A stretch of DNA of 64,000 nt from Runella defluvii (lineage in GTDB: Bacteria; Bacteroidota; Bacteroidia; Cytophagales; Spirosomataceae), in assembly GCF_014195535.1 (NCBI RefSeq), contig NZ_JACIBY010000005.1:121807-185806 (forward strand), in the 5' to 3' direction. Numbering within the stretch: position 1 is the first letter of the stretch; each line of letters opens with the position of its first letter. The notes below the pieces were generated by a model, which was given only the letters and a program-made list of their open reading frames with translations, made no database searches and had not been told where the DNA came from. This document shows positions 1 through 64,000 of this stretch, in pieces. The position numbers and the translations under genes are program-made.

Positions 1-193
1 CTTGCTCATCTTGGCTACTTACGTAATAGTTATATCCGAACCATCCTGCTAGTGCAACGACAATTGCTCCCCCCGCAATGACGAATATATTGCGGTTTTT
101 TTCGATGCTTTTTTCAAACTTGGTTAACTCTCCTGCCAAACCTTCTGGGCTCTCTAAAAAATCAAGCCCCGAATCTGTGTCTTTATTGCTCAT
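1..193 (-). CDS. N-terminal part of a membrane-anchored (probably TPR-type) protein, truncated by the window edge
   Basis: An open frame runs from an ATG at 193 off the left end of the window, giving 64 residues. The first 40 or so residues are acidic and polar (starting MSNKDTDSGLDFLESPEGL), followed by a single hydrophobic segment (roughly residues 38-54, IFVIAGGAIVVALAGWFGY). A short cytoplasmic head followed by one membrane helix is typical of Bacteroidetes YfgM-like proteins that carry a periplasmic TPR domain, but no TPR can be seen in this fragment, so the family is an inference. A promoter-like sequence lies about 25 nt upstream of the ATG. The gene is separated from the exopolysaccharide genes by 176 nt and is probably a separate unit. 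Confidence 0.6.
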   Translation of the reverse strand, partial: MSNKDTDSGLDFLESPEGLAGELTKFEKSIEKNRNIFVIAGGAIVVALAGWFGYNYYVSSQDEQ

Positions 194-218
194 TACTATT
201 GATTTTCAAATTGGAGTG

Positions 219-246
219 CAAAATTAGGAAAACTCTTGAAACTCAA
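219..246 (-). promoter_or_regulatory. Bacteroidetes-type promoter for the truncated gene at the left edge
   Basis: Read on the minus strand there is a TTG (complement of 244-246), a 17-nt spacer and TAATTTTG (complement of 219-226), matching the Bacteroidetes -33 TTG / -7 TAnnTTTG pattern. The -7 box lies 25 nt before the ATG at 193. Confidence 0.45.
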
Positions 247-369
247 AAAGAACTCAGCTATTTTTTATACGGATTGAGCGCCTATTTAAGTGACTTTGTT
301 CTTTTGCTCGACAACAACAGTGCCAAAAATTTCGTCAGAACAAAAAAATAGCCAAAATCTGCGCATTCT

Positions 370-2814
370 TTACTGTTCTTTTTTGACCCAACGAATCATT
401 TTTCGCCAAATAGATTTGGATGGCGTCTCGTTGTGGTAGTAATTATTTTTCTTGCCGTAATAATCGTACGTCTGCTTGTAACTGTACCCGTAGCCTTTCG
501 ACGAATAATAAGCCGCTGGCATGAGGTTGGCGTAGAGGTCATCTTTGTAAAAATCATTGATGATAACACCCACGTTTTTGATTTTATATTCTTCCGCAAT
601 TTGGTTGACCAACAAATACGATTCTTTGTGCGAGTACAACCAACGAATGATGTAAATCACCAAATCGCTTTTCTTCAACAAAGGAACGTTGTCCGACACC
701 AAACCAACGGGGGCAGTATCCACCAACACAAAATCATACTCTTGCTGAGCACTGGTAATAAATGCCTCAAAGCGCTCATTTTGAATAAGCTCAGTTGGAT
801 TAAAAGGCGAAGGCCCCGCAGGAATAAAGTCGAGATTTTCGATGACCGAATGGTGAATCGTCTGGTGAAAATCATCTGCCTTTCCCGACAGGTACGTACT
901 AAGCCCAATTTTGTTGTTGTGGTTAAAATAACGGTGCATGTTCGACCGCCGCAAGTCTGACACAACCACCAGCACCGTTTTCCCAATTTTGGTCAAAGAC
1001 GTCGCCAAATTCAGCGTCACAAACGATTTGCCTTCGCCTGAGAGTTCGGACGTAATCACCAGCAATTTGCCTTGCTGACTTGGGGCGTCGGTCAGAAAAC
1101 TCAGATTGGTACGGATGCTGTTGACCGATTCGGAAAACAATGAACGGTTTTCCAAAAAGTGCAGCAAATCTTTTTCGTTTTGCGAAATTTTGTGCGGAAA
1201 TCGCTGAATGAGTCCCAGCAAATTGACGCGCTCGGAAGCGCCAATTTTGGAAATTTCGGTAAATTTCCCGTTGGCAAAACGGGCCAAAAAGATTGAGCCA
1301 AACCCAATCAGTAACCCCAAAACGAGCGACACCGAAATAAGGCGCGGCGCTTGTGGGTAAATCTGGTATGCATAACTGCGGGTAAGTACCGTAAACGACG
1401 GCAAAACTCCCGCTTTTACAATCGAGGTTTCAATCTCTTTGTTAATCAACAAAAGGTATATTTTTTCGTTGACATCACGGTCGTTTTGAAGATACCCAAG
1501 CTCTCGTTCTACCGATGGCAGGGCATTCATTCGGCTTTTAATTAGCGCCAAATTTTGACTGATAATGCCCAGTGTGCTCTCATTTTTTTGACGCTGTACC
1601 TTGATGTTAGAAAGAATTTGCTCCCGTACACGGTCAATTTCGTCGTCGGCAGTTTTGACAATTGGGTTATTGACACTCAGGTTTTTACCAATAATATACG
1701 CTTTCCGATCAAGAATGAGGCGGTTGAGATCCGAGACTAACTTGAGAAGGACACCGTCGCTGGTACCATCAAGCCCCAAACTACCCACATTGACGGGTTC
1801 AAAACGATTGCTCAGGCTTTGTTCGAGCAAATTGATGTACGATTTGGCAATCTCTAGGGTATTTTTTTGCGCTTCAAGTTGGGTCATTTGCCCCATGACG
1901 TCCGACATAGAAGCTTGCAAACTAGGCACCGAACTGCGTTGTTTGTACCGTTCTAACTCCGACGACGCTTTTTGAAGTGCTGTCGCGTAGATTTTGATTT
2001 GTTCCTGAATAAAATTAATCGTCAAGTTGGACGACCTCTTCTTTTGTTCAAGGTTATATTCTTCGTACGATTCAATGAGTTTTTGAAGAAAATCTTGCGT
2101 AAACTGTCGGTTGTAGTACGAAAAGGACACGTTTAAGATGGGCAAACTCGCCCCTTCTTCGGTTACTTTAATTCCACCGTCAAGACGCCCACGCAGGTCG
2201 TTCAGGTCGTTGTAAGAAAATACATAATCCTGAGAAAGCCTTTCGACAGATTTGACACTGAACGAAAGCCCCCGTACCGAAACGAGGGTATCTTTCGACA
2301 AATCGAAGGTTAGATTTTCCGTTTCGTCTTTGGTCTTATACGTGATTAGCCCAGACTGCTTGATTTCAAAAAGCCCAAACTGAAATTTACTGTGGTCGTA
2401 AGAGATAACCTGTGCCGTAAAAGGCTGATATGGATACACGTCATCGTGACGGAAGGTAAGTTCACGATAAAAGGTAAACGGATAATTGAGCTTTTTAATC
2501 GCCCCGTTGATAACTTCTTCCGATTTAATGACATACAGTTCGGTAAGGTACTCTAAATTGGACTCATCCGACTGAATGAGGCGGTTAAGCTCGTCAAGTT
2601 CGGTTTGTTTATCATTGTACTTTAACACCATCTCGGCCATGTAACGCGGATGGGCCACTTGAAGAAAAATAGCACATCCGCCGACGGTCAAAACCAAGGC
2701 ACCAATCACCCAATACCAACGACTTAGAATGACTTTAAGAATCCGCTTAACGTCAATGTCGGCGGATACTTCAGTGTATCTATCTTGTGATTGGCTCCAG
2801 TTTCCGTTTTGCAT
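370..2814 (-). CDS. Wzz/GumC-type chain-length regulator fused to BY-kinase (exopolysaccharide tyrosine autokinase)
   Basis: This 814-residue inner-membrane protein controls export and chain length of a surface polysaccharide. Residues 20-110 form a Wzz domain with a membrane helix around 35-54; long helical, probably coiled-coil stretches lie near 255-300 and 385-430; a second membrane helix is near 491-513. The cytoplasmic kinase domain follows, with Walker A SELSGEGKS (589-597), Walker B FVLVDT (695-700) and a C-terminal cluster of ten tyrosines between 769 and 793, the usual autophosphorylation site. The Walker A' motif is odd: it reads VLVVVSDLR (614-622), so the first Asp of the expected DxD is Val. 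It is the last gene of a wza-cpsB-wzc order, and its partner phosphatase is encoded directly upstream. Confidence 0.93.
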   Translation of the reverse strand: MQNGNWSQSQDRYTEVSADIDVKRILKVILSRWYWVIGALVLTVGGCAIFLQVAHPRYMAEMVLKYNDKQTELDELNRLIQSDESNLEYLTELYVIKSEEVINGAIKKLNYPFTFYRELTFRHDDVYPYQPFTAQVISYDHSKFQFGLFEIKQSGLITYKTKDETENLTFDLSKDTLVSVRGLSFSVKSVERLSQDYVFSYNDLNDLRGRLDGGIKVTEEGASLPILNVSFSYYNRQFTQDFLQKLIESYEEYNLEQKKRSSNLTINFIQEQIKIYATALQKASSELERYKQRSSVPSLQASMSDVMGQMTQLEAQKNTLEIAKSYINLLEQSLSNRFEPVNVGSLGLDGTSDGVLLKLVSDLNRLILDRKAYIIGKNLSVNNPIVKTADDEIDRVREQILSNIKVQRQKNESTLGIISQNLALIKSRMNALPSVERELGYLQNDRDVNEKIYLLLINKEIETSIVKAGVLPSFTVLTRSYAYQIYPQAPRLISVSLVLGLLIGFGSIFLARFANGKFTEISKIGASERVNLLGLIQRFPHKISQNEKDLLHFLENRSLFSESVNSIRTNLSFLTDAPSQQGKLLVITSELSGEGKSFVTLNLATSLTKIGKTVLVVVSDLRRSNMHRYFNHNNKIGLSTYLSGKADDFHQTIHHSVIENLDFIPAGPSPFNPTELIQNERFEAFITSAQQEYDFVLVDTAPVGLVSDNVPLLKKSDLVIYIIRWLYSHKESYLLVNQIAEEYKIKNVGVIINDFYKDDLYANLMPAAYYSSKGYGYSYKQTYDYYGKKNNYYHNETPSKSIWRKMIRWVKKEQ

Positions 2815-2838
2815 AATAGCTGTTTCCCTCTAATTTAT

Positions 2839-3579
2839 TTACCCCAAACGATTGAGCAAAGGTAATTGTTGTAACGTGTCAAAGTGCGGGTTCCGACCCA
2901 AATCCTTCAATTTTTGTAAGTGATGAAGCCCGTGCGCATCACTACCAAATGCCTCATAATACCCTTTTTCCATCAATTGTTCGGCCGCTTTTCGTTCTGC
3001 CGACCCATACTGCCCCACCAACGACAGCAAATTGAGCTGAAAAGAAACCCCTCTGTTTTTTAGGCTTTGCCATTCTCGCGGCTTGCCATGCCAGTATCGG
3101 TAGCGCTCGGGATGCGCGAGCAAGGGCGTGTATCCTTTTTGTTGAATTTTTTCAATCAGTTTGTGCCCCCAAAGGCTAGGCGCTTGCATCGAAAATTCAA
3201 ATAGAATATACTGACCCTCGATGGGGAGCAGCTGATTTTCTTGAATGAGTTGGACAAAATTTTCGTCAGCATAATATTCCGCCGATGCTTCTAGCACCAA
3301 AGGAAGCGAATGGGTTTCAATGAGTGCGTTGGTTTTTGCGGCGGCAGCTTGGATGGTTTCAATGGTATTTTTGAAATAATCGGCCCGAACGTGGGGCGTA
3401 GCCACAATTTTCTTGATGCCTAATTGTACGTACTCCTGTAACATTGCCAAGGTCACGTTTTCGTCGGGCGCACCGTCGTCAATACCAGGAAGCACGTGAC
3501 AATGCCAGTCACTTTCCATGAAATCGAGCGAAAAAGGAGTCGTTGCGCTAGAAGATTTTTTCCTAAAAAACGAAAACAT
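2839..3579 (-). CDS. CpsB/CapC-type tyrosine-protein phosphatase (PHP domain)
   Basis: This 246-residue protein belongs to the PHP-type manganese-dependent tyrosine phosphatases that dephosphorylate the tyrosine cluster of BY-kinases and so set the export cycle. The metal-binding motif HCH is at residues 26-28 within SDWHCHVLPGIDDGA, and a second signature GSDAHGLHH lies near the C-terminus. Length fits the family. There is no signal peptide, as expected for a cytoplasmic enzyme acting on the kinase tail. It lies 6 nt after the export gene and 24 nt before the kinase gene, so the three are probably one transcript. Confidence 0.92.
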   Translation of the reverse strand: MFSFFRKKSSSATTPFSLDFMESDWHCHVLPGIDDGAPDENVTLAMLQEYVQLGIKKIVATPHVRADYFKNTIETIQAAAAKTNALIETHSLPLVLEASAEYYADENFVQLIQENQLLPIEGQYILFEFSMQAPSLWGHKLIEKIQQKGYTPLLAHPERYRYWHGKPREWQSLKNRGVSFQLNLLSLVGQYGSAERKAAEQLMEKGYYEAFGSDAHGLHHLQKLKDLGRNPHFDTLQQLPLLNRLG

Positions 3580-3585
3580 CGGCTG

Positions 3586-4362
3586 CTATTTAAGTGTAAG
3601 GTATAGCCCTAAAACAACCGCAACGGCGTTGAGTCCAATGACCACTGGCGACAATATACTGGAGAATCTTTGGTTTTTAACAATCCGAAGACTCCATTTG
3701 GAAGGCGGGACAAAGACGTAATCTCCGTCAAAAACGGGGATATTGGCCACGGCTGGATCGCCAAGGTTGCGGATGTCATAATTGACTTCCTGCTGCACGC
3801 CTGAGCGTTTCCGAATGAGCTTAATGGTTTTGTCGGCCGTCGCAAAATCAATCCCTCCCGACATGGCAATGACCTCTCCCAAGGTCAGTTTTTCATTTTC
3901 AAGAAAAATCATGCCTTGTCTCCCTACGGAGCCCAAGACCCTGATTTGTAGGTTAGAAATCTCAATGTCAAAAATAGGGTCATTGATGAGGTCTTTGTAA
4001 TACTGTTCTATGGCCTTGGTAGCGTCTGTTTTGGTCAGTCCCGCCACTTTGACGCGCCCCACTTGTGGTAAAACGATTTGGCCATGACGATCAACGGTAA
4101 TCAAATAAGCAGACGCCCCTGCCTGTCCCGACGACATGGGCGTGGAGGCTACGGCGATGTTGCCACCTTGCGGAAAAATAATCTCAAGCGCGTTGAGGCT
4201 TCGGATTCGCAAACGATCCCCAGGTTTAAGGCGGTACTCTGTCGTATCTGGCAGCAACTCAGGCTGACGGCCAATCATCTGAGTGGTTTTTGTGGTATCT
4301 GAGGTGCTTTTTTGGGCGTAAAGAGAGCCACAAAAAAGAAGAAGCAAAACGATAAAACGCAT
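3586..4362 (-). CDS. Wza-like polysaccharide export protein (Poly_export/SLBB)
   Basis: This is the periplasmic/outer-membrane export component of the exopolysaccharide unit, 258 residues from the chosen ATG. A signal peptide (MRFIVLLLLFCGSLYAQ) begins at the start; a Poly_export domain follows (YRLKPGDRLRIRSLN), then an SLBB segment (IRVLGSVGRQGMIFL onwards), and a single hydrophobic helix forms the C-terminus (about residues 236-256). There is no clear lipobox. An in-frame start further upstream at 4425 would put about 20 non-signal residues before the signal peptide and would lie upstream of the probable promoter at 4396-4403, so ATG 4362 is preferred. It is the first gene of the three-gene export unit and is divergent from rnhB. 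Confidence 0.88.
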   Translation of the reverse strand: MRFIVLLLLFCGSLYAQKSTSDTTKTTQMIGRQPELLPDTTEYRLKPGDRLRIRSLNALEIIFPQGGNIAVASTPMSSGQAGASAYLITVDRHGQIVLPQVGRVKVAGLTKTDATKAIEQYYKDLINDPIFDIEISNLQIRVLGSVGRQGMIFLENEKLTLGEVIAMSGGIDFATADKTIKLIRKRSGVQQEVNYDIRNLGDPAVANIPVFDGDYVFVPPSKWSLRIVKNQRFSSILSPVVIGLNAVAVVLGLYLTLK

Positions 4363-4395
4363 AGCAAAAAATAGCGAGGAGGGATAACCTCGAAA

Positions 4396-4403
4396 CAAAA
4401 ATA
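4396..4403 (-). promoter_or_regulatory. -7 promoter box for the exopolysaccharide unit
   Basis: The minus strand reads TATTTTTG here, matching TAnnTTTG, 33 nt upstream of the ATG at 4362. No convincing -33 TTG was found at the usual spacing. The position supports the shorter start of the export gene. Confidence 0.4.
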
Positions 4404-4437
4404 CGTAAATTGCCCGCCTGTCCAAAATACCCGATGT

Positions 4438-5013
4438 ATGCTAAAACCTTTCTACCATGCCGAACTCACCGAAGCGGGCCTCGACGAAGTGGGGCGGGGC
4501 TGCCTAGCGGGGCCTGTGGTAGCAGCGGCCGTGATTCTTCCCAAAGACTACACCAACGAACTGCTAAACGACTCGAAGCAGTTGAATAAAAAGCAACGCG
4601 AAGCCCTTCGTAACGACATACAAGAGGCTGCCTTGGCGTGGGCCATCGCGGAAGTGTCTAACGAAGAGATTGACAAAATTAACATCCTCAAAGCCAGTTT
4701 TTTGGCCATGCACCGCGCCGTGGACCAATTGACACTACGCCCCGAGCATTTGTTGGTGGACGGAAATCGCTTTACGCCTTATCCGTTTTTACCCCACACC
4801 TGCATCGTCAAAGGCGATGCCAAGTTTATGAGCATTGCGGCGGCTTCGGTACTGGCCAAAACCTACCGCGACGACCTCATGGAGCGCCTCGCGGTGGAGT
4901 TTCCTCACTATGGTTGGGAAAGAAATGTGGGCTATCCTACGCCCGTGCATCGGGCAGGTATTCGGGAGTTTGGCCCCTGTTCTTACCATCGGATGTCGTT
5001 TCGATTGTTGTAA
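4438..5013 (+). CDS. rnhB: Ribonuclease HII
   Basis: RNase HII cleaves the RNA strand of RNA-DNA hybrids and incises at single ribonucleotides in DNA, acting in the cytoplasm during replication and ribonucleotide excision repair. The 191-residue product starts with the diagnostic [13 protein letters not shown] segment (catalytic D16, E17), followed by the DSKQL motif (D62-S-K), LLVDGN with the third acidic residue, and AKTYRD. The length is normal for the family. It is divergent from the exopolysaccharide unit with a 75-nt gap, and no Shine-Dalgarno is seen, as is usual here. No terminator is obvious between it and glyA. Confidence 0.96.
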
Positions 5014-5092
5014 ATCAGCCCAGTACCCCTACAAAATTCTAATTTTCTCAAGCTTGGGTGTGTCTATGTGGTTCGGAAGCAGTACCTTTGCG

Positions 5093-5100
5093 GAAAATTT
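5093..5100 (+). promoter_or_regulatory. -7 promoter box for glyA
   Basis: TACCTTTG matches the Bacteroidetes TAnnTTTG motif and lies 42 nt before the ATG at 5143. No clear -33 TTG sits at the usual distance. It makes the in-frame ATG at 5068 unlikely, since that lies upstream of the box. Confidence 0.45.
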
Positions 5101-5142
5101 CTTCCAAATCGTATTTTGTATCATCCCAAAATCGTACATACA

Positions 5143-6429
5143 ATGGTTTCTACCACGATTGCCCGCGACACCCAAATTTTTGATTTAATCGCCAAAGAAC
5201 ACCACCGCCAAGAGTCTGGAATTGAGCTGATTGCTTCTGAAAACTTTACTTCTCCGCAAGTAATGGAAGCACAAGGAAGCGTATTGACCAACAAATACGC
5301 CGAGGGCCTTCCAGGCAAACGCTACTACGGTGGATGCGAAGTGGTGGATCAAATCGAACAAATTGCGATTGACCGCCTCAAGGAGCTGTTTGGTGCTACG
5401 TGGGCAAACGTGCAGCCGCACTCGGGAGCACAGGCAAACACGGCCGTTTTCTTGGCATGTTTGCAGCCTGGCGACAAAATTTTAGGTTTTAACTTAGCAC
5501 ACGGTGGCCACTTAACACACGGCTCGCCTGTGAATATTTCGGGTAAATACTTCCAGCCGTTTTTCTACGGTGTAGAACAAGAATCTGGTCTTATTGATTG
5601 GGACAAAGTAGAAGCTACGGCTTTGAAAGAGCGTCCAAAAATGATTATCTGCGGGGCGTCTGCTTATAGCCGTGACTGGGATTACATTCGCTTGCGCGCC
5701 ATCGCCGACCAAATCGGCGCGTTGTTGTTGGCCGACATTTCTCACCCAGCAGGTCTGATTGTCAAAGGTTTATTGAACGACCCATTGGAGCATTGCCACA
5801 TCGTCACCACCACTACCCACAAAACACTTCGTGGGCCTCGTGGTGGGGTAATTATGATGCGTAACGATTTTGAAAACCCATTTGGCTTGAAAACACCGAA
5901 AGGCGACATTCGCTCGATGTCTTCGTTGTTGGATTCTGGCGTTTTCCCTGGCACACAAGGCGGACCACTTGAGCACGTAATCGCAGCCAAGGCCGTCGCT
6001 TTCGGCGAAGCGCTTAGCGATGACTACACAGAATACGCCCACCAAGTTCGCAAAAACGCCCAAGCTATGGCAAAAGCGTTTGTCGATAAAGGGTATAAAA
6101 TCATTTCAAACGGTACCGACAACCACTTGATGCTCATCGACTTGAGCAGCAAAGGTTTGACAGGTAAGTTGGCCGAAAATACGCTTATCAAAGCCGACAT
6201 TACCGTAAACAAAAACATGGTTCCATTTGATACCAAGTCGCCGATGGTCACTTCGGGTATGCGTGTAGGTACGCCTGCCATGACAACCCGTGGTTTGAAA
6301 GAAGCAGATATGGAGCGTATCGTGGATTTGATGGATACGGTATTGATGAACGCTGAAAACGAAGCAAAAATCGACGCCGTAAAACAAGAAGTAAACAACT
6401 GGATGGCGGAAGTGCCTCTTTATAAGTAG
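5143..6429 (+). CDS. glyA: Serine hydroxymethyltransferase
   Basis: GlyA is the cytoplasmic PLP enzyme that interconverts serine plus tetrahydrofolate with glycine plus methylene-tetrahydrofolate, the main one-carbon source. The 428-residue product carries the N-terminal [10 protein letters not shown] motif, KRYYGGCE in the substrate region and the PLP lysine in [15 protein letters not shown] start it at the ATG at 5143 ([16 protein letters not shown]), which gives the normal family N-terminus; the 25 residues upstream in frame do not resemble the family and precede the probable promoter. The codon use is that of a highly expressed gene. The gene is followed by the unusual heptamer array at 6439-6527. 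Confidence 0.96.
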
Positions 6430-6438
6430 TTTTTCTCA

Positions 6439-6527
6439 GTTTCCTGTTTGGGGTTTACTGTTTCGGGTTGTAGAACAGGAAACTCAAAACCTCAAACAGG
6501 AAACTGAAAAAACCCAAACAGGAAACC
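6439..6527. repeat. Inverted array of degenerate heptamers (GTTT/AAAC phase), between convergent genes
   Basis: GTT recurs at 6439, 6446, 6453, 6460 and 6467, an exact 7-nt period. The complementary half follows at once, with the C of AAC at 6476, 6483, 6490, 6497 and 6504, also period 7, then 6519 and 6526 after a one-base slip. The other positions in each heptamer vary. The two halves can pair (for example AGTTTCCTGTTT at 6438 with AAACAGGAAACT at 6494) into a long hairpin flanked by T and A runs, so it can act as a bidirectional terminator between glyA and the convergent pseudouridine synthase gene. It has the same design as the array at 18493-18628. Confidence 0.75.
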
Positions 6528-6528
6528 A

Positions 6529-7251
6529 TTAACTATTCTTCTCCAACAGCTTCACCAACACCCCAAAATCCTTAGGATAAGGTGCTTCGATGACAACTGT
6601 TTCGTCGTTCATAAGCCTGAATGTGAGCGAGAACGCGTGTAACGCTACGCGCTGAATGATGGGCAACTCTTCTGAGTCTTTCTTCAAATTGTAATTTCGT
6701 TTCAATTCCGACAAATAAACCGTTGCTCCGCCGTAGGTAGGATCGCAAACGATTGGTGCCTTGAGGCACTGTAAATGCACCCGAATTTGGTGCATTCGGC
6801 CCGTAATGGGGATACATTCTACCAACGTGTGTTTCCGAAAAGCCTGTTTTGTAAAGAAAACCGTTTCGGCTGCTTTTCCATTTTGGCGATCTATTTTCAC
6901 GGCAGTGCCATCTTTGAGCGGCGCAATGGGTAAAAATACCGAGATACTGTCAAAATCGTGGACGCCGTTGGCAACCGCATGGTAACGTTTGGTCACTTCG
7001 CGGTACTCAAACTGCATGGCAATGTGTCGATATGCCGCAGGATTCTTGGCAATAGCCAACACGCCCGATGTTTCTTTGTCGAGGCGGTGGGCAACTTGGG
7101 CATCATGGCTGTATTCTTTGGCCATGCGCAAAATACTTATCGACTTATCAGCGGTACGTTCGTTGATGGTAGCGACGTGCGGAGGTTTATTGATAACGAT
7201 GTAGTCTTCGTTTTCAAACAATATGAGGTCTTTGAACTCGTAACGGAGCAT
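6529..7251 (-). CDS. RluA-family RNA pseudouridine synthase
   Basis: This 240-residue cytoplasmic enzyme converts uridine to pseudouridine in rRNA or tRNA. The core begins with DYIVINKPPHVATIN and the catalytic aspartate is in AHRLDKETSGV (D58), the RluA/RluC/RluD signature; GRMHQIRVHLQ further on is also typical. There is no S4 domain, so it is closer to the RluA/TruC subgroup, and the substrate site cannot be assigned. It lies 70 nt downstream of the LysR gene in the same direction and converges on glyA across the heptamer array. Confidence 0.9.
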   Translation of the reverse strand: MLRYEFKDLILFENEDYIVINKPPHVATINERTADKSISILRMAKEYSHDAQVAHRLDKETSGVLAIAKNPAAYRHIAMQFEYREVTKRYHAVANGVHDFDSISVFLPIAPLKDGTAVKIDRQNGKAAETVFFTKQAFRKHTLVECIPITGRMHQIRVHLQCLKAPIVCDPTYGGATVYLSELKRNYNLKKDSEELPIIQRVALHAFSLTFRLMNDETVVIEAPYPKDFGVLVKLLEKNS

Positions 7252-7321
7252 ATTGGGACGTTTTTTTCACTTAGAAGAACAAAACAACAACAATTCTGTC
7301 ATAATTCCTTGAACGAGTTAG

Positions 7322-8224
7322 TTACGCTTCACTAAATTCGCCTTTCAATAGGGTTTCGATATGGGCGATGGGTGCTGCCTGCAAGCTATTCTTTCTTTTC
7401 CCAAAATAAAGGGTGTTGGTGACTTCGGTGTAGCCTCGCCAGAGTAGGGTAATGTCGCCTTGCTTGAGTGCCTCGTGGCAGATGAAGTCTGGCAAAACGG
7501 CCAAGCCTTTGCCCACCGACAAACAACGAATAATGGAAAACTTATTAGGAACGATGTAATTGGGCACAAACTCAGGTTGAATCTCAAAATTAGCTTCCCA
7601 AAACCGACTCAGTAGCTTCATATCGGAGGCGGTGTTGTACCAAATTTGTTCGCCAAACCAATCCAACAGGGCTTCTTTATTATTCAAATGGAGGGTTTGC
7701 CAGTCGGTCAAATCCGTTTTTTTTCCCGCTACCACCACCAATTGTTCGGTCGTAAACGCTTCCCATTCGATGTTGAGGGCATTTTTCTTTTGGGAGGCCA
7801 ATACCAAATCAATCACTCCGTTTTCCAGCGCATCAATCAGCTTTTCGCTTTCTCCAAATTGCATAATTAAGTTAAAATCCAGCTCAGGAATATGCTTTTC
7901 TAACGCTTGCTGAAACGTTTCTACGCACATTCCCATGCTCACCGTCGGGCGGTCTTTGCCTGATTTTCGTCGAAAACGACTTTCAATATCTTCCAGCACA
8001 TTGAGTGAATGTTGCATCTGTTGGTATAAAAGATGCCCCCTTTCGGTAGGTATCATTTTTCTGGCCGTTCGCTCAAACAAGGCATATCCTGTGTACGATT
8101 CTAGGGCATTGAGGTGAAGTCCAACCCCAGGCTGAGACACAAAAAGCTGCTTGGCCGCCCCACTCAACGTTCCTGTTTCATAAATGGCTTTAAAGGTGCG
8201 AAACCACTCTAAATTCGTTTGCAT
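7322..8224 (-). CDS. LysR-family transcriptional regulator
   Basis: The 300-residue product has an N-terminal winged helix-turn-helix (residues 1-62, with TLSGAAKQLFVSQPGVGLHL as the recognition region) and a C-terminal type 2 periplasmic-binding-protein-like effector domain from about residue 90. LysR proteins are usually tetramers that respond to a small molecule and often control the divergently transcribed neighbour, here the GapN-like aldehyde dehydrogenase gene 119 nt away. That regulatory link is an inference from gene arrangement. No effector can be named from sequence. Confidence 0.92.
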   Translation of the reverse strand: MQTNLEWFRTFKAIYETGTLSGAAKQLFVSQPGVGLHLNALESYTGYALFERTARKMIPTERGHLLYQQMQHSLNVLEDIESRFRRKSGKDRPTVSMGMCVETFQQALEKHIPELDFNLIMQFGESEKLIDALENGVIDLVLASQKKNALNIEWEAFTTEQLVVVAGKKTDLTDWQTLHLNNKEALLDWFGEQIWYNTASDMKLLSRFWEANFEIQPEFVPNYIVPNKFSIIRCLSVGKGLAVLPDFICHEALKQGDITLLWRGYTEVTNTLYFGKRKNSLQAAPIAHIETLLKGEFSEA

Positions 8225-8247
8225 TTATAATTTTTCTGATATTAATA

Positions 8248-8255
8248 CAAAGATA
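8248..8255 (-). promoter_or_regulatory. -7 promoter box for the LysR gene
   Basis: The minus strand reads TATCTTTG, matching TAnnTTTG, 23 nt before the LysR ATG, inside the A+T-rich divergent spacer 8225-8343 that would also hold the LysR operator and the aldehyde dehydrogenase promoter. No -33 element is obvious. Confidence 0.4.
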
Positions 8256-8343
8256 CTATAAATAAAAATATATATAAATGTTTGAGAACCCAGTTTAGAC
8301 AGCTATTGTTACCTAATTGAAAAGAGACTAAAATACCTATCTC

Positions 8344-9972
8344 ATGCCAACAACAGCCCACCTCCCCTTCTCCCCCATTTTTAAAGGAGAAGATGCCATT
8401 CCCCAAGAATTTAGACTAGAAGAAGTACACCAACGAGAATACCTCTTAAACGGTGAACTTGTCCAGTGGGATGGCCCCGTGACGTCTATTTATTCGCCCG
8501 TTTGTCTTCCGACTCCCAACGGTTTGGAGCGAAAACTCTTAGGAAGTATTCCGCGTACTTCTCCCAAAGAAGCCTTAGAAGCGTTGGATGCCGCTGTCAA
8601 TGCCTACAACAATGGACTAGGCGAATGGCCTACGATGACCGTGGGCGAGCGGATTAATTGTATGCAGAAGTTTGTTTACTTGATGATTCAACAGCGGGAT
8701 TTGGTCATCAAATTGTTGATGTGGGAAATCGGCAAAACATTGTCCGACGCCACCAAAGAGTTTGACCGTACCGTCGATTACATCAACGACACGATTGACG
8801 CCCTCAAAGACCTCGACCGCGAATCGTCGCGTTTTCAGGAAGCAGAAGGAACCATTGCCCAAATCCGCCGAGCGCCGCTGGGCGTGGTACTGAGCATGGG
8901 GCCTTTTAATTATCCGTTGAACGAGATTTTTACGACGCTCATTCCTGCCCTGATTATGGGCAACACCATTCTTTTCAAACTCCCCAAACACGGGGTATTG
9001 GCGCACTATCCTTTGCTAAATGCCTTTAAAGAGGCTTTCCCCAAAGGAACCGTCAACACGCTGTACGGAAGAGGGTCGGAAATTATTTCGCCCATCATGG
9101 AAAGCGGAAAAGTAAATGTGTTGGCTTTTATTGGCTCAAGTAAAGTAGCCAACGGCCTCAAAAAATTGCACCCTAAAGTCAACCGCCTCCGCGCTATTTT
9201 GAGCCTTGACGCCAAAAATGCGGCCATTGTCACCAAAAATGCCAACATAGACGTAGCCGTAAATGAATGTATCCTCGGGGCGCTTTCGTTCAACGGGCAA
9301 CGTTGTACGGCGTTGAAGCTCATCTTTGTACAAAAAGAAATCGCCACGGAGTTTGTTGCAAAACTCAACGCGGCCGTATCGGCCTTAAAACCAGGCTTAC
9401 CTTGGGAAAATGGCGTCAAAATCACGCCCCTACCCGAAGAAGATAAACCCGACTATTTAAAAGCGTGCATTGAAGACGCGATTGCGCACGGGGCAACCGT
9501 CCAAAACGAAAACGGTGGCTATACCGAAGCCTCGTTTGTGTTTCCAGCGGTGGTGTATCCCGTCAACAATCAAATGAAACTCTACCACGAAGAGCAGTTT
9601 GGCCCCGTTATTCCCGTCGTTCCGTTTGAGACCATCGACGAGCCCATCGACTACCAAGTCAACGCCTCGCACGGAATGCAGGTGAGTATTTTTAGTGAAG
9701 ATTCCAAAGAAGTGGCTCAGTTGATTGATTCTTTTGTCAACCTTGTTAGTCGGGTAAATATCAACTGTCAAGCGCAAAGAGGGCCCGACGTATTTCCTTT
9801 CACGGGGCGCAAAGACAGCGCCGAAGGAACGCTTTCGGTTTTTGACGCGCTTCGCTCCTTTTCGATTCGTTCGTTGGTAGCTACCAAATTGACCGAAAGC
9901 AACAAGGTATTACTCAATACCATCGTGCGCGACCACGATTCTAACTTTTTGAGTACTGATTACATTTTTTAA
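8344..9972 (+). CDS. GapN-like NADP-dependent aldehyde dehydrogenase
   Basis: This 542-residue aldehyde dehydrogenase most resembles the non-phosphorylating glyceraldehyde-3-phosphate dehydrogenase group, which oxidises glyceraldehyde 3-phosphate directly to 3-phosphoglycerate with NADPH formation. Visible elements are the coenzyme-site loop GPFNYPLN (186-193), FIGSS (262-266) and the catalytic cysteine C321 in SFNGQRCTALK, a GapN-like context. The normal general-base motif LELGGK is replaced by LSLDAK around 286-291, so the usual Glu is Ser and an Asp sits two residues later. It is about 60 residues longer than classical GapN, mostly at the N-terminus. The substrate is therefore probable rather than certain. 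It is divergent from the LysR gene. Confidence 0.82.
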   Translation: MPTTAHLPFSPIFKGEDAIPQEFRLEEVHQREYLLNGELVQWDGPVTSIYSPVCLPTPNGLERKLLGSIPRTSPKEALEALDAAVNAYNNGLGEWPTMTVGERINCMQKFVYLMIQQRDLVIKLLMWEIGKTLSDATKEFDRTVDYINDTIDALKDLDRESSRFQEAEGTIAQIRRAPLGVVLSMGPFNYPLNEIFTTLIPALIMGNTILFKLPKHGVLAHYPLLNAFKEAFPKGTVNTLYGRGSEIISPIMESGKVNVLAFIGSSKVANGLKKLHPKVNRLRAILSLDAKNAAIVTKNANIDVAVNECILGALSFNGQRCTALKLIFVQKEIATEFVAKLNAAVSALKPGLPWENGVKITPLPEEDKPDYLKACIEDAIAHGATVQNENGGYTEASFVFPAVVYPVNNQMKLYHEEQFGPVIPVVPFETIDEPIDYQVNASHGMQVSIFSEDSKEVAQLIDSFVNLVSRVNINCQAQRGPDVFPFTGRKDSAEGTLSVFDALRSFSIRSLVATKLTESNKVLLNTIVRDHDSNFLSTDYIF

Positions 9973-9982
9973 GGTGCTCTAG

Positions 9983-10044
9983 TTTTACCCGCAGATATTC
10001 ATGCTTGCGCACAGTTGGCAAGTTTCTGCGGGTAAAATATTTTT
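9983..10044 (+). terminator. Terminator after the aldehyde dehydrogenase gene
   Basis: A 13-bp perfect inverted repeat (TTTTACCCGCAGA at 9983-9995 with its complement at 10025-10037) encloses a smaller CTTGC/GCAAG hairpin and is followed by a T-rich run. Confidence 0.75.
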
Positions 10045-10106
10045 TATATAATATTTGTTATAGTTTTCTATAATTTGTATTATTTTAATTACACATATCC
10101 TTCAAA

Positions 10107-10114
10107 TACCTTTG
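10107..10114 (+). promoter_or_regulatory. -7 promoter box for mdaB
   Basis: TACCTTTG matches the TAnnTTTG motif 27 nt before the mdaB ATG, identical to the glyA box. A TTTG lies at 10074-10077 but at 29 nt spacing, longer than usual. Confidence 0.45.
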
Positions 10115-10141
10115 CATTGTCATTTATAACACCGAAAAACA

Positions 10142-10747
10142 ATGCAAAAAATATTGGTTATCAACGGCGGAAAAACCTTTGCCCATTCGGGCGGCCGCCT
10201 CAACACTACCCTTACCGAATGGGATGGCGAGTTTTTCACCCCTGAAAATGGCTTTGAGCTGAAAATCACGCAGGTAGGAGAAGAAAACTACGACGCCAAC
10301 GAAGAAGTGGAGAAATTTGTGTGGGCCGACGTCGTCATCTACCACTTTCCCATTTGGTGGATGTACCTTCCTTTTTCATTGAAGGAATATTTCGATAAAG
10401 TACTTACGGCTGGACATCGGAAGGGGCTGTATTACAGCGACGGACGGAAGGCCAATAACCCCGAACGAAACTACGGAACGGGCGGCTTGATGCAAGGAAC
10501 TCGCTACCTAGTCACTACGACTTGGAATGCTCCTAAAACTGCTTTTACGCTGCCCGAAGAGTTTTTTCAGGGCCGCAGTGTCGATGATGGCGTGTTGTTT
10601 CCCTTCCACCGCATGAATGCTTTTTGTGGACTAGAACCGCTACCTAGCAAGCATTTTCACGATGTTGAAAAAAACGGCTCGCCTGAGCTGACAGCTTCGT
10701 TCAAAGTAGAATATTTGGAGCACCTTCGTGGTGTGTTTGGGAAGTAA
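10142..10747 (+). CDS. mdaB: MdaB-type NAD(P)H quinone oxidoreductase
   Basis: The 201-residue product has the flavodoxin-like fold of the NQO/MdaB family: MQKILVINGGKTFAHSGG forms the first strand and FMN phosphate loop, and HFPIWWMYLPFSLKEYFDKV plus the GLMQGTRYLVTTTWNAP segment are close to E. coli MdaB. The family reduces quinones by two electrons using NADPH, protecting against semiquinone radicals; it is cytoplasmic and binds FAD. The gene stands alone between two strong terminators with its own promoter. The length is normal. Confidence 0.9.
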   Translation: MQKILVINGGKTFAHSGGRLNTTLTEWDGEFFTPENGFELKITQVGEENYDANEEVEKFVWADVVIYHFPIWWMYLPFSLKEYFDKVLTAGHRKGLYYSDGRKANNPERNYGTGGLMQGTRYLVTTTWNAPKTAFTLPEEFFQGRSVDDGVLFPFHRMNAFCGLEPLPSKHFHDVEKNGSPELTASFKVEYLEHLRGVFGK

Positions 10748-10755
10748 AAACAGCA

Positions 10756-10788
10756 AGACTCTCCAAGTTTTTGAAACTTGGAGAGTCT
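10756..10788 (+). terminator. Terminator after mdaB
   Basis: A 15-bp perfect inverted repeat (AGACTCTCCAAGTTT at 10756-10770 and its complement at 10774-10788) has a 3-nt loop, TTG. There is no long T run after it, only A-rich sequence, so it may also slow decay of the mRNA. Confidence 0.7.
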
Positions 10789-10853
10789 AAAAAATCTGTT
10801 AAAGTGCCTCTGCTTCGTAAATCTATTCTAAAAAATGTTCATTCTTTTTTGTT

Positions 10854-10874
10854 TTATAACATACTATGTTATAA
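10854..10874. promoter_or_regulatory. 21-bp palindrome, probable HigA operator
   Basis: TTATAACATA at 10854-10863 is repeated inverted at 10865-10874 around a single central C at 10864, a perfect palindrome 9 nt before the remnant toxin start. Its position in the promoter region of a toxin-antitoxin operon is where HigA dimers usually bind to repress their own genes. Binding is inferred from position and symmetry. Confidence 0.6.
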
Positions 10875-10883
10875 TTTTATTCT

Positions 10884-10991
10884 ATGATTGTTGAGTTTGA
10901 TAATAATGACCAGTACCGTTTAATTTTTCGATTAAATGAAAAGGAAATGGTAGAAATAATTACATTGGAAGACTTGACTGCTTATCACTAA
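10884..10991 (+). pseudogene. Remnant of a HigB/RelE-type toxin gene (35 codons)
   Basis: A 35-codon frame starts at ATG 10884 and stops at 10989-10991, sharing one base with the next start (TAATG). The product is MIVEF followed by NDQYRLIFR and ends TAYH. The NDQ(Y/W)RxxFR block and the terminal YH are hallmarks of the C-terminal strands of HigB 'killer' toxins, which normally have about 90-110 residues. The N-terminal MIVxF also resembles the usual toxin start, so the gene looks like an in-frame internal deletion of some 60 codons that kept promoter, operator and translational coupling. It is unlikely to be an active mRNA interferase. It could instead be a small functional peptide; I favour a remnant. 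Confidence 0.6.
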
Positions 10992-11329
10992 TGAAAAGAG
11001 CGAATGAATTGATACCTGCCGTAGCTACTCACCCAGGGGAACTATTGGCAGACGAATTAGAGGCAAGAAATTTGACTCAGCAAACCCTCGCTACTCAAAT
11101 GGGGGTCAGCCAAGCGATTATAAGCCAACTATTGCATAAAAAGCGAAGGGTATCGCTTGAAATGGCTTTACGGTTAGAACAAGCTCTGGATATTTCAGCC
11201 GAATTTTGGTTGAATCTACAACGCCAATATGACCGTGTAACAGCTTATCATAATGCCCAAAAATCACTCCAAAAACTTAACTTGCCCGAACCTCGCCAAA
11301 TGAAGTTATTGGAAGCAATACTGGGGTAG
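10991..11329 (+). CDS. higA: HigA-family antitoxin (XRE-type DNA-binding protein)
   Basis: The 112-residue protein has a helix-turn-helix of the VapI/HigA type: HPGELLADELEARNLTQQTL followed by MGVSQAIISQLLHKKRRVS and the diagnostic SAEFWLNLQRQYD tail. HigA neutralises HigB and represses its own operon. It overlaps the toxin remnant by one base, as in intact higBA operons. Because the toxin is reduced to 35 codons this looks like an orphan antitoxin, which may still repress its own promoter at the 10854-10874 palindrome or neutralise a related toxin elsewhere. Base composition is A+T-richer than the neighbours, in line with a mobile origin. Confidence 0.88.
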   Translation: MKRANELIPAVATHPGELLADELEARNLTQQTLATQMGVSQAIISQLLHKKRRVSLEMALRLEQALDISAEFWLNLQRQYDRVTAYHNAQKSLQKLNLPEPRQMKLLEAILG

Positions 11330-11340
11330 CATAACTATAA

Positions 11341-11388
11341 AGAGCAATTTTCTTCTAAAACTAAACCGTTTATGAAGAAAATTGCTCT
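11341..11388 (+). terminator. Terminator after higA
   Basis: A 15-bp perfect inverted repeat (AGAGCAATTTTCTTC at 11341-11355, complement at 11374-11388) has an 18-nt loop. It lies between higA and the convergent DUF4965 gene and could serve both. Confidence 0.6.
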
Positions 11389-11415
11389 TAAAATAAGTAC
11401 CAACTATTTATTCCC

Positions 11416-13914
11416 CTACTTCCCCTTCTCCAAACGCTCTGCCAGCATTTTGATAAAATAGCCTCCTACTACGGAGCGGGCTTGGAAGCCTACTTGCTTG
11501 GCATTGGTAGTTTCATGCCAGTCCGAGAGTGGAACGCGGGTGGGCGTTTCGTTGGCATACTTCCACACGGGGTCAATCAACGCTTTGAAATCAGCGTCCG
11601 AATCGGCCATGGTTGCCGTCCACACAATCCAATCCGACTTAGTGTAAGTCTTACGGCTGTCGAGCGGAAGACCGTAGGCTTGTTGTTTTTTGAGGTAAAA
11701 CGCGATTTCCTTTTGCGCAACTTCTTTCGGGAAAACGTTCAATCCGAGCAATTTATCCCAAACGATGTTGTATTTCTGGCTCCAACTTCCTGCGGTTTTG
11801 TCGAACGTAAGGGCATAGTGGTCGCCATCAGCACTCATCTCCATCCAACGACGGGCCAAGGTGCGCGCCAACGTAAAATGCTCGTCGGCCAGTTTTTGTT
11901 CACCCAATTGAGCCGCCATCTGAGCATAACACGCAATCCCAACAATGGCCTTGGCCGACAAGTTGACGTTACGCGCTAAGTGCCCCGCGAAGTCGTCGGT
12001 ACACAATTGGTTGGCGGGGTCAAATCCATCGCGTTTTAAGAACTCCACCCATTTGGTCAACATTGGCCAGTGCTCGCGCGCAAAGCTTGGATTGCCATCC
12101 ATTTTCACCGAAGCTGCCGTCAAAATCATCATGTTTCCAGCTTCTTCCACGGGCATATCTTCGCCGTAGGTTTGGCCGTTGGCAAGCGGATACGTCCCAA
12201 TATCGTGTGCAGGGAAGTCTTTTTTCCAACGCCCCGATTCGCTATAGTCAAAGATAAAACGTAGCAAGCCTTTCGCCAACTCGTTGTTGTACAACAAAAA
12301 CATCGGTGCCGACGGATACGTTACGTCCACCGTTCCAATCGAACCGTTAGAGAAATTTTCTTTCGACAAAAAGAACACTTCCCCCTTCGGCCCTGCCACG
12401 ATTTTGTGGGCTGAAATGGCTTGTCGGTAGGCCAATTGACACAAATCGGCGTACGCTTTTCCACCCGCTTTGGTCGCGTCATCGTACATTTTTTTATCGA
12501 ATGCCGTGCTTTTGGTCAACAAACGTGGGTAGTCTGCTTCGGCCGTTTGTAACGTTTTCTGCATGGTCGTAGCAGGGTCACGGCGCCACCATCCACGGAG
12601 GTTTTGACCAAAATACTGTACCGAATACACATCGTCGTAACCCAAAAGCAAGTGCTTTGAAGAAGTTTTTCCCGATACATTGCCAAAGTTTACGACCGTC
12701 GCCATTGCTAACTCTCCCGCCGTTCCTGAGACCGTCGAACCAGTAGCCGTCAATTGACCTTTTGATTTAAAGTCGTTTTTCAATTGGTCAGGATTCCCCG
12801 TGACCACGCTACTTGCTGCATCAGGCACCGCCAAATAGGCATAGCCCCAGTCGATGCGGATGTTATCGCCTTTTTTGCCCAATACAGGCTGCTCTTTGGT
12901 ACCAACTGACGCATAAACCAGCTTGCCGTCTTTCTTGGTTTCGGCCACTACTTCTTGCGAAGGCACGTTGGTAGCGACCAAAGCCGATTCACCAAAATAC
13001 ACCTGTACCGAGTGGGGTTTGTTGTCCAACGAACGCGTGGAGAAGGTCACATAACTTACGGGACGAGCCGCCACTTCCAATTCATCCATCAACAGAGGCG
13101 ACAAGAAGTTAACGTCCAATTCCACAGGCCCTGCGGTAAATACATAACTGGTTTGGGTGGCCGTAACGGTGGCTTTCTTTTGCGTAGCCGTGACCGCCTG
13201 CGCCGTAGGAACGACACTTACCAATCCTACATCTACAAACGACTCACCGATGGGGCTAATGCAATGCACCGCCAAGACGTTACGCCCCTTACGAAGCGCC
13301 TTCTGGCCTTCGGACGAAAGGGGCGAGTGGATGTATTCGCCTGCACAGCAAGGCTTTGTGAAGATGCGCGTACCGTTCAAATATACCGCCACGTCGTCGT
13401 CGTTGATAAGGGTCAACAACAACTTAGACGCATCCACTTGCCCGTCGTAGTTAAACTCGCGACGGATAAAAATTCCGTCTTTGTCAATTTTTCCATTGTG
13501 AAACGGAGTGCGCGATGCGGGCGAATCACCAAAAGGCCCTGAGCCAGTTTTCCAGCCTTGGGGAATAAAGTCGGGCTGCTCCCAGCCTGCTGAGGGTTTG
13601 ATGGTGGTATATAAGGCGTCGTACGCTTTGTTTTCGCCCGTTGGCAATAGGGCTTGGTATAAAGTTGGGGGAGCTCCTAAAAACTGATACGACTTGCCGT
13701 CCACCCGTACAATGCCTTCCAGCGAATGCGGACGACCTGTCCAGTGGCGCGTAGGACCGTCGGTGAGCTGGTCGGTAGTACTCCAAATACTAAAATACGG
13801 GTCGTGGGTAATGATGGGATAGGCAGGTGGACGGAGCGTCTGCGCCATCGAAGACGTTAGCGCGAGGCATCCACTCAAGGCAAGCAACAAAAGAGTTGGT
13901 TTGTTGTAAAACAT
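11416..13914 (-). CDS. Secreted DUF4965/DUF1793 'glutaminase A'-type protein
   Basis: The 832-residue protein begins with a signal sequence that contains a lipobox-like LSGC (C16) and also a normal cleavage site after SSMAQ, so it is exported either as a lipoprotein or as a soluble protein. The mature N-terminus (RPPAYPIITHDPYFSIWSTT) and the later blocks LGYDDVYSVQYFGQ, DIGTYPLANGQ and EEAGNMMIL are typical of the Bacteroidetes DUF4964/DUF5127/DUF4965/DUF1793 family, related to fungal glutaminase GtaA, with an (alpha/alpha)6-barrel-like C-terminal half. The fold resembles glycoside hydrolases, and its place at the end of a SusCD glycan locus makes a carbohydrate role as likely as glutamine hydrolysis. 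The substrate is unknown. Confidence 0.8.
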   Translation of the reverse strand: MFYNKPTLLLLALSGCLALTSSMAQTLRPPAYPIITHDPYFSIWSTTDQLTDGPTRHWTGRPHSLEGIVRVDGKSYQFLGAPPTLYQALLPTGENKAYDALYTTIKPSAGWEQPDFIPQGWKTGSGPFGDSPASRTPFHNGKIDKDGIFIRREFNYDGQVDASKLLLTLINDDDVAVYLNGTRIFTKPCCAGEYIHSPLSSEGQKALRKGRNVLAVHCISPIGESFVDVGLVSVVPTAQAVTATQKKATVTATQTSYVFTAGPVELDVNFLSPLLMDELEVAARPVSYVTFSTRSLDNKPHSVQVYFGESALVATNVPSQEVVAETKKDGKLVYASVGTKEQPVLGKKGDNIRIDWGYAYLAVPDAASSVVTGNPDQLKNDFKSKGQLTATGSTVSGTAGELAMATVVNFGNVSGKTSSKHLLLGYDDVYSVQYFGQNLRGWWRRDPATTMQKTLQTAEADYPRLLTKSTAFDKKMYDDATKAGGKAYADLCQLAYRQAISAHKIVAGPKGEVFFLSKENFSNGSIGTVDVTYPSAPMFLLYNNELAKGLLRFIFDYSESGRWKKDFPAHDIGTYPLANGQTYGEDMPVEEAGNMMILTAASVKMDGNPSFAREHWPMLTKWVEFLKRDGFDPANQLCTDDFAGHLARNVNLSAKAIVGIACYAQMAAQLGEQKLADEHFTLARTLARRWMEMSADGDHYALTFDKTAGSWSQKYNIVWDKLLGLNVFPKEVAQKEIAFYLKKQQAYGLPLDSRKTYTKSDWIVWTATMADSDADFKALIDPVWKYANETPTRVPLSDWHETTNAKQVGFQARSVVGGYFIKMLAERLEKGK

Positions 13915-14052
13915 TGGAATGGTGATTAATGAAATTTTGAGAGGTTAATTTAATATACACTAAAAGGAGAGGCGGCGCTTGCTCTACCAGAAACTGCTCA
14001 TGTTCTGGACAGAAAACAAACGGCTCACCTCTCCCTTAGGAGGTTAGTCTGC

Positions 14053-14123
14053 GGTCTGACTGCCGTCTGACCGTGTTGTTGGTCAGACGATAGTCAGACC
14101 ATACCTTATCGTCTAACCGTGTT
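14053..14123. repeat. Long imperfect hairpin overlapping the sulfatase stop codon, with internal direct repeats
   Basis: GGTCTGACT (14053-14061) pairs with AGTCAGACC (14092-14100), and CGTCTGACC (14064-14072) pairs with GGTCAGACG (14081-14089), around an 8-nt loop: a 20-bp stem with one 2-nt mismatch, directly after the sulfatase stop codon. A 14-mer at 14064-14077 recurs with 13/14 identity at 14110-14123, inside the last codons of the sulfatase. So the repeat unit extends into the coding end. It probably acts as an intercistronic stability or attenuation element. Another weak nested hairpin (CCAGAA/TTCTGG, 13988-14009) lies between here and the DUF4965 start. Confidence 0.65.
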
Positions 14124-15812
14124 AGGCTTGGGCAAAACTTGGTGGGTTTTGGCCCACGTTTGCCACTGTTTTTTCAATTCGTTTACTTTTTCGGGATACG
14201 TAGCCGCGAGGTTATTGGTTTCGGTTTTGTCATTGGCTAAGTCAAACAACTGCCACGTAGTATCGCGACTTGCCGAGACCAGCTTCCAATTTCCCGACCG
14301 TGCATAACGCGCGCCGAAGTGTTCGTTGAACAGGCTCGTATGCCCTCCGTTGGTTTTTCCCTGAAATGCAGGCACAAGGCTCTGCCCCGTTGAGACCGAA
14401 ATGGCACGCCCCTGAAACGTCTGCGGGTACTTTGCTCCCGAAATTTCTACGCAGGTACGCATGAAGTCCATTACGTGTCCCATTTGGGCGCTGTAACCTC
14501 CTTTTTTCGCTTTGATTCCTTTGGGCCAAAACGCCACCATTGGCGTGCGAACACCTCCTTCGGATGATTCTGCTTTCCAGTATTGATAAGGCGTGTTGGC
14601 TACGTTTGACCAACGCTGCCCAATCGACGCAAACGACGTCTGCGGCCCTGGCATCACTTGTTTTTTCAAATCGTACGAAATAGGCCGACCGTCACGCGTT
14701 TCGTTAGGACGGTCAAAACCTGGGCCATAAGCCGCGCAGTTTTCAGGACTTGCCCCGTTATCCGACAAAAAGACGATGAGCGTATTTTCCAACTGACCTG
14801 TTTCGCGCAGTGTCTGCAACATACGGCCAATTCCCTGATCCATACGGTCAATCATCGCCGCGTGAACGGCCATGGCGCGCGCATCCCATTCTTTATCGGC
14901 GTTTGCTTCCCAGGTTTGTTGTTTGTCCCAGCGCTCCGACAATGGCGTGGTTTTAGGGTCAATCAAGCCCATTTTCACCATTCTATCGTAGCGGCTTTTA
15001 CGAATCGCATCCCAGCCCGATTTGTACGTGTCTTTGTACTTTTCGATGTCTTCGGGCAGCGCCATCAGCGGCCAGTGCGGGGCGGTGTGCGCTACGTACA
15101 AGAAAAATGGCGACGACGACTTAGCAAACGATTGAATGTAAGCCACTGTGGAATCGCTAATGGCATCCGTGTGGTAATAATTCTTTGGAATTTGGGTCAC
15201 AGGTTTTGTCCCATTGACCAAACTGAAAGGGTCAAAGAAGTCAACTACGCCCCAGATATTGCCAAAATACTTGTCGAAACCACGCGCAGTGGGGTACTGA
15301 TTCAACGGCCCAAAATCGCCAAAGTCCTTTTTGTGGTTGAGCCAATCGAGCTGGTCTTTGGGGTTTTTCTGAACAATGGTGTTCGACACGTGCCATTTCC
15401 CCGTCATACCCGTTTGGTAGCCCGCTGCCTTCAATACCTCCGCAATCGTCACGGTATTTTCGGCCAAATGCCCACGGTACCCTGGTGTCGATTCTTCGTC
15501 GGTCATTTTACCAATGCCTGCTTGGTGGTTATACAAACCTGTAAGCAAACTGGCGCGCGTAGGGCAACAACGGGATGTGTTATAAAACTGAGTAAAACGC
15601 AGCCCGTTGTTGGCGAGGTAGTCGATGTTGGGGGTTTTGATTTCACCGCCATAGCAGCCCAAGTCCGAATACCCCATGTCGTCGGCCATGATGATAATGA
15701 TGTTCGGACGTGCATCCGCTTTTGAACGCGACGGTTTTGAATAAAACGCCGTTAGCCCTACCGACACTGCCACGGCTAAACCCACCGAAGCCACTACCCC
15801 TTTTTTCTTCAT
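14106..15812 (-). CDS. Secreted arylsulfatase (formylglycine-dependent)
   Basis: The 568-residue enzyme removes sulfate esters from a glycan or other substrate, probably in the periplasm. A basic start and hydrophobic helix (about residues 5-23) form a signal or anchor sequence. The metal site begins with IIIIMADDMGYSDLGCYGG (D44, D45), and the sulfatase signature CCPTR at 82-86 places the formylglycine precursor at C82, of the CxPxR type, which needs an anaerobic-type or FGE maturation enzyme not found in this window. Later blocks such as VFLSDNGASPENC and FNEHFGARYAR are typical of the larger arylsulfatase A-like group. It is encoded 7 nt after the GH5-like gene, so the locus is expected to target a sulfated or mixed glycan. 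Confidence 0.92.
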   Translation of the reverse strand: MKKKGVVASVGLAVAVSVGLTAFYSKPSRSKADARPNIIIIMADDMGYSDLGCYGGEIKTPNIDYLANNGLRFTQFYNTSRCCPTRASLLTGLYNHQAGIGKMTDEESTPGYRGHLAENTVTIAEVLKAAGYQTGMTGKWHVSNTIVQKNPKDQLDWLNHKKDFGDFGPLNQYPTARGFDKYFGNIWGVVDFFDPFSLVNGTKPVTQIPKNYYHTDAISDSTVAYIQSFAKSSSPFFLYVAHTAPHWPLMALPEDIEKYKDTYKSGWDAIRKSRYDRMVKMGLIDPKTTPLSERWDKQQTWEANADKEWDARAMAVHAAMIDRMDQGIGRMLQTLRETGQLENTLIVFLSDNGASPENCAAYGPGFDRPNETRDGRPISYDLKKQVMPGPQTSFASIGQRWSNVANTPYQYWKAESSEGGVRTPMVAFWPKGIKAKKGGYSAQMGHVMDFMRTCVEISGAKYPQTFQGRAISVSTGQSLVPAFQGKTNGGHTSLFNEHFGARYARSGNWKLVSASRDTTWQLFDLANDKTETNNLAATYPEKVNELKKQWQTWAKTHQVLPKPNTVRR

Positions 15813-15819
15813 CGAATTA

Positions 15820-16878
15820 TTATTTTTTTCCTGTCAAGTATTTAATTGTTTTGATTTCGTCTTGGCTGAAAGCCGTTCCGTCGGTGCGATAAATGTCGTG
15901 GAACCACAACTCAGGCTCTTTGCCATCAGGCATAGGTGTTCCCCAAGCGTAAATGGTATTTGTTTTTCCAGCTACAAATCCCCAGTTGATAGCCCCGATG
16001 TTTTCTTGCTTCAACATAGGCATGATGGTTTGGAACAAGCTACCGTTGCGGCGTGCCATGTATTCCGTACAAATCAACGGGCGGCCGTATTGGCGAAGCT
16101 GATTAATCAATTCTTTGTGTTTATCCACGTAGCCGTAGTGGTGGTAGGTAATCACGTCCGAGTTTTCTTCTTGGAACTTGTTCAATTCTTTGAATTTTTC
16201 ACCCCAGCTCCATACACCCGCGCTGATTGGCTGCGACGGATTCACTTCTTTGGCCCACGCAAACACCGACTTCAACAAAGGCAAGCTTTTTGCAAAATAT
16301 TGGTTATTGCCTGGTTCGTTGTACAAATCCCACAACAAAATACGGTTGTCGTTTTTGAAAGTAGTCATCACGTCTTTTACGTATTTTTCCAACATGCCCA
16401 AGCTATCTGGGTGGTTGTGAATCATCGTACCTGGGTCGCGTACCCAACCGCTGTTGTGAACGCCAGTTTTAGGGGCAGGCTGCTTACCTGGGTGGTATTC
16501 GTCGTTCCAGCAGTCGTCAAAAAACACAAAAATGGTTTTGATTCCGTGCTTGCTCGAAATGGCGAGGTACTCGTCGAGGCGTTTTTTAAAACCTGGCGCA
16601 TCGGTCGTCCACGCGATGTGATGCAGATACACCCGCATGGCGTTGAAGCCAAGACCTTCGGCCCATCCTAACTCTTTATCAAGCGTTTGGCGATCAAACG
16701 ACTCCGCCTGAAACATCTCCAATTGGTTGATGGCCGTACTTGGTTGAAAGTTACAGCCTCTAATCCAGCCCTGTTTTTTGTACCAGTCGTTTGCCTGTTG
16801 AGCCGTCCAGCGAGGTTGTGCTTTGAGGGTAGATACCGTGAGGAGCAACGCAATCGCAAAAAGTGTTACTTGTTTCAT
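15820..16878 (-). CDS. Secreted GH5-like glycoside hydrolase
   Basis: The 352-residue protein has a signal peptide ending near LKAQ (residue 20) and a TIM-barrel sequence of the GH5/cellulase type. The acid/base glutamate is E188 in LLWDLYNEPG and the nucleophile is E272 in PLICTEYMA, at the expected ends of strands 4 and 7; MRVYLHHIAW near 81-90 and HHYGY are barrel blocks. GH5 subfamilies act on beta-linked glucans, mannans or xylans, and the exact substrate cannot be read. It shares an operon with the sulfatase (7-nt gap) and lies downstream of susD, so it presumably trims oligosaccharides bound or imported by the SusCD pair. Confidence 0.87.
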   Translation of the reverse strand: MKQVTLFAIALLLTVSTLKAQPRWTAQQANDWYKKQGWIRGCNFQPSTAINQLEMFQAESFDRQTLDKELGWAEGLGFNAMRVYLHHIAWTTDAPGFKKRLDEYLAISSKHGIKTIFVFFDDCWNDEYHPGKQPAPKTGVHNSGWVRDPGTMIHNHPDSLGMLEKYVKDVMTTFKNDNRILLWDLYNEPGNNQYFAKSLPLLKSVFAWAKEVNPSQPISAGVWSWGEKFKELNKFQEENSDVITYHHYGYVDKHKELINQLRQYGRPLICTEYMARRNGSLFQTIMPMLKQENIGAINWGFVAGKTNTIYAWGTPMPDGKEPELWFHDIYRTDGTAFSQDEIKTIKYLTGKK

Positions 16879-16989
16879 AAAATGATGATTTGTTAGATAG
16901 TTAGTTCACAGTGAAAATTTTACAATCAATAGTTTAAGACACTTTTGGCCAAAAACTAATACCCTTTCATGTTTTTCTGCCATTGATTG

Positions 16990-16997
16990 CAAACCTA
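16990..16997 (-). promoter_or_regulatory. Possible internal -7 promoter box before the GH5 gene
   Basis: The minus strand reads TAGGTTTG in the 135-nt spacer between susD and the GH5-like gene, 111 nt before the GH5 ATG. No -33 box is visible, so an internal promoter is only a possibility. Confidence 0.25.
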
Positions 16998-17013
16998 AGA
17001 CCCCTTTAATCCA

Positions 17014-18498
17014 CTAATAACCAGCGCTTTGAACACAAAGCTTATTAGCATCAATTTCCGCTTGTGGAATCGGGAACAGCACGCGTTCGGGCTTGGCATT
17101 GGTGATGCCGCGCGCTTGAGCTAATGAAATAAACGTCCCTTGGCGAACGAGGTCTTCGCGGCGTTTGCCTTCTGAGACAAACTCCCAGCCTCTTTCTCTA
17201 AAAATGGCCGTACGGAAAGCATCTTTTGTAGGAGTGTCCGTTTGGGTCAAATTGGGAATCCCTGCCCGTGTACGAACGAGATTAATCAACGTAAATGCCT
17301 CCGCTGTGGGGCCATTGAGTTCGTTCAGTGCCTCTGCTCTGGTAAGTAGAATATCGGCATAACGCAGTATTGGAACGTCATTTCCACTGTTATTTCCAAC
17401 GGTATTGTTATCCCAATACTTAAAACTACGCGCATTATCTCCCGTTGACAAATCGACGGTTTGGTTGCTCGTATTGACATAACTCGTACAAATCAACTGT
17501 AAACGCTTGTCGTTGGCGGCAAACGAACTGGTAAATGCCGTCCGCAAGCGGTACTGCGTCGCAAAATTCGACATAGTGGTTTTGTAGGTAAAATTCGGAA
17601 ACTGAGGGCTGCTCTTGTAGCCTGGCGGCAGTGCTCCAGCTTGGTACCAATTGCCAAACGGGTCTTCGGGGCGGCATTGAAGTGCCAAAATCATTTCACG
17701 GTTGGCCGCACCTTCATTTTCGACTCTAAACATCCCCACAAAATCAGGATTGAGGGCGTAATAATTAAAATCCATCACGGCTTTGGCAGCATCGGCCGCT
17801 TTTTGCCATTGCTTGGTGTTGAGGTAAAACTTCGCCAAAATGCTGTAAGCAACGCCCTTACTAAACCGTCCATAGGTTTCTTCTTTGCCTGGGTCGGGCA
17901 AATCTGGAATCGACTCCGTGATTTCTTTTTCAACAAACGCCTTTAATTCTTCTTCCGTTGCCCGTGCCAATTCAGCAGGTTGTGTGGTGGAAGTCCGCAG
18001 CGGAACCGTTCCAAAAAAAGTCATCAAAAGCGCATAGGCTTGTGCCCGTAAGACCCGTGCTTCAGCTTTGTAAAGCTTTTTGGTGGCTTCGGTTGCTTTT
18101 ACATTCCCAATGTTTTCGATTACACCATTGGCATCACGTACCACGCGGTAGTTAGGATCCCACATATCGGCCGCCAAGGTTCCGAGCGTCGGGTCCCACG
18201 TAAAGTTGATTAGCTGAATAAGTTGTCCATTTTCAGCGCCACCCGTGTTAAAACCCATGTCGGTACAAACTTCCGAATCGTTGATCACGTAGCGCGAATT
18301 AGATTGGGTTTGCTGGTGTGCGTAGGCCGAAAAAAGCAACGCTTTGATACCGCTTTCCGACGTGAGTACGTTGTCGGGTGAAAACTCGGACCTCGGCGAT
18401 ACTTCCAGCGCTTTTTCGCACGACGTCAACATCAGAAACCCTCCGATGATTAAGCTATAGTTGAATGATTGTCTCATTTGATTTGTCATTTTGTTCAT
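17014..18498 (-). CDS. SusD/RagB-family outer-membrane glycan-binding lipoprotein
   Basis: The 494-residue protein is the lid and glycan-binding partner of the TonB-dependent transporter encoded just upstream. A lipobox LTSC puts the lipidated cysteine at C27. The N-terminal EKALEVSPRSEFSPDNV and the TPR-like helices (AEARVLRAQAYALLMTFFG; VAYSILAKFYLNTKQW) are typical SusD_RagB features, as is the C-terminal RAGIPNLTQTDT ... FRERGWEFVSEGKRREDLVR block. Length is normal for the family. Its start codon lies within the heptamer array at 18493-18628, which separates it from susC by 140 nt, an unusually long gap for a SusCD pair. Confidence 0.95.
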   Translation of the reverse strand: MNKMTNQMRQSFNYSLIIGGFLMLTSCEKALEVSPRSEFSPDNVLTSESGIKALLFSAYAHQQTQSNSRYVINDSEVCTDMGFNTGGAENGQLIQLINFTWDPTLGTLAADMWDPNYRVVRDANGVIENIGNVKATEATKKLYKAEARVLRAQAYALLMTFFGTVPLRTSTTQPAELARATEEELKAFVEKEITESIPDLPDPGKEETYGRFSKGVAYSILAKFYLNTKQWQKAADAAKAVMDFNYYALNPDFVGMFRVENEGAANREMILALQCRPEDPFGNWYQAGALPPGYKSSPQFPNFTYKTTMSNFATQYRLRTAFTSSFAANDKRLQLICTSYVNTSNQTVDLSTGDNARSFKYWDNNTVGNNSGNDVPILRYADILLTRAEALNELNGPTAEAFTLINLVRTRAGIPNLTQTDTPTKDAFRTAIFRERGWEFVSEGKRREDLVRQGTFISLAQARGITNAKPERVLFPIPQAEIDANKLCVQSAGY

Positions 18499-18628
18499 TG
18501 TTAACTGTTATTTGTTATCTGTTAACCGTTACTTGTTATCTGCGGCCTGTTTCTGCAAATGACCGCTCATAATCAACAAATTAGCCATTTTTCGATTAAC
18601 CGTTAACAAATAACCGTTAACCATTAAC
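18493..18628. repeat. Inverted array of degenerate heptamers (GTTA/TAAC phase) between susC and susD
   Basis: GTT recurs at 18493, 18500, 18507, 18514, 18521, 18528, 18535 and again at 18549, all on an exact 7-nt grid. After a spacer of about 45 nt the complementary TAAC follows with its C at 18600, 18607, 18614, 18621 and 18628, again period 7. The halves can pair into a long imperfect stem in the susC-susD intercistronic mRNA. The first heptamer overlaps the susD start codon (18496-18498), so folding would hide the susD initiation region. It shares its design but not its exact sequence with the array at 6439-6527. Confidence 0.75.
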
Positions 18629-18638
18629 ACCCCCTTAC

Positions 18639-21600
18639 CTAAAATTGCAAATTAACCCCTACGGTGTAAGTACGCGTTAGTGGATAGGTGTTGTAATCAA
18701 TCCGTAAAATATTATCTCCTAAAGCATTGGCTGCTGGGTCAGCACCTGAATACTTGGTAAAATTGTACAGGTTTTGACCATTCACAAACACCGAAGCGCT
18801 GCCTACATAGCGGTTTTTAGGTACTGGAATTTTGTACGACAACCGCACTGATTGAACACGTAAATACGAAGCATCTTCGACGGTTTTGTTGGTTACTTGG
18901 CGTTGGCCTTGCACGTCGTTGGGCAAAAACGATGGGTAGTCGTTGGTAGGATTGGTCGGTGTCCAACGGTTTAGGTACGGAACAGCCAATTTATTTCGAC
19001 GATAATCCACTGGGTAATACGCGTCCACCAAGCTACTGTTCAGCATTTTAGCTCCTTGTGAGCCTTCCAAGAAAATATCCAATGCCAAGGTTTTGTAGGA
19101 AGCACTGGTGTTGAAACCATAGAAAAAGTCAGGCAGCGATTTACCAAGCACCACGCGGTCGTTGGCATTGATGACTTTGTTTCCGTCAAGGTCGCGGTAT
19201 TTCAAATCGCCTGGGCGTACGCCTGACTGCGCTTGGGTAAAGTCTTCGCCCGTTTGCCAAACGCCATCCACCAAATACCCATAGAACGACCCAATCGACT
19301 CACCTGGCTTGAGAATACTCACTTGGCCAATGCTACCTGGGCCTGACCCGATGAACTGAGGCACTTTTCCAAGACTCAGCACGCGGTTTTTGAGGGTTGT
19401 AATATTAAAACCAGCATCGACACGGAAGCCATTTTTATCGGTCAAAATACCCTTCAAAGCAAGCTCAACTCCCGTATTACGCATACTTCCCACGTTTTCG
19501 ATGCGGCTTCCAAAACCCGTACTCGCTGGTTGTGGAATGTCGTAAAGCAGGTTAGACGTTTTGCGGTTATAATAGTCGATGCTACCCGTAAGACGACCGT
19601 TGAAAAAGCCAAAATCAATCCCTAAGTCAGCTTGCACGGCGGCTTCCCACTGCAAGTCAGGATTGGCGCTGCGCGATGGCTGCAACGAACTGTAGCGGTT
19701 GCCATTGAAAACGGCATTGCGTCCCGCCGAAAAAGTAGAGAAATACAAGTAATTGATGGTCGGCTGGTTACCCGTTGCACCGTAGCTGGCACGTAGTTTA
19801 AGTTCGCTCAAGAAATTTACATTTTTCAAGAAAGCCTCGTCCTGAATCCGCCACGCCAAGGCCGCCGACGGGAAATAGCCAAAACGCTTGTTGGGGCCAA
19901 ACCGCGCCGAACCATCAGCCCGCATCGACAGCGTTAGTAAATACTTACTGTTAAACGAGTAGTTCACCCGCCCCAAAAACGACACCAATTTGTTTTCTTG
20001 ACGGCCACTTCCTACGCCATTCAGGGTATTATCGCCCGTACCGAGCGCGTTGAAGGTAAGGTCGGGCAAGGCAAAAGAACGCGAATTGGCAATGATAGAA
20101 CTTGAAGTATAGCGTTCGTAGGTAGCTCCTGCCACGGCGCTAATGCGGTGATTTTTAACCTCTTTATTGAAATTCAACGTTCCTTCGGTCAGGTAGTAGC
20201 CTCGTTTTCCATCGCGAACATCGGCATAACCGTTGTACGAAAGCCCCGTCAAGGTACTGGGGTCAATCCAGAAATACCGTTGGTTATCATTAAAATCCGC
20301 TCCTACGCGGACTTTGGCCGACAGCGAAGGAACGAAGTAATATTCGGCATAAATATTTCCAAACGTACGGTACGTATCGCCCATCCCATACTGTCCATTA
20401 ATCACCGCCAATGGGCTATCCATGGGCGCCATCAACGACGAGCGATAGTACGTTCCGTCGGGGTTATAAGCAGGCACCGTGGGGTCGTAGTTTTGGGCCA
20501 TGTACAGCGCGCTGGCGTTGTCGTTTAGCCCTACCCCCGTTGCATTGTAGTAATCTCTGGTGTAAGAGGTGTTTAGGCTTACTCCTACGTTGTATTTGTT
20601 GGCCACGCCATTTTCAAGGTTCATTCGAGCGCTGTAGCGGCTTGTCCCTGATTTGAGCATAATCCCATCTTGGTTGAAATAACCCGCCGAAATGTAGTAA
20701 CGGGTATTTCCTCCCGCCCCGCTAAACGAGAGGTCGTGCGACTGAATGGGGGCATCGCGAAGCAATAGACTTTGCCAATCGGTATTGGCGTTGGTTCCCG
20801 TCACTTTTGGGGTCGAAAGTTTTCCCAAATCAATGATGGAGTTGATGACATCCGTGTATTCCGTTCCTGTCAAAAAACGCTGCGTATTCGCCACTTTCTG
20901 TACGCCGTGTGTTCCGTTGTATTCTACTTTGAGCTTCCCATCTTTTCCACGGCGGGTAGTAATGAGTACCACCCCGTTTGCTCCGCGCGAACCGTAAATG
21001 GCTGTAGCAGAGGCATCTTTTAGAATTTCTATTGACTCAATATCGGCAGGGTTTAAGCTGTTAAGCGGCGTACGGTTGTTGGGATTGCTGGTCGTTCCCC
21101 CAGCACTTGCCGAGCCAATCGCCGTTCCATCGTTTACGGGCAAGCCATCTACTACATACAGCGGGTCGTTGTTTCCCGTAATGGAAGTTATTCCCCTGAT
21201 TTGCACGCTCATGGCCGAACCTGGCTCACCACTTTTTTGGTAAACCTGCACCCCAGGCGCGCGCCCTGCCAAGGTTTGTTGAAGGTTGATATTGGAGCCA
21301 CGGGTCAAATCTTGCGCTTTCAACGACATCACCGAGCCCGTCAAATCGCTTTTGCGTACGGTGCCGTATCCTACCACCACCACTTCATTGAGCGATTGGT
21401 CACTTTCTTTCAATTGCACGTTGATTTCCGTTCGGTTACCCACCGTCACTTCTTGTGCCTCGTACCCGACGTACGAAAACACCAACACCAATCCACTCGC
21501 TTTTCCTAACGATTCGGGAATACGTAATTGATAACGCCCGTTGGCATCCGTGGTTGTCCCACGGACAGTTCCTTTTACAACCACGTTTGCCCCTGGAATG

Positions 21601-22136
21601 ACCCCGTTATTATCTGCGGTGGTTACAGTTCCACTAATGGTCACTTCTTCGGCACGGGTTTCGAGCGGGCCTGATGCCACAACCGTGGTCAATGAGCCGT
21701 TGGAGGCGGGGTCGGTTTGGGGTTGGTTTTCTTCGTTGGTGGGCGTAACGGGAAATCGGGCCTCTCCGACCGAAGCCGACGATTTTTTGGCCAATACCAC
21801 CCATGTACCTGCTTTTACTTGTTTATAACGCAAATTAAAGGGCTTTAACAAACGAGAAAGGGCATTTTCGAGGGAGGTGGTTCCCGCCAACACATCGGTC
21901 GGAACCGTCAGATTAGCTACTGTTCGGTCTTCAAACAAAATATCAGCTTTGTACTTGGCTTTCAGCCCATTTAAGGCATCCGAAAGGCGAGTGGTCGTTG
22001 CCGAGGCAGCAGAGTAGGTGGGGCGTTGTTGCGAGCTAACCATCGCCATTGCCTGACTATTGGCAAGTTGAGGCTCGACCAACAACGCGCCAGTAAGCAA
22101 CCCTACCAGCGTAGTTGGGATAAAAATAGAGCGCAT
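18639..22136 (-). CDS. SusC/RagA-family TonB-dependent glycan transporter with N-terminal signalling domain
   Basis: The 1165-residue outer-membrane transporter imports oligosaccharides using TonB energy. After a signal sequence (about 1-30) comes a secretin/TonB N-terminal (STN) domain (about 50-112, LSDALNGLKAKYKADILFED), a carboxypeptidase-regulatory-like domain (VTISGTVTTADNNGVIPGAN onwards), then the plug with VVVVGYGTVRKSDLTGSV, and a large beta-barrel ending in a phenylalanine (VGVNLQF). An STN domain marks transducer-type SusC proteins that signal to a FecR-type anti-sigma factor, and exactly such a pair is encoded just upstream. The substrate is unknown; the neighbours suggest a sulfated or beta-linked glycan. 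Confidence 0.95.
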   Translation of the reverse strand: MRSIFIPTTLVGLLTGALLVEPQLANSQAMAMVSSQQRPTYSAASATTTRLSDALNGLKAKYKADILFEDRTVANLTVPTDVLAGTTSLENALSRLLKPFNLRYKQVKAGTWVVLAKKSSASVGEARFPVTPTNEENQPQTDPASNGSLTTVVASGPLETRAEEVTISGTVTTADNNGVIPGANVVVKGTVRGTTTDANGRYQLRIPESLGKASGLVLVFSYVGYEAQEVTVGNRTEINVQLKESDQSLNEVVVVGYGTVRKSDLTGSVMSLKAQDLTRGSNINLQQTLAGRAPGVQVYQKSGEPGSAMSVQIRGITSITGNNDPLYVVDGLPVNDGTAIGSASAGGTTSNPNNRTPLNSLNPADIESIEILKDASATAIYGSRGANGVVLITTRRGKDGKLKVEYNGTHGVQKVANTQRFLTGTEYTDVINSIIDLGKLSTPKVTGTNANTDWQSLLLRDAPIQSHDLSFSGAGGNTRYYISAGYFNQDGIMLKSGTSRYSARMNLENGVANKYNVGVSLNTSYTRDYYNATGVGLNDNASALYMAQNYDPTVPAYNPDGTYYRSSLMAPMDSPLAVINGQYGMGDTYRTFGNIYAEYYFVPSLSAKVRVGADFNDNQRYFWIDPSTLTGLSYNGYADVRDGKRGYYLTEGTLNFNKEVKNHRISAVAGATYERYTSSSIIANSRSFALPDLTFNALGTGDNTLNGVGSGRQENKLVSFLGRVNYSFNSKYLLTLSMRADGSARFGPNKRFGYFPSAALAWRIQDEAFLKNVNFLSELKLRASYGATGNQPTINYLYFSTFSAGRNAVFNGNRYSSLQPSRSANPDLQWEAAVQADLGIDFGFFNGRLTGSIDYYNRKTSNLLYDIPQPASTGFGSRIENVGSMRNTGVELALKGILTDKNGFRVDAGFNITTLKNRVLSLGKVPQFIGSGPGSIGQVSILKPGESIGSFYGYLVDGVWQTGEDFTQAQSGVRPGDLKYRDLDGNKVINANDRVVLGKSLPDFFYGFNTSASYKTLALDIFLEGSQGAKMLNSSLVDAYYPVDYRRNKLAVPYLNRWTPTNPTNDYPSFLPNDVQGQRQVTNKTVEDASYLRVQSVRLSYKIPVPKNRYVGSASVFVNGQNLYNFTKYSGADPAANALGDNILRIDYNTYPLTRTYTVGVNLQF

Positions 22137-22171
22137 AAAGAGTGTAGTTAGAAAAGGGTAAACTTTGGTTA

Positions 22172-23179
22172 TTATTCAAAAAAGGTAACCGTAGAATCTT
22201 TTTGTTTGTAGTTGATTTCGAGCAATTCGGCCACTACTTGTAAAAACTCATCCGAATTATCGGCCTGAAATGAGCCCGTCACCGTTCGCTCACCAATCTC
22301 CTGATTTTTAAGGACAACGCGCAGGTTGTAGTTGTCGTGGAGCAATTCCACAATTTCCCGAACGGGCGTGCTGTTAAAATTGAAGCGATGTTCTTTCCAA
22401 GCCGAACTTACTTCGGGCTCGTCGATACGCATCTGCGTTAGGTTTCCTTTGGCATCCACGTTGACGGCATCGCCTGGTTTCAACCGCAGGCCCCTCACCG
22501 CTTTTTTAGCCCCCGTATAATTAAGCTGAATCGCCCCTTTGCTCAATATGACTTTAGTTCCGCTGGGACGGTCAAACACGTTAAACTCCGTTCCCAACAC
22601 CTCCACCTGCACCCCACGAGCAGTTTTGACCAAAAAGCGTTGGTGCGTAGGAGTATGTTGTACGGAGAACGCCGCTTCGCCCGTCAGCCACACTACCCGT
22701 GAGCGCGGGCCAAATCCAAACCGAGGGAAACGCAAAGACGAATGGGCATTGAGCGACACCTGCGAGCCGTCGGGCAAGGTAAGTTGGCGGGTTTCTCCAA
22801 AAGCCGTCTCTATTGTTTGGTAAAAAATATAGCTTCTTCCCGCATACATTCCCGCCACCAATACCAACACCACCGAAGCCGCCGCCAGCCACTGGGTAAA
22901 GGCAAACCTTCGGCGAACGGGCAGCTCCGTACTCTCGTCGGCTTCTTCCATATTTTGTTGCTGATCCCATGCCTCAATCCGCTCGTGTAGCAGTGCCAAA
23001 GCCTCTTCTTCTTCGGCCATGTACTGAAGGTGCTGGCGCTCCCATTCATCGAGCCAAGCCACGTACAAAAGCTGGTTTTCGGGTTGTTGCAGCCAATCAG
23101 CAATCGTCGTTCGCTGAAGTGCCGTTGAGCGTCCGCTAAAATGCGCAAACAGCAGTTCTTTCATTATGGCTTTGTTCAT
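22172..23179 (-). CDS. FecR-type anti-sigma factor
   Basis: This inner-membrane protein holds the neighbouring sigma factor until the SusC transducer signals. From the chosen start it has 335 residues: a cytoplasmic sigma-binding region (about 1-90), a membrane helix (WLAAASVVLVLVAGMYAG), a FecR domain (RQLTLPDGSQVSLNAHSSLR) and a C-terminal DUF4974/STN-like domain (VREIVELLHDNYNLRVVLKN). I start it at ATG 23179, which overlaps the sigma stop codon as ATGA and implies translational coupling; the upstream in-frame start at 23254 would lie deep in the sigma gene, and another ATG at 23164 is possible. Confidence 0.92.
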   Translation of the reverse strand: MNKAIMKELLFAHFSGRSTALQRTTIADWLQQPENQLLYVAWLDEWERQHLQYMAEEEEALALLHERIEAWDQQQNMEEADESTELPVRRRFAFTQWLAAASVVLVLVAGMYAGRSYIFYQTIETAFGETRQLTLPDGSQVSLNAHSSLRFPRFGFGPRSRVVWLTGEAAFSVQHTPTHQRFLVKTARGVQVEVLGTEFNVFDRPSGTKVILSKGAIQLNYTGAKKAVRGLRLKPGDAVNVDAKGNLTQMRIDEPEVSSAWKEHRFNFNSTPVREIVELLHDNYNLRVVLKNQEIGERTVTGSFQADNSDEFLQVVAELLEINYKQKDSTVTFFE

Positions 23180-23874
23180 TGATGGCAGTATGTTGGTGAT
23201 GGTGTGGATATTTCGGAAGGCGAAGTAGCTGGGACAAAAAACATAAGTCCGCAAAAAAGCCCCATTCGCAGTACTTGCCTCAGTTGTGACAAGGCACGGC
23301 TCAAATGGGCTTCAATCGTTTTGGGGGAAATCTGCAACTCGTCGGCAATTTCGCGGTGTTTTTTCCCCTCAAAGCGGCTCATTACAAACACCCGCTGGCA
23401 CTGCGGTGGCAGCGTACGCACCGTTTCTTCGATGCGCTGGTATAATTCGGTGTATTGCAACAACTGCTCTGGATCAATCTCTACGTTGTTATTGATGCCT
23501 TCTGCATTCTCGTCGGTAATGGGCATCTCTTGGTGAAACTCGCGCTGGAGGTACGAATACGCCCGCTTCCGAACGGCCGAATACAAATAAGCTTGGTAGG
23601 TGGTTGTAATGTGAAGTTGCGCTTGGTTTTTCCAAAAGCTGAAAAACACTTCGCTTACCAAATCTTCGGCCACCGCCCTTGAATACACAAAGCGCACCGC
23701 CTGACTACAGAGCGGACGATAGTAGCGCCGAAACAACAGTTCATAGCCTCGCCGCGCATCTTCCTCAAACGCTTGTCGGATAAGATACTCAACGTCAAGG
23801 AGTATGGGCTCAACATCTGGCCTTTGAAACGGATGGTTGGAAGGCTGGGGTTGGCTCGGTTGATTTTCGGCCAT
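23176..23874 (-). CDS. ECF sigma factor, FecI-like
   Basis: The product directs RNA polymerase to the glycan utilisation genes when released from FecR. Region 2 (YELLFRRYYRPLCSQAVRFV, then AEDLVSEVFFSFW) and region 4 (LPPQCQRVFVMSRFEGKKHR, then ISPKTIEAHLSRALSQLRQVL) are plain. I start it at ATG 23874 (MAENQPSQ, 232 residues) instead of the in-frame GTG at 23910; a proline/glutamine-rich head of about 25 residues precedes region 2. A short C-terminal hydrophobic tail (LFCGLMFFVPA) after region 4 is unusual for a soluble sigma factor. It overlaps the fecR gene by 4 nt. Confidence 0.92.
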   Translation of the reverse strand: MAENQPSQPQPSNHPFQRPDVEPILLDVEYLIRQAFEEDARRGYELLFRRYYRPLCSQAVRFVYSRAVAEDLVSEVFFSFWKNQAQLHITTTYQAYLYSAVRKRAYSYLQREFHQEMPITDENAEGINNNVEIDPEQLLQYTELYQRIEETVRTLPPQCQRVFVMSRFEGKKHREIADELQISPKTIEAHLSRALSQLRQVLRMGLFCGLMFFVPATSPSEISTPSPTYCHQ

Positions 23875-24022
23875 GGGTCGTTTTTTTTCGGGTTCTATAA
23901 GGTAAGTCACAAAAAGCGGCTTCTCCCCTTAGTCAATTCGTAGATTTTTTTTTCTTTTTCCAAGAATTTCACCAAAAACACGGCTAAATGGCCTTTTGCT
24001 AGGGTTAATAGAGCGAAAAAAC

Positions 24023-24030
24023 TATTTTTG
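24023..24030 (+). promoter_or_regulatory. -7 promoter box for pgk
   Basis: TATTTTTG fits TAnnTTTG, 35 nt before the ATG at 24066, with TTTG at 23995-23998 (24-nt spacer, slightly long). It argues against the in-frame ATG at 24033, which would lie only 2 nt behind the box. Confidence 0.45.
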
Positions 24031-24065
24031 CCATGAAAAACAATCTTTCAACCCACTTGAATCCT

Positions 24066-25253
24066 ATGAAAACCGTAGATTCGTACAATTTTGCGGGCAA
24101 ACGTGCCCTCATTCGCGTTGACTTCAACGTTCCTCTCAACGAAAAATTTGAAATTACTGACGACACTCGTATCCAAGCTACGCTACCTACCATTCGTAAG
24201 ATTTTGGCAGACGGCGGTTCTTGCATTTTGATGTCGCACTTGGGTCGCCCGAAAGATGGTCCAACCGAAAAATATTCGCTCAAACACCTTATCAATCCAC
24301 TTTCAGTGATTTTAGGTGTCTCTGTAAAATTTGCGGACGATTGCATCGGTGCTTCGGCAACCGAACAAGCCGCCGCGCTTCAACCAGGCGAAGTATTGTT
24401 GTTGGAAAACCTTCGTTTTTACAAACAAGAAGAAAAAGGCGACGTTGAGTTTGCCGAAAAACTCTCAAAACTAGGCGATGTTTGGGTAAACGACGCTTTC
24501 GGAACGGCTCACCGCGCCCACGCTTCTACGGCCGTTATCGGTCAGTTTTTTGAAGACCGCGTGTGTGGCTACGTCATGCAGGCCGAAATCGACAACGCGC
24601 AACGCGTGTTGGAACAAGCCGAACGTCCATTTACGGCAATCATGGGAGGTGCTAAAATTTCGGACAAAATCCTCATCATTGAGCGCTTGTTGGACAAAGT
24701 GGATAACCTTATCATCGGCGGTGGTATGACTTATACTTTTACCAAAGCCTTGGGTGGAAAGATTGGAAAATCGCTTTTGGAAGCCGATAAGCAAGAGTTA
24801 GCGCTTGAAATTTTGGCAAAAGCCAAAGAAAAAGGCGTGAACATATTGATGCCTTTGGACAATGTTTGCGCGGATGCTTTCTCAAATGATGCCAACCGCC
24901 AAATCGTGAAAACGGGACAAATCGAGGATGGATGGGAAGGTTTGGACATTGGCCCAGAAACCATCGCATTGTTTGAAGAAACCGTTCGTAATTCTAAAAC
25001 GATTCTTTGGAACGGCCCAATGGGCGTATTTGAATTCCCGAACTTTGCGACAGGCACCAACGCCATCGCTGAAGCCGTAGTACAAGCTACCGAGCAAAAC
25101 GATGCGTTTTCGCTCATCGGTGGTGGTGACTCTGCTTCTGCCATCAACAACGCTGGCTACGGCGACCGCGTAAGCTACGTTTCGACGGGTGGTGGTGCGC
25201 TTCTTGAATACATGGAAGGAAAAGTTCTTCCAGGAGTAGCAGCATTGGCTTAA
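24066..25253 (+). CDS. pgk: Phosphoglycerate kinase
   Basis: Pgk transfers phosphate between 1,3-bisphosphoglycerate and ADP in glycolysis. The 395-residue product from ATG 24066 starts [20 protein letters not shown] and shows RVDFNVPL, the substrate segment [22 protein letters not shown], the hinge [10 protein letters not shown] and the C-terminal nucleotide motif [11 protein letters not shown] with the final [22 protein letters not shown]. The in-frame ATG at 24033 would add 11 residues not found in the family and would sit at the promoter. Codon use is that of a highly expressed gene. A very strong bidirectional terminator begins at its stop codon. Confidence 0.97.
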
Positions 25254-25299
25254 AAATAATTTCGCCCCGATGAGATTTCATCGGGGCGAAATTATTTTT
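25252..25299. terminator. Strong bidirectional terminator between pgk and the convergent gene
   Basis: A 22-bp perfect inverted repeat (arms 25252-25273 and 25278-25299) has a 4-nt loop; the stem is G+C-rich at the tip (CGCCCCGATGA) and A/T at its base, giving T runs on both strands. The left arm includes the last two bases of the pgk stop codon. Confidence 0.9.
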
Positions 25300-25314
25300 G
25301 CTTCTTCACCGTAT

Positions 25315-25956
25315 TTACTGCTCATAGCGCTCAATCACGCGCAGAAAATCTTCTTCTTTCGAGAATTTAATTTTTTGTTCTTTGATAAACGCCTCCAAAT
25401 CGGCTTGTTTATCGCTTAGGGCTTCTAACAACGCCTTCTTGTCTTTCTTGAGGCGAATAATCGCGCCGTCTTTGAACAAATACAAAAACTCTTCTTTGAC
25501 AAAACGCTTCGTCACCGTAGCCGAGCTGTACAGTTTTTCGGTCTGAATTTTAGTAACTGTCCGCTTCAGCAATTTCACTTTTCCGTCGGACAGTACTTGG
25601 TAAAAATTACGTCCAGAAAGTGACTCATAGACAGGGAAATTGTTACGAAAAACCCCATCTGTGGTGGCAAATTCGGTAATTTCACTGCTAAACCGATACG
25701 ATTTTTGGTTCTCTTCGTACTCCAGTTCGTCTTTGTACGTATCGTACCGCATTTTGGCCAACTCGTAGGTTTTGCCGTTGTGTTTGGCCTTCACCGTTCC
25801 TCTCGCCCACTCATCTTTCAGGTAAGGCGAGCCTTCGATTTCGGTATAGCCATTTTCAAAAATAGGACGCCCGTTGATGTCCTGAATGAACATTCCTTGG
25901 GCATGGGCAGCGATGGTCGCTAAAATCAATCCGAGACAGAGTAATGACTTTTTCAT
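25315..25956 (-). CDS. Exported protein of unknown function
   Basis: I do not recognise this family. From ATG 25956 it has 213 residues with a clear signal peptide (MKKSLLCLGLILATIAAHAQ) cleaved after AHAQ; the upstream in-frame ATG at 26013 would add 19 non-signal residues. The mature part begins GMFIQDINGRPIFENGYTEI and has alternating beta-strand-like segments, then a lysine-rich helical tail (LKKDKKALLEALSDKQADLE). It is likely a periplasmic or surface protein. It is divergent from nuoN with only about 40 nt between the likely starts, and convergent with pgk. Confidence 0.75.
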   Translation of the reverse strand: MKKSLLCLGLILATIAAHAQGMFIQDINGRPIFENGYTEIEGSPYLKDEWARGTVKAKHNGKTYELAKMRYDTYKDELEYEENQKSYRFSSEITEFATTDGVFRNNFPVYESLSGRNFYQVLSDGKVKLLKRTVTKIQTEKLYSSATVTKRFVKEEFLYLFKDGAIIRLKKDKKALLEALSDKQADLEAFIKEQKIKFSKEEDFLRVIERYEQ

Positions 25957-25965
25957 GTTGAATTG

Positions 25966-25973
25966 TACTTTTG
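25966..25973 (+). promoter_or_regulatory. -7 promoter box for nuoN
   Basis: TACTTTTG fits TAnnTTTG. It overlaps the ATG at 25963 and lies 22 nt before the in-frame TTG at 25996, favouring the TTG as the start. No -33 element is clear. Confidence 0.35.
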
Positions 25974-25995
25974 CTGGCAAATTAATCGAACGACC

Positions 25996-27447
25996 TTGCA
26001 ACTCAAAGAGCATTTACTCCATATTATCGAAAGTCTTCCACGGGTAGTGCCCGAAACATGGCTGGCTTTTGCCTTTCTGCTGTTGGTTACGGCCGAGTTA
26101 GTGTTGAAACTAACGCGTTGGTCGCAGCAGACGTCCACTGTTTTGTGGTTTTCAGCGTTTGGACTGAGTTTGGCTGGGCTGCTGTTGGTTATTCTCCAAT
26201 GGAACGCCCCCGAAGGCTATTTATTTCACCACCTGCTTTATCTTGACACCAAGGCCGTTTTTTTTAAGGGGCTTGTGCTCATCACTACCCTTTTTGTTCT
26301 TCTGCATATACGCGTCACTCACGCCCAATTACCGCCTGAGTTTTACGCCATTCTACTCGCCATTGTGCTGGGGCTTTGTTTTATGACCATGGCCGTCAAT
26401 GGCCTTAGCCTTTACTTGTCAATTGAACTCGTTTCGATTGGTTCGTATTTGTTGGCGAGCCTTGGCAAAGGAAAATTGGCCGCCGAAGGAGGAATTAAAT
26501 ACTTGCTTTTTGGCGCACTGAGCTCGGGCATTATGCTGTACGGCCTTTCGTTTCTATACGGAATGACGGGCTCACTCGACCTCACCAGCGAAGTTTTTGC
26601 CAATCATCTTGCCCAAAACCACCTCGTTATTATACTCATTGTTGGTTTTCTGACGCTTGGTGGCGTTCTTTTCAAACTTTCCTTGGTTCCCTTTCACGTG
26701 TGGGCACCCGACGTATATGAAGGAGCACCCACGCCCATTGTCGCCTTTTTATCAACCGCCCCCAAAGCCGCTGCGTTGCTCTTGTTGATGCGTTTGTTGA
26801 GTGCGCTCCCCGCCGATTTTCAGCAGCTGATGGCACTCTTGGCACTCAGCAGCATTTTGCTAGGAAATTTGTCGGCACTTTGGCAAAACGACCTCAAGCG
26901 TCTTTTGGCTTATTCGGGCATTGCGCAAGCGGGTTTTGCACTCGTAGGCGTGGTGGCTTTCAGCCAAGCGGGTTTTGAAAGCGCTACGTTTTATATTGTT
27001 ATTTATGTTTTGACCAACCTCGCGGCGTTCTTATTGGTTGACTTGGTGAGTTCTGGCCGCCCGACCTTACTTTCATTGTCAGGCAAAGGGGCACAGCTAC
27101 CCGTACTTGCCGTTTGTTTTGTCATAGTCATGGTGGCTTTGGTAGGCTTACCTCCAACAGCGGGCTTTACCTCCAAACTCTTGGTCTTCTCTGCCCTTTG
27201 GGAAGCCAATACCACCGCCCCTTCTTCGCTGCTTACCACGCTGTTGGTGATAGGGCTACTCAACGCCGTCATTTCCTTGGTCTATTACTTCAAAATACCC
27301 TTTTATCTATTTTTCAAGGAGGCTCGAGAAGCTAACCACGAAACCCCAAAGCCTGCTGGAACGGCCTTGGTCGTAGCGCTGACGGTGCTTATCGTTACCC
27401 TTTTTCTAAAAACAGACTGGTTGATGCTCTGGATAAAGCAGCTTTAG
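25996..27447 (+). CDS. nuoN: NADH-quinone oxidoreductase subunit N
   Basis: NuoN is one of the three antiporter-like proton-pumping subunits of respiratory complex I. The 483-residue product has about 13-14 membrane helices and the family core KLSLVPFHVWAPDVYEGAPT followed by PIVAFLSTAPKAAALLLLMR, with the charged lysines in the membrane that carry protons, and WQNDLKRLLAYSGIAQAGF. Start choice: I prefer TTG 25996, since an in-frame ATG at 25963 would add MYFCWQINRTT and overlaps a promoter-like box; both remain possible. Other nuo genes are absent from this window, so nuoN is either separated from its operon or a second copy. Confidence 0.93.
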   Translation: MQLKEHLLHIIESLPRVVPETWLAFAFLLLVTAELVLKLTRWSQQTSTVLWFSAFGLSLAGLLLVILQWNAPEGYLFHHLLYLDTKAVFFKGLVLITTLFVLLHIRVTHAQLPPEFYAILLAIVLGLCFMTMAVNGLSLYLSIELVSIGSYLLASLGKGKLAAEGGIKYLLFGALSSGIMLYGLSFLYGMTGSLDLTSEVFANHLAQNHLVIILIVGFLTLGGVLFKLSLVPFHVWAPDVYEGAPTPIVAFLSTAPKAAALLLLMRLLSALPADFQQLMALLALSSILLGNLSALWQNDLKRLLAYSGIAQAGFALVGVVAFSQAGFESATFYIVIYVLTNLAAFLLVDLVSSGRPTLLSLSGKGAQLPVLAVCFVIVMVALVGLPPTAGFTSKLLVFSALWEANTTAPSSLLTTLLVIGLLNAVISLVYYFKIPFYLFFKEAREANHETPKPAGTALVVALTVLIVTLFLKTDWLMLWIKQL

Positions 27448-27544
27448 TGGGTGATTTTATGACTTTTAGCAGGTATTTACCTTGGTTTTAGTAGGTATGA
27501 CGAATAATTTTGGCCTTCCGAGAACAACGGATGTTACAGACCTT

Positions 27545-27552
27545 TATATTTG
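27545..27552 (+). promoter_or_regulatory. -7 promoter box for kup
   Basis: TATATTTG matches TAnnTTTG but lies 123 nt before the kup ATG, so it would leave a leader of about 115 nt. I see no recognisable riboswitch in that leader. Confidence 0.3.
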
Positions 27553-27675
27553 TCCGATTTTTTAAAAACCCACTGATAAACTACGTTTTAGGACATCTCC
27601 ATGTATTTGGTCTTCATTCATCGATATCACTCTTGCAGATAGTGTTCTCAATTATTCATTCACAATATCTTTTTC

Positions 27676-29631
27676 ATGGAAAGTAATAACGGGCATCACC
27701 ACCACCTAGATAAAGCTTCAGCCGCTGGGTTATTGATTGCTTTTGGGATTATCTACGGCGACATTGGTACTTCTCCACTGTACGTGATGGACAGCATTTT
27801 TAAAGAAGACCCTATCATATCGCCTCAAACGGTTTTGGGAGCCCTTTCTTGCGTTTTTTGGACACTAACGCTCCAAACTACTGTCAAATACGTGGTACTG
27901 ATTCTCCGAGCCGACAACCGTGGCGAAGGAGGGATTTTTGCCTTGTATGCCTTAGTACGTCGCCATGCTAAATGGCTCACCGTTCCCGCCATTATTGGGG
28001 GAGCTGCCCTCTTGGCCGATGGTATTATTACCCCACCTATTTCAGTTTCCTCCGCCATCGAAGGGTTACGTATTATTTATCCTAATATTCAGACTATTCC
28101 CATCGTCATAGGAATCATCACTGCCTTGTTTTTGGTACAGGTTTTTGGATCCAATAAAGTAGGCGGCGCTTTTGGCCCCATTATGTTTATTTGGTTTTCG
28201 ATGCTCGGGACGTTCGGAATTATCTGGATTGCCAAAGATTGGACCATTTTGCGGGCTATTAACCCTTACTACGCGTATCAGCTTTTGTTCGAAAAACCCG
28301 AAGGTTTTTGGTTGCTCGGAGCTGTTTTCTTGTGTACCACGGGAGCCGAAGCCCTCTACTCTGACTTGGGACACTGCGGCCGCGCCAACATCCGTGTCAG
28401 TTGGGTCTTTGTAAAGTTGTGCTTAATCCTCCAATACTTTGGACAAGGTTCTTGGTTGCTTGCACACGCGGGCGAGTCGCTAGACGGACGCCGTCCCATC
28501 TACGAACTCATGCCTGACTGGTTTCTTCTTCCAGGGATTGCAATCGCTACTTCGGCGGCCATCATCGCCAGCCAAGCCTTGATTTCGGGTTCGTTTACGC
28601 TCGTGAGCGAAGCCATTCGTCTCAATTTTTGGCCTAAAGTTCGTTTGCGCTACCCAAGCCTTCAAAAAGGGCAGTTGTACGTCCCAAGCGTCAACCTGTT
28701 ATTGTGGTTGGGCTGCGTTGGCGTAGTGTTGTATTTCAAAGAATCATCAGCTATGGAAGCGGCCTATGGTCTTGCCATTACCCTGACCATGTTGATGACG
28801 ACGATTTTGATGTCCTATTACCTCTACGCCAAAAAATTCCAAATGTGGGGTGTCGTTGCTTTTATGGCCATCTACATTGCGATTGAAGGCTCATTTTTAA
28901 TAGCTAACCTTGTCAAGTTCATGCACGGAGGTTGGGTATCGCTCGTCATTGGGGCTATGATAGCCGGGTTGATGTTTGTTTGGTACCGTGCTTTCTACAT
29001 TAAACTTCGCTTGACCGAATACGTCAAACTCAACGATTACGTGGATTCACTCAAAGAGCTTAGTCGCGACATTTCGATTCCTAAATACGCTACCCACCTC
29101 ATTTTTATGAGCAATGCTTCGCGGATGTCGGAAATCGAATCAAAAGTGATTTACTCCATCTTCCAAAAACGCCCGAAACGCGCCGATATTTACTGGTTTG
29201 TTCACGTCGATACCACCGATGACCCATATACAATGGAATACAAAGTAAACGTCATCGAACCCGACGACGTCATTCGGGTAAACTTCCGTTTGGGCTTCCG
29301 TATCGAACAACGGGTCAACCTTTACTTCAAAAAAGTGATTGAAGAAATGGTAAAAAACAAGGAAGTGGATATCACAAGCCGCTACGAATCGCTCAATCGA
29401 CACAATGTTATCGGCGATTTTCGGTTTGTAGTATTAGAGAAGTTCTTGTCGTTCGAAAACGAACTTCCGCTGTTTGAACAGGCCATTATGAAGGCGTATT
29501 TCTTTATCAAAGGCTTTACAACCAGCGAGGATAAATGGTTTGGACTTGACAGTAGCGCGGTAAAAATCGAAAAAGTACCGCTCATTATTCGTCCAGCCGA
29601 AAACATCAAATTAAAACGTATTTATAGTTAA
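27676..29631 (+). CDS. kup: Kup-family potassium uptake protein
   Basis: The 651-residue inner-membrane protein imports potassium, probably with protons. It starts with a short histidine-rich cytoplasmic head (NNGHHHHLDKAS) and shows the diagnostic first helix GIIYGDIGTSPLYVM, then NRGEGGIFALYALVRR, about 12 membrane helices, and a long soluble C-terminal domain of roughly 190 residues (from about 460). GNRxxEGGxxAL-type loops and TGAEALYSDLGH are family hallmarks. The stop codon is followed after 2 nt by the epimerase gene, an unusual operon partner. Confidence 0.95.
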   Translation: MESNNGHHHHLDKASAAGLLIAFGIIYGDIGTSPLYVMDSIFKEDPIISPQTVLGALSCVFWTLTLQTTVKYVVLILRADNRGEGGIFALYALVRRHAKWLTVPAIIGGAALLADGIITPPISVSSAIEGLRIIYPNIQTIPIVIGIITALFLVQVFGSNKVGGAFGPIMFIWFSMLGTFGIIWIAKDWTILRAINPYYAYQLLFEKPEGFWLLGAVFLCTTGAEALYSDLGHCGRANIRVSWVFVKLCLILQYFGQGSWLLAHAGESLDGRRPIYELMPDWFLLPGIAIATSAAIIASQALISGSFTLVSEAIRLNFWPKVRLRYPSLQKGQLYVPSVNLLLWLGCVGVVLYFKESSAMEAAYGLAITLTMLMTTILMSYYLYAKKFQMWGVVAFMAIYIAIEGSFLIANLVKFMHGGWVSLVIGAMIAGLMFVWYRAFYIKLRLTEYVKLNDYVDSLKELSRDISIPKYATHLIFMSNASRMSEIESKVIYSIFQKRPKRADIYWFVHVDTTDDPYTMEYKVNVIEPDDVIRVNFRLGFRIEQRVNLYFKKVIEEMVKNKEVDITSRYESLNRHNVIGDFRFVVLEKFLSFENELPLFEQAIMKAYFFIKGFTTSEDKWFGLDSSAVKIEKVPLIIRPAENIKLKRIYS

Positions 29632-29633
29632 AA

Positions 29634-30695
29634 ATGAAAATATTAATCACAGGTGGAGCTGGTTTTGTAGGCTCATCGTTGGCCATTGCGCTAAAAACCA
29701 ATTACCCATCGTACGAAATCTTTTGCTTAGATAATTTAAAAAGAAAAGGTTCAGAACTCAACGTTTCTCGATTGACCCAAGCGGGCATTACGTATGTTCA
29801 CGGAGACATTCGTAGCAAAGAAGACTTTGACTCGCTGCCCGCCGTCGATGCGGTCATCGAAGCATCGGCCGAGCCTTCGGTATTGGCTGGACTTGACGGA
29901 ACACCCGACTACCTCATCAATACCAATTTGTTCGGGACGGTCAACTGCCTCAACTACGCCCTCAAGCACAAAGCTGATTTTATATTTCTTTCAACGAGCC
30001 GCGTCTATCCCATCAAGACGATTGAAACGTTGAATTTTGTGGAAGAAGAAACGCGCTTTTCTCTCACCGACGACCAACCCGTCAAAGGCGTATCGTCCAA
30101 GGGAATTGCCGAAGATTTTCCGCTCGACGGCGCTCGTTCGTTGTACGGCACCACCAAACTCGCTTCAGAGCTTTTGATTCAAGAATACAACGAGTTTTAT
30201 GGCCTTCGTACAATCATCAACCGTTGCGGGGTCATCACGGGGCCTTGGCAAATGGGAAAAGTCGATCAAGGTGTGATGGTGCTTTGGATTGCCAAACACT
30301 ATTGGGAACAGCAACTTGGGTATTTTGGCTACGGTGGTACGGGAAAACAAACCCGCGATATGCTCCACGTGGCCGATTTGTACCGTTTGATTGACTGGCA
30401 ATTGCACAACATCGACCAAGTAAATGGCGAAATTTTGAACGCAGGTGGAGGTGTAGAAAGCAGCACGTCGTTGCAAGAATTGACCAAAATTTGTCAAGAA
30501 GTAACGGGCAAAACCATTCCAATCAAACAAGTACCCGAAACCCGCACGGCGGATATTCGGATGTACATTACAGACAACAGCAAAGTGACTCGTCTGACGG
30601 GTTGGAAACCAGAAATTGGAGTTCGCCAAATTGTCGAAGAAATCACCGAATGGCTCGATCAAAACAACAAAGCCTTAGAACCAATTTTAAAATAA
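29634..30695 (+). CDS. NAD-dependent epimerase/dehydratase, CDP-paratose 2-epimerase-like
   Basis: This 353-residue extended short-chain dehydrogenase has the Rossmann motif TGGAGFVGSS (7-16), a serine/threonine stretch FIFLSTSRVYP and the catalytic YGTTK, in the pattern of nucleotide-sugar epimerases; RCGVITGPWQMGKVDQG and YFGYGGTGKQTRDMLHVADL are close to CDP-paratose/CDP-tyvelose 2-epimerases, but the true substrate is not certain. It starts 2 nt after kup and is followed 9 nt later by kduI, so the three look co-transcribed. A role in surface polysaccharide precursor synthesis or sugar interconversion is inferred. Confidence 0.82.
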   Translation: MKILITGGAGFVGSSLAIALKTNYPSYEIFCLDNLKRKGSELNVSRLTQAGITYVHGDIRSKEDFDSLPAVDAVIEASAEPSVLAGLDGTPDYLINTNLFGTVNCLNYALKHKADFIFLSTSRVYPIKTIETLNFVEEETRFSLTDDQPVKGVSSKGIAEDFPLDGARSLYGTTKLASELLIQEYNEFYGLRTIINRCGVITGPWQMGKVDQGVMVLWIAKHYWEQQLGYFGYGGTGKQTRDMLHVADLYRLIDWQLHNIDQVNGEILNAGGGVESSTSLQELTKICQEVTGKTIPIKQVPETRTADIRMYITDNSKVTRLTGWKPEIGVRQIVEEITEWLDQNNKALEPILK

Positions 30696-30704
30696 CCTTT
30701 ACTC

Positions 30705-31541
30705 ATGCACATTCAGGTACGCCATACGACCAATCCCGTCGATTTTAAAAATTACACGACTCAACGTATTCGGGAAGAGTTTTTGATGGAAAAAATGTTC
30801 GTCCCCGACCAATTCCATTTTGTGTATTCTCACTACGACCGCATGATTGTGGGGGGAATTAAGCCCGTCGGGCAGTTGCACAAACTGCCAACCTACGACG
30901 AACTCCGCTCTGATTATTTCTTGGAACGTCGCGAATTGGGCATTCTTAACATCGGTGGCGATGGCTTTGTGATGGTCGAAGATGAGTTGTTTACGCTTCA
31001 AAAGCGGGACTGCTTGTACGTAGGCAAAGGCAATAAAACCGTCACTTTCAAAAGCCTAGACCCTGAATTTCCCGCTAAGTTTATTCTCGTTTCGACGCCC
31101 GCTCACCGCGCCGTACCCACGGCCATGATGAAAGCCGCCGATGCAAGTCCAGCCGATATGGGCTCGCCCGAAACAGCCAATACGCGTACCATTTATAAAT
31201 ACATCCATGCCGATGGCCTCGAAAGTTGTCAGCTGGTGATGGGCATGACGTCCATGAAATACAGCAGCGTGTGGAACACCATGCCGCCGCACGTCCACGA
31301 CCGCCGTACCGAAATCTACGTTTACTTTGACTTAGATGACGCCCACCGCGTTTTCCATTTTATGGGCGAACCTACCGAGACGCGGCACTTATTGGTTGCC
31401 AATGAACAAGCCATCATTTCACCTCCGTGGTCGATTCACGCGGGTGCTGGTACAACGAGTTATTCTTTCTTGTGGGCAATGGCTGGAGAGAACTATGTCT
31501 ATACCGATATGGATACGTTGGCACTGAGCGAGTTGAAATAA
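30705..31541 (+). CDS. kduI: 5-keto-4-deoxyuronate isomerase (KduI)
   Basis: KduI isomerises 5-keto-4-deoxyuronate to 2,5-diketo-3-deoxygluconate in the breakdown of unsaturated uronates from pectin or glycosaminoglycans. The 278-residue cupin has the zinc ligands at H196, H198, E203 and H245 (MPPHVHDRRTEIYVYF; PPWSIHAGAGT), the same positions as in the E. coli enzyme, and no signal peptide. It is in an unusual place: no kduD, pectate lyase or uronate transporter is nearby, while an epimerase and a potassium transporter precede it. It may also have a broader hexuronate isomerase role. Confidence 0.93.
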   Translation: MHIQVRHTTNPVDFKNYTTQRIREEFLMEKMFVPDQFHFVYSHYDRMIVGGIKPVGQLHKLPTYDELRSDYFLERRELGILNIGGDGFVMVEDELFTLQKRDCLYVGKGNKTVTFKSLDPEFPAKFILVSTPAHRAVPTAMMKAADASPADMGSPETANTRTIYKYIHADGLESCQLVMGMTSMKYSSVWNTMPPHVHDRRTEIYVYFDLDDAHRVFHFMGEPTETRHLLVANEQAIISPPWSIHAGAGTTSYSFLWAMAGENYVYTDMDTLALSELK

Positions 31542-31631
31542 AATTTCAAAAAAAGTAGCCGTAGTCCTTGATTTTCTCAAAATAAATACACAGTTTAGAC
31601 TCACAATCGTAACAGGTGGGCCGAAGTCCTG

Positions 31632-31666
31632 AAAATAGCGGTCTGTTTGTGACAGACCGCTATTTT
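31632..31666 (+). terminator. Terminator after kduI
   Basis: AAAATAGCGGTCTGT (31632-31646) pairs with its complement at 31652-31666 around a 5-nt loop and ends in a run of T. Confidence 0.85.
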
Positions 31667-31727
31667 TTACCCTTTTCAAATCCACGAATGCGGTTGCAAA
31701 TGATTGTTAAACTTAAAGCGTAAAATT

Positions 31728-32102
31728 ATGAGACTGCAAATGCACGCTATCCACTTCGACGCAGATCCAAAACTGCTCGAATTCATTCAGAAAAAACTTG
31801 AAAAACTCGAAACGTTCTATGACCGAATAACAGGAGGAGAAGTGTATCTCCGATTAGATAAAAGCGAAAGCAGTAAAGTCAAAGATAAAATCCTAGAAGT
31901 AAAAATTAAAGTACCTAGCGGTGAGCTATTTGTCAAAGAAAAAGGCAAGTCATTTGAAGAAGCTACCGACCTTGCGTTGGAAGCCCTCAAAAGCCAAATC
32001 AAGAAGTTCAAATCGAAACGCCAAGAGGTAGAAAATAAAACCATCAAAGATGCCCAAAGCGGCACCGAGGTAGAAGAAGAAGTAGAAATCGACGAAGTAT
32101 AA
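31728..32102 (+). CDS. hpf: Ribosome hibernation promoting factor (short HPF/RaiA family)
   Basis: The 124-residue protein binds the small ribosomal subunit under stress or in stationary phase. From ATG 31728 it reads MRLQMHAIHFDADPKLLEFI, with the conserved beta-alpha fold, GGEVYLRL, and the GKSFEEATDLALEALKSQIKK helix. It lacks the long C-terminal dimerisation domain, so it is the short type; instead it ends with an acidic tail (VEEEVEIDEV). An in-frame ATG at 31704 would add eight residues and is less likely. It has its own strong terminator. Confidence 0.9.
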   Translation: MRLQMHAIHFDADPKLLEFIQKKLEKLETFYDRITGGEVYLRLDKSESSKVKDKILEVKIKVPSGELFVKEKGKSFEEATDLALEALKSQIKKFKSKRQEVENKTIKDAQSGTEVEEEVEIDEV

Positions 32103-32112
32103 GTCAGATTTT

Positions 32113-32154
32113 CACAAAAAAGAGCGAGGATGCGGTCCTCGCTCTTTTTTTGTG
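32113..32154 (+). terminator. Terminator after hpf
   Basis: An 18-nt inverted repeat (32113-32130 with 32136-32154, core AGAGCGAGGA) has a 5-nt loop and runs into seven T, a textbook rho-independent terminator. Confidence 0.9.
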
Positions 32155-32204
32155 TCATTCAAAAATTCGCCAATGGATTACTCGCTATTCGGTCTTCAAT
32201 TCTG

Positions 32205-32212
32205 TACATTTG
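32205..32212 (+). promoter_or_regulatory. -7 promoter box for the amidohydrolase gene
   Basis: TACATTTG matches TAnnTTTG, 31 nt before the ATG at 32244. No -33 TTG is visible at the usual distance. Confidence 0.4.
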
Positions 32213-32243
32213 ATTTTTACTCATCAACCTTTTTGAACACTAC

Positions 32244-33854
32244 ATGAAAAGTAAACTTCTCCTAACCTCACTTCTTTGCTTTCAGGTGTTTGGGCTATTG
32301 GCTCAAGTCCAAAAAGCGCCCAACCGCGCCGAAGGCGATGGCCCTCACAAACGCCTTATTATTCGGGGTGTGACCATCATCAATAGCACAGGTTCGCCTC
32401 CAATCGGCCCCATGGATATTTTGGTTGAGAACAACCGAATTGCCCAAATTCGCCAAGCAGGCTACCCTGGTATGCCCGCCCAAGACGGCATCAAAGCATC
32501 CTCCACCGACAAAGAACTGAACTGCCGTGGCATGTACCTCATGCCTGGGTTTGTGGATATGCACGGACACATCGGTGGCGTGCAGCAAGGTGCCAACGCC
32601 GAGTATGTTTTTAAACTTTGGATGGCCCACGGTGTCACTACCGTCCGCGACCCGTCGTGCGGGAATGGGCTCGACTGGGTACTTGACCAAAAAGAAAAAA
32701 GCAACAAAAACTTGATTACCGCCCCGCGTATCAAGGCTTACACGGTGTTTGGACAAGGAGCGAAAGATTTCATCACCACTCCCGAGCAAGCCCGCGAATG
32801 GGTACGTCAAAACGCCCAGAAGGGTGCCGATGGTATCAAGTTTTTTGGAGCCGAACCCGATGTATTCAAGGCGGCATTGGAAGAAAACAAAAAGCTCGGC
32901 CTTGGCTCGGCCTGCCACCACGCCCAAACCGAAGTAGCACGCATGAACGTACTGGCGACCGCCAAAGCGGGGCTGACCAGCATGGAGCACTGGTACGGGC
33001 TACCCGAAGCCCTTTTTGACGACAAAACCGTCCAAAATTATCCTTCTGACTATAATTACAACAACGAGCAAAACCGTTTTGAAGAAGCAGGAAAATTGTG
33101 GAAGCAAGCCGCCAAACCAGGTTCAGAACGTTGGAACTACGTAATGGAAGAATTGTTGAAACTAGATTTCACCCTCGACCCTACCTTCAACATCTACGAA
33201 GCCAACCGCGAACTGATGCTCGCCCGCCGCGCCGAGTGGCACGACGAATATACCCTGCCGTCGCTTTGGCGGTTTTATGGCCCAAGCCGAATTTCGCACG
33301 GGTCGTATTGGCACAATTGGGGCACGGAACAAGAAGTAGCGTGGAAAGAAAACTATCGGTTGTGGATGGCGTTTATCAACGAATACAAAAACCGAGGTGG
33401 CCGCGTCACGACGGGTTCTGATTCGGGCTTTATTTACCAACTGTACGGTTTTGCATACATCCGCGAGTTGGAGTTGCTGCGCGAAGCAGGTTTCCACCCG
33501 ATGGAAGTCGTTCGGGCCGCCACCATCAAAGGGGCGGAAGCATTGGGAATGGCCAAAGAAATTGGCTCGGTTGAAGTTGGGAAATTGGCCGACTTTGTCA
33601 TTACCGAAGAAAATCCGCTGGCCAATTTGAAAGTCCTTTACGGCACAGGCGCGATTCGTCTGAACGACAAAAACGAGGTGGTTCGTGCGGGTGGCGTAAA
33701 ATATACCGTCAAAGATGGTATTGTTTATGACGCCAAAAAGCTTTTGGCCGACGTTCGTAAAATTGTGGCTGACGCTAAAAAAGAGGAGAATTTTGAAATC
33801 ACCCAGCCTGGTATTCCCCAAAAGGCGGGCAAAGTATCAGGTAGCAATAAATAG
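32244..33854 (+). CDS. Secreted metal-dependent amidohydrolase
   Basis: The 536-residue protein has a signal peptide (to about residue 21, FGLLAQ) and an amidohydrolase-type TIM barrel flanked by a small beta-sandwich (IIRGVTIINSTGSPPIGPMD at the start; KLADFVITEENPLANL at the end). Metal ligands include H107 and H109 in GFVDMHGH, then ACHHAQ, MEHW and the final TGSDSGF aspartate. These enzymes hydrolyse amide, cyclic imide or peptide bonds; related exported proteins are imidazolonepropionase- or prolidase-like. The exact substrate is unknown. It stands alone, with pheS starting 46 nt downstream from its own promoter. Confidence 0.85.
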   Translation: MKSKLLLTSLLCFQVFGLLAQVQKAPNRAEGDGPHKRLIIRGVTIINSTGSPPIGPMDILVENNRIAQIRQAGYPGMPAQDGIKASSTDKELNCRGMYLMPGFVDMHGHIGGVQQGANAEYVFKLWMAHGVTTVRDPSCGNGLDWVLDQKEKSNKNLITAPRIKAYTVFGQGAKDFITTPEQAREWVRQNAQKGADGIKFFGAEPDVFKAALEENKKLGLGSACHHAQTEVARMNVLATAKAGLTSMEHWYGLPEALFDDKTVQNYPSDYNYNNEQNRFEEAGKLWKQAAKPGSERWNYVMEELLKLDFTLDPTFNIYEANRELMLARRAEWHDEYTLPSLWRFYGPSRISHGSYWHNWGTEQEVAWKENYRLWMAFINEYKNRGGRVTTGSDSGFIYQLYGFAYIRELELLREAGFHPMEVVRAATIKGAEALGMAKEIGSVEVGKLADFVITEENPLANLKVLYGTGAIRLNDKNEVVRAGGVKYTVKDGIVYDAKKLLADVRKIVADAKKEENFEITQPGIPQKAGKVSGSNK

Positions 33855-33865
33855 GGAAGAATGTT

Positions 33866-33873
33866 TAACTTTG
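33866..33873 (+). promoter_or_regulatory. -7 promoter box for pheS
   Basis: TAACTTTG matches TAnnTTTG, 27 nt before the pheS ATG at 33901 and 11 nt behind the upstream stop codon. It supports that ATG over longer in-frame readings. Confidence 0.4.
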
Positions 33874-33900
33874 CAGCTATTAAAGTCACCAATCACCCTC

Positions 33901-34941
33901 ATGCTAACAGAACGCGTCAAAGAGATATATCAAGAAATTGAGCAGTTTGAAGTTGCTACCAAAGAGCAGTTAGAACAATACCGCCAGCGATTTGTAGGTC
34001 GGAAAGGGGCGGTCGAAGCCTTGTTTGAAGGACTCAAAGACATCCCAAAAGAAGCCCGTCGTGCAGTAGGGCAAGAACTGAATGCCCTCAAAAACTTTGC
34101 TACTGACCGTTTTACGGCCATTCAAGCAGAATTCGAGTCTAACGACGGTGGCAATGCGGGTCCAGCCATTGATTTGACCCTGCCCGTTGCTTCAAACCAA
34201 CTAGGCAGCATTCACCCGCTGACGTTGGCACGCGCCAAAATCATCGAGATTTTTGAGCGCATGGGCTTTAGCGTAGCCGACGGCCCCGAAATCGAGTCAG
34301 ACTGGTATAACTTCACCGCGTTGAATTTTCCCGAAAATCACCCTGCGCGCGAAATGCAGGATACGTTTTTTGTGGCCAAAAACGCCGAAGACCCTACCCA
34401 AGATATGCTGTTGCGTACGCACACGTCCAACGTACAAATTCGGATGATGGAGCGCCAAAAGCCGCCTATTCGCGCCATCATGCCTGGGCGGGTATATCGC
34501 AACGAAGCCATTTCGGCCCGTGCTCACTGCTTCTTTCACCAAGTAGAAGGGCTTTACATTGACAAAAACGTAAGTTTCAAAGACTTAAAAGATACCCTCT
34601 ATCATTTCTCCAAAGAGATGTTCGACAAAGACGTGAAGATTCGTCTGCGTCCTTCGTTTTTTCCTTTTACCGAACCTAGCGCCGAAATCGACATTTGGTT
34701 AGGAACCGATACCGAAGAAACGTATCGCCTTTCAAAAGGGACAGGTTGGGTAGAAATTGCGGGAAGTGGCATGGTTGACCCGAACGTGTTGGCCAACTGC
34801 GGCATCGACCCCGAAGAGTACACAGGTTTTGCGTTTGGAATGGGCGTTGAGCGCATTGCCCAGCTCCGTTACGGCGTTCGCGACCTTCGTCTTTATTCTG
34901 AAAACGACGTTCGTTTCTTGCGTCAGTTTGAAGGAGTTTAA
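33901..34941 (+). CDS. pheS: Phenylalanyl-tRNA synthetase alpha subunit
   Basis: PheS is the catalytic alpha subunit of the alpha2-beta2 enzyme that charges tRNA-Phe. The 346-residue product has an N-terminal coiled-coil (residues 1-80, RVKEIYQEIEQFEVATKEQL) that binds tRNA and a class II core with GFSVADGPEIESDWYNFTALN, motif 2 PGRVYRNEAISARAH and motif 3 FGMGVERIAQLRYG. The frame stays open 62 codons upstream, inside the amidohydrolase gene, but the family start is at 33901. The pheT gene is not nearby, which is common in Bacteroidetes. A pair of hairpins follows. Confidence 0.97.
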   Translation: MLTERVKEIYQEIEQFEVATKEQLEQYRQRFVGRKGAVEALFEGLKDIPKEARRAVGQELNALKNFATDRFTAIQAEFESNDGGNAGPAIDLTLPVASNQLGSIHPLTLARAKIIEIFERMGFSVADGPEIESDWYNFTALNFPENHPAREMQDTFFVAKNAEDPTQDMLLRTHTSNVQIRMMERQKPPIRAIMPGRVYRNEAISARAHCFFHQVEGLYIDKNVSFKDLKDTLYHFSKEMFDKDVKIRLRPSFFPFTEPSAEIDIWLGTDTEETYRLSKGTGWVEIAGSGMVDPNVLANCGIDPEEYTGFAFGMGVERIAQLRYGVRDLRLYSENDVRFLRQFEGV

Positions 34942-35034
34942 GTGCTAAAGCGCAAGTTAATTGTTATCCGTTCAAAGCCAATCAATTACACTTTTACAAG
35001 TACACGAAAACTTTCACTTTATTATACAAAATAT

Positions 35035-35090
35035 GGGTCGGGTTGCTTACAACCCGACCCACACTTTGTGCTGAGGGTTGCTCACAACCC
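35035..35090. terminator. Two related hairpins between the convergent pheS and quinone oxidoreductase genes
   Basis: GGGTCGGGTTG (35035-35045) pairs with its complement at 35050-35060 around CTTA; 14 nt later a shortened copy GGGTTG (35075-35080) pairs with CAACCC (35085-35090) around CTCA, followed by GACC as in the first. The second looks like a partial duplicate. No T run follows. Confidence 0.6.
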
Positions 35091-35115
35091 GACCGATACC
35101 AACGCCCTGACTTTC

Positions 35116-36087
35116 TTAGTCCACACGCAGCACAATCTTCCCAATATGCTCGCTGCTTTCCATCAGGCGATGCGCCTCAGCGGCTTCTTCTAACGGAAAC
35201 GTTTTATACAAAATAGGTTCAAACGTACCCGCTTCTATCAACGGCCATACGTGTTTTTCTACCTCGGCGGCCAACTGCGCCTTAAACGCATCGTCGCGCG
35301 GGGCAAGCATACTTCCCGTAATCGTGATTCGCTTGCTCATTACTTCCAAAATATTGAACTGAGATTGCGCCCCGCCTAAACTCGCGATAAAACCCAAACG
35401 GCCATCGGTGCGCAGCAGACGGATATTTTTTGCGGTATAATCTCCTCCAACGTAGTCCAAAATCACGTCCATTCCGTAGGGTTTTAGTTCCTCCAGAAAA
35501 TCCTGCGTTTTATAATTGACACAACGAACGGCGCCAAGCTCCTCGCAGAAACGGCATTTTTGGTCGCTGCCTGCCGTCGCAAACGCTTGCACGCCAAACG
35601 CCTTTGCCAACTGAATCGCCGTGACGCCAATGCCACTCGTGCCTCCGTGTACCAAAAAATTTTCGCCAGTTTTTAAGTGCATTCGTTGAAACACATTGCT
35701 CCAAACCGTCATTGTCGTTTCGGGCAAACAAGCAGCTTTTTCAAACGACATGCCCGTTGGAACAGGCAAACAATGGTCTGCTTCGGCCAAGGCGTACTCG
35801 GCATATCCGCCATTTTTAATGAGCGCGCACACCTTATCGCCCACTTTCCAACGCGACACATTTTCGCCAATTTCGGCGATGATTCCCGCAACTTCAAGCC
35901 CCAGCGGCTCGGTAGGCGGCTGCGACGAAATCCCGTAACGACCTTGACGCATCAAAATATCGGCACGATTTATGCCCGCCGCATAAACGCGGATAAGCAC
36001 CTTTGTACCAGTAGAAATAGGGACAGAACGGTCTTCTAAAGACAAAACCTCAGGTCCTCCAGTTTGGGTAACTATCATTGCTTTCAT
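35116..36087 (-). CDS. NADPH:quinone oxidoreductase, zinc-free MDR family
   Basis: The 323-residue medium-chain reductase resembles the QOR/PIG3 group: MKAMIVTQTGGPEVLSLEDR, then AAGINRADILMRQGRYG, EPLGLEVAGIIAEIGENVS, and the NADPH-binding loop VHGGTSGIGVTAIQLAKAFG. Zinc ligands of the alcohol dehydrogenases are missing. It reduces quinones or conjugated enones in the cytoplasm; the natural substrate is unclear. I start it at ATG 36087, the normal family start; the reading frame is open 25 codons further upstream. It is divergent from the rhamnose aldolase gene. Confidence 0.9.
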   Translation of the reverse strand: MKAMIVTQTGGPEVLSLEDRSVPISTGTKVLIRVYAAGINRADILMRQGRYGISSQPPTEPLGLEVAGIIAEIGENVSRWKVGDKVCALIKNGGYAEYALAEADHCLPVPTGMSFEKAACLPETTMTVWSNVFQRMHLKTGENFLVHGGTSGIGVTAIQLAKAFGVQAFATAGSDQKCRFCEELGAVRCVNYKTQDFLEELKPYGMDVILDYVGGDYTAKNIRLLRTDGRLGFIASLGGAQSQFNILEVMSKRITITGSMLAPRDDAFKAQLAAEVEKHVWPLIEAGTFEPILYKTFPLEEAAEAHRLMESSEHIGKIVLRVD

Positions 36088-36163
36088 GGTCGTAAAAATA
36101 AAAGATAAGAAAATATAAAAATAGTCCATGAAGGTACATGACACTATCCCAAGAAACGTCACC

Positions 36164-36171
36164 TAAATTTG
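36164..36171 (+). promoter_or_regulatory. -7 promoter box for the rhamnose aldolase gene
   Basis: TAAATTTG matches TAnnTTTG, 52 nt before ATG 36224, in the 136-nt divergent spacer. No -33 box is evident. Confidence 0.35.
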
Positions 36172-36223
36172 TACTATCAATCTCAGAACAGGTACTATAC
36201 TATTCATAATCGCACAAAACACC

Positions 36224-38356
36224 ATGTCAGCGACTACCACGCAATTCAAACATGTGAGCTATCTTTGGGACGAAGCCAAAGCCGCCGAACTCGCGGGCGA
36301 CGAAGTAGCTCTTTTTATTTATCGTTCCAACATTCTGGGCGCCGATCTTCGTTTGACTAACTACGGAGGCGGTAACACGTCCGTTAAAATTACGGATAAA
36401 GACCCACTTACGGGCAAAGATGTCGAAGTAATGTGGATAAAAGGCTCAGGCGGAGACATTGGTACGCTCAAAAAATCAGGATGCGCGGCATTGTATATGG
36501 AGCGCTTACGAAACCTCGAAAACGTTTATCGTGGTGTGGAGTTTGAAGATGAAATGGTAGAATTGTTCAACCACTGTATCTTTGATCTCGCCTCAAAAGC
36601 ACCATCTATTGATACTCCTCTCCACGGATTTTTACCCTTTGCGCACATCGACCACCTTCACCCAGATGCAGCCATTGCCATTGCCGCGGCCAAAGACGGG
36701 AAGAAAATCACCGAAGAATTGTTTGGTGGTGAAGTAGGTTGGGTAGGTTGGCAACGCCCAGGGTTTGAGCTTGGCCTTCAGCTCCGCGCTTGTTTGGAAG
36801 AGGCTGCTTCTCGCGGTGTCAAATTGCGTGGTATCATGCTTGGCTCACACGGTTTGTTTACGTGGGGAGACACTGCCTACGAAAGCTACCTCAATACCCT
36901 TGAAGTAATCGAAAAATGTGCCGAATACTTAGAAGCAAATTACGGTAAGACTCGTCCCGTATTTGGAGGACCCAAAATCGAGAGCCTTCCTGTAGAAGCA
37001 CGTACAAAACAAGCGTCAAAATTAGCGCCTATTTTGCGTGGTTTCTGCTCGTCGTACCGCACGATGGTGGGGCATTTTACCGACGATGCGCGCGTATTGG
37101 AGTTTGTAAACTCAAACGATTTGGACAAATTGGCCCCCCTCGGAACTTCTTGCCCCGACCACTTCCTCCGCACAAAAATCTCTCCGTTGGTGCTTGAACT
37201 TGCTCCCGACGAAGACCTATCGGACGTAGCGGCTATCAAAGCTAAGTTAACACCTGCGTTTGAAGCCTACCGTGTGATGTACTCCGACTATTACGAAGCT
37301 TGCAAACACCCTAATAGCCCTGCCATGCGCGACCCTAACCCCGTCGTGATTTTGTACCCAGGCGTGGGGATGTTTACCTTCTCAAAAGATAAAACAACGG
37401 CTCGTTTGGCCTCTGAGTACTACATCAATGCCGTCAATGTAATGAAAGGTGCCGAAGCCGTTTCAGAATATACGGCCTTGCCTCGCCAAGAAGCTTTTAA
37501 TATTGAATATTGGTTGTTGGAAGAAGCTAAACTTCAACGGATGCCAAAGCCCAAAGCTTTATCAGGACGCGTAGCGTTGGTGACTGGTAGCGCAGGCGGG
37601 ATTGGTAAAGCTATCGCCAAAAAATTTGCCGAAGAAGGTGCCGTTGTGGTTCTCAATGACATCAACGAAGAGCGCCTTGAAGGAGCAAAAGACGAATTTG
37701 TCAAGAAATTTGGCAGAGATTCTGTATCGACTACGCTCCTTAACGTAACCGACGCCGCCAGCATCGTGGATGCGATGGATGCCGCAGCGCTTGCGTTTGG
37801 CGGGGTTGACATCATCGTCAACAACGCAGGTATCAGTATTTCAAAACCCATCCAAGACCATACCCTTCAAGATTGGGATCGCTTGTACGACATCCTCGTC
37901 AAAGGCCAGTTCCTTGTGACACAAGCGGGGGTAGAAGTGATGCGCAAGCAAGGTTTTGGGGGCGATATCATCAATATTGTGAGTAAAAATGCCCTTGTTT
38001 CTGGGCCAAACAACGCAGGATACGGCTCGGCCAAAGCAGCACAATTGCACTTGAGCCGCCTGAATGCAGCCGAATTGGGCGGAGATAAAATCCGTGTCAA
38101 TACGGTTAACCCCGACGCTGTTATCGCTGACTCGAACATTTGGGCAGGTGGCTGGGCAGCAGGACGCGCCAAAGCGTACGGCATCACCATCGAAGAACTT
38201 CCTGCGTACTACGCCAAACGTACGCTTCTCAACGAAGCTATCCTTCCCGACGATATCGCCAATGCATGTTTCGCCTTCGTAGGAGGTTTACTCAGCAAGT
38301 CAACGGGTAACGTTTTGAACGTAGATGGCGGAGTAGCCATGGCGTTTGTTCGCTAA
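36224..38356 (+). CDS. rhaD: Bifunctional rhamnulose-1-phosphate aldolase / lactaldehyde dehydrogenase
   Basis: This 710-residue fusion joins a class II aldolase domain (about residues 1-420) to a short-chain dehydrogenase (about 445-708). The aldolase half, with GGGNTSVKI and the metal histidines in FAHIDHLHPDA and SHGLFTWG, cleaves L-rhamnulose 1-phosphate to dihydroxyacetone phosphate and L-lactaldehyde. The dehydrogenase half, with TGSAGGIGKAIA (glycine motif), NNAGIS and the catalytic YGSAK, oxidises lactaldehyde to lactate. This fusion is well known in bacteria lacking classic RhaB/RhaD operons. The isomerase and kinase genes follow after an 809-nt stretch carrying repeats. Confidence 0.93.
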   Translation: MSATTTQFKHVSYLWDEAKAAELAGDEVALFIYRSNILGADLRLTNYGGGNTSVKITDKDPLTGKDVEVMWIKGSGGDIGTLKKSGCAALYMERLRNLENVYRGVEFEDEMVELFNHCIFDLASKAPSIDTPLHGFLPFAHIDHLHPDAAIAIAAAKDGKKITEELFGGEVGWVGWQRPGFELGLQLRACLEEAASRGVKLRGIMLGSHGLFTWGDTAYESYLNTLEVIEKCAEYLEANYGKTRPVFGGPKIESLPVEARTKQASKLAPILRGFCSSYRTMVGHFTDDARVLEFVNSNDLDKLAPLGTSCPDHFLRTKISPLVLELAPDEDLSDVAAIKAKLTPAFEAYRVMYSDYYEACKHPNSPAMRDPNPVVILYPGVGMFTFSKDKTTARLASEYYINAVNVMKGAEAVSEYTALPRQEAFNIEYWLLEEAKLQRMPKPKALSGRVALVTGSAGGIGKAIAKKFAEEGAVVVLNDINEERLEGAKDEFVKKFGRDSVSTTLLNVTDAASIVDAMDAAALAFGGVDIIVNNAGISISKPIQDHTLQDWDRLYDILVKGQFLVTQAGVEVMRKQGFGGDIINIVSKNALVSGPNNAGYGSAKAAQLHLSRLNAAELGGDKIRVNTVNPDAVIADSNIWAGGWAAGRAKAYGITIEELPAYYAKRTLLNEAILPDDIANACFAFVGGLLSKSTGNVLNVDGGVAMAFVR

Positions 38357-38395
38357 AAAAGATTGTTTTTTCATCATAGGTTAGTTTAATACTCG

Positions 38396-38425
38396 AATCT
38401 AACGCCTGAATTCAGGCGTTAGATT
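38396..38425. terminator. 30-bp perfect zero-spacer palindrome after the rhamnose aldolase gene
   Basis: Every base from 38396 to 38425 pairs with its mirror base around the centre GAATTC (38408-38413). As RNA it would form a stem with a tip of at least 4 unpaired bases, followed by TTTT; it is probably a terminator serving this gene and the small opposite frame. Confidence 0.7.
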
Positions 38426-38445
38426 TTATCTACGAAACTCCTTTC

Positions 38446-38580
38446 TTAGGAATAGGTAGTTGTACTTTTTTTTAAAATGTTAGCCATTTTATCTATTTGC
38501 TCTTTAATCTCAGGATTTTTCAAATTGATATATGGCATCGTTTTTTCAGAGTACGTTGGTGCTGCTTTTTTGGTTTTCAT
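38446..38580 (-). CDS. Possible small protein of 44 residues, unknown function
   Basis: A 44-codon frame runs from ATG 38580 to TAA at 38446-38448. The product starts MKTKKAAPTYSEKTMPYINL and ends in KKSTTTYS; it is basic and hydrophilic, with a short predicted helix (PEIKEQIDKMANILKK). I do not recognise it. The A-rich, lysine-rich start resembles the start of real small proteins in these genomes, but length alone cannot separate it from chance. It ends just beside the 38396-38425 palindrome, which could be its terminator. No ribosome-binding site is visible. Confidence 0.35.
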   Translation of the reverse strand: MKTKKAAPTYSEKTMPYINLKNPEIKEQIDKMANILKKSTTTYS

Positions 38581-38687
38581 GATTTTTGAGTTATTAAATA
38601 TCCGACATAGTTGCCCTTACTGTTAAAACGTTCAAGTATCCCGTTTTCAGTAATTCCGACTAAGTCATAATAGAGATAAGAAAAGGA

Positions 38688-38843
38688 GCCTCAGCGAGGC
38701 TAAATCTTAGTAGAAAAAGACAAACAAACACCTCCCAAAGCCCCGTTGGGGCTACCCCGACTCTCGGTGAAAGATGCCACCCCGATGGGGCTTTGGGGAA
38801 AGTCTAGGTCATTCTTTCTACTAAGATGTAGCTCCTCTGGAGC
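38688..38843. repeat. Structured repeat, copy 1 (first of two tandem-oriented copies)
   Basis: The unit starts with the hairpin GCCTCAGCGAGGC (38688-38700), then TCTTAGTAGAAA (38705-38716), which is matched by its exact complement TTTCTACTAAGA (38815-38826), and ends with a second hairpin GCTCCTCTGGAGC (38831-38843). The inside holds CCCAAAGCCCC (38734-38744) that can pair locally with GGGGCT or at long range with GGGGCTTTGGG (38787-38797). The second copy at 38877-39027 has the same four outer blocks with diverged inside. The stretch 38581-38687 before it shows no gene. No left terminal repeat was found for this copy. Confidence 0.8.
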
Positions 38844-38851
38844 AATAAATA

Positions 38852-39065
38852 CAGGTTGAACGCATTAAAAAAAGTAGCCTCAGCGAGGCTAAATCTTAGT
38901 AGAAAAAAGAGGTAAAGGACATCCAAAAGCCCCATCGGGGTGACATCTTTCACCGAACGTCGGCCGCCCCGATAGGGATTGGGGGGATTTCATCCATTTT
39001 TCTACTAAGATGTAGCTCCTCTGGAGCAATCAATAGCCATTCTACATTTTAATGCGTTAAACCTG
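38852..39065. mobile_element. MITE-like element: structured repeat copy 2 between 19-bp terminal inverted repeats
   Basis: The structured repeat recurs at 38877-39027 with hairpin GCCTCAGCGAGGC (38877-38889), arms TCTTAGTAGAAA (38894-38905) and TTTCTACTAAGA (38999-39010), and hairpin GCTCCTCTGGAGC (39015-39027). It is enclosed by inverted repeats CAGGTTGAACGCATTAAAA (38852-38870) and the complement of 39047-39065, matching at 18 of 19 positions. There is no transposase frame inside. Length about 214 bp, terminal inverted repeats and internal dyads suggest a non-autonomous mobile element; a clear target-site duplication was not seen. Alternatively it is a palindromic REP-type unit. Confidence 0.6.
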
Positions 39066-39106
39066 CAATAAATAGTAAACCTATATTTTAATTGTTTTTT
39101 TTTTAA

Positions 39107-39135
39107 TTGAGGATTGAAGCTGGTAAATAGGTTTG
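39107..39135 (+). promoter_or_regulatory. Promoter for the rhamnose isomerase-kinase operon
   Basis: TTG (39107-39109), 18-nt spacer and TAGGTTTG (39128-39135) fit the Bacteroidetes promoter pattern, 30 nt before the ATG at 39166. An inverted repeat AAACCTAT (39078-39085) / ATAGGTTT (39127-39134) brackets it and could be a regulator site; no regulator gene is in this window. Confidence 0.55.
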
Positions 39136-39165
39136 TCCATTAACAAAGATAACTAAAGTTCAATT

Positions 39166-40440
39166 ATGCAACTCGAAAAGTATAAAATACAACAGCATAA
39201 CGATGACCTACTTACGGGACATCAACGCCGTTTGAGCTTTGCTGTTTCAGAAATTGAAAACGCTGAAGCCATCATCCAAAAATTGGTTGATTTTCAAATC
39301 GCCATTCCTTCGTGGGCACTTGGAACGGGCGGAACGCGCTTTGGCCGTTTTGCGGGTGGTGGCGAACCTCGCAGCCTCGAAGAAAAAATCGAAGACGTAG
39401 GTTTATTACACGCCTTGAATCAAGCATCGGGCGCGATTTCCCTTCACATCCCTTGGGATATTCCAAAAGATGCCAAAGCGATTAAAGCGCTGGCAGCGCA
39501 ACACGGCTTGAAATTTGACGCCGTTAACTCCAATACCTTCCAAGACCAAGCCGACCAAGCGTTAAGCTATAAATTTGGTTCGTTGCAAAACGTTGACAAA
39601 GGCGTTCGTAAACAAGCCATCGAACATAACATTGAAGTGATTAAGCACGGTATCGAGCTTGGTTCGGAATCGTTGACCGTTTGGCTTTCGGATGGTTCGT
39701 GTTTTCCTGGACAACTCAATTTCCGCAGAGCTTATCAAAATACCCTCGAAAGCCTCCACGAGATTTATGCGGCCATGCCTGATAACTGGAAGATGTTCTT
39801 GGAATACAAAGCCTACGAACCTAACTTCTATTCGACGACCGTGGGCGACTGGGGGCAATCGTATTCGTACGTACAAAAACTCGGAGACCGCGCCTATACG
39901 CTCGTTGACTTAGGACACCACTTACCCAATGCCAACATTGAGCAAATCGTAGCTCTATTATTGATGGAAGAAAAACTTGGTGGTTTCCACTTCAATGACT
40001 CTAAATACGGCGACGACGACCTCACGGCAGGTGCCATGAAACCGTATCAATTGTTTCTTATTTTCAACGAATTAGTGGACGGTATGGATGCCCGTGGGTT
40101 AAACCACGCCACTGATTTGGGCTGGATGATTGATGCTTCGCACAACGTCAAAGACCCGCTTGAAGATTTGCTTCAGTCGGTCGAAGGCATTATGATGGCG
40201 TATGCTCAGGCGCTTTCGGTCGATAGAAAGGCGCTCGAAGAAGCCCAAGCCATCAGCGATGTAGTTCGTTGCCAAGAAATTCTCCAAAATGCGTTCCGTA
40301 CTGACGTTCGTGCCATCGTGGCCGAAGCTCGTCTTCGTGCGGGCGGGGCATTGAACCCATTGGGGCTTTTCCGTCACTTAAAAGTGCGCGAAAACCTCAT
40401 CGCCGAACGTGGTCTTAAAACTGTAGCGACTGGCTTGTAA
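39166..40440 (+). CDS. rhaI: L-rhamnose isomerase (RhaI type)
   Basis: The 424-residue enzyme converts L-rhamnose to L-rhamnulose. It belongs to the RhaI group related to the Pseudomonas-type isomerase and not to E. coli RhaA: FQIAIPSWALGTGGTRFGRF at the start, metal-site residues in FLEYKAYEP, DLGHHLPNANIEQI, GGFHFNDSKYGDDD and the C-terminal ATDLGWMIDASHNVKDP. The length is normal for this group. It starts the operon that includes the sugar kinase (one intervening base) and lies downstream of the aldolase-dehydrogenase gene beyond the MITE-like repeats. It is cytoplasmic and metal-dependent. Confidence 0.93.
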   Translation: MQLEKYKIQQHNDDLLTGHQRRLSFAVSEIENAEAIIQKLVDFQIAIPSWALGTGGTRFGRFAGGGEPRSLEEKIEDVGLLHALNQASGAISLHIPWDIPKDAKAIKALAAQHGLKFDAVNSNTFQDQADQALSYKFGSLQNVDKGVRKQAIEHNIEVIKHGIELGSESLTVWLSDGSCFPGQLNFRRAYQNTLESLHEIYAAMPDNWKMFLEYKAYEPNFYSTTVGDWGQSYSYVQKLGDRAYTLVDLGHHLPNANIEQIVALLLMEEKLGGFHFNDSKYGDDDLTAGAMKPYQLFLIFNELVDGMDARGLNHATDLGWMIDASHNVKDPLEDLLQSVEGIMMAYAQALSVDRKALEEAQAISDVVRCQEILQNAFRTDVRAIVAEARLRAGGALNPLGLFRHLKVRENLIAERGLKTVATGL

Positions 40441-40441
40441 A

Positions 40442-41848
40442 ATGAAAACTCCTGTTTGTGCCGTATTGGACATTGGTAAAACCAACAAAAAAGTATTTCT
40501 CTTTGACGAAAACTACCGCATCGTTTTGGAAAAATCGGGGCAATTTCCCGAAACAACCGACGAAGACGGCGACCCCTGCGAAAACGTTGACCTCTTGACC
40601 GATTGGGTGATTCAATCGCTCCAAGAAGTGTTATCGCTCGAAGAATACGACGTCAAAGCCATTAATTTCTCCACCTACGGGGCAAGTTTTGTTCACGTGG
40701 GCGAAGATGGCAAACCCGTTGCCCCTTTGTACAACTACTTAAAACCGTACCCCGAGGCACTCAAAAAACAATTTTATGATACCTACGGCGGCGAACAGGA
40801 GTTTTCTCGCAAAACGGCCTCTCCTATTTTAGGAAGCCTCAATTCGGGTATGATTATTTATCGCCTGAAGCATGAAAACCCTGCGTTGTTTGAAACAATA
40901 ATGTACTCACTGCACTTACCCCAATACGTCAGTTCGTTGATTTCGGGGCAATTTGCTTCCGATATTACGAGCATTGGTTGCCATACCAACCTCTGGGACT
41001 TTGATACGAACGCTTACCACGCGTGGGTGTCACAAGAGCAAATTGGGGATAAACTTGCGCCCATTCAATCCGCAGACGTAGTTTCGACTCACGTGCTTAA
41101 TGAGCAAGAGCGCATTGTGGGCGTCGGTTTGCACGATAGCTCTTCAGCTTTGATTCCGTATTTGGTTAGTTTCTTGGAGCCCTTTGTATTGATTTCAACG
41201 GGGACGTGGTGCATTAGCCTCAATCCTTACAATCATACGCCGCTGACTGCCGAGGAGCTTCAATACGACTGTTTGTGCTACATGCAATACAACGGCAAGC
41301 CTGTGAAGGCATCGCGCTTGTTTGCGGGCTACGAGCACGAACAGCAAACCAAGCGATTGGCGGCTCATTTCGACAAAGACCTTGATTTCTACAAAAAAGT
41401 GGCGTTTGATGCGGCCATCATTCACCAACTTAAAACGGAGAAAAAAACCGAAGGCATCGACTTTGAAAGCCTTTCAAAACCTCCGATGACGGAAGGGTTG
41501 TTTGGAAAAAGAGATTTGTCAGCCTTTGAGTCATACGAGCAGGCGTATCACCAATTGATTTTGGACATTGTCGGCCAACAAATTATTTCGACGGAGTTGG
41601 TGTTAAGAGGCTCAACCGTTAAGCGGATTTTTGTGGACGGTGGTTTTTCCAAAAACCCCATTTATATGAATCTTTTGGCGGGGGCATTTCCTGACCTGGA
41701 GGTATTTGCGGCATCGGTAGCACAAGCTACTTCGTTGGGGGCAGCGTTGAGCATTCATCGCCACTGGAACCCCAAAACGCTCCCTCCCGATTTGATTGAT
41801 TTACGTTTTTATAATGGGCATCTTTTCCTCGACGGATTAGCATCGTAA
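40442..41848 (+). CDS. FGGY-family sugar kinase, probable L-rhamnulokinase
   Basis: The 468-residue kinase has the two-domain actin-like fold: phosphate-1 motif VLDIGKTNKKVFLFD at the start, the adenosine region LISTGTWCISLNP and the C-terminal phosphate-2 region FVDGGFSKNPIYMNLLAGAF. Context says it phosphorylates L-rhamnulose between isomerase and aldolase; by sequence the group also covers fuculo- and xylulokinases. The start is one base after the isomerase stop codon, so the two are translated together. A clear terminator follows. Confidence 0.85.
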   Translation: MKTPVCAVLDIGKTNKKVFLFDENYRIVLEKSGQFPETTDEDGDPCENVDLLTDWVIQSLQEVLSLEEYDVKAINFSTYGASFVHVGEDGKPVAPLYNYLKPYPEALKKQFYDTYGGEQEFSRKTASPILGSLNSGMIIYRLKHENPALFETIMYSLHLPQYVSSLISGQFASDITSIGCHTNLWDFDTNAYHAWVSQEQIGDKLAPIQSADVVSTHVLNEQERIVGVGLHDSSSALIPYLVSFLEPFVLISTGTWCISLNPYNHTPLTAEELQYDCLCYMQYNGKPVKASRLFAGYEHEQQTKRLAAHFDKDLDFYKKVAFDAAIIHQLKTEKKTEGIDFESLSKPPMTEGLFGKRDLSAFESYEQAYHQLILDIVGQQIISTELVLRGSTVKRIFVDGGFSKNPIYMNLLAGAFPDLEVFAASVAQATSLGAALSIHRHWNPKTLPPDLIDLRFYNGHLFLDGLAS

Positions 41849-41867
41849 CCTTTCTCTATAAACTCCT

Positions 41868-41907
41868 AGCCGCCAATTGGGATCAAACCCGCTGGCGGCT
41901 TTTTTAT
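41868..41907 (+). terminator. Terminator after the rhamnose isomerase-kinase operon
   Basis: AGCCGCCA (41868-41875) pairs with TGGCGGCT (41893-41900), a 17-nt loop lies between, and TTTTTATT follows. Confidence 0.85.
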
Positions 41908-41956
41908 TAAACGGATATTTCTACCCCTACCCCCATCTCAACTGCCCGCTTCTTCG

Positions 41957-41964
41957 TACATTTG
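41957..41964 (+). promoter_or_regulatory. -7 promoter box very close to hemE start
   Basis: TACATTTG matches TAnnTTTG and ends only 4 nt before the ATG at 41969, so transcription from it would begin at or next to the ATG. No -33 TTG is seen. Confidence 0.35.
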
Positions 41965-41968
41965 CAGT

Positions 41969-43000
41969 ATGGAATTACTACAAAATGACTTGTTTCTGCG
42001 TGCTGCACGCGGAGAAAAAACCGAACGTGTACCTGTTTGGATGATGCGTCAAGCGGGTCGAATTTTAGCCGAGTACCGTGCTGTGCGCGAGAAAGCAGGA
42101 AGTTTTATCCAATTGGCCACCACGCCCGAGCTAGCCGCCGAAGTGACCATCCAGCCCGTTGATTTGTTGGGCGTAGATGCTGCCATCATTTTTTCTGACA
42201 TTCTCGTAGTGCCCGAGGCCATGGGATTGCCGTATGAAATGGAAGAAAAACGCGGCCCCGTATTTCCGAACGTTGTCAAAACGACGGCCGATATCGACGC
42301 CTTGCGCATTGCCGACCCTGAAACAGACTTAGGCTATGTGTTGGAAGCCATCAAAATCGTGAAGCGTGACCTCAACGGCCGCGTACCACTCATTGGCTTT
42401 GCAGGTGCTCCTTTCACTATTTTTTGCTACATGGTAGAAGGCCGTGGGTCAAAGACGTTTTCAGTCGCCAAAAAAGCCCTTTATGCTGACCCTGAGTTTT
42501 CACATAAGTTGCTTCAAAAAATCACTGACAGCACCATTGCGTATTTAAAAGCGCAAATTGCCGTAGGCGCTAATTTGGTGCAGATTTTTGATTCATGGGC
42601 GGGAATTCTTTCTCCAGAACAATACCGCGAGTATTCGTTGCCTTACATCAAACAAATCTGCAATGCCGTTACCGAAGCTCCCGTGACAGTCTTTGCCAAA
42701 GGCGCATTTTTTGCCCGCCAAGAAATTGGACAATTGAGCTGTTCGGTAGTTGGGTTGGATTGGAACATGGACGCTGCTGAGTCGCGCGTGCTGATTCCCA
42801 ATAAAACCCTCCAAGGCAACCTCGACCCTTGCGTATTATACGCTCCTTACGACCAAATTCGCAAAGAGGTGCGCAAGATGATAGATACCTTTGGAACACA
42901 ACACTACATCGCCAACTTAGGACATGGCGTTTATCCTGACACCGACCCCGATAAAGTGCGTTGCTTTATTGAAACCGTAAAGGAATATTCTAGTTTGTAA
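41969..43000 (+). CDS. hemE: Uroporphyrinogen decarboxylase
   Basis: HemE removes four carboxyl groups from uroporphyrinogen III to make coproporphyrinogen III in heme synthesis, in the cytoplasm. The 343-residue product shows the N-terminal signature [17 protein letters not shown] (R residues bind substrate carboxylates), the catalytic-loop aspartate in [14 protein letters not shown], the [15 protein letters not shown] motif and [13 protein letters not shown] near the end. The length is normal. It stands alone, unlike the hem operons of many bacteria, with a hairpin after the stop codon and a promoter box almost touching the start. Confidence 0.97.
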
Positions 43001-43019
43001 GCACTTTGCCCGCAAAACT

Positions 43020-43043
43020 CAAGGGGTTGGGAACAACCCCTTG
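43020..43043 (+). terminator. Hairpin after hemE
   Basis: CAAGGGGTTG (43020-43029) pairs with CAACCCCTTG (43034-43043) around GGAA, a stable tetraloop. No immediate T run follows, so it may be a weak terminator or a 3' stability element. Confidence 0.6.
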
Positions 43044-43151
43044 CACTAACCTATAAAAATTAACTCTTTTTAACGATTTTGTCACATACTTATCATAGTT
43101 TGGAATCGTTTTTGTATTAGAGCAGTTATTATCCCCAAACCCGCTAAAGCT

Positions 43152-43931
43152 ATGAAAGAGTGTGTGGTAGTGATTCCGACGTACAACGAGATTGAGAACA
43201 TTGAAGCGATTATTCGCCGTGTGATGGGTCTTTCGCAGCCTTTTGACATCCTGATTGTAGATGATGGCTCGCCCGATGGCACGGCGCTCAAAGTAAAAGA
43301 GCTTCAGAACGAATTTACTGGTCGCTTGCATATTTTAGAACGAAAAGGTAAACAAGGGCTAGGCACGGCCTACATCCACGGTTTCAAATGGGCGATTCGG
43401 GAAGGATACCGCTATTTGTTTGAAATGGATGCTGATTTCTCGCACAACCCTGCCGATTTGGAACGCCTTTACCAAGCCTGTTCCGAAGGAGGTAGCGACA
43501 TGGCGATTGGTTCGCGTTACATCAAGGGTGTCAACGTGGTCAACTGGCCAATGGGGCGGGTTCTGATGTCCTACTTTGCGGGTGTGTATGTGCGTTTTGT
43601 GACGGGGATGCAAATCATGGATCCTACGGCGGGTTTTATTTGCTACAAACGCGAAGTGCTTCAAGGTATTGGCCTTGACGACATCAAGTTTGTGGGTTAC
43701 GCCTTCCAGATTGAAATGAAGTTTAATACGTGGAAATATGGATACCAAATTACGGAAGTACCGATTATTTTCACGGACCGTACCAAGGGAGTCTCCAAAA
43801 TGTCCACCAAGATTTTTAAAGAAGCCGTATTAGGCGTACTTTATCTTAAAATTCGCAGCTTCTTTAAAACCTATATTCGACACAACGAGCCGAAAGAAGT
43901 GCCCATCATGGGCGTTACTGAAATGGCTTAA
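43152..43931 (+). CDS. Polyprenol-phosphate mannose synthase-like family 2 glycosyltransferase
   Basis: The 259-residue enzyme resembles dolichol-phosphate mannose synthase: it moves a sugar, probably mannose, from a nucleotide to a lipid phosphate at the inner face of the membrane. GT-A motifs are VVVIPTYNEIENIEAII at the start, IVDDGSPDGT, the metal-binding EMDADFSHNP (DxD) and GSRYIKGVNVVNWP. There is no C-terminal membrane domain, so it is a soluble or peripheral DPM1-like form. The product could feed protein O-mannosylation, known in Bacteroidetes, or cell-wall glycans. It is followed by a perfect 36-bp palindrome. Confidence 0.9.
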   Translation: MKECVVVIPTYNEIENIEAIIRRVMGLSQPFDILIVDDGSPDGTALKVKELQNEFTGRLHILERKGKQGLGTAYIHGFKWAIREGYRYLFEMDADFSHNPADLERLYQACSEGGSDMAIGSRYIKGVNVVNWPMGRVLMSYFAGVYVRFVTGMQIMDPTAGFICYKREVLQGIGLDDIKFVGYAFQIEMKFNTWKYGYQITEVPIIFTDRTKGVSKMSTKIFKEAVLGVLYLKIRSFFKTYIRHNEPKEVPIMGVTEMA

Positions 43932-43947
43932 TCAAATTTTATTTTCT

Positions 43948-43983
43948 AAAAAACCGCTTTAGGAGCTCCTAAAGCGGTTTTTT
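43948..43983. terminator. 36-bp perfect zero-spacer palindrome, terminator
   Basis: Bases 43948-43983 form a perfect palindrome centred on GAGCTC (43963-43968), with six A at one end and T at the other. RNA would fold with a small tip and end in seven or eight T, so it should terminate transcription well. Confidence 0.85.
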
Positions 43984-44015
43984 TATGTTGTAAAAAATAT
44001 TTTTCGTAAAATGTA

Positions 44016-44046
44016 TTGACATTATATGTATATACATATATATTTG
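44016..44046 (+). promoter_or_regulatory. yceI promoter with an embedded 18-bp operator-like palindrome
   Basis: TTG (44016-44018), a 20-nt spacer and TATATTTG (44039-44046) make the best Bacteroidetes promoter in the window. Between them a perfect 18-bp palindrome (44023-44040, core ATGTATATACAT) fills the spacer and overlaps the first two bases of the -7 box, where a bound repressor would block polymerase. It lies 41 nt before the ATG. Confidence 0.65.
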
Positions 44047-44087
44047 CATCATCAATTTTGATATAACTCAATTAAGACAATAAAGCA

Positions 44088-44621
44088 ATGGCAACTTCAA
44101 CATGGGTAATCGACCCAACACACTCAGAAGTACAGTTTAAAGTAAAGCACCTTGTGATTTCAACCGTAACAGGTAGCTTCAAATCATTTGAAGGTTCAGT
44201 TCAAACTGAAGGCGACAGCTTCGACGGTGCGAGCATCCAATTTACAGCCGACGTAAACAGCATTGACACCAACATGGAACAGCGCGACGGTCACTTAAAA
44301 AGCGCCGATTTCTTTGATGCCGAAAACTTCCCTACCCTTTCGTTTGCTTCTACGTCATTTGTTCAAAAAGGTGATGATGAATTTACACTTACGGGAGATT
44401 TAACCCTTAGAGGTGTAACAAAATCTATCAGCCTTGCCGTTAACTACGGTGGTCAAATGGTTGATTTTTACGGAAATACCAAAGCTGGTTTTGAACTTAC
44501 AGGAAAAATCAACCGTAAAGATTTTGGTTTGAACTGGGGAGCAGTAACCGAAGCAGGTGGTGTGGTAGTAAGCGACGAAGTGAAACTTCACTTCAATATC
44601 CAAGTGGCAAAACAAGCGTAA
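44088..44621 (+). CDS. YceI-family lipid-binding protein
   Basis: The 177-residue protein is a YceI lipocalin-like beta-barrel that binds polyisoprenoid or other long amphiphiles. It starts MATSTWVIDPTHSEVQFKVK and shows the family blocks GSFKSFEGSV, SADFFDAENFPTLSFAST and GDLTLRGVTKSISLAVNY. There is no signal peptide, so it is a cytoplasmic version in contrast to periplasmic E. coli YceI. High-expression codon use and a strong promoter with an operator-like palindrome point to a regulated gene; the regulator is not nearby. Confidence 0.93.
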   Translation: MATSTWVIDPTHSEVQFKVKHLVISTVTGSFKSFEGSVQTEGDSFDGASIQFTADVNSIDTNMEQRDGHLKSADFFDAENFPTLSFASTSFVQKGDDEFTLTGDLTLRGVTKSISLAVNYGGQMVDFYGNTKAGFELTGKINRKDFGLNWGAVTEAGGVVVSDEVKLHFNIQVAKQA

Positions 44622-44644
44622 TTAACTTTTGCTTTGCTACTTAC

Positions 44645-44686
44645 AACAAAAGCGGCGATTTTCTGATGAAAATCGCCGCTTTTGTT
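44645..44686. terminator. Bidirectional terminator between yceI and the lytic transglycosylase gene
   Basis: An inverted repeat of 19 bp (arms 44645-44663 and 44668-44686, core AGCGGCGATTTTC) with loop TGAT serves the two convergent genes. Confidence 0.9.
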
Positions 44687-44705
44687 TGTACTACTAGAAA
44701 GGCTA

Positions 44706-45728
44706 CTAAGCCGCTAAAGGCGAAGCAATGCTTAAATCTAGGCTACGCGACTCGGCCAACAACGCTTTGAGGTCGTTGCGACGGCGGTAGTTTAAGCGGA
44801 TGGCACGCCACCAAATGTAGCGTTGGTGCTTTTCCGAATTTTGTGCCAATTCGAGGTCTGCTTTTTCCTCATTATAAGGAAAATGAAATACCCCTGTTCG
44901 TTTGAACGAAAGTGGGATTAGCTCTTCAAAGCCTGTGACCAGCGCTTCATTGAGCGAAGTCACAACTTCCGCAAGCTGCAATTCGTTGGCGGCATTTGGT
45001 TTCACCTTAATTTTCGGTGGCGCGACCAAGCCCAAAGCCAAGCCAAACTGCTTCATAAACTTAACGAGCGAAACCTCTTCTAGAATCACGGGTGCATATA
45101 CCTCTGGGCGCGTAAAGAGCTCTTTTGCCGCCAAAACGCGGTAGAGATACTTACGGTTCTCGGCACTGATACGAAGTTTGTAGTACCCCGTTTTACCGTG
45201 CCGACTCAGGTATTTTCTTACTTTGGTAGGCCCTGCGTTATAAGCAGCAGCTACCATCGACCACGACCCAAGTTCGTGGTACAGGTTGACAAAATACTGA
45301 CAAGCGGCGTGTGTAGATTTCACTAAATCTTCCCGCTCATCGACGTTTCCGTTGATGACTAAACCCATCGCACGGGCTGTTTGTGGCATAAATTGCCAAT
45401 ACCCATAAGCACCTCGGTGCGAAACCGCCTTTGCATCAAGTGCGCTTTCAACGACACACAGGTATTTAAAATCTGAAGGGACTTGGTACTGCTTGAGAAT
45501 GGGATCAATTACCCGAAAGAATTTCTGCGCGCGAGGTTTTATCTCGTGAAGGGGCATACTAGCTGTATGCATCAACGCAGATTGAAAATAAGTAAGTACC
45601 TGCTTTTCGTAAACTGGCAATGGTTCGTCACAAAAACGGATACAAGTAGATTCGTTAAAGCCCTCGGCTTGCGCTCCTACTGTGTACAACAGAAGTGTTG
45701 AAAGAATAAGACATTGTTTCCTTTTCAA
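44706..45728 (-). CDS. Exported lytic transglycosylase (SLT domain)
   Basis: The 340-residue enzyme cleaves peptidoglycan glycan strands to 1,6-anhydromuropeptides in the periplasm. A signal peptide (to about residue 21, VGAQA) precedes an SLT/MltD-type domain with the catalytic glutamate E94 in LCVVESALDAKAVSH, then GAYGYWQFMPQTARAMGL and AAAYNAGPTKV. No LysM repeats follow, unlike E. coli MltD; the C-terminal 150 residues are not recognisable and end in a basic tail. It is convergent with yceI. Confidence 0.92.
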   Translation of the reverse strand: MKRKQCLILSTLLLYTVGAQAEGFNESTCIRFCDEPLPVYEKQVLTYFQSALMHTASMPLHEIKPRAQKFFRVIDPILKQYQVPSDFKYLCVVESALDAKAVSHRGAYGYWQFMPQTARAMGLVINGNVDEREDLVKSTHAACQYFVNLYHELGSWSMVAAAYNAGPTKVRKYLSRHGKTGYYKLRISAENRKYLYRVLAAKELFTRPEVYAPVILEEVSLVKFMKQFGLALGLVAPPKIKVKPNAANELQLAEVVTSLNEALVTGFEELIPLSFKRTGVFHFPYNEEKADLELAQNSEKHQRYIWWRAIRLNYRRRNDLKALLAESRSLDLSIASPLAA

Positions 45729-45961
45729 AACAAATTTTGGTTAGTTAAACATTGCGACGTATAGTCTTAAAAAAGTCACAGGACGCCGCTTTTCCATAGC
45801 TGATTTTGCTTTGTTAACGTAAAGTTAGTAAAAAATTGTACAATTACCCAAATATTTATCGGTAGATTATCAGGTAGTTGCAAAAAATCACTCTACGTTT
45901 TATCACAAAGGAATCAAAAACCGTGCCTAATTCTTAGCCGTTTTTACGAGCAAAAATCAAC

Positions 45962-45992
45962 AAAAAAAGGTCGCCTTTTTACAGCAACCTTT
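45962..45992 (-). terminator. Terminator after the GH3-family gene
   Basis: On the minus strand AAAGGTTGC (complement of 45984-45992) pairs with GCGACCTTT (complement of 45966-45974), one G-U pair included, and is followed by a T run (45962-45968). The rest of 45729-45961 shows no gene; it holds the transglycosylase promoter region, A+T-rich. Confidence 0.75.
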
Positions 45993-46018
45993 CTTCTAGC
46001 CTTTGGGGCTTTTATTGG

Positions 46019-47506
46019 TTATTTGGCCAAAGCATCGGCTATTTTTCGGTCATTTGCCAAACGAGGGACTTTGTTTTGCCCACCTAATTTCCCCTGCGAA
46101 CGCATGTAGTCAATGAACGCATTTTTGGGAAGAGAGGTAATCTTGAGCGGGCGTAAAATACTTCCCGAAATCAAATCATCGTAATAGACGTTTAATTTTG
46201 CCAAACGTTCGTCAATATCTTTGGCAAACTGCTCCATGTTCTTAGGGAGTGTTGCAAATTCAATGAGCCACTCGTGATAAGGCAACCCTTCTGAAGGAGT
46301 CACCATCGGAGCCACGGTAAATTCTACGACTTCGGTTTCGGGATGGCGCTGCATCGCGTATTGAAGTGCCTTCTCCACCTCTTCGCCAATGACGTGCTCG
46401 CCAAAGGCCGAAATAAAGTGTTTGATGCGCCCAGTCACCAGCAAACGGTACGGGTCTTTAGACACAAATTTCACAGTATCGCCAATCGAATACCCCCACA
46501 ACCCCGCATTGTTGTTGATAATTAGGGCGTAGTTTTTACCCACTTCCACTTGTTCGAGGGTCAAGCGAGTGGGGTTTTCGTTGAAAAACTCGTCGGCAGG
46601 AATAAACTCGTAGAAAATACCTGTATCGGCCAACAACAACAAGCCTTCAGAATCTTGGGAATCTTGGTAGGCAATAAAACCCTCCGAAGCAGGGTACATT
46701 TCAATCGAATCAATTTTTTTGCCAATCGAGTCAAATAATTTGGCACGATACGGTTCAAAATTTACCCCACCATAAACAAACAATTGAAAGTCAGGGAAAA
46801 CATCCTTGATGGGTTTGCCCGTACGCGCAATGATACGGTCAAAATACATCTGCACCCAAGGTGGAATGCCCGAGATAAGCGACATCGGTTGATGAATCGT
46901 TTCGTCGATGATGCGCTCTAGTTTTTCTTCCCACTCCTCAATACAATTGGTTTCGTAGGTAGGCATTTGATTGGTGCGTAGGTACGCGGGCACGTGGTGG
47001 TTAGAGATACCCGACAAACGACCCGTGGGCACGCTTCCTTTGGTATCTAAAACGGGACTACCCGACAAGAAGATAAGTTTTTGGTCTAAAAACTCTGCTT
47101 TGCCTGTTTCGTGAATGTAATTCAAAAGGGCATTGCGAGCCGAATCAATGTGATTGGAGATAGAGTCTTTACTAATAGGGATGTATTTAGTACCAGAAGT
47201 AGTACCCGATGTTTTGGCAAAATAAATAGGCTTGGCAGGCCACAAGACGTCGTCTTGGCCGTCGATAACTTGTTGGATATACCCTTTTAAATCTTCATAA
47301 TCCCGAACAGGGACGGCTTGTTTAAAATCTTCGTACGAATATATATCCTTAAAAAAGTGGTCTCGTCCGAACACCGTATGTTTGGCTTGACCAATCAGGC
47401 GCTGACGCCATTTGTCTTGAGCGGCGGGTGCATTGTACATCCACCCTTGTTGCTGGTTAGCAATATACCGAGCCAGTGGCTTACTAAGCGAAGAGCGAAA
47501 GCCCAT
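46019..47506 (-). CDS. GH3-type acyl-adenylating enzyme (bacterial 'auxin-responsive' family)
   Basis: The 495-residue protein belongs to the GH3 family, acyl-adenylating enzymes first known for conjugating plant hormones to amino acids. The ATP-binding motif YFAKTSGTTSGTKYIPIS lies near residue 100, with YPASEGFIAYQ in the core and LLVTGRIKHFISAFGEHV in the C-terminal hinge. Bacterial members are common in Bacteroidetes and their substrates are unknown; joining a carboxylate to an amine is inferred. There is no signal peptide. It stands alone on the minus strand next to the transglycosylase. Confidence 0.9.
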   Translation of the reverse strand: MGFRSSLSKPLARYIANQQQGWMYNAPAAQDKWRQRLIGQAKHTVFGRDHFFKDIYSYEDFKQAVPVRDYEDLKGYIQQVIDGQDDVLWPAKPIYFAKTSGTTSGTKYIPISKDSISNHIDSARNALLNYIHETGKAEFLDQKLIFLSGSPVLDTKGSVPTGRLSGISNHHVPAYLRTNQMPTYETNCIEEWEEKLERIIDETIHQPMSLISGIPPWVQMYFDRIIARTGKPIKDVFPDFQLFVYGGVNFEPYRAKLFDSIGKKIDSIEMYPASEGFIAYQDSQDSEGLLLLADTGIFYEFIPADEFFNENPTRLTLEQVEVGKNYALIINNNAGLWGYSIGDTVKFVSKDPYRLLVTGRIKHFISAFGEHVIGEEVEKALQYAMQRHPETEVVEFTVAPMVTPSEGLPYHEWLIEFATLPKNMEQFAKDIDERLAKLNVYYDDLISGSILRPLKITSLPKNAFIDYMRSQGKLGGQNKVPRLANDRKIADALAK

Positions 47507-47601
47507 TTTTTCGTAGTTATAATGGTTATACGGAAAGGCAATACACCTACCGACGCACCAAAAATAGACGATTTATGGCGTTTGCTCAAAAAAAGCGTTG
47601 T

Positions 47602-50067
47602 TTATCTAATTTCTACGACTTTAAATTCGGTTCTGCGGTTGCGTCTGTATTCGGCTTCTGTACAAATCACTCCATCAACGCACCCGTTTACTGGCATACT
47701 TTCGCCCATCCCTGTTGCTTTTAGTCGCTTACGAGCCACGCCTTTTGCTACCATATAGTTAACAATTTCTTGTGCTCTATTTTGGGATACTGTTTTGTTG
47801 CGATTGGCTTCACCACGGCTATCGGTATGCGAAAGAATCTCCGCTTGCAACGACGGATAACGCTTCATCGTAGCCACTAGCTTGTCTAGTTCACGGGCGG
47901 CGTCGGGGCTAATGGTGCGCTTGCCTTGGTCGTGGTAGATGTTGTCTAATTGCACAATATCCCCCTTTTTTAGCAACCCCACATCGTTTGACAATACTTT
48001 TGGTGCGGTTTTCTTCGGTACTCTAGCGATTTTGAGGGTGTTTGTCCCGTAAGTGTCTTTGGAGTAAATCAAGGTATAATCGCAGCCTTCTAGGATTTCA
48101 AAATCATACTTACCATCAGGCCCCGTAATCGTTTCGTATATTTTTTTATCACACTCGTTTCGTAACCTTACCAATACTCCTTCAATCGGTTGACGGTCGG
48201 TTTCCGTCCGTACGATTCCCCTAACGCGCGAATGTTTGAGGTTTTGAAGCGAATCAGTCAGGGATGTTTTTTTTTTTTGAGGATTTTCGTTTTGGCTCAC
48301 CATGGTTTGAAGCACCACAGGATGCGCCAAACTAAGTTCTAACCGTGTGGGTTTGTCGTCGGTCAGGTGGTGGGTAGAAAAACCGACGGTATTATCAACA
48401 AAACCCTCTTTTGACACCGTAAAAATGAAATCGTTATCAGACGCCAAACAAAGATGCGCCCAGCCATCGGCATCAGTTTGAAGTGTTTTCTCGGTTGACT
48501 CTCCTCCTATTTTAGAACGAATGGCAATCGTTGCACTGTCGAGGCGTTGCATAGTTTCGGCATCAAACACGCGCAATAACAGCTCCCGACATTCGTACAA
48601 CGAACTTTCACGCGTGAAGCGGTAAATATCATCGTCGCCCTCGCGGCGGTTGCTACTAAAATACCCCGTGGTACGCGCCCCGTCGGTTACAATCCCAAAA
48701 TCATCGGCTTTAGAGTTGATAGGAGCGTCTAGGTGAATGACCTCAATCACCTTGGTTCCGTCTTTGCTTAACACGGCATAGTATAAGTCAAGACCACCCA
48801 ATCCGCCTTTTCTTCCCGAGGTAGAAAAATAGAGGTTCCCTACTTCATCCACAAACGGAAATACTTCATCTTGGCGGGTATTAAGCTCTTTGCCCATATT
48901 GATTGGCTTCGACCACTGTTCATTTTCCCAACGCGACACGTAAATATCTTTCCCTCCCATTCCTTTTGGCATATCTGAAACGAAATACAACAAATTGCCG
49001 TCTTTGCTCAACGCGGGGTGGGCGGTAGAGTATTCGTCGCTGTTAAACCCAAGCTCCTGCACGTTCGTCCAGTCGCCATTGCCCCACTGCGCCGTGTATA
49101 ACTTTAATTTGATGTTGTTGTCTTCACTCATCCCTTTTTGACCTTCATTGAAGTTGTTGCGGGTAAAAATGATGCGTGAACCATCGGCACTAAAAGTTGC
49201 GGGGCCTTCGTGAAAGCGGGTATTCAATTCTTTGCTAAACGAAACTGGCTTGCCAGGTTTGGCCACCTCGCCCGTGGACGTAGCGGCTTCGCTGTTAAGT
49301 CCGTAGGAATTATAGCTGCCTAACGTACGTGAATCGTTGGAAGTAGGACGCGTGTAGGCATCACTACCCAAACGGCTGCTTTTGGAGGCTGAGGCTGTGG
49401 GCCGATTGGCTTCTTTGCCACTTGTTTCTGTTCCATCCGAATGAAGCGTAGTCGTTGCCTTGATTTCGTCGCGATTCGGAATATAAAACAAATCGAGGTA
49501 TCCTTTTTGCGTTGACTCCGAAGACACCGACGTCTTGCCCGACAAATACACCAAGCCGTTTTTATAGTACATAGGACTAAATTCGGCGTCGGAGGTATTG
49601 ATGCCCAAGTAATCTAAGCGGTACGTAATTCGTTTTTTGGTATAGGTTTGAGCGCTTTGCATCTGTCGGCCTTCTTGCTGTTTTTCAGCTTGGTAGCGCT
49701 CAAAATACCGTTGCGACTCCTGCATTTGTCCGAGGTTGGCCAACACTTTTGCGTAGTGTAAATAGTGCGTAGTAAGCCCTCCCGAAAGCCCTTTTTCGGC
49801 CAATGCTTGCTGGTAAAAACTAGCCGCTCTTTCGCTATCGCCCAATTGGAGATACGCATACCCCATGTTGAGAAAAGTCATCTGACGTTGGTTAGCGGGA
49901 AGCAACCCATCGTCGATAACGTCTTGATACAATGCAATTGCCTTGGCGTAAGCTTGTGTATCAAACTGACGATTGGCTTGTTGGAGCAACGTCTCACGAA
50001 CGGGCGTTTGTGCCATTGCTGAAACTGAAACCAATGCAGCTAAACAAAGATGCTTGAGTTTATTCAT
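47602..50067 (-). CDS. PorE-like OmpA-family lipo/periplasmic protein (TPR, PD40 propeller, CRD, OmpA)
   Basis: The 821-residue protein (from ATG 50067; four more codons upstream are possible) has a signal peptide ending SAMAQ, TPR-like helices (about 25-130, MTFLNMGYAYLQLGDSERAA), a beta-propeller of PD40/WD40-like blades (for example ALSKDGNLLYFVSDMPKGMGG; VDEVGNLYFSTSGRKGGLGG), two carboxypeptidase-regulatory-like segments (about 500-565 and 610-670) and a C-terminal OmpA peptidoglycan-binding domain (LQAEILSHTDSRGEANRNK). This order matches PorE of the type IX secretion system, which anchors it to peptidoglycan. The companion PorP/SprF gene is not present here. It lies 57 nt downstream of a type IX cargo gene. 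Confidence 0.88.
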   Translation of the reverse strand: MNKLKHLCLAALVSVSAMAQTPVRETLLQQANRQFDTQAYAKAIALYQDVIDDGLLPANQRQMTFLNMGYAYLQLGDSERAASFYQQALAEKGLSGGLTTHYLHYAKVLANLGQMQESQRYFERYQAEKQQEGRQMQSAQTYTKKRITYRLDYLGINTSDAEFSPMYYKNGLVYLSGKTSVSSESTQKGYLDLFYIPNRDEIKATTTLHSDGTETSGKEANRPTASASKSSRLGSDAYTRPTSNDSRTLGSYNSYGLNSEAATSTGEVAKPGKPVSFSKELNTRFHEGPATFSADGSRIIFTRNNFNEGQKGMSEDNNIKLKLYTAQWGNGDWTNVQELGFNSDEYSTAHPALSKDGNLLYFVSDMPKGMGGKDIYVSRWENEQWSKPINMGKELNTRQDEVFPFVDEVGNLYFSTSGRKGGLGGLDLYYAVLSKDGTKVIEVIHLDAPINSKADDFGIVTDGARTTGYFSSNRREGDDDIYRFTRESSLYECRELLLRVFDAETMQRLDSATIAIRSKIGGESTEKTLQTDADGWAHLCLASDNDFIFTVSKEGFVDNTVGFSTHHLTDDKPTRLELSLAHPVVLQTMVSQNENPQKKKTSLTDSLQNLKHSRVRGIVRTETDRQPIEGVLVRLRNECDKKIYETITGPDGKYDFEILEGCDYTLIYSKDTYGTNTLKIARVPKKTAPKVLSNDVGLLKKGDIVQLDNIYHDQGKRTISPDAARELDKLVATMKRYPSLQAEILSHTDSRGEANRNKTVSQNRAQEIVNYMVAKGVARKRLKATGMGESMPVNGCVDGVICTEAEYRRNRRTEFKVVEIR

Positions 50068-50124
50068 GGGTGATTGCATTTTTACCCAGTAGGGTTCTCC
50101 TAATAATTTTTTAACGAATGATGC

Positions 50125-52455
50125 TTAACGACTTATTGTCAAAAATCTTGAAAACTCGCGTCCATCACTCAGCTTAATAACATAGAAATAAGTTCCTGTC
50201 GTGAGTGCCCCTTGCAGGCCTCCGTTCCAGTCGTTTTTATAGTCATCGGCCTGGTACACAATCCCTCCCCAGCGGTTGTAAATCTCCACCGAAGCCTTGA
50301 GTGCGGTTGGCTTTTTAATCACAAAAAAATCGTTGATGCCGTCTGAGTTGGGCGAAAAACCTTCGGGAATAAACACGTCTTTATCGTCACCACGGAGGGT
50401 GTTCAAAGCGATAGGCGTTGGCTCTGCATCGTCGGTAGGGTCTTCGTTTTGGTTAATGTCGGGCCAGTTGCCATTGGCAGATTTATCGGCGCAGAGATGG
50501 CCGTTCATGTCCAATGCTGTTACAAAAGCCGTATTGTAGAAAACCGAGTCTTGGGCGTTGGTAAAATCTATGGTTATTTTGAAATTGACCGCCCGTGCCT
50601 GCCCTGCCGTTAGGTTACACTCTTCAGGAATCAGCAGTTCATAGTTGCCATTTCTACCCGTAAAGGTAGTATCAAGCCCCCATTTTACTTCGGTGTTTGT
50701 GACAGGATCCATCACCACCACCGACGGTTTCCCGACAATCACAGCACCGTTGTTAAACACTTTGTCGAGGCTATCGACCATCCGTACTTCCACGAGGTCG
50801 TTGGCACCCATGTTTACTACCTGAATGCTGTATTCGATTTCGAACAAATTGGTACTGAGTCGTTTCCAACTTTTCACCACTTTGTTGACCCCAATCATTT
50901 CTTTCGGTCTGTCGGTATTTGCATCTATTTTGAGCTCAACCAACGACGAACCTGCCTGACAAGGGCCTGCGCCATCGGGGTCGTCGCTGCTAAACCGAAT
51001 CGTCACTTTTCCCGCCTGACGGTCTTCGGGCGAAGGGGCATAAATCACTGACAGTCCGTTGGTGGTATTAAACGTTCCTGTGCCATTGCTACTCCACGTC
51101 CCTGAGCTAGCCGAGCCTCCGATTTTACCTTCAAGATAGTGGTTGCCAATGGTTGTACGCTCCGTTATGGTGATGAGCGCTGTCGCAGGGTTGTTGATAC
51201 ACACCGCCAATGGCTTGTCGCAAGGAGTAATATTGACCGCCACCGCCGCTGGCGCACTGTAGCAACCATTGGCATTTCGGGCGAATAAGTAGTAAGTACG
51301 ATTTTCAGAAATAGCACCCACATCTGCTACCAACGCTGACGTAGGTGAGTTACCCATTCGAGCTTCGTAATAAATCCCTTCAGCAGCTTTTTGTTGAAGC
51401 GCGCTCGACAAATCTACCGTCACAAATGGGCAATTATTTTTGAGTTGGGCGGCCACAACAGGCATAGCAGGGGCTTGGCTTTGTACCGAAATAACCACTG
51501 GCTGAGACACGCTACTCTGGCATTCGCCACGCACACAAATAGCCGTATATTGGGTTTGTTGCGTTGGCTTTACGGTAAGGGTTCGGCCTTGGTCATTCGT
51601 ATTCCAAAGCACTGCACCGTTGCAGCTTTCGGCGGTTAGTACTACTTCTTCTCCTTGGCAGATGACGGTTTTTGATGCTTTTAAAACGGGCGTTACGGGC
51701 GGTGCTACTTCGAGTCGTAGGGTACTTTCTACCGCTTTACAAACTGACGATGCACAAAACACCGAATAATTGGTGGATGTTTCGGGTTTGACCGTTATGC
51801 TTTTCCCTACTTCTCCCGTTGACCATTTTATTTGCCCGCTGCAATTTCCTCGGGCTGCCAGTGTACTGCTTTCTCCTTTGCATACTGCCGCTTTCGTGGC
51901 AGAAATCAGCAATGGTTCGCCTCCTACGACGGATACGATGACATCGTCGGCAAAGCAACTTACGCAGCCTTCGGTGCGGCAGGTAGCCGTATATTTTGTG
52001 GTGTTGATGGGTTGCACTTGAATGCTCGCCCCCAACATGCCATTCGACCAAATGAAGTTTCCTGTGCAACCTGTGGCCGTCAGGGTAACAGTATCTCCCA
52101 AGCAGACGCTCGTTTTATTGGCTTTTACAACAGGCGTTGCTGGAATCGTAACGGTAATTGGGAGGGCATTTGATGAAGCACTTTTGCAGCTATCTTTTTG
52201 ACAATAGGCGGTGTAGGTGGTTGTTTGTGATGGATATACCGTCAGTGGGCTACCTGTTTTGCCATTCGACCAAACTACGGTTCCGCTGCACCCTGCTGCT
52301 TTCAAAATAATCGGCTGTCCAGCGCACGTTACTTGCTTTTCACTACTTATCGTGGGGGCCGACAATCCATCGCAATCTTGCACACCGCTTGCCCAACTGA
52401 GCTGAGCTAGGAGTGTTGTCAAGAAAAACAAGCCGATTGGTAATGATACTTTCAT
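50125..52455 (-). CDS. Type IX-secreted surface protein with cysteine-rich Ig-like repeats and gliding-motility-associated C-terminal domain
   Basis: This 776-residue exported protein has a signal peptide (to about residue 22, LSWASG) and four or so tandem repeats of about 75-80 residues (about 30-340) with a shared pattern: C.G...L.A.GC.G...W..G..G....V.P...T.Y...C....C. Each thus has four cysteines. A beta-rich DUF11-like region follows (IEYSIQVVNMGANDLVEVRM), and the last 85 residues (IPEGFSPNSDGINDFFVI ... NRWGGIVYQ ... TGTYFYVIKL) form the CHU_C type B sorting domain used by the type IX secretion system. It is upstream of the PorE-like gene and likely co-transcribed. The function may be adhesion or gliding. 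Confidence 0.92.
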   Translation of the reverse strand: MKVSLPIGLFFLTTLLAQLSWASGVQDCDGLSAPTISSEKQVTCAGQPIILKAAGCSGTVVWSNGKTGSPLTVYPSQTTTYTAYCQKDSCKSASSNALPITVTIPATPVVKANKTSVCLGDTVTLTATGCTGNFIWSNGMLGASIQVQPINTTKYTATCRTEGCVSCFADDVIVSVVGGEPLLISATKAAVCKGESSTLAARGNCSGQIKWSTGEVGKSITVKPETSTNYSVFCASSVCKAVESTLRLEVAPPVTPVLKASKTVICQGEEVVLTAESCNGAVLWNTNDQGRTLTVKPTQQTQYTAICVRGECQSSVSQPVVISVQSQAPAMPVVAAQLKNNCPFVTVDLSSALQQKAAEGIYYEARMGNSPTSALVADVGAISENRTYYLFARNANGCYSAPAAVAVNITPCDKPLAVCINNPATALITITERTTIGNHYLEGKIGGSASSGTWSSNGTGTFNTTNGLSVIYAPSPEDRQAGKVTIRFSSDDPDGAGPCQAGSSLVELKIDANTDRPKEMIGVNKVVKSWKRLSTNLFEIEYSIQVVNMGANDLVEVRMVDSLDKVFNNGAVIVGKPSVVVMDPVTNTEVKWGLDTTFTGRNGNYELLIPEECNLTAGQARAVNFKITIDFTNAQDSVFYNTAFVTALDMNGHLCADKSANGNWPDINQNEDPTDDAEPTPIALNTLRGDDKDVFIPEGFSPNSDGINDFFVIKKPTALKASVEIYNRWGGIVYQADDYKNDWNGGLQGALTTGTYFYVIKLSDGREFSRFLTISR

Positions 52456-52533
52456 AAATAACTGTAAACCCTAAAAATTTTCAGTTAATAAAAATATCAT
52501 AAATCGTGCCAAAGGCATCTGGACAAAAAAATA

Positions 52534-52555
52534 GGGAACGCTTTAAGGCGTTCCC
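52534..52555 (-). terminator. Terminator after the cold shock gene
   Basis: GGGAACGC (52534-52541) pairs with GCGTTCCC (52548-52555); on the minus strand the hairpin is followed by seven T (complement of 52525-52531). Confidence 0.85.
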
Positions 52556-52579
52556 CATCCCGTTTTGCCAACGTAAAGA

Positions 52580-52783
52580 TTATATTTTCCTTACCTTCGC
52601 TGCATTCACGCCTTTTTTGCCTTCCACAGCCTCAAACTCAACGCGGTCTTTCTCACGAATGACAAGGCCACCTAAAGCAGTCACGTGTACAAAAATTTCT
52701 TGTTGTTTGTCGCCCGGTTCGTCAAGTATAATGAAACCATACCCTTTTGCTTCATTAAAAAACTTTACTGTTCCTGTTTGCAT
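52580..52783 (-). CDS. Cold shock protein, CspA family
   Basis: The 67-residue OB-fold protein binds single-stranded RNA and DNA and melts mRNA structure. From ATG 52783 it reads MQTGTVKFFNEAKGYGFI, with RNP1 KGYGFI and RNP2 IFVHVT. It has a short insertion compared with E. coli CspA (LDEPGDKQQE). The in-frame ATG at 52837 would add 18 residues and is not family-like. The long A+T-rich upstream region (52784-53084, shared with the divergent gene) could hold a structured leader as in other csp genes, but I see no clear motif. A terminator follows. Confidence 0.95.
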   Translation of the reverse strand: MQTGTVKFFNEAKGYGFIILDEPGDKQQEIFVHVTALGGLVIREKDRVEFEAVEGKKGVNAAKVRKI

Positions 52784-53084
52784 TGTACTACTAAAATTAA
52801 GAAAAATGAGAAAATAATTTAAGGGATTGATTGCCAATCACCTCATTTATAAGAACATTACAAAGGCCCGACAAGCGCTAATCAGTGAGATAAAAAGTAA
52901 CAAGCTCACTATCAGAAAAATGCCTTGACTACCTTTGCATTGCATTCACAATGAAGTTTTGATGCAACCTTGAAACAAAATTATAAAATAAATGTTACAT
53001 GTCAAGTTATCTAACTTGTTATTAAAAGGCTTGACATTCACATTTTCGTTCTGTAATTTCGCTTCTAAACTCTTCTAAAACGCT

Positions 53085-53306
53085 ATGTACCGTTTCCGAT
53101 ATTTTATTGAAAACCAAATCTTTGGCGTTTGTTCGAGGTTGGGCGAAGTTCTCAACATTTCGGTCAGCAGCATTCGCCTCTACTTCATTTACGCCTCGTT
53201 CCTGACGTTTGGCTCTCCCATCATCATTTACTTAGCCATGGCTTTTTGGATGGAAATTGGCAAACATTTGCGCCGTCACAAAAATCCTACCATTTGGGAA
53301 TGGTAA
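53085..53306 (+). CDS. Small PspC-domain membrane protein
   Basis: The 73-residue protein carries a PspC-like segment (FGVCSRLGEVLNISVSSIRL) followed by one hydrophobic helix (FIYASFLTFGSPIIIYLAMA) and a basic tail. PspC proteins act in membrane stress response; this short form is common in Bacteroidetes and lacks partner domains. It starts at 53085 and runs convergent into udk with 8 nt between stop codons. No other psp gene is close, so its role is inferred from the domain alone. Confidence 0.8.
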   Translation: MYRFRYFIENQIFGVCSRLGEVLNISVSSIRLYFIYASFLTFGSPIIIYLAMAFWMEIGKHLRRHKNPTIWEW

Positions 53307-53314
53307 GCTACTAA

Positions 53315-53932
53315 TTAGGATATTTTTGTTTTTAAGAACGATTTTACGACTTCCAAGCCACGGTGAAAATGACGATTATTAGGAATAATCAAGTCTGCAT
53401 CTGCTTTGGAAGGTTTGATGAATTGTTCGTAAGTAGGAAAAACGTGGTTTTCCCAGCGGTAAAGCACGTCGGTCAAATCGTATCCACGCTCCACTTGATC
53501 ACGAATGATACGTCGCTTGAGTTTAATGTGCTCTTTGGCGTCAATGTATATTTTCAGGTCGAGCAACTCAGAAATTTCTTTGAAATAAAACACAAATATA
53601 CCTTCGACCACGATAATGGGGGTAGGCCGAAAAGTTAGCATTTGTGGAATAATATTGGGATTATTAAAGGTATATTCTAGTTTTTCAACTGGTTTACCTT
53701 CTCGAAGTTGAATGATATGTTCGGCATACGAACGATGGTTGATGGCAATAGGCAAATCAAAATTATGAACCCCATTTTCATCCACTGGGACTTCGTGCCG
53801 AGGACGGTAATAGTGGTCTTGTGAAATGAGACAAATTTCATCATCTGAAAATGCGCCCATCAAACTATTCAAAAAATACGTTTTTCCCGATGCACTCCCG
53901 CCCGTGATACCAACGATAAAAGGTTTTTTCAT
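53315..53932 (-). CDS. udk: Uridine kinase
   Basis: Udk phosphorylates uridine and cytidine in pyrimidine salvage. The 205-residue protein begins with the P-loop ITGGSASGKTYFLNSL (residues 9-24), followed by LISQDHYYRPRH with the catalytic aspartate of the family, NFDLPIAINHRSYAEHI and the lid region IYIDAKEHIKLKRRIIRDQ, then DADLIIPNN. It is of ordinary length. It converges on the small PspC gene with only 8 nt between them and no clear terminator. Confidence 0.95.
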   Translation of the reverse strand: MKKPFIVGITGGSASGKTYFLNSLMGAFSDDEICLISQDHYYRPRHEVPVDENGVHNFDLPIAINHRSYAEHIIQLREGKPVEKLEYTFNNPNIIPQMLTFRPTPIIVVEGIFVFYFKEISELLDLKIYIDAKEHIKLKRRIIRDQVERGYDLTDVLYRWENHVFPTYEQFIKPSKADADLIIPNNRHFHRGLEVVKSFLKTKIS

Positions 53933-54008
53933 CCGGTAAAGTTACAGTTCCATCCGCAAATACTGAACTTCCAGCACGGATTTTGTACACGATGCCACAA
54001 CAAATTGT

Positions 54009-54016
54009 TAGTTTTG
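54009..54016 (+). promoter_or_regulatory. -7 promoter box upstream of cysS
   Basis: TAGTTTTG matches TAnnTTTG, with TTTG at 53981-53984 (24-nt spacer). It lies 124 nt before the cysS ATG, leaving a leader of about 115 nt that shows no T-box or other known motif. Confidence 0.35.
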
Positions 54017-54139
54017 CATTCATTTATTCTATTTTTAACTATGCCCATCACAAAATTTACTATCGCCTACTTCCGATGTTGCTGCTAACCTGTTTTGAAT
54101 TTTAGTCTAAAACCTGAATAGTAGTAACTTATATATCTC

Positions 54140-55675
54140 ATGAACCAACCACTCAAAATTTATAACTCCCTCACTCGACAGAAAGAACTTTTTGAACCCA
54201 TCAACGCTCCGTACGTAGGAATGTACGTGTGTGGGCCGACGGTTTATAACTACGTACACCTTGGGAACGTACGTACTTTTTTGACGTTCGACACGCTGTT
54301 TCGTTACCTTTCGCACATCGGTTATAAAGTACGCTATGTTCGCAACATTACCGATGTGGGTCACCTTGTGGGCGATGGCGACGAGGGCGAAGACAAAATC
54401 GGTCGCATGGCAAAATTGGAGCAGTTGGAGCCCATGGAAATCGTTCAGCGCTATACCAACGATTTTCACCAAGTGTTGGACCAACTCAATTTCCGTCCAC
54501 CGAGCATCGAGCCTACCGCTACAGGCCACTTGATTGAGCAGATTGAGGCCGTCAAAGACTTAATCTCAAAAGGGTTGGCGTACGAATCAAACGGTTCGGT
54601 CTATTTTGACATCAATAAATACAACGGCCAAGGCCACAGCTACGGAAAGCTGTCGGGCAGGGTATTGGACGAGCTATTGACCGAAACCCGCGAGCTCGAA
54701 GGAACCAGCGAAAAGCGCAACCCGCTCGACTTTGCCATTTGGAAAAAAGCCGCTCCCGAGCACATCATGCAGTGGGAATCACCTTGGGGCAAAGGATTCC
54801 CAGGCTGGCACCTCGAATGTACTTGCATGAGTACCAAATACTTAGGAAAACAATTTGACATTCACGGTGGTGGTATGGACCTTAAATTCCCACACCACGA
54901 ATGCGAAATTGCCCAAGGAACGGGCATCAACGGCACCGACCCCGTGCGCTATTGGATGCACTCCAACATGCTCACCGTCAACGGGCAGAAGATGTCAAAG
55001 TCGCTCGGAAACTCGTTTTTACCACGTGAGCTGTTTGCGGGCGACCACCCGCTGCTCGACCAAGCGTACAGCCCAATGACGAGCCGTTTCTTCATGCTAC
55101 AGTCGCAATACAGAAGTACACTTGACTTCTCCAACGACGCCTTAAAAGGTTCACACAAAGCCTACAAACGTCTGATGAACGGCTTGAAAGCCATCAAAGA
55201 AATGGCGTATATCCCTGCCGAAGTAACCACTAGCAGCGATGAAGTAGGCTTGAAAGTATCGACGCCTTGCGTTCAGGTGGACGAGAAAAAAGTCGCTGAC
55301 ATCCAGAAATCGGTTCAAGGATTTTACGATGCGATGAACGACGATTTGAATACAGCCGTGGCTATCGCGCAGCTATTTAACATGTTGAAATACATCAATA
55401 TGCTTTATTTGAATCAGCTTGTTCCTGCAGCTTTGGGAGAAGACGGATTTGCAGCGCTCAAAAACAACTTTATCACTTTTACGGAAGAAATTCTGGGTTT
55501 GGTAGAAGAACGCAGCGAAAACGATGCGGTCTTGAACGGGATGCTCGACCTATACCGCGAATACAAAGCCGCCCAACAATACGAGAAAGTGGACCAAATT
55601 CGTTCGTATTTCAAAACGCAAAGCTTGGTCATCCGCGACATGAAACACCGCATCGACTGGGCGTACGAAGAGTAG
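54140..55675 (+). CDS. cysS: Cysteinyl-tRNA synthetase
   Basis: CysS charges tRNA-Cys. The 511-residue class I enzyme has the zinc-binding and HIGH region YVCGPTVYNYVHLGNVRTF, GWHLECTCM and HIHGGGMDLKFPHHECE-type zinc ligands (here DIHGGGMDLKFPHHECEIA), and the KMSKS loop QKMSKSLGN. The C-terminal DALR-like anticodon domain is present (MNDDLNTAVAIAQLFNML). The length is normal. It is followed after 20 nt by the DUF192 gene, so the two may share a transcript. Confidence 0.97.
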   Translation: MNQPLKIYNSLTRQKELFEPINAPYVGMYVCGPTVYNYVHLGNVRTFLTFDTLFRYLSHIGYKVRYVRNITDVGHLVGDGDEGEDKIGRMAKLEQLEPMEIVQRYTNDFHQVLDQLNFRPPSIEPTATGHLIEQIEAVKDLISKGLAYESNGSVYFDINKYNGQGHSYGKLSGRVLDELLTETRELEGTSEKRNPLDFAIWKKAAPEHIMQWESPWGKGFPGWHLECTCMSTKYLGKQFDIHGGGMDLKFPHHECEIAQGTGINGTDPVRYWMHSNMLTVNGQKMSKSLGNSFLPRELFAGDHPLLDQAYSPMTSRFFMLQSQYRSTLDFSNDALKGSHKAYKRLMNGLKAIKEMAYIPAEVTTSSDEVGLKVSTPCVQVDEKKVADIQKSVQGFYDAMNDDLNTAVAIAQLFNMLKYINMLYLNQLVPAALGEDGFAALKNNFITFTEEILGLVEERSENDAVLNGMLDLYREYKAAQQYEKVDQIRSYFKTQSLVIRDMKHRIDWAYEE

Positions 55676-55695
55676 GTCATAATCCAAACACATTC

Positions 55696-56259
55696 ATGCA
55701 AAAGAGAAGCACTTACTTCAGTTATATTTTGTTAGCCATTTTTGTACTGGCAGGGGTTTTGTACATCGCAAGACCTCTGCTAGTAGCAGACCATCACGAG
55801 GCTGCACCAGTCGCCGACGCCCCTGCGCCATCGGCGATCCCCGAAAGCTCAGCCCCTGCCACGGCTCCCGCCGCTACGAGCAGCGGCATTACAAAGGAGG
55901 GCGAAGTTGCTTTTTTGCGTGGAGGTCAACTGCTCCGCAAAATCGACGTTGAAATTGCTGAAAACGATGCAGAACGCGCCAAAGGGCTGATGTTTCGTCC
56001 GTATCTTTCAGATTCGGTAGGAATGCTTTTTGTGTTTGAATATGCTACTCCTCAATCGTTTTGGATGAAAAACACGATGATTTCGCTGGATATTATTTAC
56101 GTTGACTCTGGCAAAAAAATCGTTTCTATTCAGAAAAATGCAAAGCCTTATTCGGAAGAAAGTTTGCCTTCCTACGGTGAAGCACAATACGTAGTGGAAG
56201 TAATCGGCGGCTACTGCGACAAATACGGTGTGAAGGTCGGTGATACGATTGCTTTCTAA
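55696..56259 (+). CDS. DUF192-family exported protein
   Basis: The 187-residue protein has an N-terminal membrane helix (FSYILLAIFVLAGVLYIARP), a low-complexity alanine/proline linker (about 35-62, APSAIPESSAPATAPAATSS) and a DUF192 domain (ERAKGLMFRPYLSDSVGMLF; FWMKNTMISLDIIYVDSGKK). DUF192 proteins are small beta-rich domains of unknown function, often periplasmic and membrane-anchored in Bacteroidetes. It lies 20 nt after cysS and is likely co-transcribed, which says little about its role. Confidence 0.88.
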   Translation: MQKRSTYFSYILLAIFVLAGVLYIARPLLVADHHEAAPVADAPAPSAIPESSAPATAPAATSSGITKEGEVAFLRGGQLLRKIDVEIAENDAERAKGLMFRPYLSDSVGMLFVFEYATPQSFWMKNTMISLDIIYVDSGKKIVSIQKNAKPYSEESLPSYGEAQYVVEVIGGYCDKYGVKVGDTIAF

Positions 56260-56317
56260 TACTAAAAATCACTTTAAAAGACCCAATTGTCGGTATTGAT
56301 AACCACCGCACAAGGCG

Positions 56318-57091
56318 ATGAATCTGGAAGTAATCAAAATAGAATTATTGGAGGATTACCTAACGCTAGTTCCCAAAGATTTAGCACAACGTTTTGATGC
56401 CCTGAAAGATGCCGACATTTCAACCGATACGTTTAGCTTTCATACTTCTGTCTCTGCGATAGCTTCAAGCAAAATTGAGGGCGAGCCAATGGAAATTGAT
56501 AGTTATATTAAACATAAAATGCTGAATATAGCGTATTTACAAGATTTAGTAGAGAAACCCAACGACTTATACAACGCTTATTTATTTGCTCAAAAAAAAC
56601 GACTCACTCAAAAAAACTTTTTAGAAGCCCACAAACTCCTTGCAGCTCATCTTTTAGAAGCCCGCCAAAGAGGTGTATGCCGTAAGCATAATATGGTGGT
56701 TATGGAACACAAAACCTTTCGCATTCAATACGAGGCGGCCTTGTGGAATGAAGTCGAAACGTTAGTTGATAAACTTTGGAACGATATTGAAAAACTCAAG
56801 AAAGCAAAACTATCAACACCAGAAGTATTTTATTTTGCGTCTTTTATTCATCTTGCTTTTGTAAATATTCATCCATTTGAAGATGGAAACGGCAGGGCTG
56901 GAAGATTACTCGAAAAATGGTTTATTGCGCAAAAATTAGGCAAAAAAGCGTGGTTTATGCAAAGTGAATTAAATTATTACAGAAATGTAAACAGCTATTA
57001 CCACAATTTGAATCAACTGGGTATATTTTATGAGCAATTAGATTACACAAAAGCACTTCCTTTCCTATTAATGCTACCCAGTAGTTTATAA
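56318..57091 (+). CDS. Fic-family AMP-transferase-type protein
   Basis: The 257-residue protein has the full catalytic Fic motif HPFEDGNGRAGR (185-196), with H185 and the anion-binding residues that move AMP or another group from a nucleotide to a target hydroxyl. An N-terminal SxxxEG motif (S50, E54, G55 in SSKIEGE) matches the inhibitory helix of class II Fic proteins, so activity is probably self-restrained. No antitoxin gene is adjacent. The gene is more A+T-rich than its neighbours, with codons such as AAA and TTA common, a sign of recent transfer. Its target is unknown. Confidence 0.9.
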   Translation: MNLEVIKIELLEDYLTLVPKDLAQRFDALKDADISTDTFSFHTSVSAIASSKIEGEPMEIDSYIKHKMLNIAYLQDLVEKPNDLYNAYLFAQKKRLTQKNFLEAHKLLAAHLLEARQRGVCRKHNMVVMEHKTFRIQYEAALWNEVETLVDKLWNDIEKLKKAKLSTPEVFYFASFIHLAFVNIHPFEDGNGRAGRLLEKWFIAQKLGKKAWFMQSELNYYRNVNSYYHNLNQLGIFYEQLDYTKALPFLLMLPSSL

Positions 57092-57212
57092 TTATCAAAA
57101 TCCAGCCTCAACGGTACCTTGCAGAACTATAAAGAGGACGTGAAGCTAATGTTTTAAGCAGGCGCGAGATTGCGTCTTCGACGAATTTTGGGCAAAATAA
57201 ATTCCTACAGTG

Positions 57213-59597
57213 ATGAGAAGTTGGTTAACAGCGGTGGTTTTGGTGGTGTGTAGTGTAAGCAGTTGGGCCAATCACATCATTGGTGGCGACATTTCCGTGG
57301 CCCGCCGTAGCACTTCTTCTAACGATTTCACCATCACACTCACACTCATTTACGATGCAAACCTCCGCAGCACCGAAGACAACGCCTTTGTGTCGGTTTT
57401 TCGTAAAAGCGACAACAGTCGAATCGAAGATTTAACGCTCTCTCGCGTTGAAAAACAAGAACTCCCCTACACCAATGTTCGTTGCGTTGGCAGTCCGTCA
57501 GATGCTAAAAACACCTTGATTCGCTACACAGTCAACGCTCGTTTTTCGGCAGCGGCTTACAATGCCGCAGGAGGTTTTTATCTGGCATGGGAAGAATGCT
57601 GCCGCAACGGTAGTCTGCTCAATATCCAAACGCCCAGCCGCGTTGGACTTGTATTTTACGCCGAACTACCTCCGCTTGCCACCGTCAACAGCTCCCCCGT
57701 TTTTAAAGCACCCGAAATAAAATACATCTGCGCAGGAAAAGACGTAGAAGCCGATTTTAGTGCCACCGATACCGATACCGACAAAGACGAACTTACGTAC
57801 AGCATCGTCACGCCATTTATTGGTTCTACCGATGGCGGCGGGACTTTCCCTACCAAAGCGCAGTCAGGCCCGTACAAACGCGCTACCTGGGCCACTGGTT
57901 TTGACAGTACAAAAGCGATTTCGGGCAAAACACCCTTAAAAATTGACCCTAAAACGGGCAAAATTACCGTTAACGCTTCGCAACTAGGTTCGTTTGCCTT
58001 TGCCGTTCGTTGTGAAGAATACCGCAACGGAACAAAAATCGGCGAAGTGCGACGAGAGTTTGTTTTCCAAGTCGTTGACTGCATTTCCACGCCTCCTTCG
58101 GCTGTTTTTGTCAACGTAAAATCAGCAACTTCGGGCGTTGTTCCTTCGATTCAGTCCAACGGCCACGTATCGGCATTAACCATGTGTGGAATCGACAGCG
58201 CAGTGCTAAAACCAGACGACGAAGATCCACAATGGGCTTACGAATGGCAGCGCGACGGAAAAACAATAGAAGGGAATACATCGGCATCTTTGGCTGTGAA
58301 ACAAGCAGGCGTTTATACACTTCTCAAACGTTTTGCCCAAAGTTGCAGCGCCGAAGAGGTTGTTATCAACACCACCACCGTAAGCCTCAAAAGTACGCCT
58401 TCGGTCAAGATTACCTCAAGCCGCCCGCTGCCCTTTTGTGATAGCGATAGCACTAATTTGAGCATCGAAACGGCGGCAGGCTCTACCGTGGCTTGGAAAT
58501 ACAACGGGCAAGCCGTCGGAAGTAATGCCTCCACCTTGTATTATGTCAAGCAAGCAGGTACGTACCAAGTAACCGCCACCGACGGCGTTTCCCAATGCCA
58601 AGCCAAAGACAGCGTTATTGTCAAATTGATAGCGGGGCCACCTGCTCCCATTTCTATTTCGGGGCCTCCCATTTTTTGTGCCAACGATTCGGTCAAGCTC
58701 GCCACGCCCAACGTCAAAACCTACGAGTACGTTTGGTACCAAGACAGGGTTCCTATTTTTTCGGTCATTACCAACGAATTATACCCGCAAAAATCAGGAA
58801 AATACAGCGTGGCCGTGGTCGATACGGCTACGCGCTGTGCCACGCGTTCGCTGGTGTTAGAGATTGTCGTCAAACCTTCCCCCAAAGTTGCGTTAGACTC
58901 TATTGCTCCGCTTTGTACCACTGCTCTACAAGCAATCACCCTCAGAGGAACGCCCGCAGGGGGCGTGTTTAGCGGCAATGGAGTAACAGGAAATCGCTTT
59001 GTATCCCAAAACTTAGCGGCAGGTTCGTACCCCATCACCTACACTTATACCAATCCCGAAGGGTGTTCGGGTAAAGCCACTCGGTTGGCCAGGTTATCGC
59101 CCCCGCCCCGCGTCGATGGTACTGACCGATGGATTATGGTGAAAGGCGACAGCATCGAACTACGAATGCTTCCCCCGCTCAATTCGACCGTTTCGTGGTT
59201 TCCGAGCATCGGTTTGAGCAATCCCGCTGTGGCACGTCCCTACGCCAGCCCCGACCGAACCACCACCTACACCCTCACCGTAAGTACCCCCGAAGGCTGT
59301 GTTTCGGAGAAAAAAATCACCGTTCTCGTCATTGATTTGAACATTCCAAACGGCTTTACGCCCAACGATGACGGCAGCAACGATACATGGGAAATTGGGG
59401 GAATTGCCGATTATCCCAACTGTACCATCGAAGTACTTAATCGTTGGGGAAATGTGGTTTTTAGCAGCAAAGGTTACACCAGCCCATGGGATGGCCGCTG
59501 GAATGGCGAATTGGTGCCCGTCGGAATGTACTATTACCAGATTTATCTTCGGGAAGTAGAACACAAATTCACGGGAAGTTTGAGCGTGATTCGGTAA
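57213..59597 (+). CDS. Type IX-secreted protein with Ig-like domains and gliding-motility-associated C-terminal domain
   Basis: The 794-residue protein begins MRSWLTAVVLVVCSVSSWA, a signal peptide; the preceding codon is an in-frame GTG, but ATG 57213 is preferred. The mature start (NHIIGGDISVARRS) resembles large Cytophagales surface proteins. Two or three Ig/PKD-like domains occupy the middle (PPAPISISGPPIFCANDSVK; DTDTDKDELTYSIVTPFIG). The last 85 residues (IPNGFTPNDDGSNDTWEIGG ... NRWGNVVFSSKGY ... PVGMYYYQI) are the CHU_C type B sorting domain of type IX secretion. It is upstream of the GH92 gene with a 37-nt gap but function is not shared in any obvious way. Confidence 0.9.
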   Translation: MRSWLTAVVLVVCSVSSWANHIIGGDISVARRSTSSNDFTITLTLIYDANLRSTEDNAFVSVFRKSDNSRIEDLTLSRVEKQELPYTNVRCVGSPSDAKNTLIRYTVNARFSAAAYNAAGGFYLAWEECCRNGSLLNIQTPSRVGLVFYAELPPLATVNSSPVFKAPEIKYICAGKDVEADFSATDTDTDKDELTYSIVTPFIGSTDGGGTFPTKAQSGPYKRATWATGFDSTKAISGKTPLKIDPKTGKITVNASQLGSFAFAVRCEEYRNGTKIGEVRREFVFQVVDCISTPPSAVFVNVKSATSGVVPSIQSNGHVSALTMCGIDSAVLKPDDEDPQWAYEWQRDGKTIEGNTSASLAVKQAGVYTLLKRFAQSCSAEEVVINTTTVSLKSTPSVKITSSRPLPFCDSDSTNLSIETAAGSTVAWKYNGQAVGSNASTLYYVKQAGTYQVTATDGVSQCQAKDSVIVKLIAGPPAPISISGPPIFCANDSVKLATPNVKTYEYVWYQDRVPIFSVITNELYPQKSGKYSVAVVDTATRCATRSLVLEIVVKPSPKVALDSIAPLCTTALQAITLRGTPAGGVFSGNGVTGNRFVSQNLAAGSYPITYTYTNPEGCSGKATRLARLSPPPRVDGTDRWIMVKGDSIELRMLPPLNSTVSWFPSIGLSNPAVARPYASPDRTTTYTLTVSTPEGCVSEKKITVLVIDLNIPNGFTPNDDGSNDTWEIGGIADYPNCTIEVLNRWGNVVFSSKGYTSPWDGRWNGELVPVGMYYYQIYLREVEHKFTGSLSVIR

Positions 59598-59634
59598 TTT
59601 TATCGTAAAATCGCATCAAATTTACTCGTTATTC

Positions 59635-61908
59635 ATGCAAACATTTTTCCGTACCACCCTCCTTCTCCTATTGGGGGCTACATTTTCGTACGCCCAAATC
59701 GACTACACTCAATGGGTTAACCCACTTATGGGTACCGACTCCCGCCACGAGCTTTCTACTGGAAATACCTATCCTGCTGTTGCATTGCCGTGGGGAATGA
59801 ATTTTTGGTGCCCCCAAACGGGCAAAAACGGCGACGGCTGGATGTACATGTACACCGCCAATAAAATTCGGGGTTTTAAGCAAACCCACCAACCCAGCCC
59901 GTGGATCAACGACTACGGAATGTTTTCTATCATGCCCGTGACGGGAAAACTCAAATTTACCGAAGAAGCCCGCCAAAGCTGGTTTTCGCACAAAGCGGAA
60001 GTAGTAAAACCTCATTATTACAGCGTCTATCTGGCCGACCACGACACGCAGGTAGAAATCACGCCCACGGAACGCGCGTCGCAGTTTCGGTTGACGTTCC
60101 CCAAAACCGACAGCGCTTTTGTTGTTATTGATGCCTTTGCCAAGGGTTCGTACATCAAGATTATTCCTGAACAACAAAAAATCATTGGGTACAGCACCCA
60201 AAACAGCGGCGGTGTTCCTCCCAATTTTAAGAATTACTTCGAATTGCGTTTCGACAAACCGTTTACCTACTCAGCCACATGGTCCGACAAAACGTTGTCA
60301 AAAAACACCCTCGAAATGAAAGCCGACCACGCAGGTGGAGTCATTGGGTTTAAAACCAAAAAAGGCGAAGTAGTGACGATCAAAGTTTCGTCGTCGTTTA
60401 TTAGTGCCGAACAAGCCGCGCTCAACCTCACCCGCGAATTGGGCAACGATACCTTCGACGCCACCCTGCAAAAAGGCCAGAAAATCTGGAATCAAGAACT
60501 CGGCCGCTTGGCCGTAGAAGGCGGCACCGACGCGCAAATCCGCACCTTTTACTCGTGCCTTTACCGCGCCTTGCTTTTCCCGCGAAAATTTTATGAGCTA
60601 AACGCCCAAAATCAGGTTGTCCACTACAGCCCTTACAACGGCCAAGTTTTGCCTGGCTATATGTTTACCGACAATGGCTTTTGGGATACTTTCCGTTCGG
60701 CCATTCCGTTTTTCACGCTGATGTACCCGACGCTCAACGCCCAAATCATGGAAGGTTTGGTCAATGCCTACAAAGAAAGTGGCTTCTTACCCGAATGGGC
60801 CAGCCCAGGCCACCGCGACTGTATGATTGGTTCTAACTCGGCCTCGTTGATTGCCGATTCGTACATCAAAGGGATTCGCGGATACGACATCAATACCCTC
60901 TACGAAGCCGTTCTTAAAAACACCGACCACGCAGGTGCGGTAAGTTCCGTCGGACGCTTTGGACACGAGTATTACAACGAACTTGGATACGTGCCTTACG
61001 ACGTCAAAATCAACGAAAATGCCGCCCGTACGCTCGAATACGCCTACGCCGATTTTTGTATTTTACAATTGGCTAAATCGCTCAAGCGCCCCGAAAGCGA
61101 AATCGCCCTTTTTACCAAACGCAACCAGAACTTCCGCAATTTGTTTGACCCCGAAACCAAATTGATGCGCGGCAAAAACAAAGCAGGTGATTTCCAAAAA
61201 CCGTTCAATCCGTTCAAATGGGGCGATGCTTTTACCGAAGGCAATAGCTGGCATTATACGTGGTCGGTTTTCCACGATGTGGATGGCTTGGCCTCGTTGA
61301 TGGGAGGGCGCGAAGCTTTTGCCCAAAAACTAGACAGTGTATTTATCTTACCACCCGTTTTTGACGAGTCGTACTATGGGTTTGTGATTCACGAAATCCG
61401 CGAAATGCAAATCATGAACATGGGTCAGTACGCCCACGGCAACCAACCGATTCAGCACATGCCGTATTTGTACAACTACGCAGGACAACCGTGGAAATCG
61501 CAGTATTGGATTCGCCAAATCATGGATAAACTTTACCAACCTACCCCCGACGGCTACTGTGGCGACGAAGACAACGGCCAAACTTCGGCTTGGTACGTAT
61601 TCAGTGCCTTAGGTTTTTATCCTGTATGCCCAGGCACCACGCAGTACGTAGTGGGAAGCCCATTGTTCAAACGCGCGACGATGACGTTTGAAAACGGCAA
61701 AAAACTCACCATTAACGCCCCCGAAAACAGCGACAAAAACGTTTATGTGAAGCAGTTGGTCTTTAATGGCAAACCCCATACGCAGAACTTCGTGGAGCAC
61801 CATGCCTTACAACAAGGCGGAAGTTTGAACTTTACGATGTCGCCCACACCTAATCAAAGCCGTGGCACAGAAGTGAGCAGTTTTCCGTATTCGTTTTCTA
61901 GGAAGTAG
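59635..61908 (+). CDS. Secreted GH92 alpha-mannosidase-type glycoside hydrolase
   Basis: The 757-residue enzyme has a signal peptide ending SYAQ and the two-domain GH92 pattern: YTQWVNPLMGTDSRHELSTG, NTYPAVALPWGMNFWCPQTG, IRGFKQTHQPSPWINDYG, SGFLPEWASPGHRDCMIGSN and ALGFYPVCPGTTQYVVGSPL. GH92 enzymes are calcium-dependent inverting exo-alpha-mannosidases; the catalytic acid/base is in the GNSWHYTW to PDGYCGDEDNGQTSAWY region. It would act on N-glycans or mannans in the periplasm, and no SusCD pair sits beside it. A perfect 62-bp palindrome follows. Confidence 0.93.
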   Translation: MQTFFRTTLLLLLGATFSYAQIDYTQWVNPLMGTDSRHELSTGNTYPAVALPWGMNFWCPQTGKNGDGWMYMYTANKIRGFKQTHQPSPWINDYGMFSIMPVTGKLKFTEEARQSWFSHKAEVVKPHYYSVYLADHDTQVEITPTERASQFRLTFPKTDSAFVVIDAFAKGSYIKIIPEQQKIIGYSTQNSGGVPPNFKNYFELRFDKPFTYSATWSDKTLSKNTLEMKADHAGGVIGFKTKKGEVVTIKVSSSFISAEQAALNLTRELGNDTFDATLQKGQKIWNQELGRLAVEGGTDAQIRTFYSCLYRALLFPRKFYELNAQNQVVHYSPYNGQVLPGYMFTDNGFWDTFRSAIPFFTLMYPTLNAQIMEGLVNAYKESGFLPEWASPGHRDCMIGSNSASLIADSYIKGIRGYDINTLYEAVLKNTDHAGAVSSVGRFGHEYYNELGYVPYDVKINENAARTLEYAYADFCILQLAKSLKRPESEIALFTKRNQNFRNLFDPETKLMRGKNKAGDFQKPFNPFKWGDAFTEGNSWHYTWSVFHDVDGLASLMGGREAFAQKLDSVFILPPVFDESYYGFVIHEIREMQIMNMGQYAHGNQPIQHMPYLYNYAGQPWKSQYWIRQIMDKLYQPTPDGYCGDEDNGQTSAWYVFSALGFYPVCPGTTQYVVGSPLFKRATMTFENGKKLTINAPENSDKNVYVKQLVFNGKPHTQNFVEHHALQQGGSLNFTMSPTPNQSRGTEVSSFPYSFSRK

Positions 61909-61925
61909 GGTAGAAAAATTTTATT

Positions 61926-61987
61926 ATTAGCTTCGGAGAAGCATAACCTTTGTAGATCTACAAAGGTTATGCTTCTCCGAAGCTAAT
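61926..61987. terminator. 62-bp perfect zero-spacer palindrome between convergent genes
   Basis: All 31 base pairs from 61926 to 61987 match around the centre AGATCT (61954-61959). Both flanks are A+T-rich. It sits between the GH92 gene and the convergent transporter gene and can act as a terminator in both directions, but such a long perfect palindrome without a spacer is unusual, since these are normally cut or lost during replication. Confidence 0.8.
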
Positions 61988-62064
61988 TTCAATGACTGGC
62001 TTTTTCTTTTAATGAGTTCAACCTGTAGTGGCTGCCATAATCATCTGTCATTTAGGCACTACAG

Positions 62065-63042
62065 TTATTTCCCTTCCCCCATCCGCTGCGCTATCATACT
62101 CCCCACCATGAGTTGCAAAGCGTGGTATATCATCAAAGGTAGCAAAGCCACTCCCAACAACTCGGGCGTTGGAAAAAGAACTTTTCCCATCACAGCACCT
62201 TGTACAAGCGACTTCTTAGAACCGCAAAACAAGACCGTGATTCGGTCGGGTCGGTTGAAGTTGAGGGCATAACTGATGAGGTTCATCACACCAAACATGA
62301 ATAAGAAAAACGTCAGCATCCCCACTCCCAACTGAAAAAGCTCCGACGCGGACTGATTGCTAAACATATTGCCCGCAAACGATTCACAAAACGATGTATA
62401 GACAATCAGCAAAATGATGCTTTGATCAAAAAGACGAAGGGCATTGTTGTAGCGTTCGGTCCATTTTCCTAGTTTTTTGTGGAGCAAATAACCCACAACC
62501 ACGGGCAATAATACTTCCAAACACAACCGCAAAATCACGTGCGTTACGTCGAAATTAGCGTCTTGTTGCTCCAGGACCCTGCTCATCCAGAGAGGTGTAA
62601 TAAAAATACCAATGATGCTCGAAATACTGGCGTTGAAAATCGCTGCTGGAAGGTTACCGCCCGCAATCGCCACCATCACCACCGACGACGAAACAGTCGA
62701 TGGCAATGCCGCCAAGTAAAATACCCCCGTCCAAAGCAGCGACGTGGTATCAATCGGCAACACCTTGCCTAATCCGATAATGACCAACGGAAAAAAAACG
62801 AACGTCGTCAGCTGTATCAGCAAGTGCAGTTTCCAGTTACTCAGTCCTTTTTTTAGTTTTTCGGGGCTTAGTTTTAGGCCGTAAAAAAAGAAAATCACCG
62901 ATACTCCGTATTCGGCGATTTGTGGTAAATGCAAGGGGCTTTGTTCAAGCCCCAAACTAGGAAAAACGTAGGCCAGTCCAATCATTGCCAGCAGGCAAAA
63001 GAAAAAACCGTTGATGCCTACTTTGGCGAGTAACTGTATCAT
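62065..63042 (-). CDS. Bile-acid:sodium symporter family (SBF-like) transporter
   Basis: The 325-residue inner-membrane protein has about nine to ten hydrophobic helices and the SBF-like/YfeH signature: YGVSVIFFFYGLKLSPEKLK near the start and LPSTVSSSVVMVAIAGGNLPAAIFNASIS in the core. Members move organic anions with sodium; the substrate here is unknown. The start lies 3 nt after the pyrF stop codon, so the two genes are likely an operon. It converges on GH92 across the 62-bp palindrome. Confidence 0.9.
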   Translation of the reverse strand: MIQLLAKVGINGFFFCLLAMIGLAYVFPSLGLEQSPLHLPQIAEYGVSVIFFFYGLKLSPEKLKKGLSNWKLHLLIQLTTFVFFPLVIIGLGKVLPIDTTSLLWTGVFYLAALPSTVSSSVVMVAIAGGNLPAAIFNASISSIIGIFITPLWMSRVLEQQDANFDVTHVILRLCLEVLLPVVVGYLLHKKLGKWTERYNNALRLFDQSIILLIVYTSFCESFAGNMFSNQSASELFQLGVGMLTFFLFMFGVMNLISYALNFNRPDRITVLFCGSKKSLVQGAVMGKVLFPTPELLGVALLPLMIYHALQLMVGSMIAQRMGEGK

Positions 63043-63045
63043 AGG

Positions 63046-63945
63046 TTAAATAATCCCAAACGCCTTCAGTTGTGCTTCCATTTCTTGCTGCATTCGCTGG
63101 GCTTCTTCGGCGGCTTTTTGCTCAAAATCCGTCCCCGATGAGGCGTAAATAATGCTTCGTGCGGCGTTAACGAGCAATCCGCAGTCTTTGTTCATGCCAT
63201 ACTTGCACACTTCTTCCATGCTTCCCCCTTGCGCACCTACGCCAGGAATCAACAAAAAGTGGTCAGGCGCAATTTTTCGCACTTGCTTGAGCATCGGGGC
63301 TTTGGTAGCACCTACTACGTACATAAGGCGATCGGCTCCTCCCCACTCTTGCGACACGCGCAGTACACGCTCAAACACGTACTCGTTCTGATTTTCTACG
63401 ACAATTTGACTATTGGCCAACCCCAACTCATCGTCATCGTTGCGCGACAATTGGGGGTTGAGCAAGTGGGTTTGAAAATCGGCGCTTCCTTCGTTGGAGG
63501 TTAAGGCCAGCAAAATCACCCATTTGTCTTTAAACTCCAAGAAAGGCATGACTGAGTCACGGCCCATGTAAGGCGCAACCGTGATGCTGTCAAAGGACAT
63601 TCCCGATGAGTTTTTATCAAAAAAAGCTTGGGCGTACAGCGAAGACGTGTTTCCGATATCGCCGCGTTTGGCATCGGCAATCGTGAAGCAGTCTTTGGGA
63701 ATATAGGCCAACGTACGCTGCAAACTGTTCCATCCGCGCGGGCCAAGGGCTTCGTAAAACGCAATGTTGGGTTTATACGCCACGGCATACGGTGCGGTTG
63801 CGTCGATAAGGCGTTTGTTAAACTCAAAAATCGCATCTGGTTCTTTCAACAAATGCTTTGGTAGCTTTTTGAGGTCGGGGTCGAGTCCTACACACAAAAA
63901 AGACTTTTTTCGCTTTATCTGTTCAATCAGTTGGTTTCTGGTCAT
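63046..63945 (-). CDS. pyrF: Orotidine 5'-phosphate decarboxylase (type 2)
   Basis: PyrF decarboxylates OMP to UMP, the last step of pyrimidine synthesis. The 299-residue product is of the longer type 2 group: [20 protein letters not shown] at the start, the catalytic [11 protein letters not shown] (DxKxxD) motif and the phosphate loop [15 protein letters not shown]. There is no UMP kinase or other pyr gene nearby. It starts 7 nt after the stop codon of a gene running in from the right edge, so it may belong to a longer transcript. Confidence 0.96.
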
Positions 63946-63952
63946 TGCTTGG

Positions 63953-64000
63953 TTAGGCTAATAAATGCGGAGGAACTTGCTCTAAATGAGCTATATCGTT
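63953..64000 (-). CDS. C-terminal end of a gene running in from the right edge
   Basis: The minus strand reads 15 sense codons (ending [11 protein letters not shown]) and a TAA at 63953-63955. The tail cannot be assigned to a family. It ends 7 nt before the pyrF start, consistent with an operon, but 15 residues could also be chance. Confidence 0.35.

Follow-up and report, generated by a model that had tools for sequence, protein, structure and literature searches.

Degenerate heptad arrays in small intergenic elements of Runella, including one inserted between susC and susD

The junction between susC and susD in Runella defluvii carries a series of seven-nucleotide units that keep their spacing more faithfully than their letters and that run in opposite directions on either side of a central gap. 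The locus raises the question of what such an array is, how it came to lie within the operon and what might read it. The window considered here is the whole 64,000-nt stretch of contig NZ_JACIBY010000005.1 that was analysed (positions 121,807 to 185,806), and coordinates refer to it unless another genome is named.

The array at the susC-susD junction

Both genes lie on the minus strand. susC, encoding a TonB-dependent receptor, occupies 18639..22136 and ends with a TAG stop codon at 18639-18641; susD (PF07980, PF14322) occupies 17014..18498. GTT recurs on a 7-nt grid at 18493, 18500, 18507, 18514, 18521, 18528 and 18535, skips 18542 and returns at 18549. TAAC follows at 18597, 18604, 18611, 18618 and 18625, its closing C's falling at 18600 to 18628. 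The initial annotation had placed both grids correctly to the base, and they exceed chance: at period 7 the window holds chains of six GTTA units and five TAAC units, whereas the longest chain at any different period between 4 and 15 has four units (at period 14). The first arm (18493..18541, plus strand) comprises seven units, GTTCATT, GTTAACT, GTTATTT, GTTATCT, GTTAACC, GTTACTT and GTTATCT, which on the coding strand are TAAC units running into susD. A 52-nt loop (18542..18593) separates it from the second arm (18594..18628, minus strand), whose five units on the coding strand are GTTAATG, GTTAACG, GTTATTT, GTTAACG and GTTAATC, beginning 10 nt past the susC stop codon. The array is inverted, as the annotation described it, the arms forming a 37-nt inverted repeat that is 84% complementary with its halves 64 nt apart.

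In Runella limosa DSM 17973 (G003), the end of susC (TTTTAA) is followed directly by ATGACAAATC of susD, the stop codon abutting the start. R. defluvii has approximately 148 bp (18493..18640) where R. limosa has none, and the junctions of this segment are ambiguous by 1-2 nt because T's are shared at both ends. The orthologous element of another Runella genome, G010, is 14 bp longer; its arms are conserved, but its loop is much altered. For the 58 susC-susD spacers measured from 60 loci, R. limosa included, the median length is 15.5 nt, and three lengths of more than 1 kb probably reflect misplaced anchors; no spacer contains three or more units and one (L207) contains two. The empty R. limosa junction and the short spacers elsewhere indicate that a short spacer is ancestral. 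By this comparison the array is a recent, lineage-specific insertion of ~148 bp, a point absent from the initial annotation, and its units were already diverse on arrival. Empty sites of this kind provide relative dates, and R. limosa serves as a natural control for the junction.

The inserted DNA reaches into the start of susD. The ATG at 18496-18498 lies in the insertion, and the in-frame ATG at 18487-18489 is the start common with R. limosa. An overlap of the first unit with the susD start codon, as annotated, is thus correct for the upstream ATG and incorrect for the common start, which lies just outside. The insertion gives susD this extra in-frame ATG and three additional codons (MNK; 18487-18498).

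Heptad families, their placement and their turnover

The R. defluvii genome (7.99 Mb, 50 contigs) contains 77 matches to four consecutive GTTANNN units at 46 separate places, against none for the reversed control, and at least 155 matches to three consecutive units against two. A sister set, GTTTNNN, gives 88 four-unit matches at 32 places (control 4). The excess of period-7 arrays over control that the initial annotation had proposed to look for is therefore present. An inverted sister array of the GTTTNNN type lies within the window itself (6439..6528), where it separates two convergent genes that encode SHMT (ending at 6429) and a pseudouridine synthase (ending at 6529). GTTANNN matches are found in all 12 other Runella genomes searched, with 3 to 67 matches each (control 0 to 9).

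From 48 stretches of the R. defluvii genome, 61 arrays scoring at least three units were obtained at 53 loci, a set that takes three-unit loci from the matches listed, up to contig 6, with later ones left out. The units mostly share their first four bases and vary at the other three, giving the form GTTA-N-Y-N with a pyrimidine at position 6 in 225/227 units. Neighbouring units are identical in 8/200 cases, against 14.8 expected.

Twenty arbitrary 20-kb stretches and the window were also scanned for repeated 4-mers in noncoding DNA with no motif specified. Three-copy 4-mers number 14 at period 7 (four of them in the window arrays), followed by period 21 with 10 and period 15 with 8. Four-copy cases without an N gap number six at period 7, four of which are the window arrays, and zero or one at other periods, so that motif-free support is thin beyond the window. 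Identity at lag 7 is not raised in noncoding DNA taken in bulk, the arrays being few, a result that speaks against the reader proposed below. In a wider search, 51/247 genomes contain matches to the heptad pattern, R. defluvii and one other Runella being among the 51; the matches listed are mostly perfect repeats, with few degenerate ones (e.g. in G148). The reversed control is as frequent or more so in several of the 247 genomes, and likewise in G018 and G026.

The arrays are placed according to one rule for stops and starts: the core points away from the gene beside it. Of the arrays no more than 20 nt from a stop codon, 29 have GTTA directed away from the stop and one towards it; of those within 25 nt of a start codon, six have TAAC running into the start and one the opposite way. 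Related elements were counted singly in these figures, and gene ends, which come from a home-made gene caller, may be off. Unrelated repeats in Xanthomonas, GGGAATC, are described as following this rule too (PMC4692102). The proteins encoded next to ten arrays have no common function, although one is another SusD. A device specific to polysaccharide utilisation loci (PULs) is set aside as the principal explanation, as genes for transketolase, desaturase, phosphorylase and efflux are among the array neighbours.

The elements also appear to come and go between species whose flanking sites differ by 6.4% (R. defluvii and G010), 7.8% (R. defluvii and R. limosa) and 9.1% (G010 and R. limosa). Among those of the 53 R. 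defluvii loci that could be anchored, units are missing at 31/40 in R. limosa and at 14/40 in G010, one of the latter (L084) being an incomplete alignment; some loci scored as lacking an orthologue in G010 had one located later. Conversely, 13 of the 16 G010 array loci with a counterpart in R. defluvii have no three-unit array there. As several of these can be aligned over their full length, the R. defluvii sites may be degraded rather than empty. On these alignments, heptad elements turn over between close Runella species.

The GTTA core and its possible readers

Where an array is kept in both species, the core changes far more slowly than the remainder of the unit. Pooled over the retained loci, to which the test is confined, and over two comparisons that share the R. 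defluvii lineage, GTTA has changed at 9/560 sites and NYN at 48/420. Between R. defluvii and G010 (17 loci) the counts are 5/376 and 20/282; between R. defluvii and R. limosa (8 loci) they are 4/184 and 28/138 (p 6e-8). One locus, L087, supplies 13 of the 28 NYN changes in R. limosa, and its removal leaves 3/156 against 15/117 (p 4e-4). Third codon positions have changed at 283/1868 sites in G010 and 75/580 in R. limosa, and other noncoding sites at 155/2090 and 74/1921, respectively; the R. limosa core is not significantly slower than the latter (p 0.31). Isolated noncoding GTTA has changed at 32/492 sites (15/276 in G010, 17/216 in R. limosa), which differs from the pooled arrays at p 4e-5. 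A neutral simulation of the retention filter predicts GTTA change of 5.8% for G010 and 14.6% for R. limosa. An unfiltered count (58/564 core changes in G010, 28/240 in R. limosa) was set aside because it included alignments of arrays with array-free loci. The heptad rhythm itself thus looks constrained, and the description of the window array as conserved in rhythm and not in sequence extends to the orthologues. The constraint is the same in arrays of a single direction only (core 2/188, NYN 10/141), indicating that pairing between arms is not the whole reason for the slow core.

We tentatively propose, at a little below even confidence, that the heptads are recognition arrays for a putative heptad-reading protein, carried by small intergenic inserts and, at the window locus, modulating susD. 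Small, fast-turning-over intergenic elements of Runella carry degenerate heptads of the GTTA-N-Y-N type or its GTTT-NNN sister, which are inverted at about one third of loci and point away from the genes beside them. Once inserted, they keep the four-base core on its seven-base grid with little change as the other three bases drift. The array would then most likely act as a multi-site landing array in which a nucleic-acid-binding protein reads one core per seven bases. The combination of a slow core, fixed pitch, free spacers and both directions, with or without a partner arm, fits such a protein. From this combination we infer the existence of the reader, its type and its effect on susD. The favoured candidate would be a DNA-binding protein of the ribbon-helix-helix kind, similar to omega/ParB of pSM19035; alternatively, an RNA-binding protein might count the cores, and a hairpin may contribute as well. 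At susD, the array could influence transcription, the fate of the mRNA or initiation, at a junction now parted from susC. The TRAP-binding NAG repeats of Bacillus likewise present a short, regularly spaced core, separated by free spacers, to a multimeric reader protein. Unlike the Runella arrays, these have a shorter pitch, act as RNA and occur in one orientation.

A serious rival is the mechanism suggested in the initial annotation, in which pairing between the two halves of the array within the polycistronic mRNA masks the initiation region of susD and decouples susD from susC. We regard it as possible, if on the unlikely side. The halves are predicted to be able to pair, the window element folding as RNA at -40.6 kcal/mol (z -5.0), and stable folds are predicted for nine elements (z -4.0 to -10.5). 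At L066, L067, one of L069 and L073, the own partner arm pairs much better than other arms do. Pairing survives in 30 of 53 changed pairs on the transcript strand, against 22.8 expected (p 0.03), with one-sided changes keeping the pair in 22/43 cases (18.0 expected) and two-sided changes in 8/10 (4.8 expected). These counts come from 13 comparisons at loci between co-directional genes. The excess raises the standing of the hairpin and lowers those of the heptad reader and of a transposon origin, but it is small and is based on folds predicted from the R. defluvii sequence. The heptad arms alone keep 12/25 changed pairs against 9.4 expected. Base-pair-preserving variation, which the annotation had named as a check, thus has weak support on the transcript strand. 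On the plus strand, the wrong one for the susC/susD operon, one-sided changes keep the pair at the chance level (17/48) and two-sided changes in 5/8 cases. In an arm swap across 16 loci, own arms are no better partners than swapped ones (p 0.39). A looser test of 23 R. defluvii arm pairs gives p 0.0135, with p 0.055 for G010 and p 0.12 for R. limosa.

At the window locus, G010 preserves nine of the 13 changed pairs, and in four of the nine it does so through two-sided changes. All four lie in the loop and none between the heptad arms, in which two pairs have changed and one is kept. The G010 orthologue retains the predicted fold energy (-40.9 kcal/mol) but folds with its arms in a shifted register. 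The indications that the stem is kept in energy, and perhaps in structure, are suggestive but not strong. In the predicted fold, the upstream AUG stays open, lying at the base of the stem. An inverted partner is present at 16/53 loci by the criterion used, and the core is just as constrained in single-direction arrays, which have no partner arm. No intrinsic terminator (G-C hairpin with a T run) is found at 18300-18800; over the same interval, Rfam 15 gives nothing above the gathering score, the only hits being two sub-threshold miRNA matches.

Rather unlikely, in our estimation, is that the arrays belong to miniature transposable elements, with the heptads as subterminal transposase-binding sites and their adjacency to stop codons resulting from a TTAA-like target and purging from genes. 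Heptad elements resemble bacterial MITEs in being small, non-coding, intergenic and absent from empty sites in relatives, which are clean. Those at L061, L066b and L081 measure 90-99 bp and have 4-bp overlaps at their empty sites (TTAA in L061), several heptad elements start with a small TTAAGTG hairpin, and a 107-bp element of the L089 type has several copies in G005 and G008, one in G007, and one in G010 at a place other than that in R. defluvii. As some elements are MITE-like, their cores could be transposase sites, which counts against the reader. The window element differs from MITEs in having no target duplication and no close copies: the overlap at its empty site is 1 nt rather than 4 bp, and, at E 1e-6, no other R. 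defluvii array of the set has a stretch of 60 bp or more in common with it. Its best matches among those listed from 13 Runella genomes, the G010 orthologue excepted, span about 28-49 nt at 82-96% identity. Two longer ones among the matches listed reach 68-70%, and no donor copy appears among the matches listed for the 13 genomes, in a search that scored 40 of 64 R. defluvii candidates and 40 of 54 from G010. No autonomous element was found in a search confined to Y1-transposase loci, and the seven such loci have no heptad array, giving no link to REP/RAYT systems. The cores of settled copies change slowly, a pattern not expected from transposition by itself.

A bolder form of the reader proposal is speculative, and we consider it unlikely. 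Here a genome-wide code of seven-base pitch would have arrays placed, already diversified and with no matching donor copy, at gene junctions, where a dedicated protein would read the core rhythm whatever the other three bases are. GTTA and GTTT might be its two channels, the boundary rule shared with Xanthomonas would apply, and slippable hairpin registers could belong to it. Least of all do we favour neutral tandem repeats arising by polymerase slippage and then mutated, a very improbable origin to which perfect heptamer runs, common among the matches listed from other Bacteroidota genomes, a perfect (GTTAATC)n run in G010 and length changes of 7 and 21 nt lend some colour, but which the slow core and the diversity of the recent susC/susD insertion oppose and which is set aside as the principal explanation because identical neighbours are scarce (8/200 against 14.8).

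Known heptameric repeats and neighbouring rhythms

Intergenic heptamer repeats are already known from cyanobacteria, Beggiatoaceae, Xanthomonas and some Bacteroidetes. The initial annotation knew of no description of an inverted, degenerate form in Bacteroidetes, which overlooks the TAACTGA direct repeats printed by MacGregor (2015) for marine Beggiatoaceae, cyanobacteria and five Bacteroidetes (PMC4679880). These heptamers are intergenic too, their sequence conforms to TAAC-N-R-N, which complements the Runella unit, and TAAC is oriented into the start codon (PMC4679880); the window array is also intergenic, with TAAC oriented into the upstream susD ATG. Related heptamers split 36/169 of the TAACTGA sets, Elizabethkingia has larger heptamer assemblages and Gramella other heptamers (PMC4679880). 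As printed there, however, one fixed heptamer dominates, single-base variants are rarely repeated and one inverted case is given for the main genome (PMC4679880), whereas the Runella units vary at three of seven positions. A position-wise rate test, made here for the Runella arrays, does not figure in the excerpted text of that study, in which S1, Csp or Csr proteins are proposed as RNA readers (PMC4679880).

The repeats GGGAATC of Xanthomonas and GGGGA(C/T)T of Nostoc differ from those of Runella in being G-rich and quadruplex-forming, with one consensus per genus (PMC4692102). Closer in layout is parS, the site of omega/ParB of pSM19035, which consists of contiguous 7-bp units in direct and inverted orientation (PMC9499535). 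One omega/ParB dimer binds each 7-bp unit, and full activity needs four contiguous units (PMC9499535). The window arms, of seven and five units, comprise at least four contiguous 7-bp units in direct and inverted orientation. Their unit, GTTANYN, does not match the WATCACW consensus of parS, which is moreover a plasmid centromere with a known reader protein (PMC9499535).

A search of open-licence papers for degenerate or inverted heptamers, Runella and susC-susD hairpins returned no description of this form among the matches listed. The new features are degenerate units with a slow core, arms inverted at part of the loci, insertions set against empty sites, two sister families (GTTA and GTTT) and a boundary rule common to unrelated heptamers. 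Heptameric intergenic repeats recur across unrelated phyla with unrelated sequences, and the reason for seven is an open question, for which polymerase slippage is cited as one idea (PMC4692102). With three free positions in the unit, rhythm is separable from sequence, so the question of seven can be tested in Runella.

Further rhythms and repeats were seen alongside the arrays. At L098, a heptad array of the AAAC type comes after the GTTA one (past the array at 3962-4010), and at L106, near 4040-4090, TCGTAAT-like units extend up to the next start codon. The intergenic regions of L060, L077 and L097 contain a dispersed REP-like palindrome resembling GTAGCCTCGGTAGAGGCGCAACATTTGTAG, the core pattern of which has four matches in 409 kb. 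A small inverted element, GACTTTCCAAGTTT...AAACTTGGAAAGTC, is found at the same kind of junction at L100 in R. defluvii and in the R. limosa orthologues of L096 and L106. L085 and its R. limosa orthologue show a possible third intergenic rhythm of the GGGCAAG/GGGGCAA type. Finally, at L286 (G010:C1:5106777-5106829), the perfect (GTTAATC)n run faces a compound repeat with TAAC units, and the corresponding R. defluvii sequence is shorter and different.
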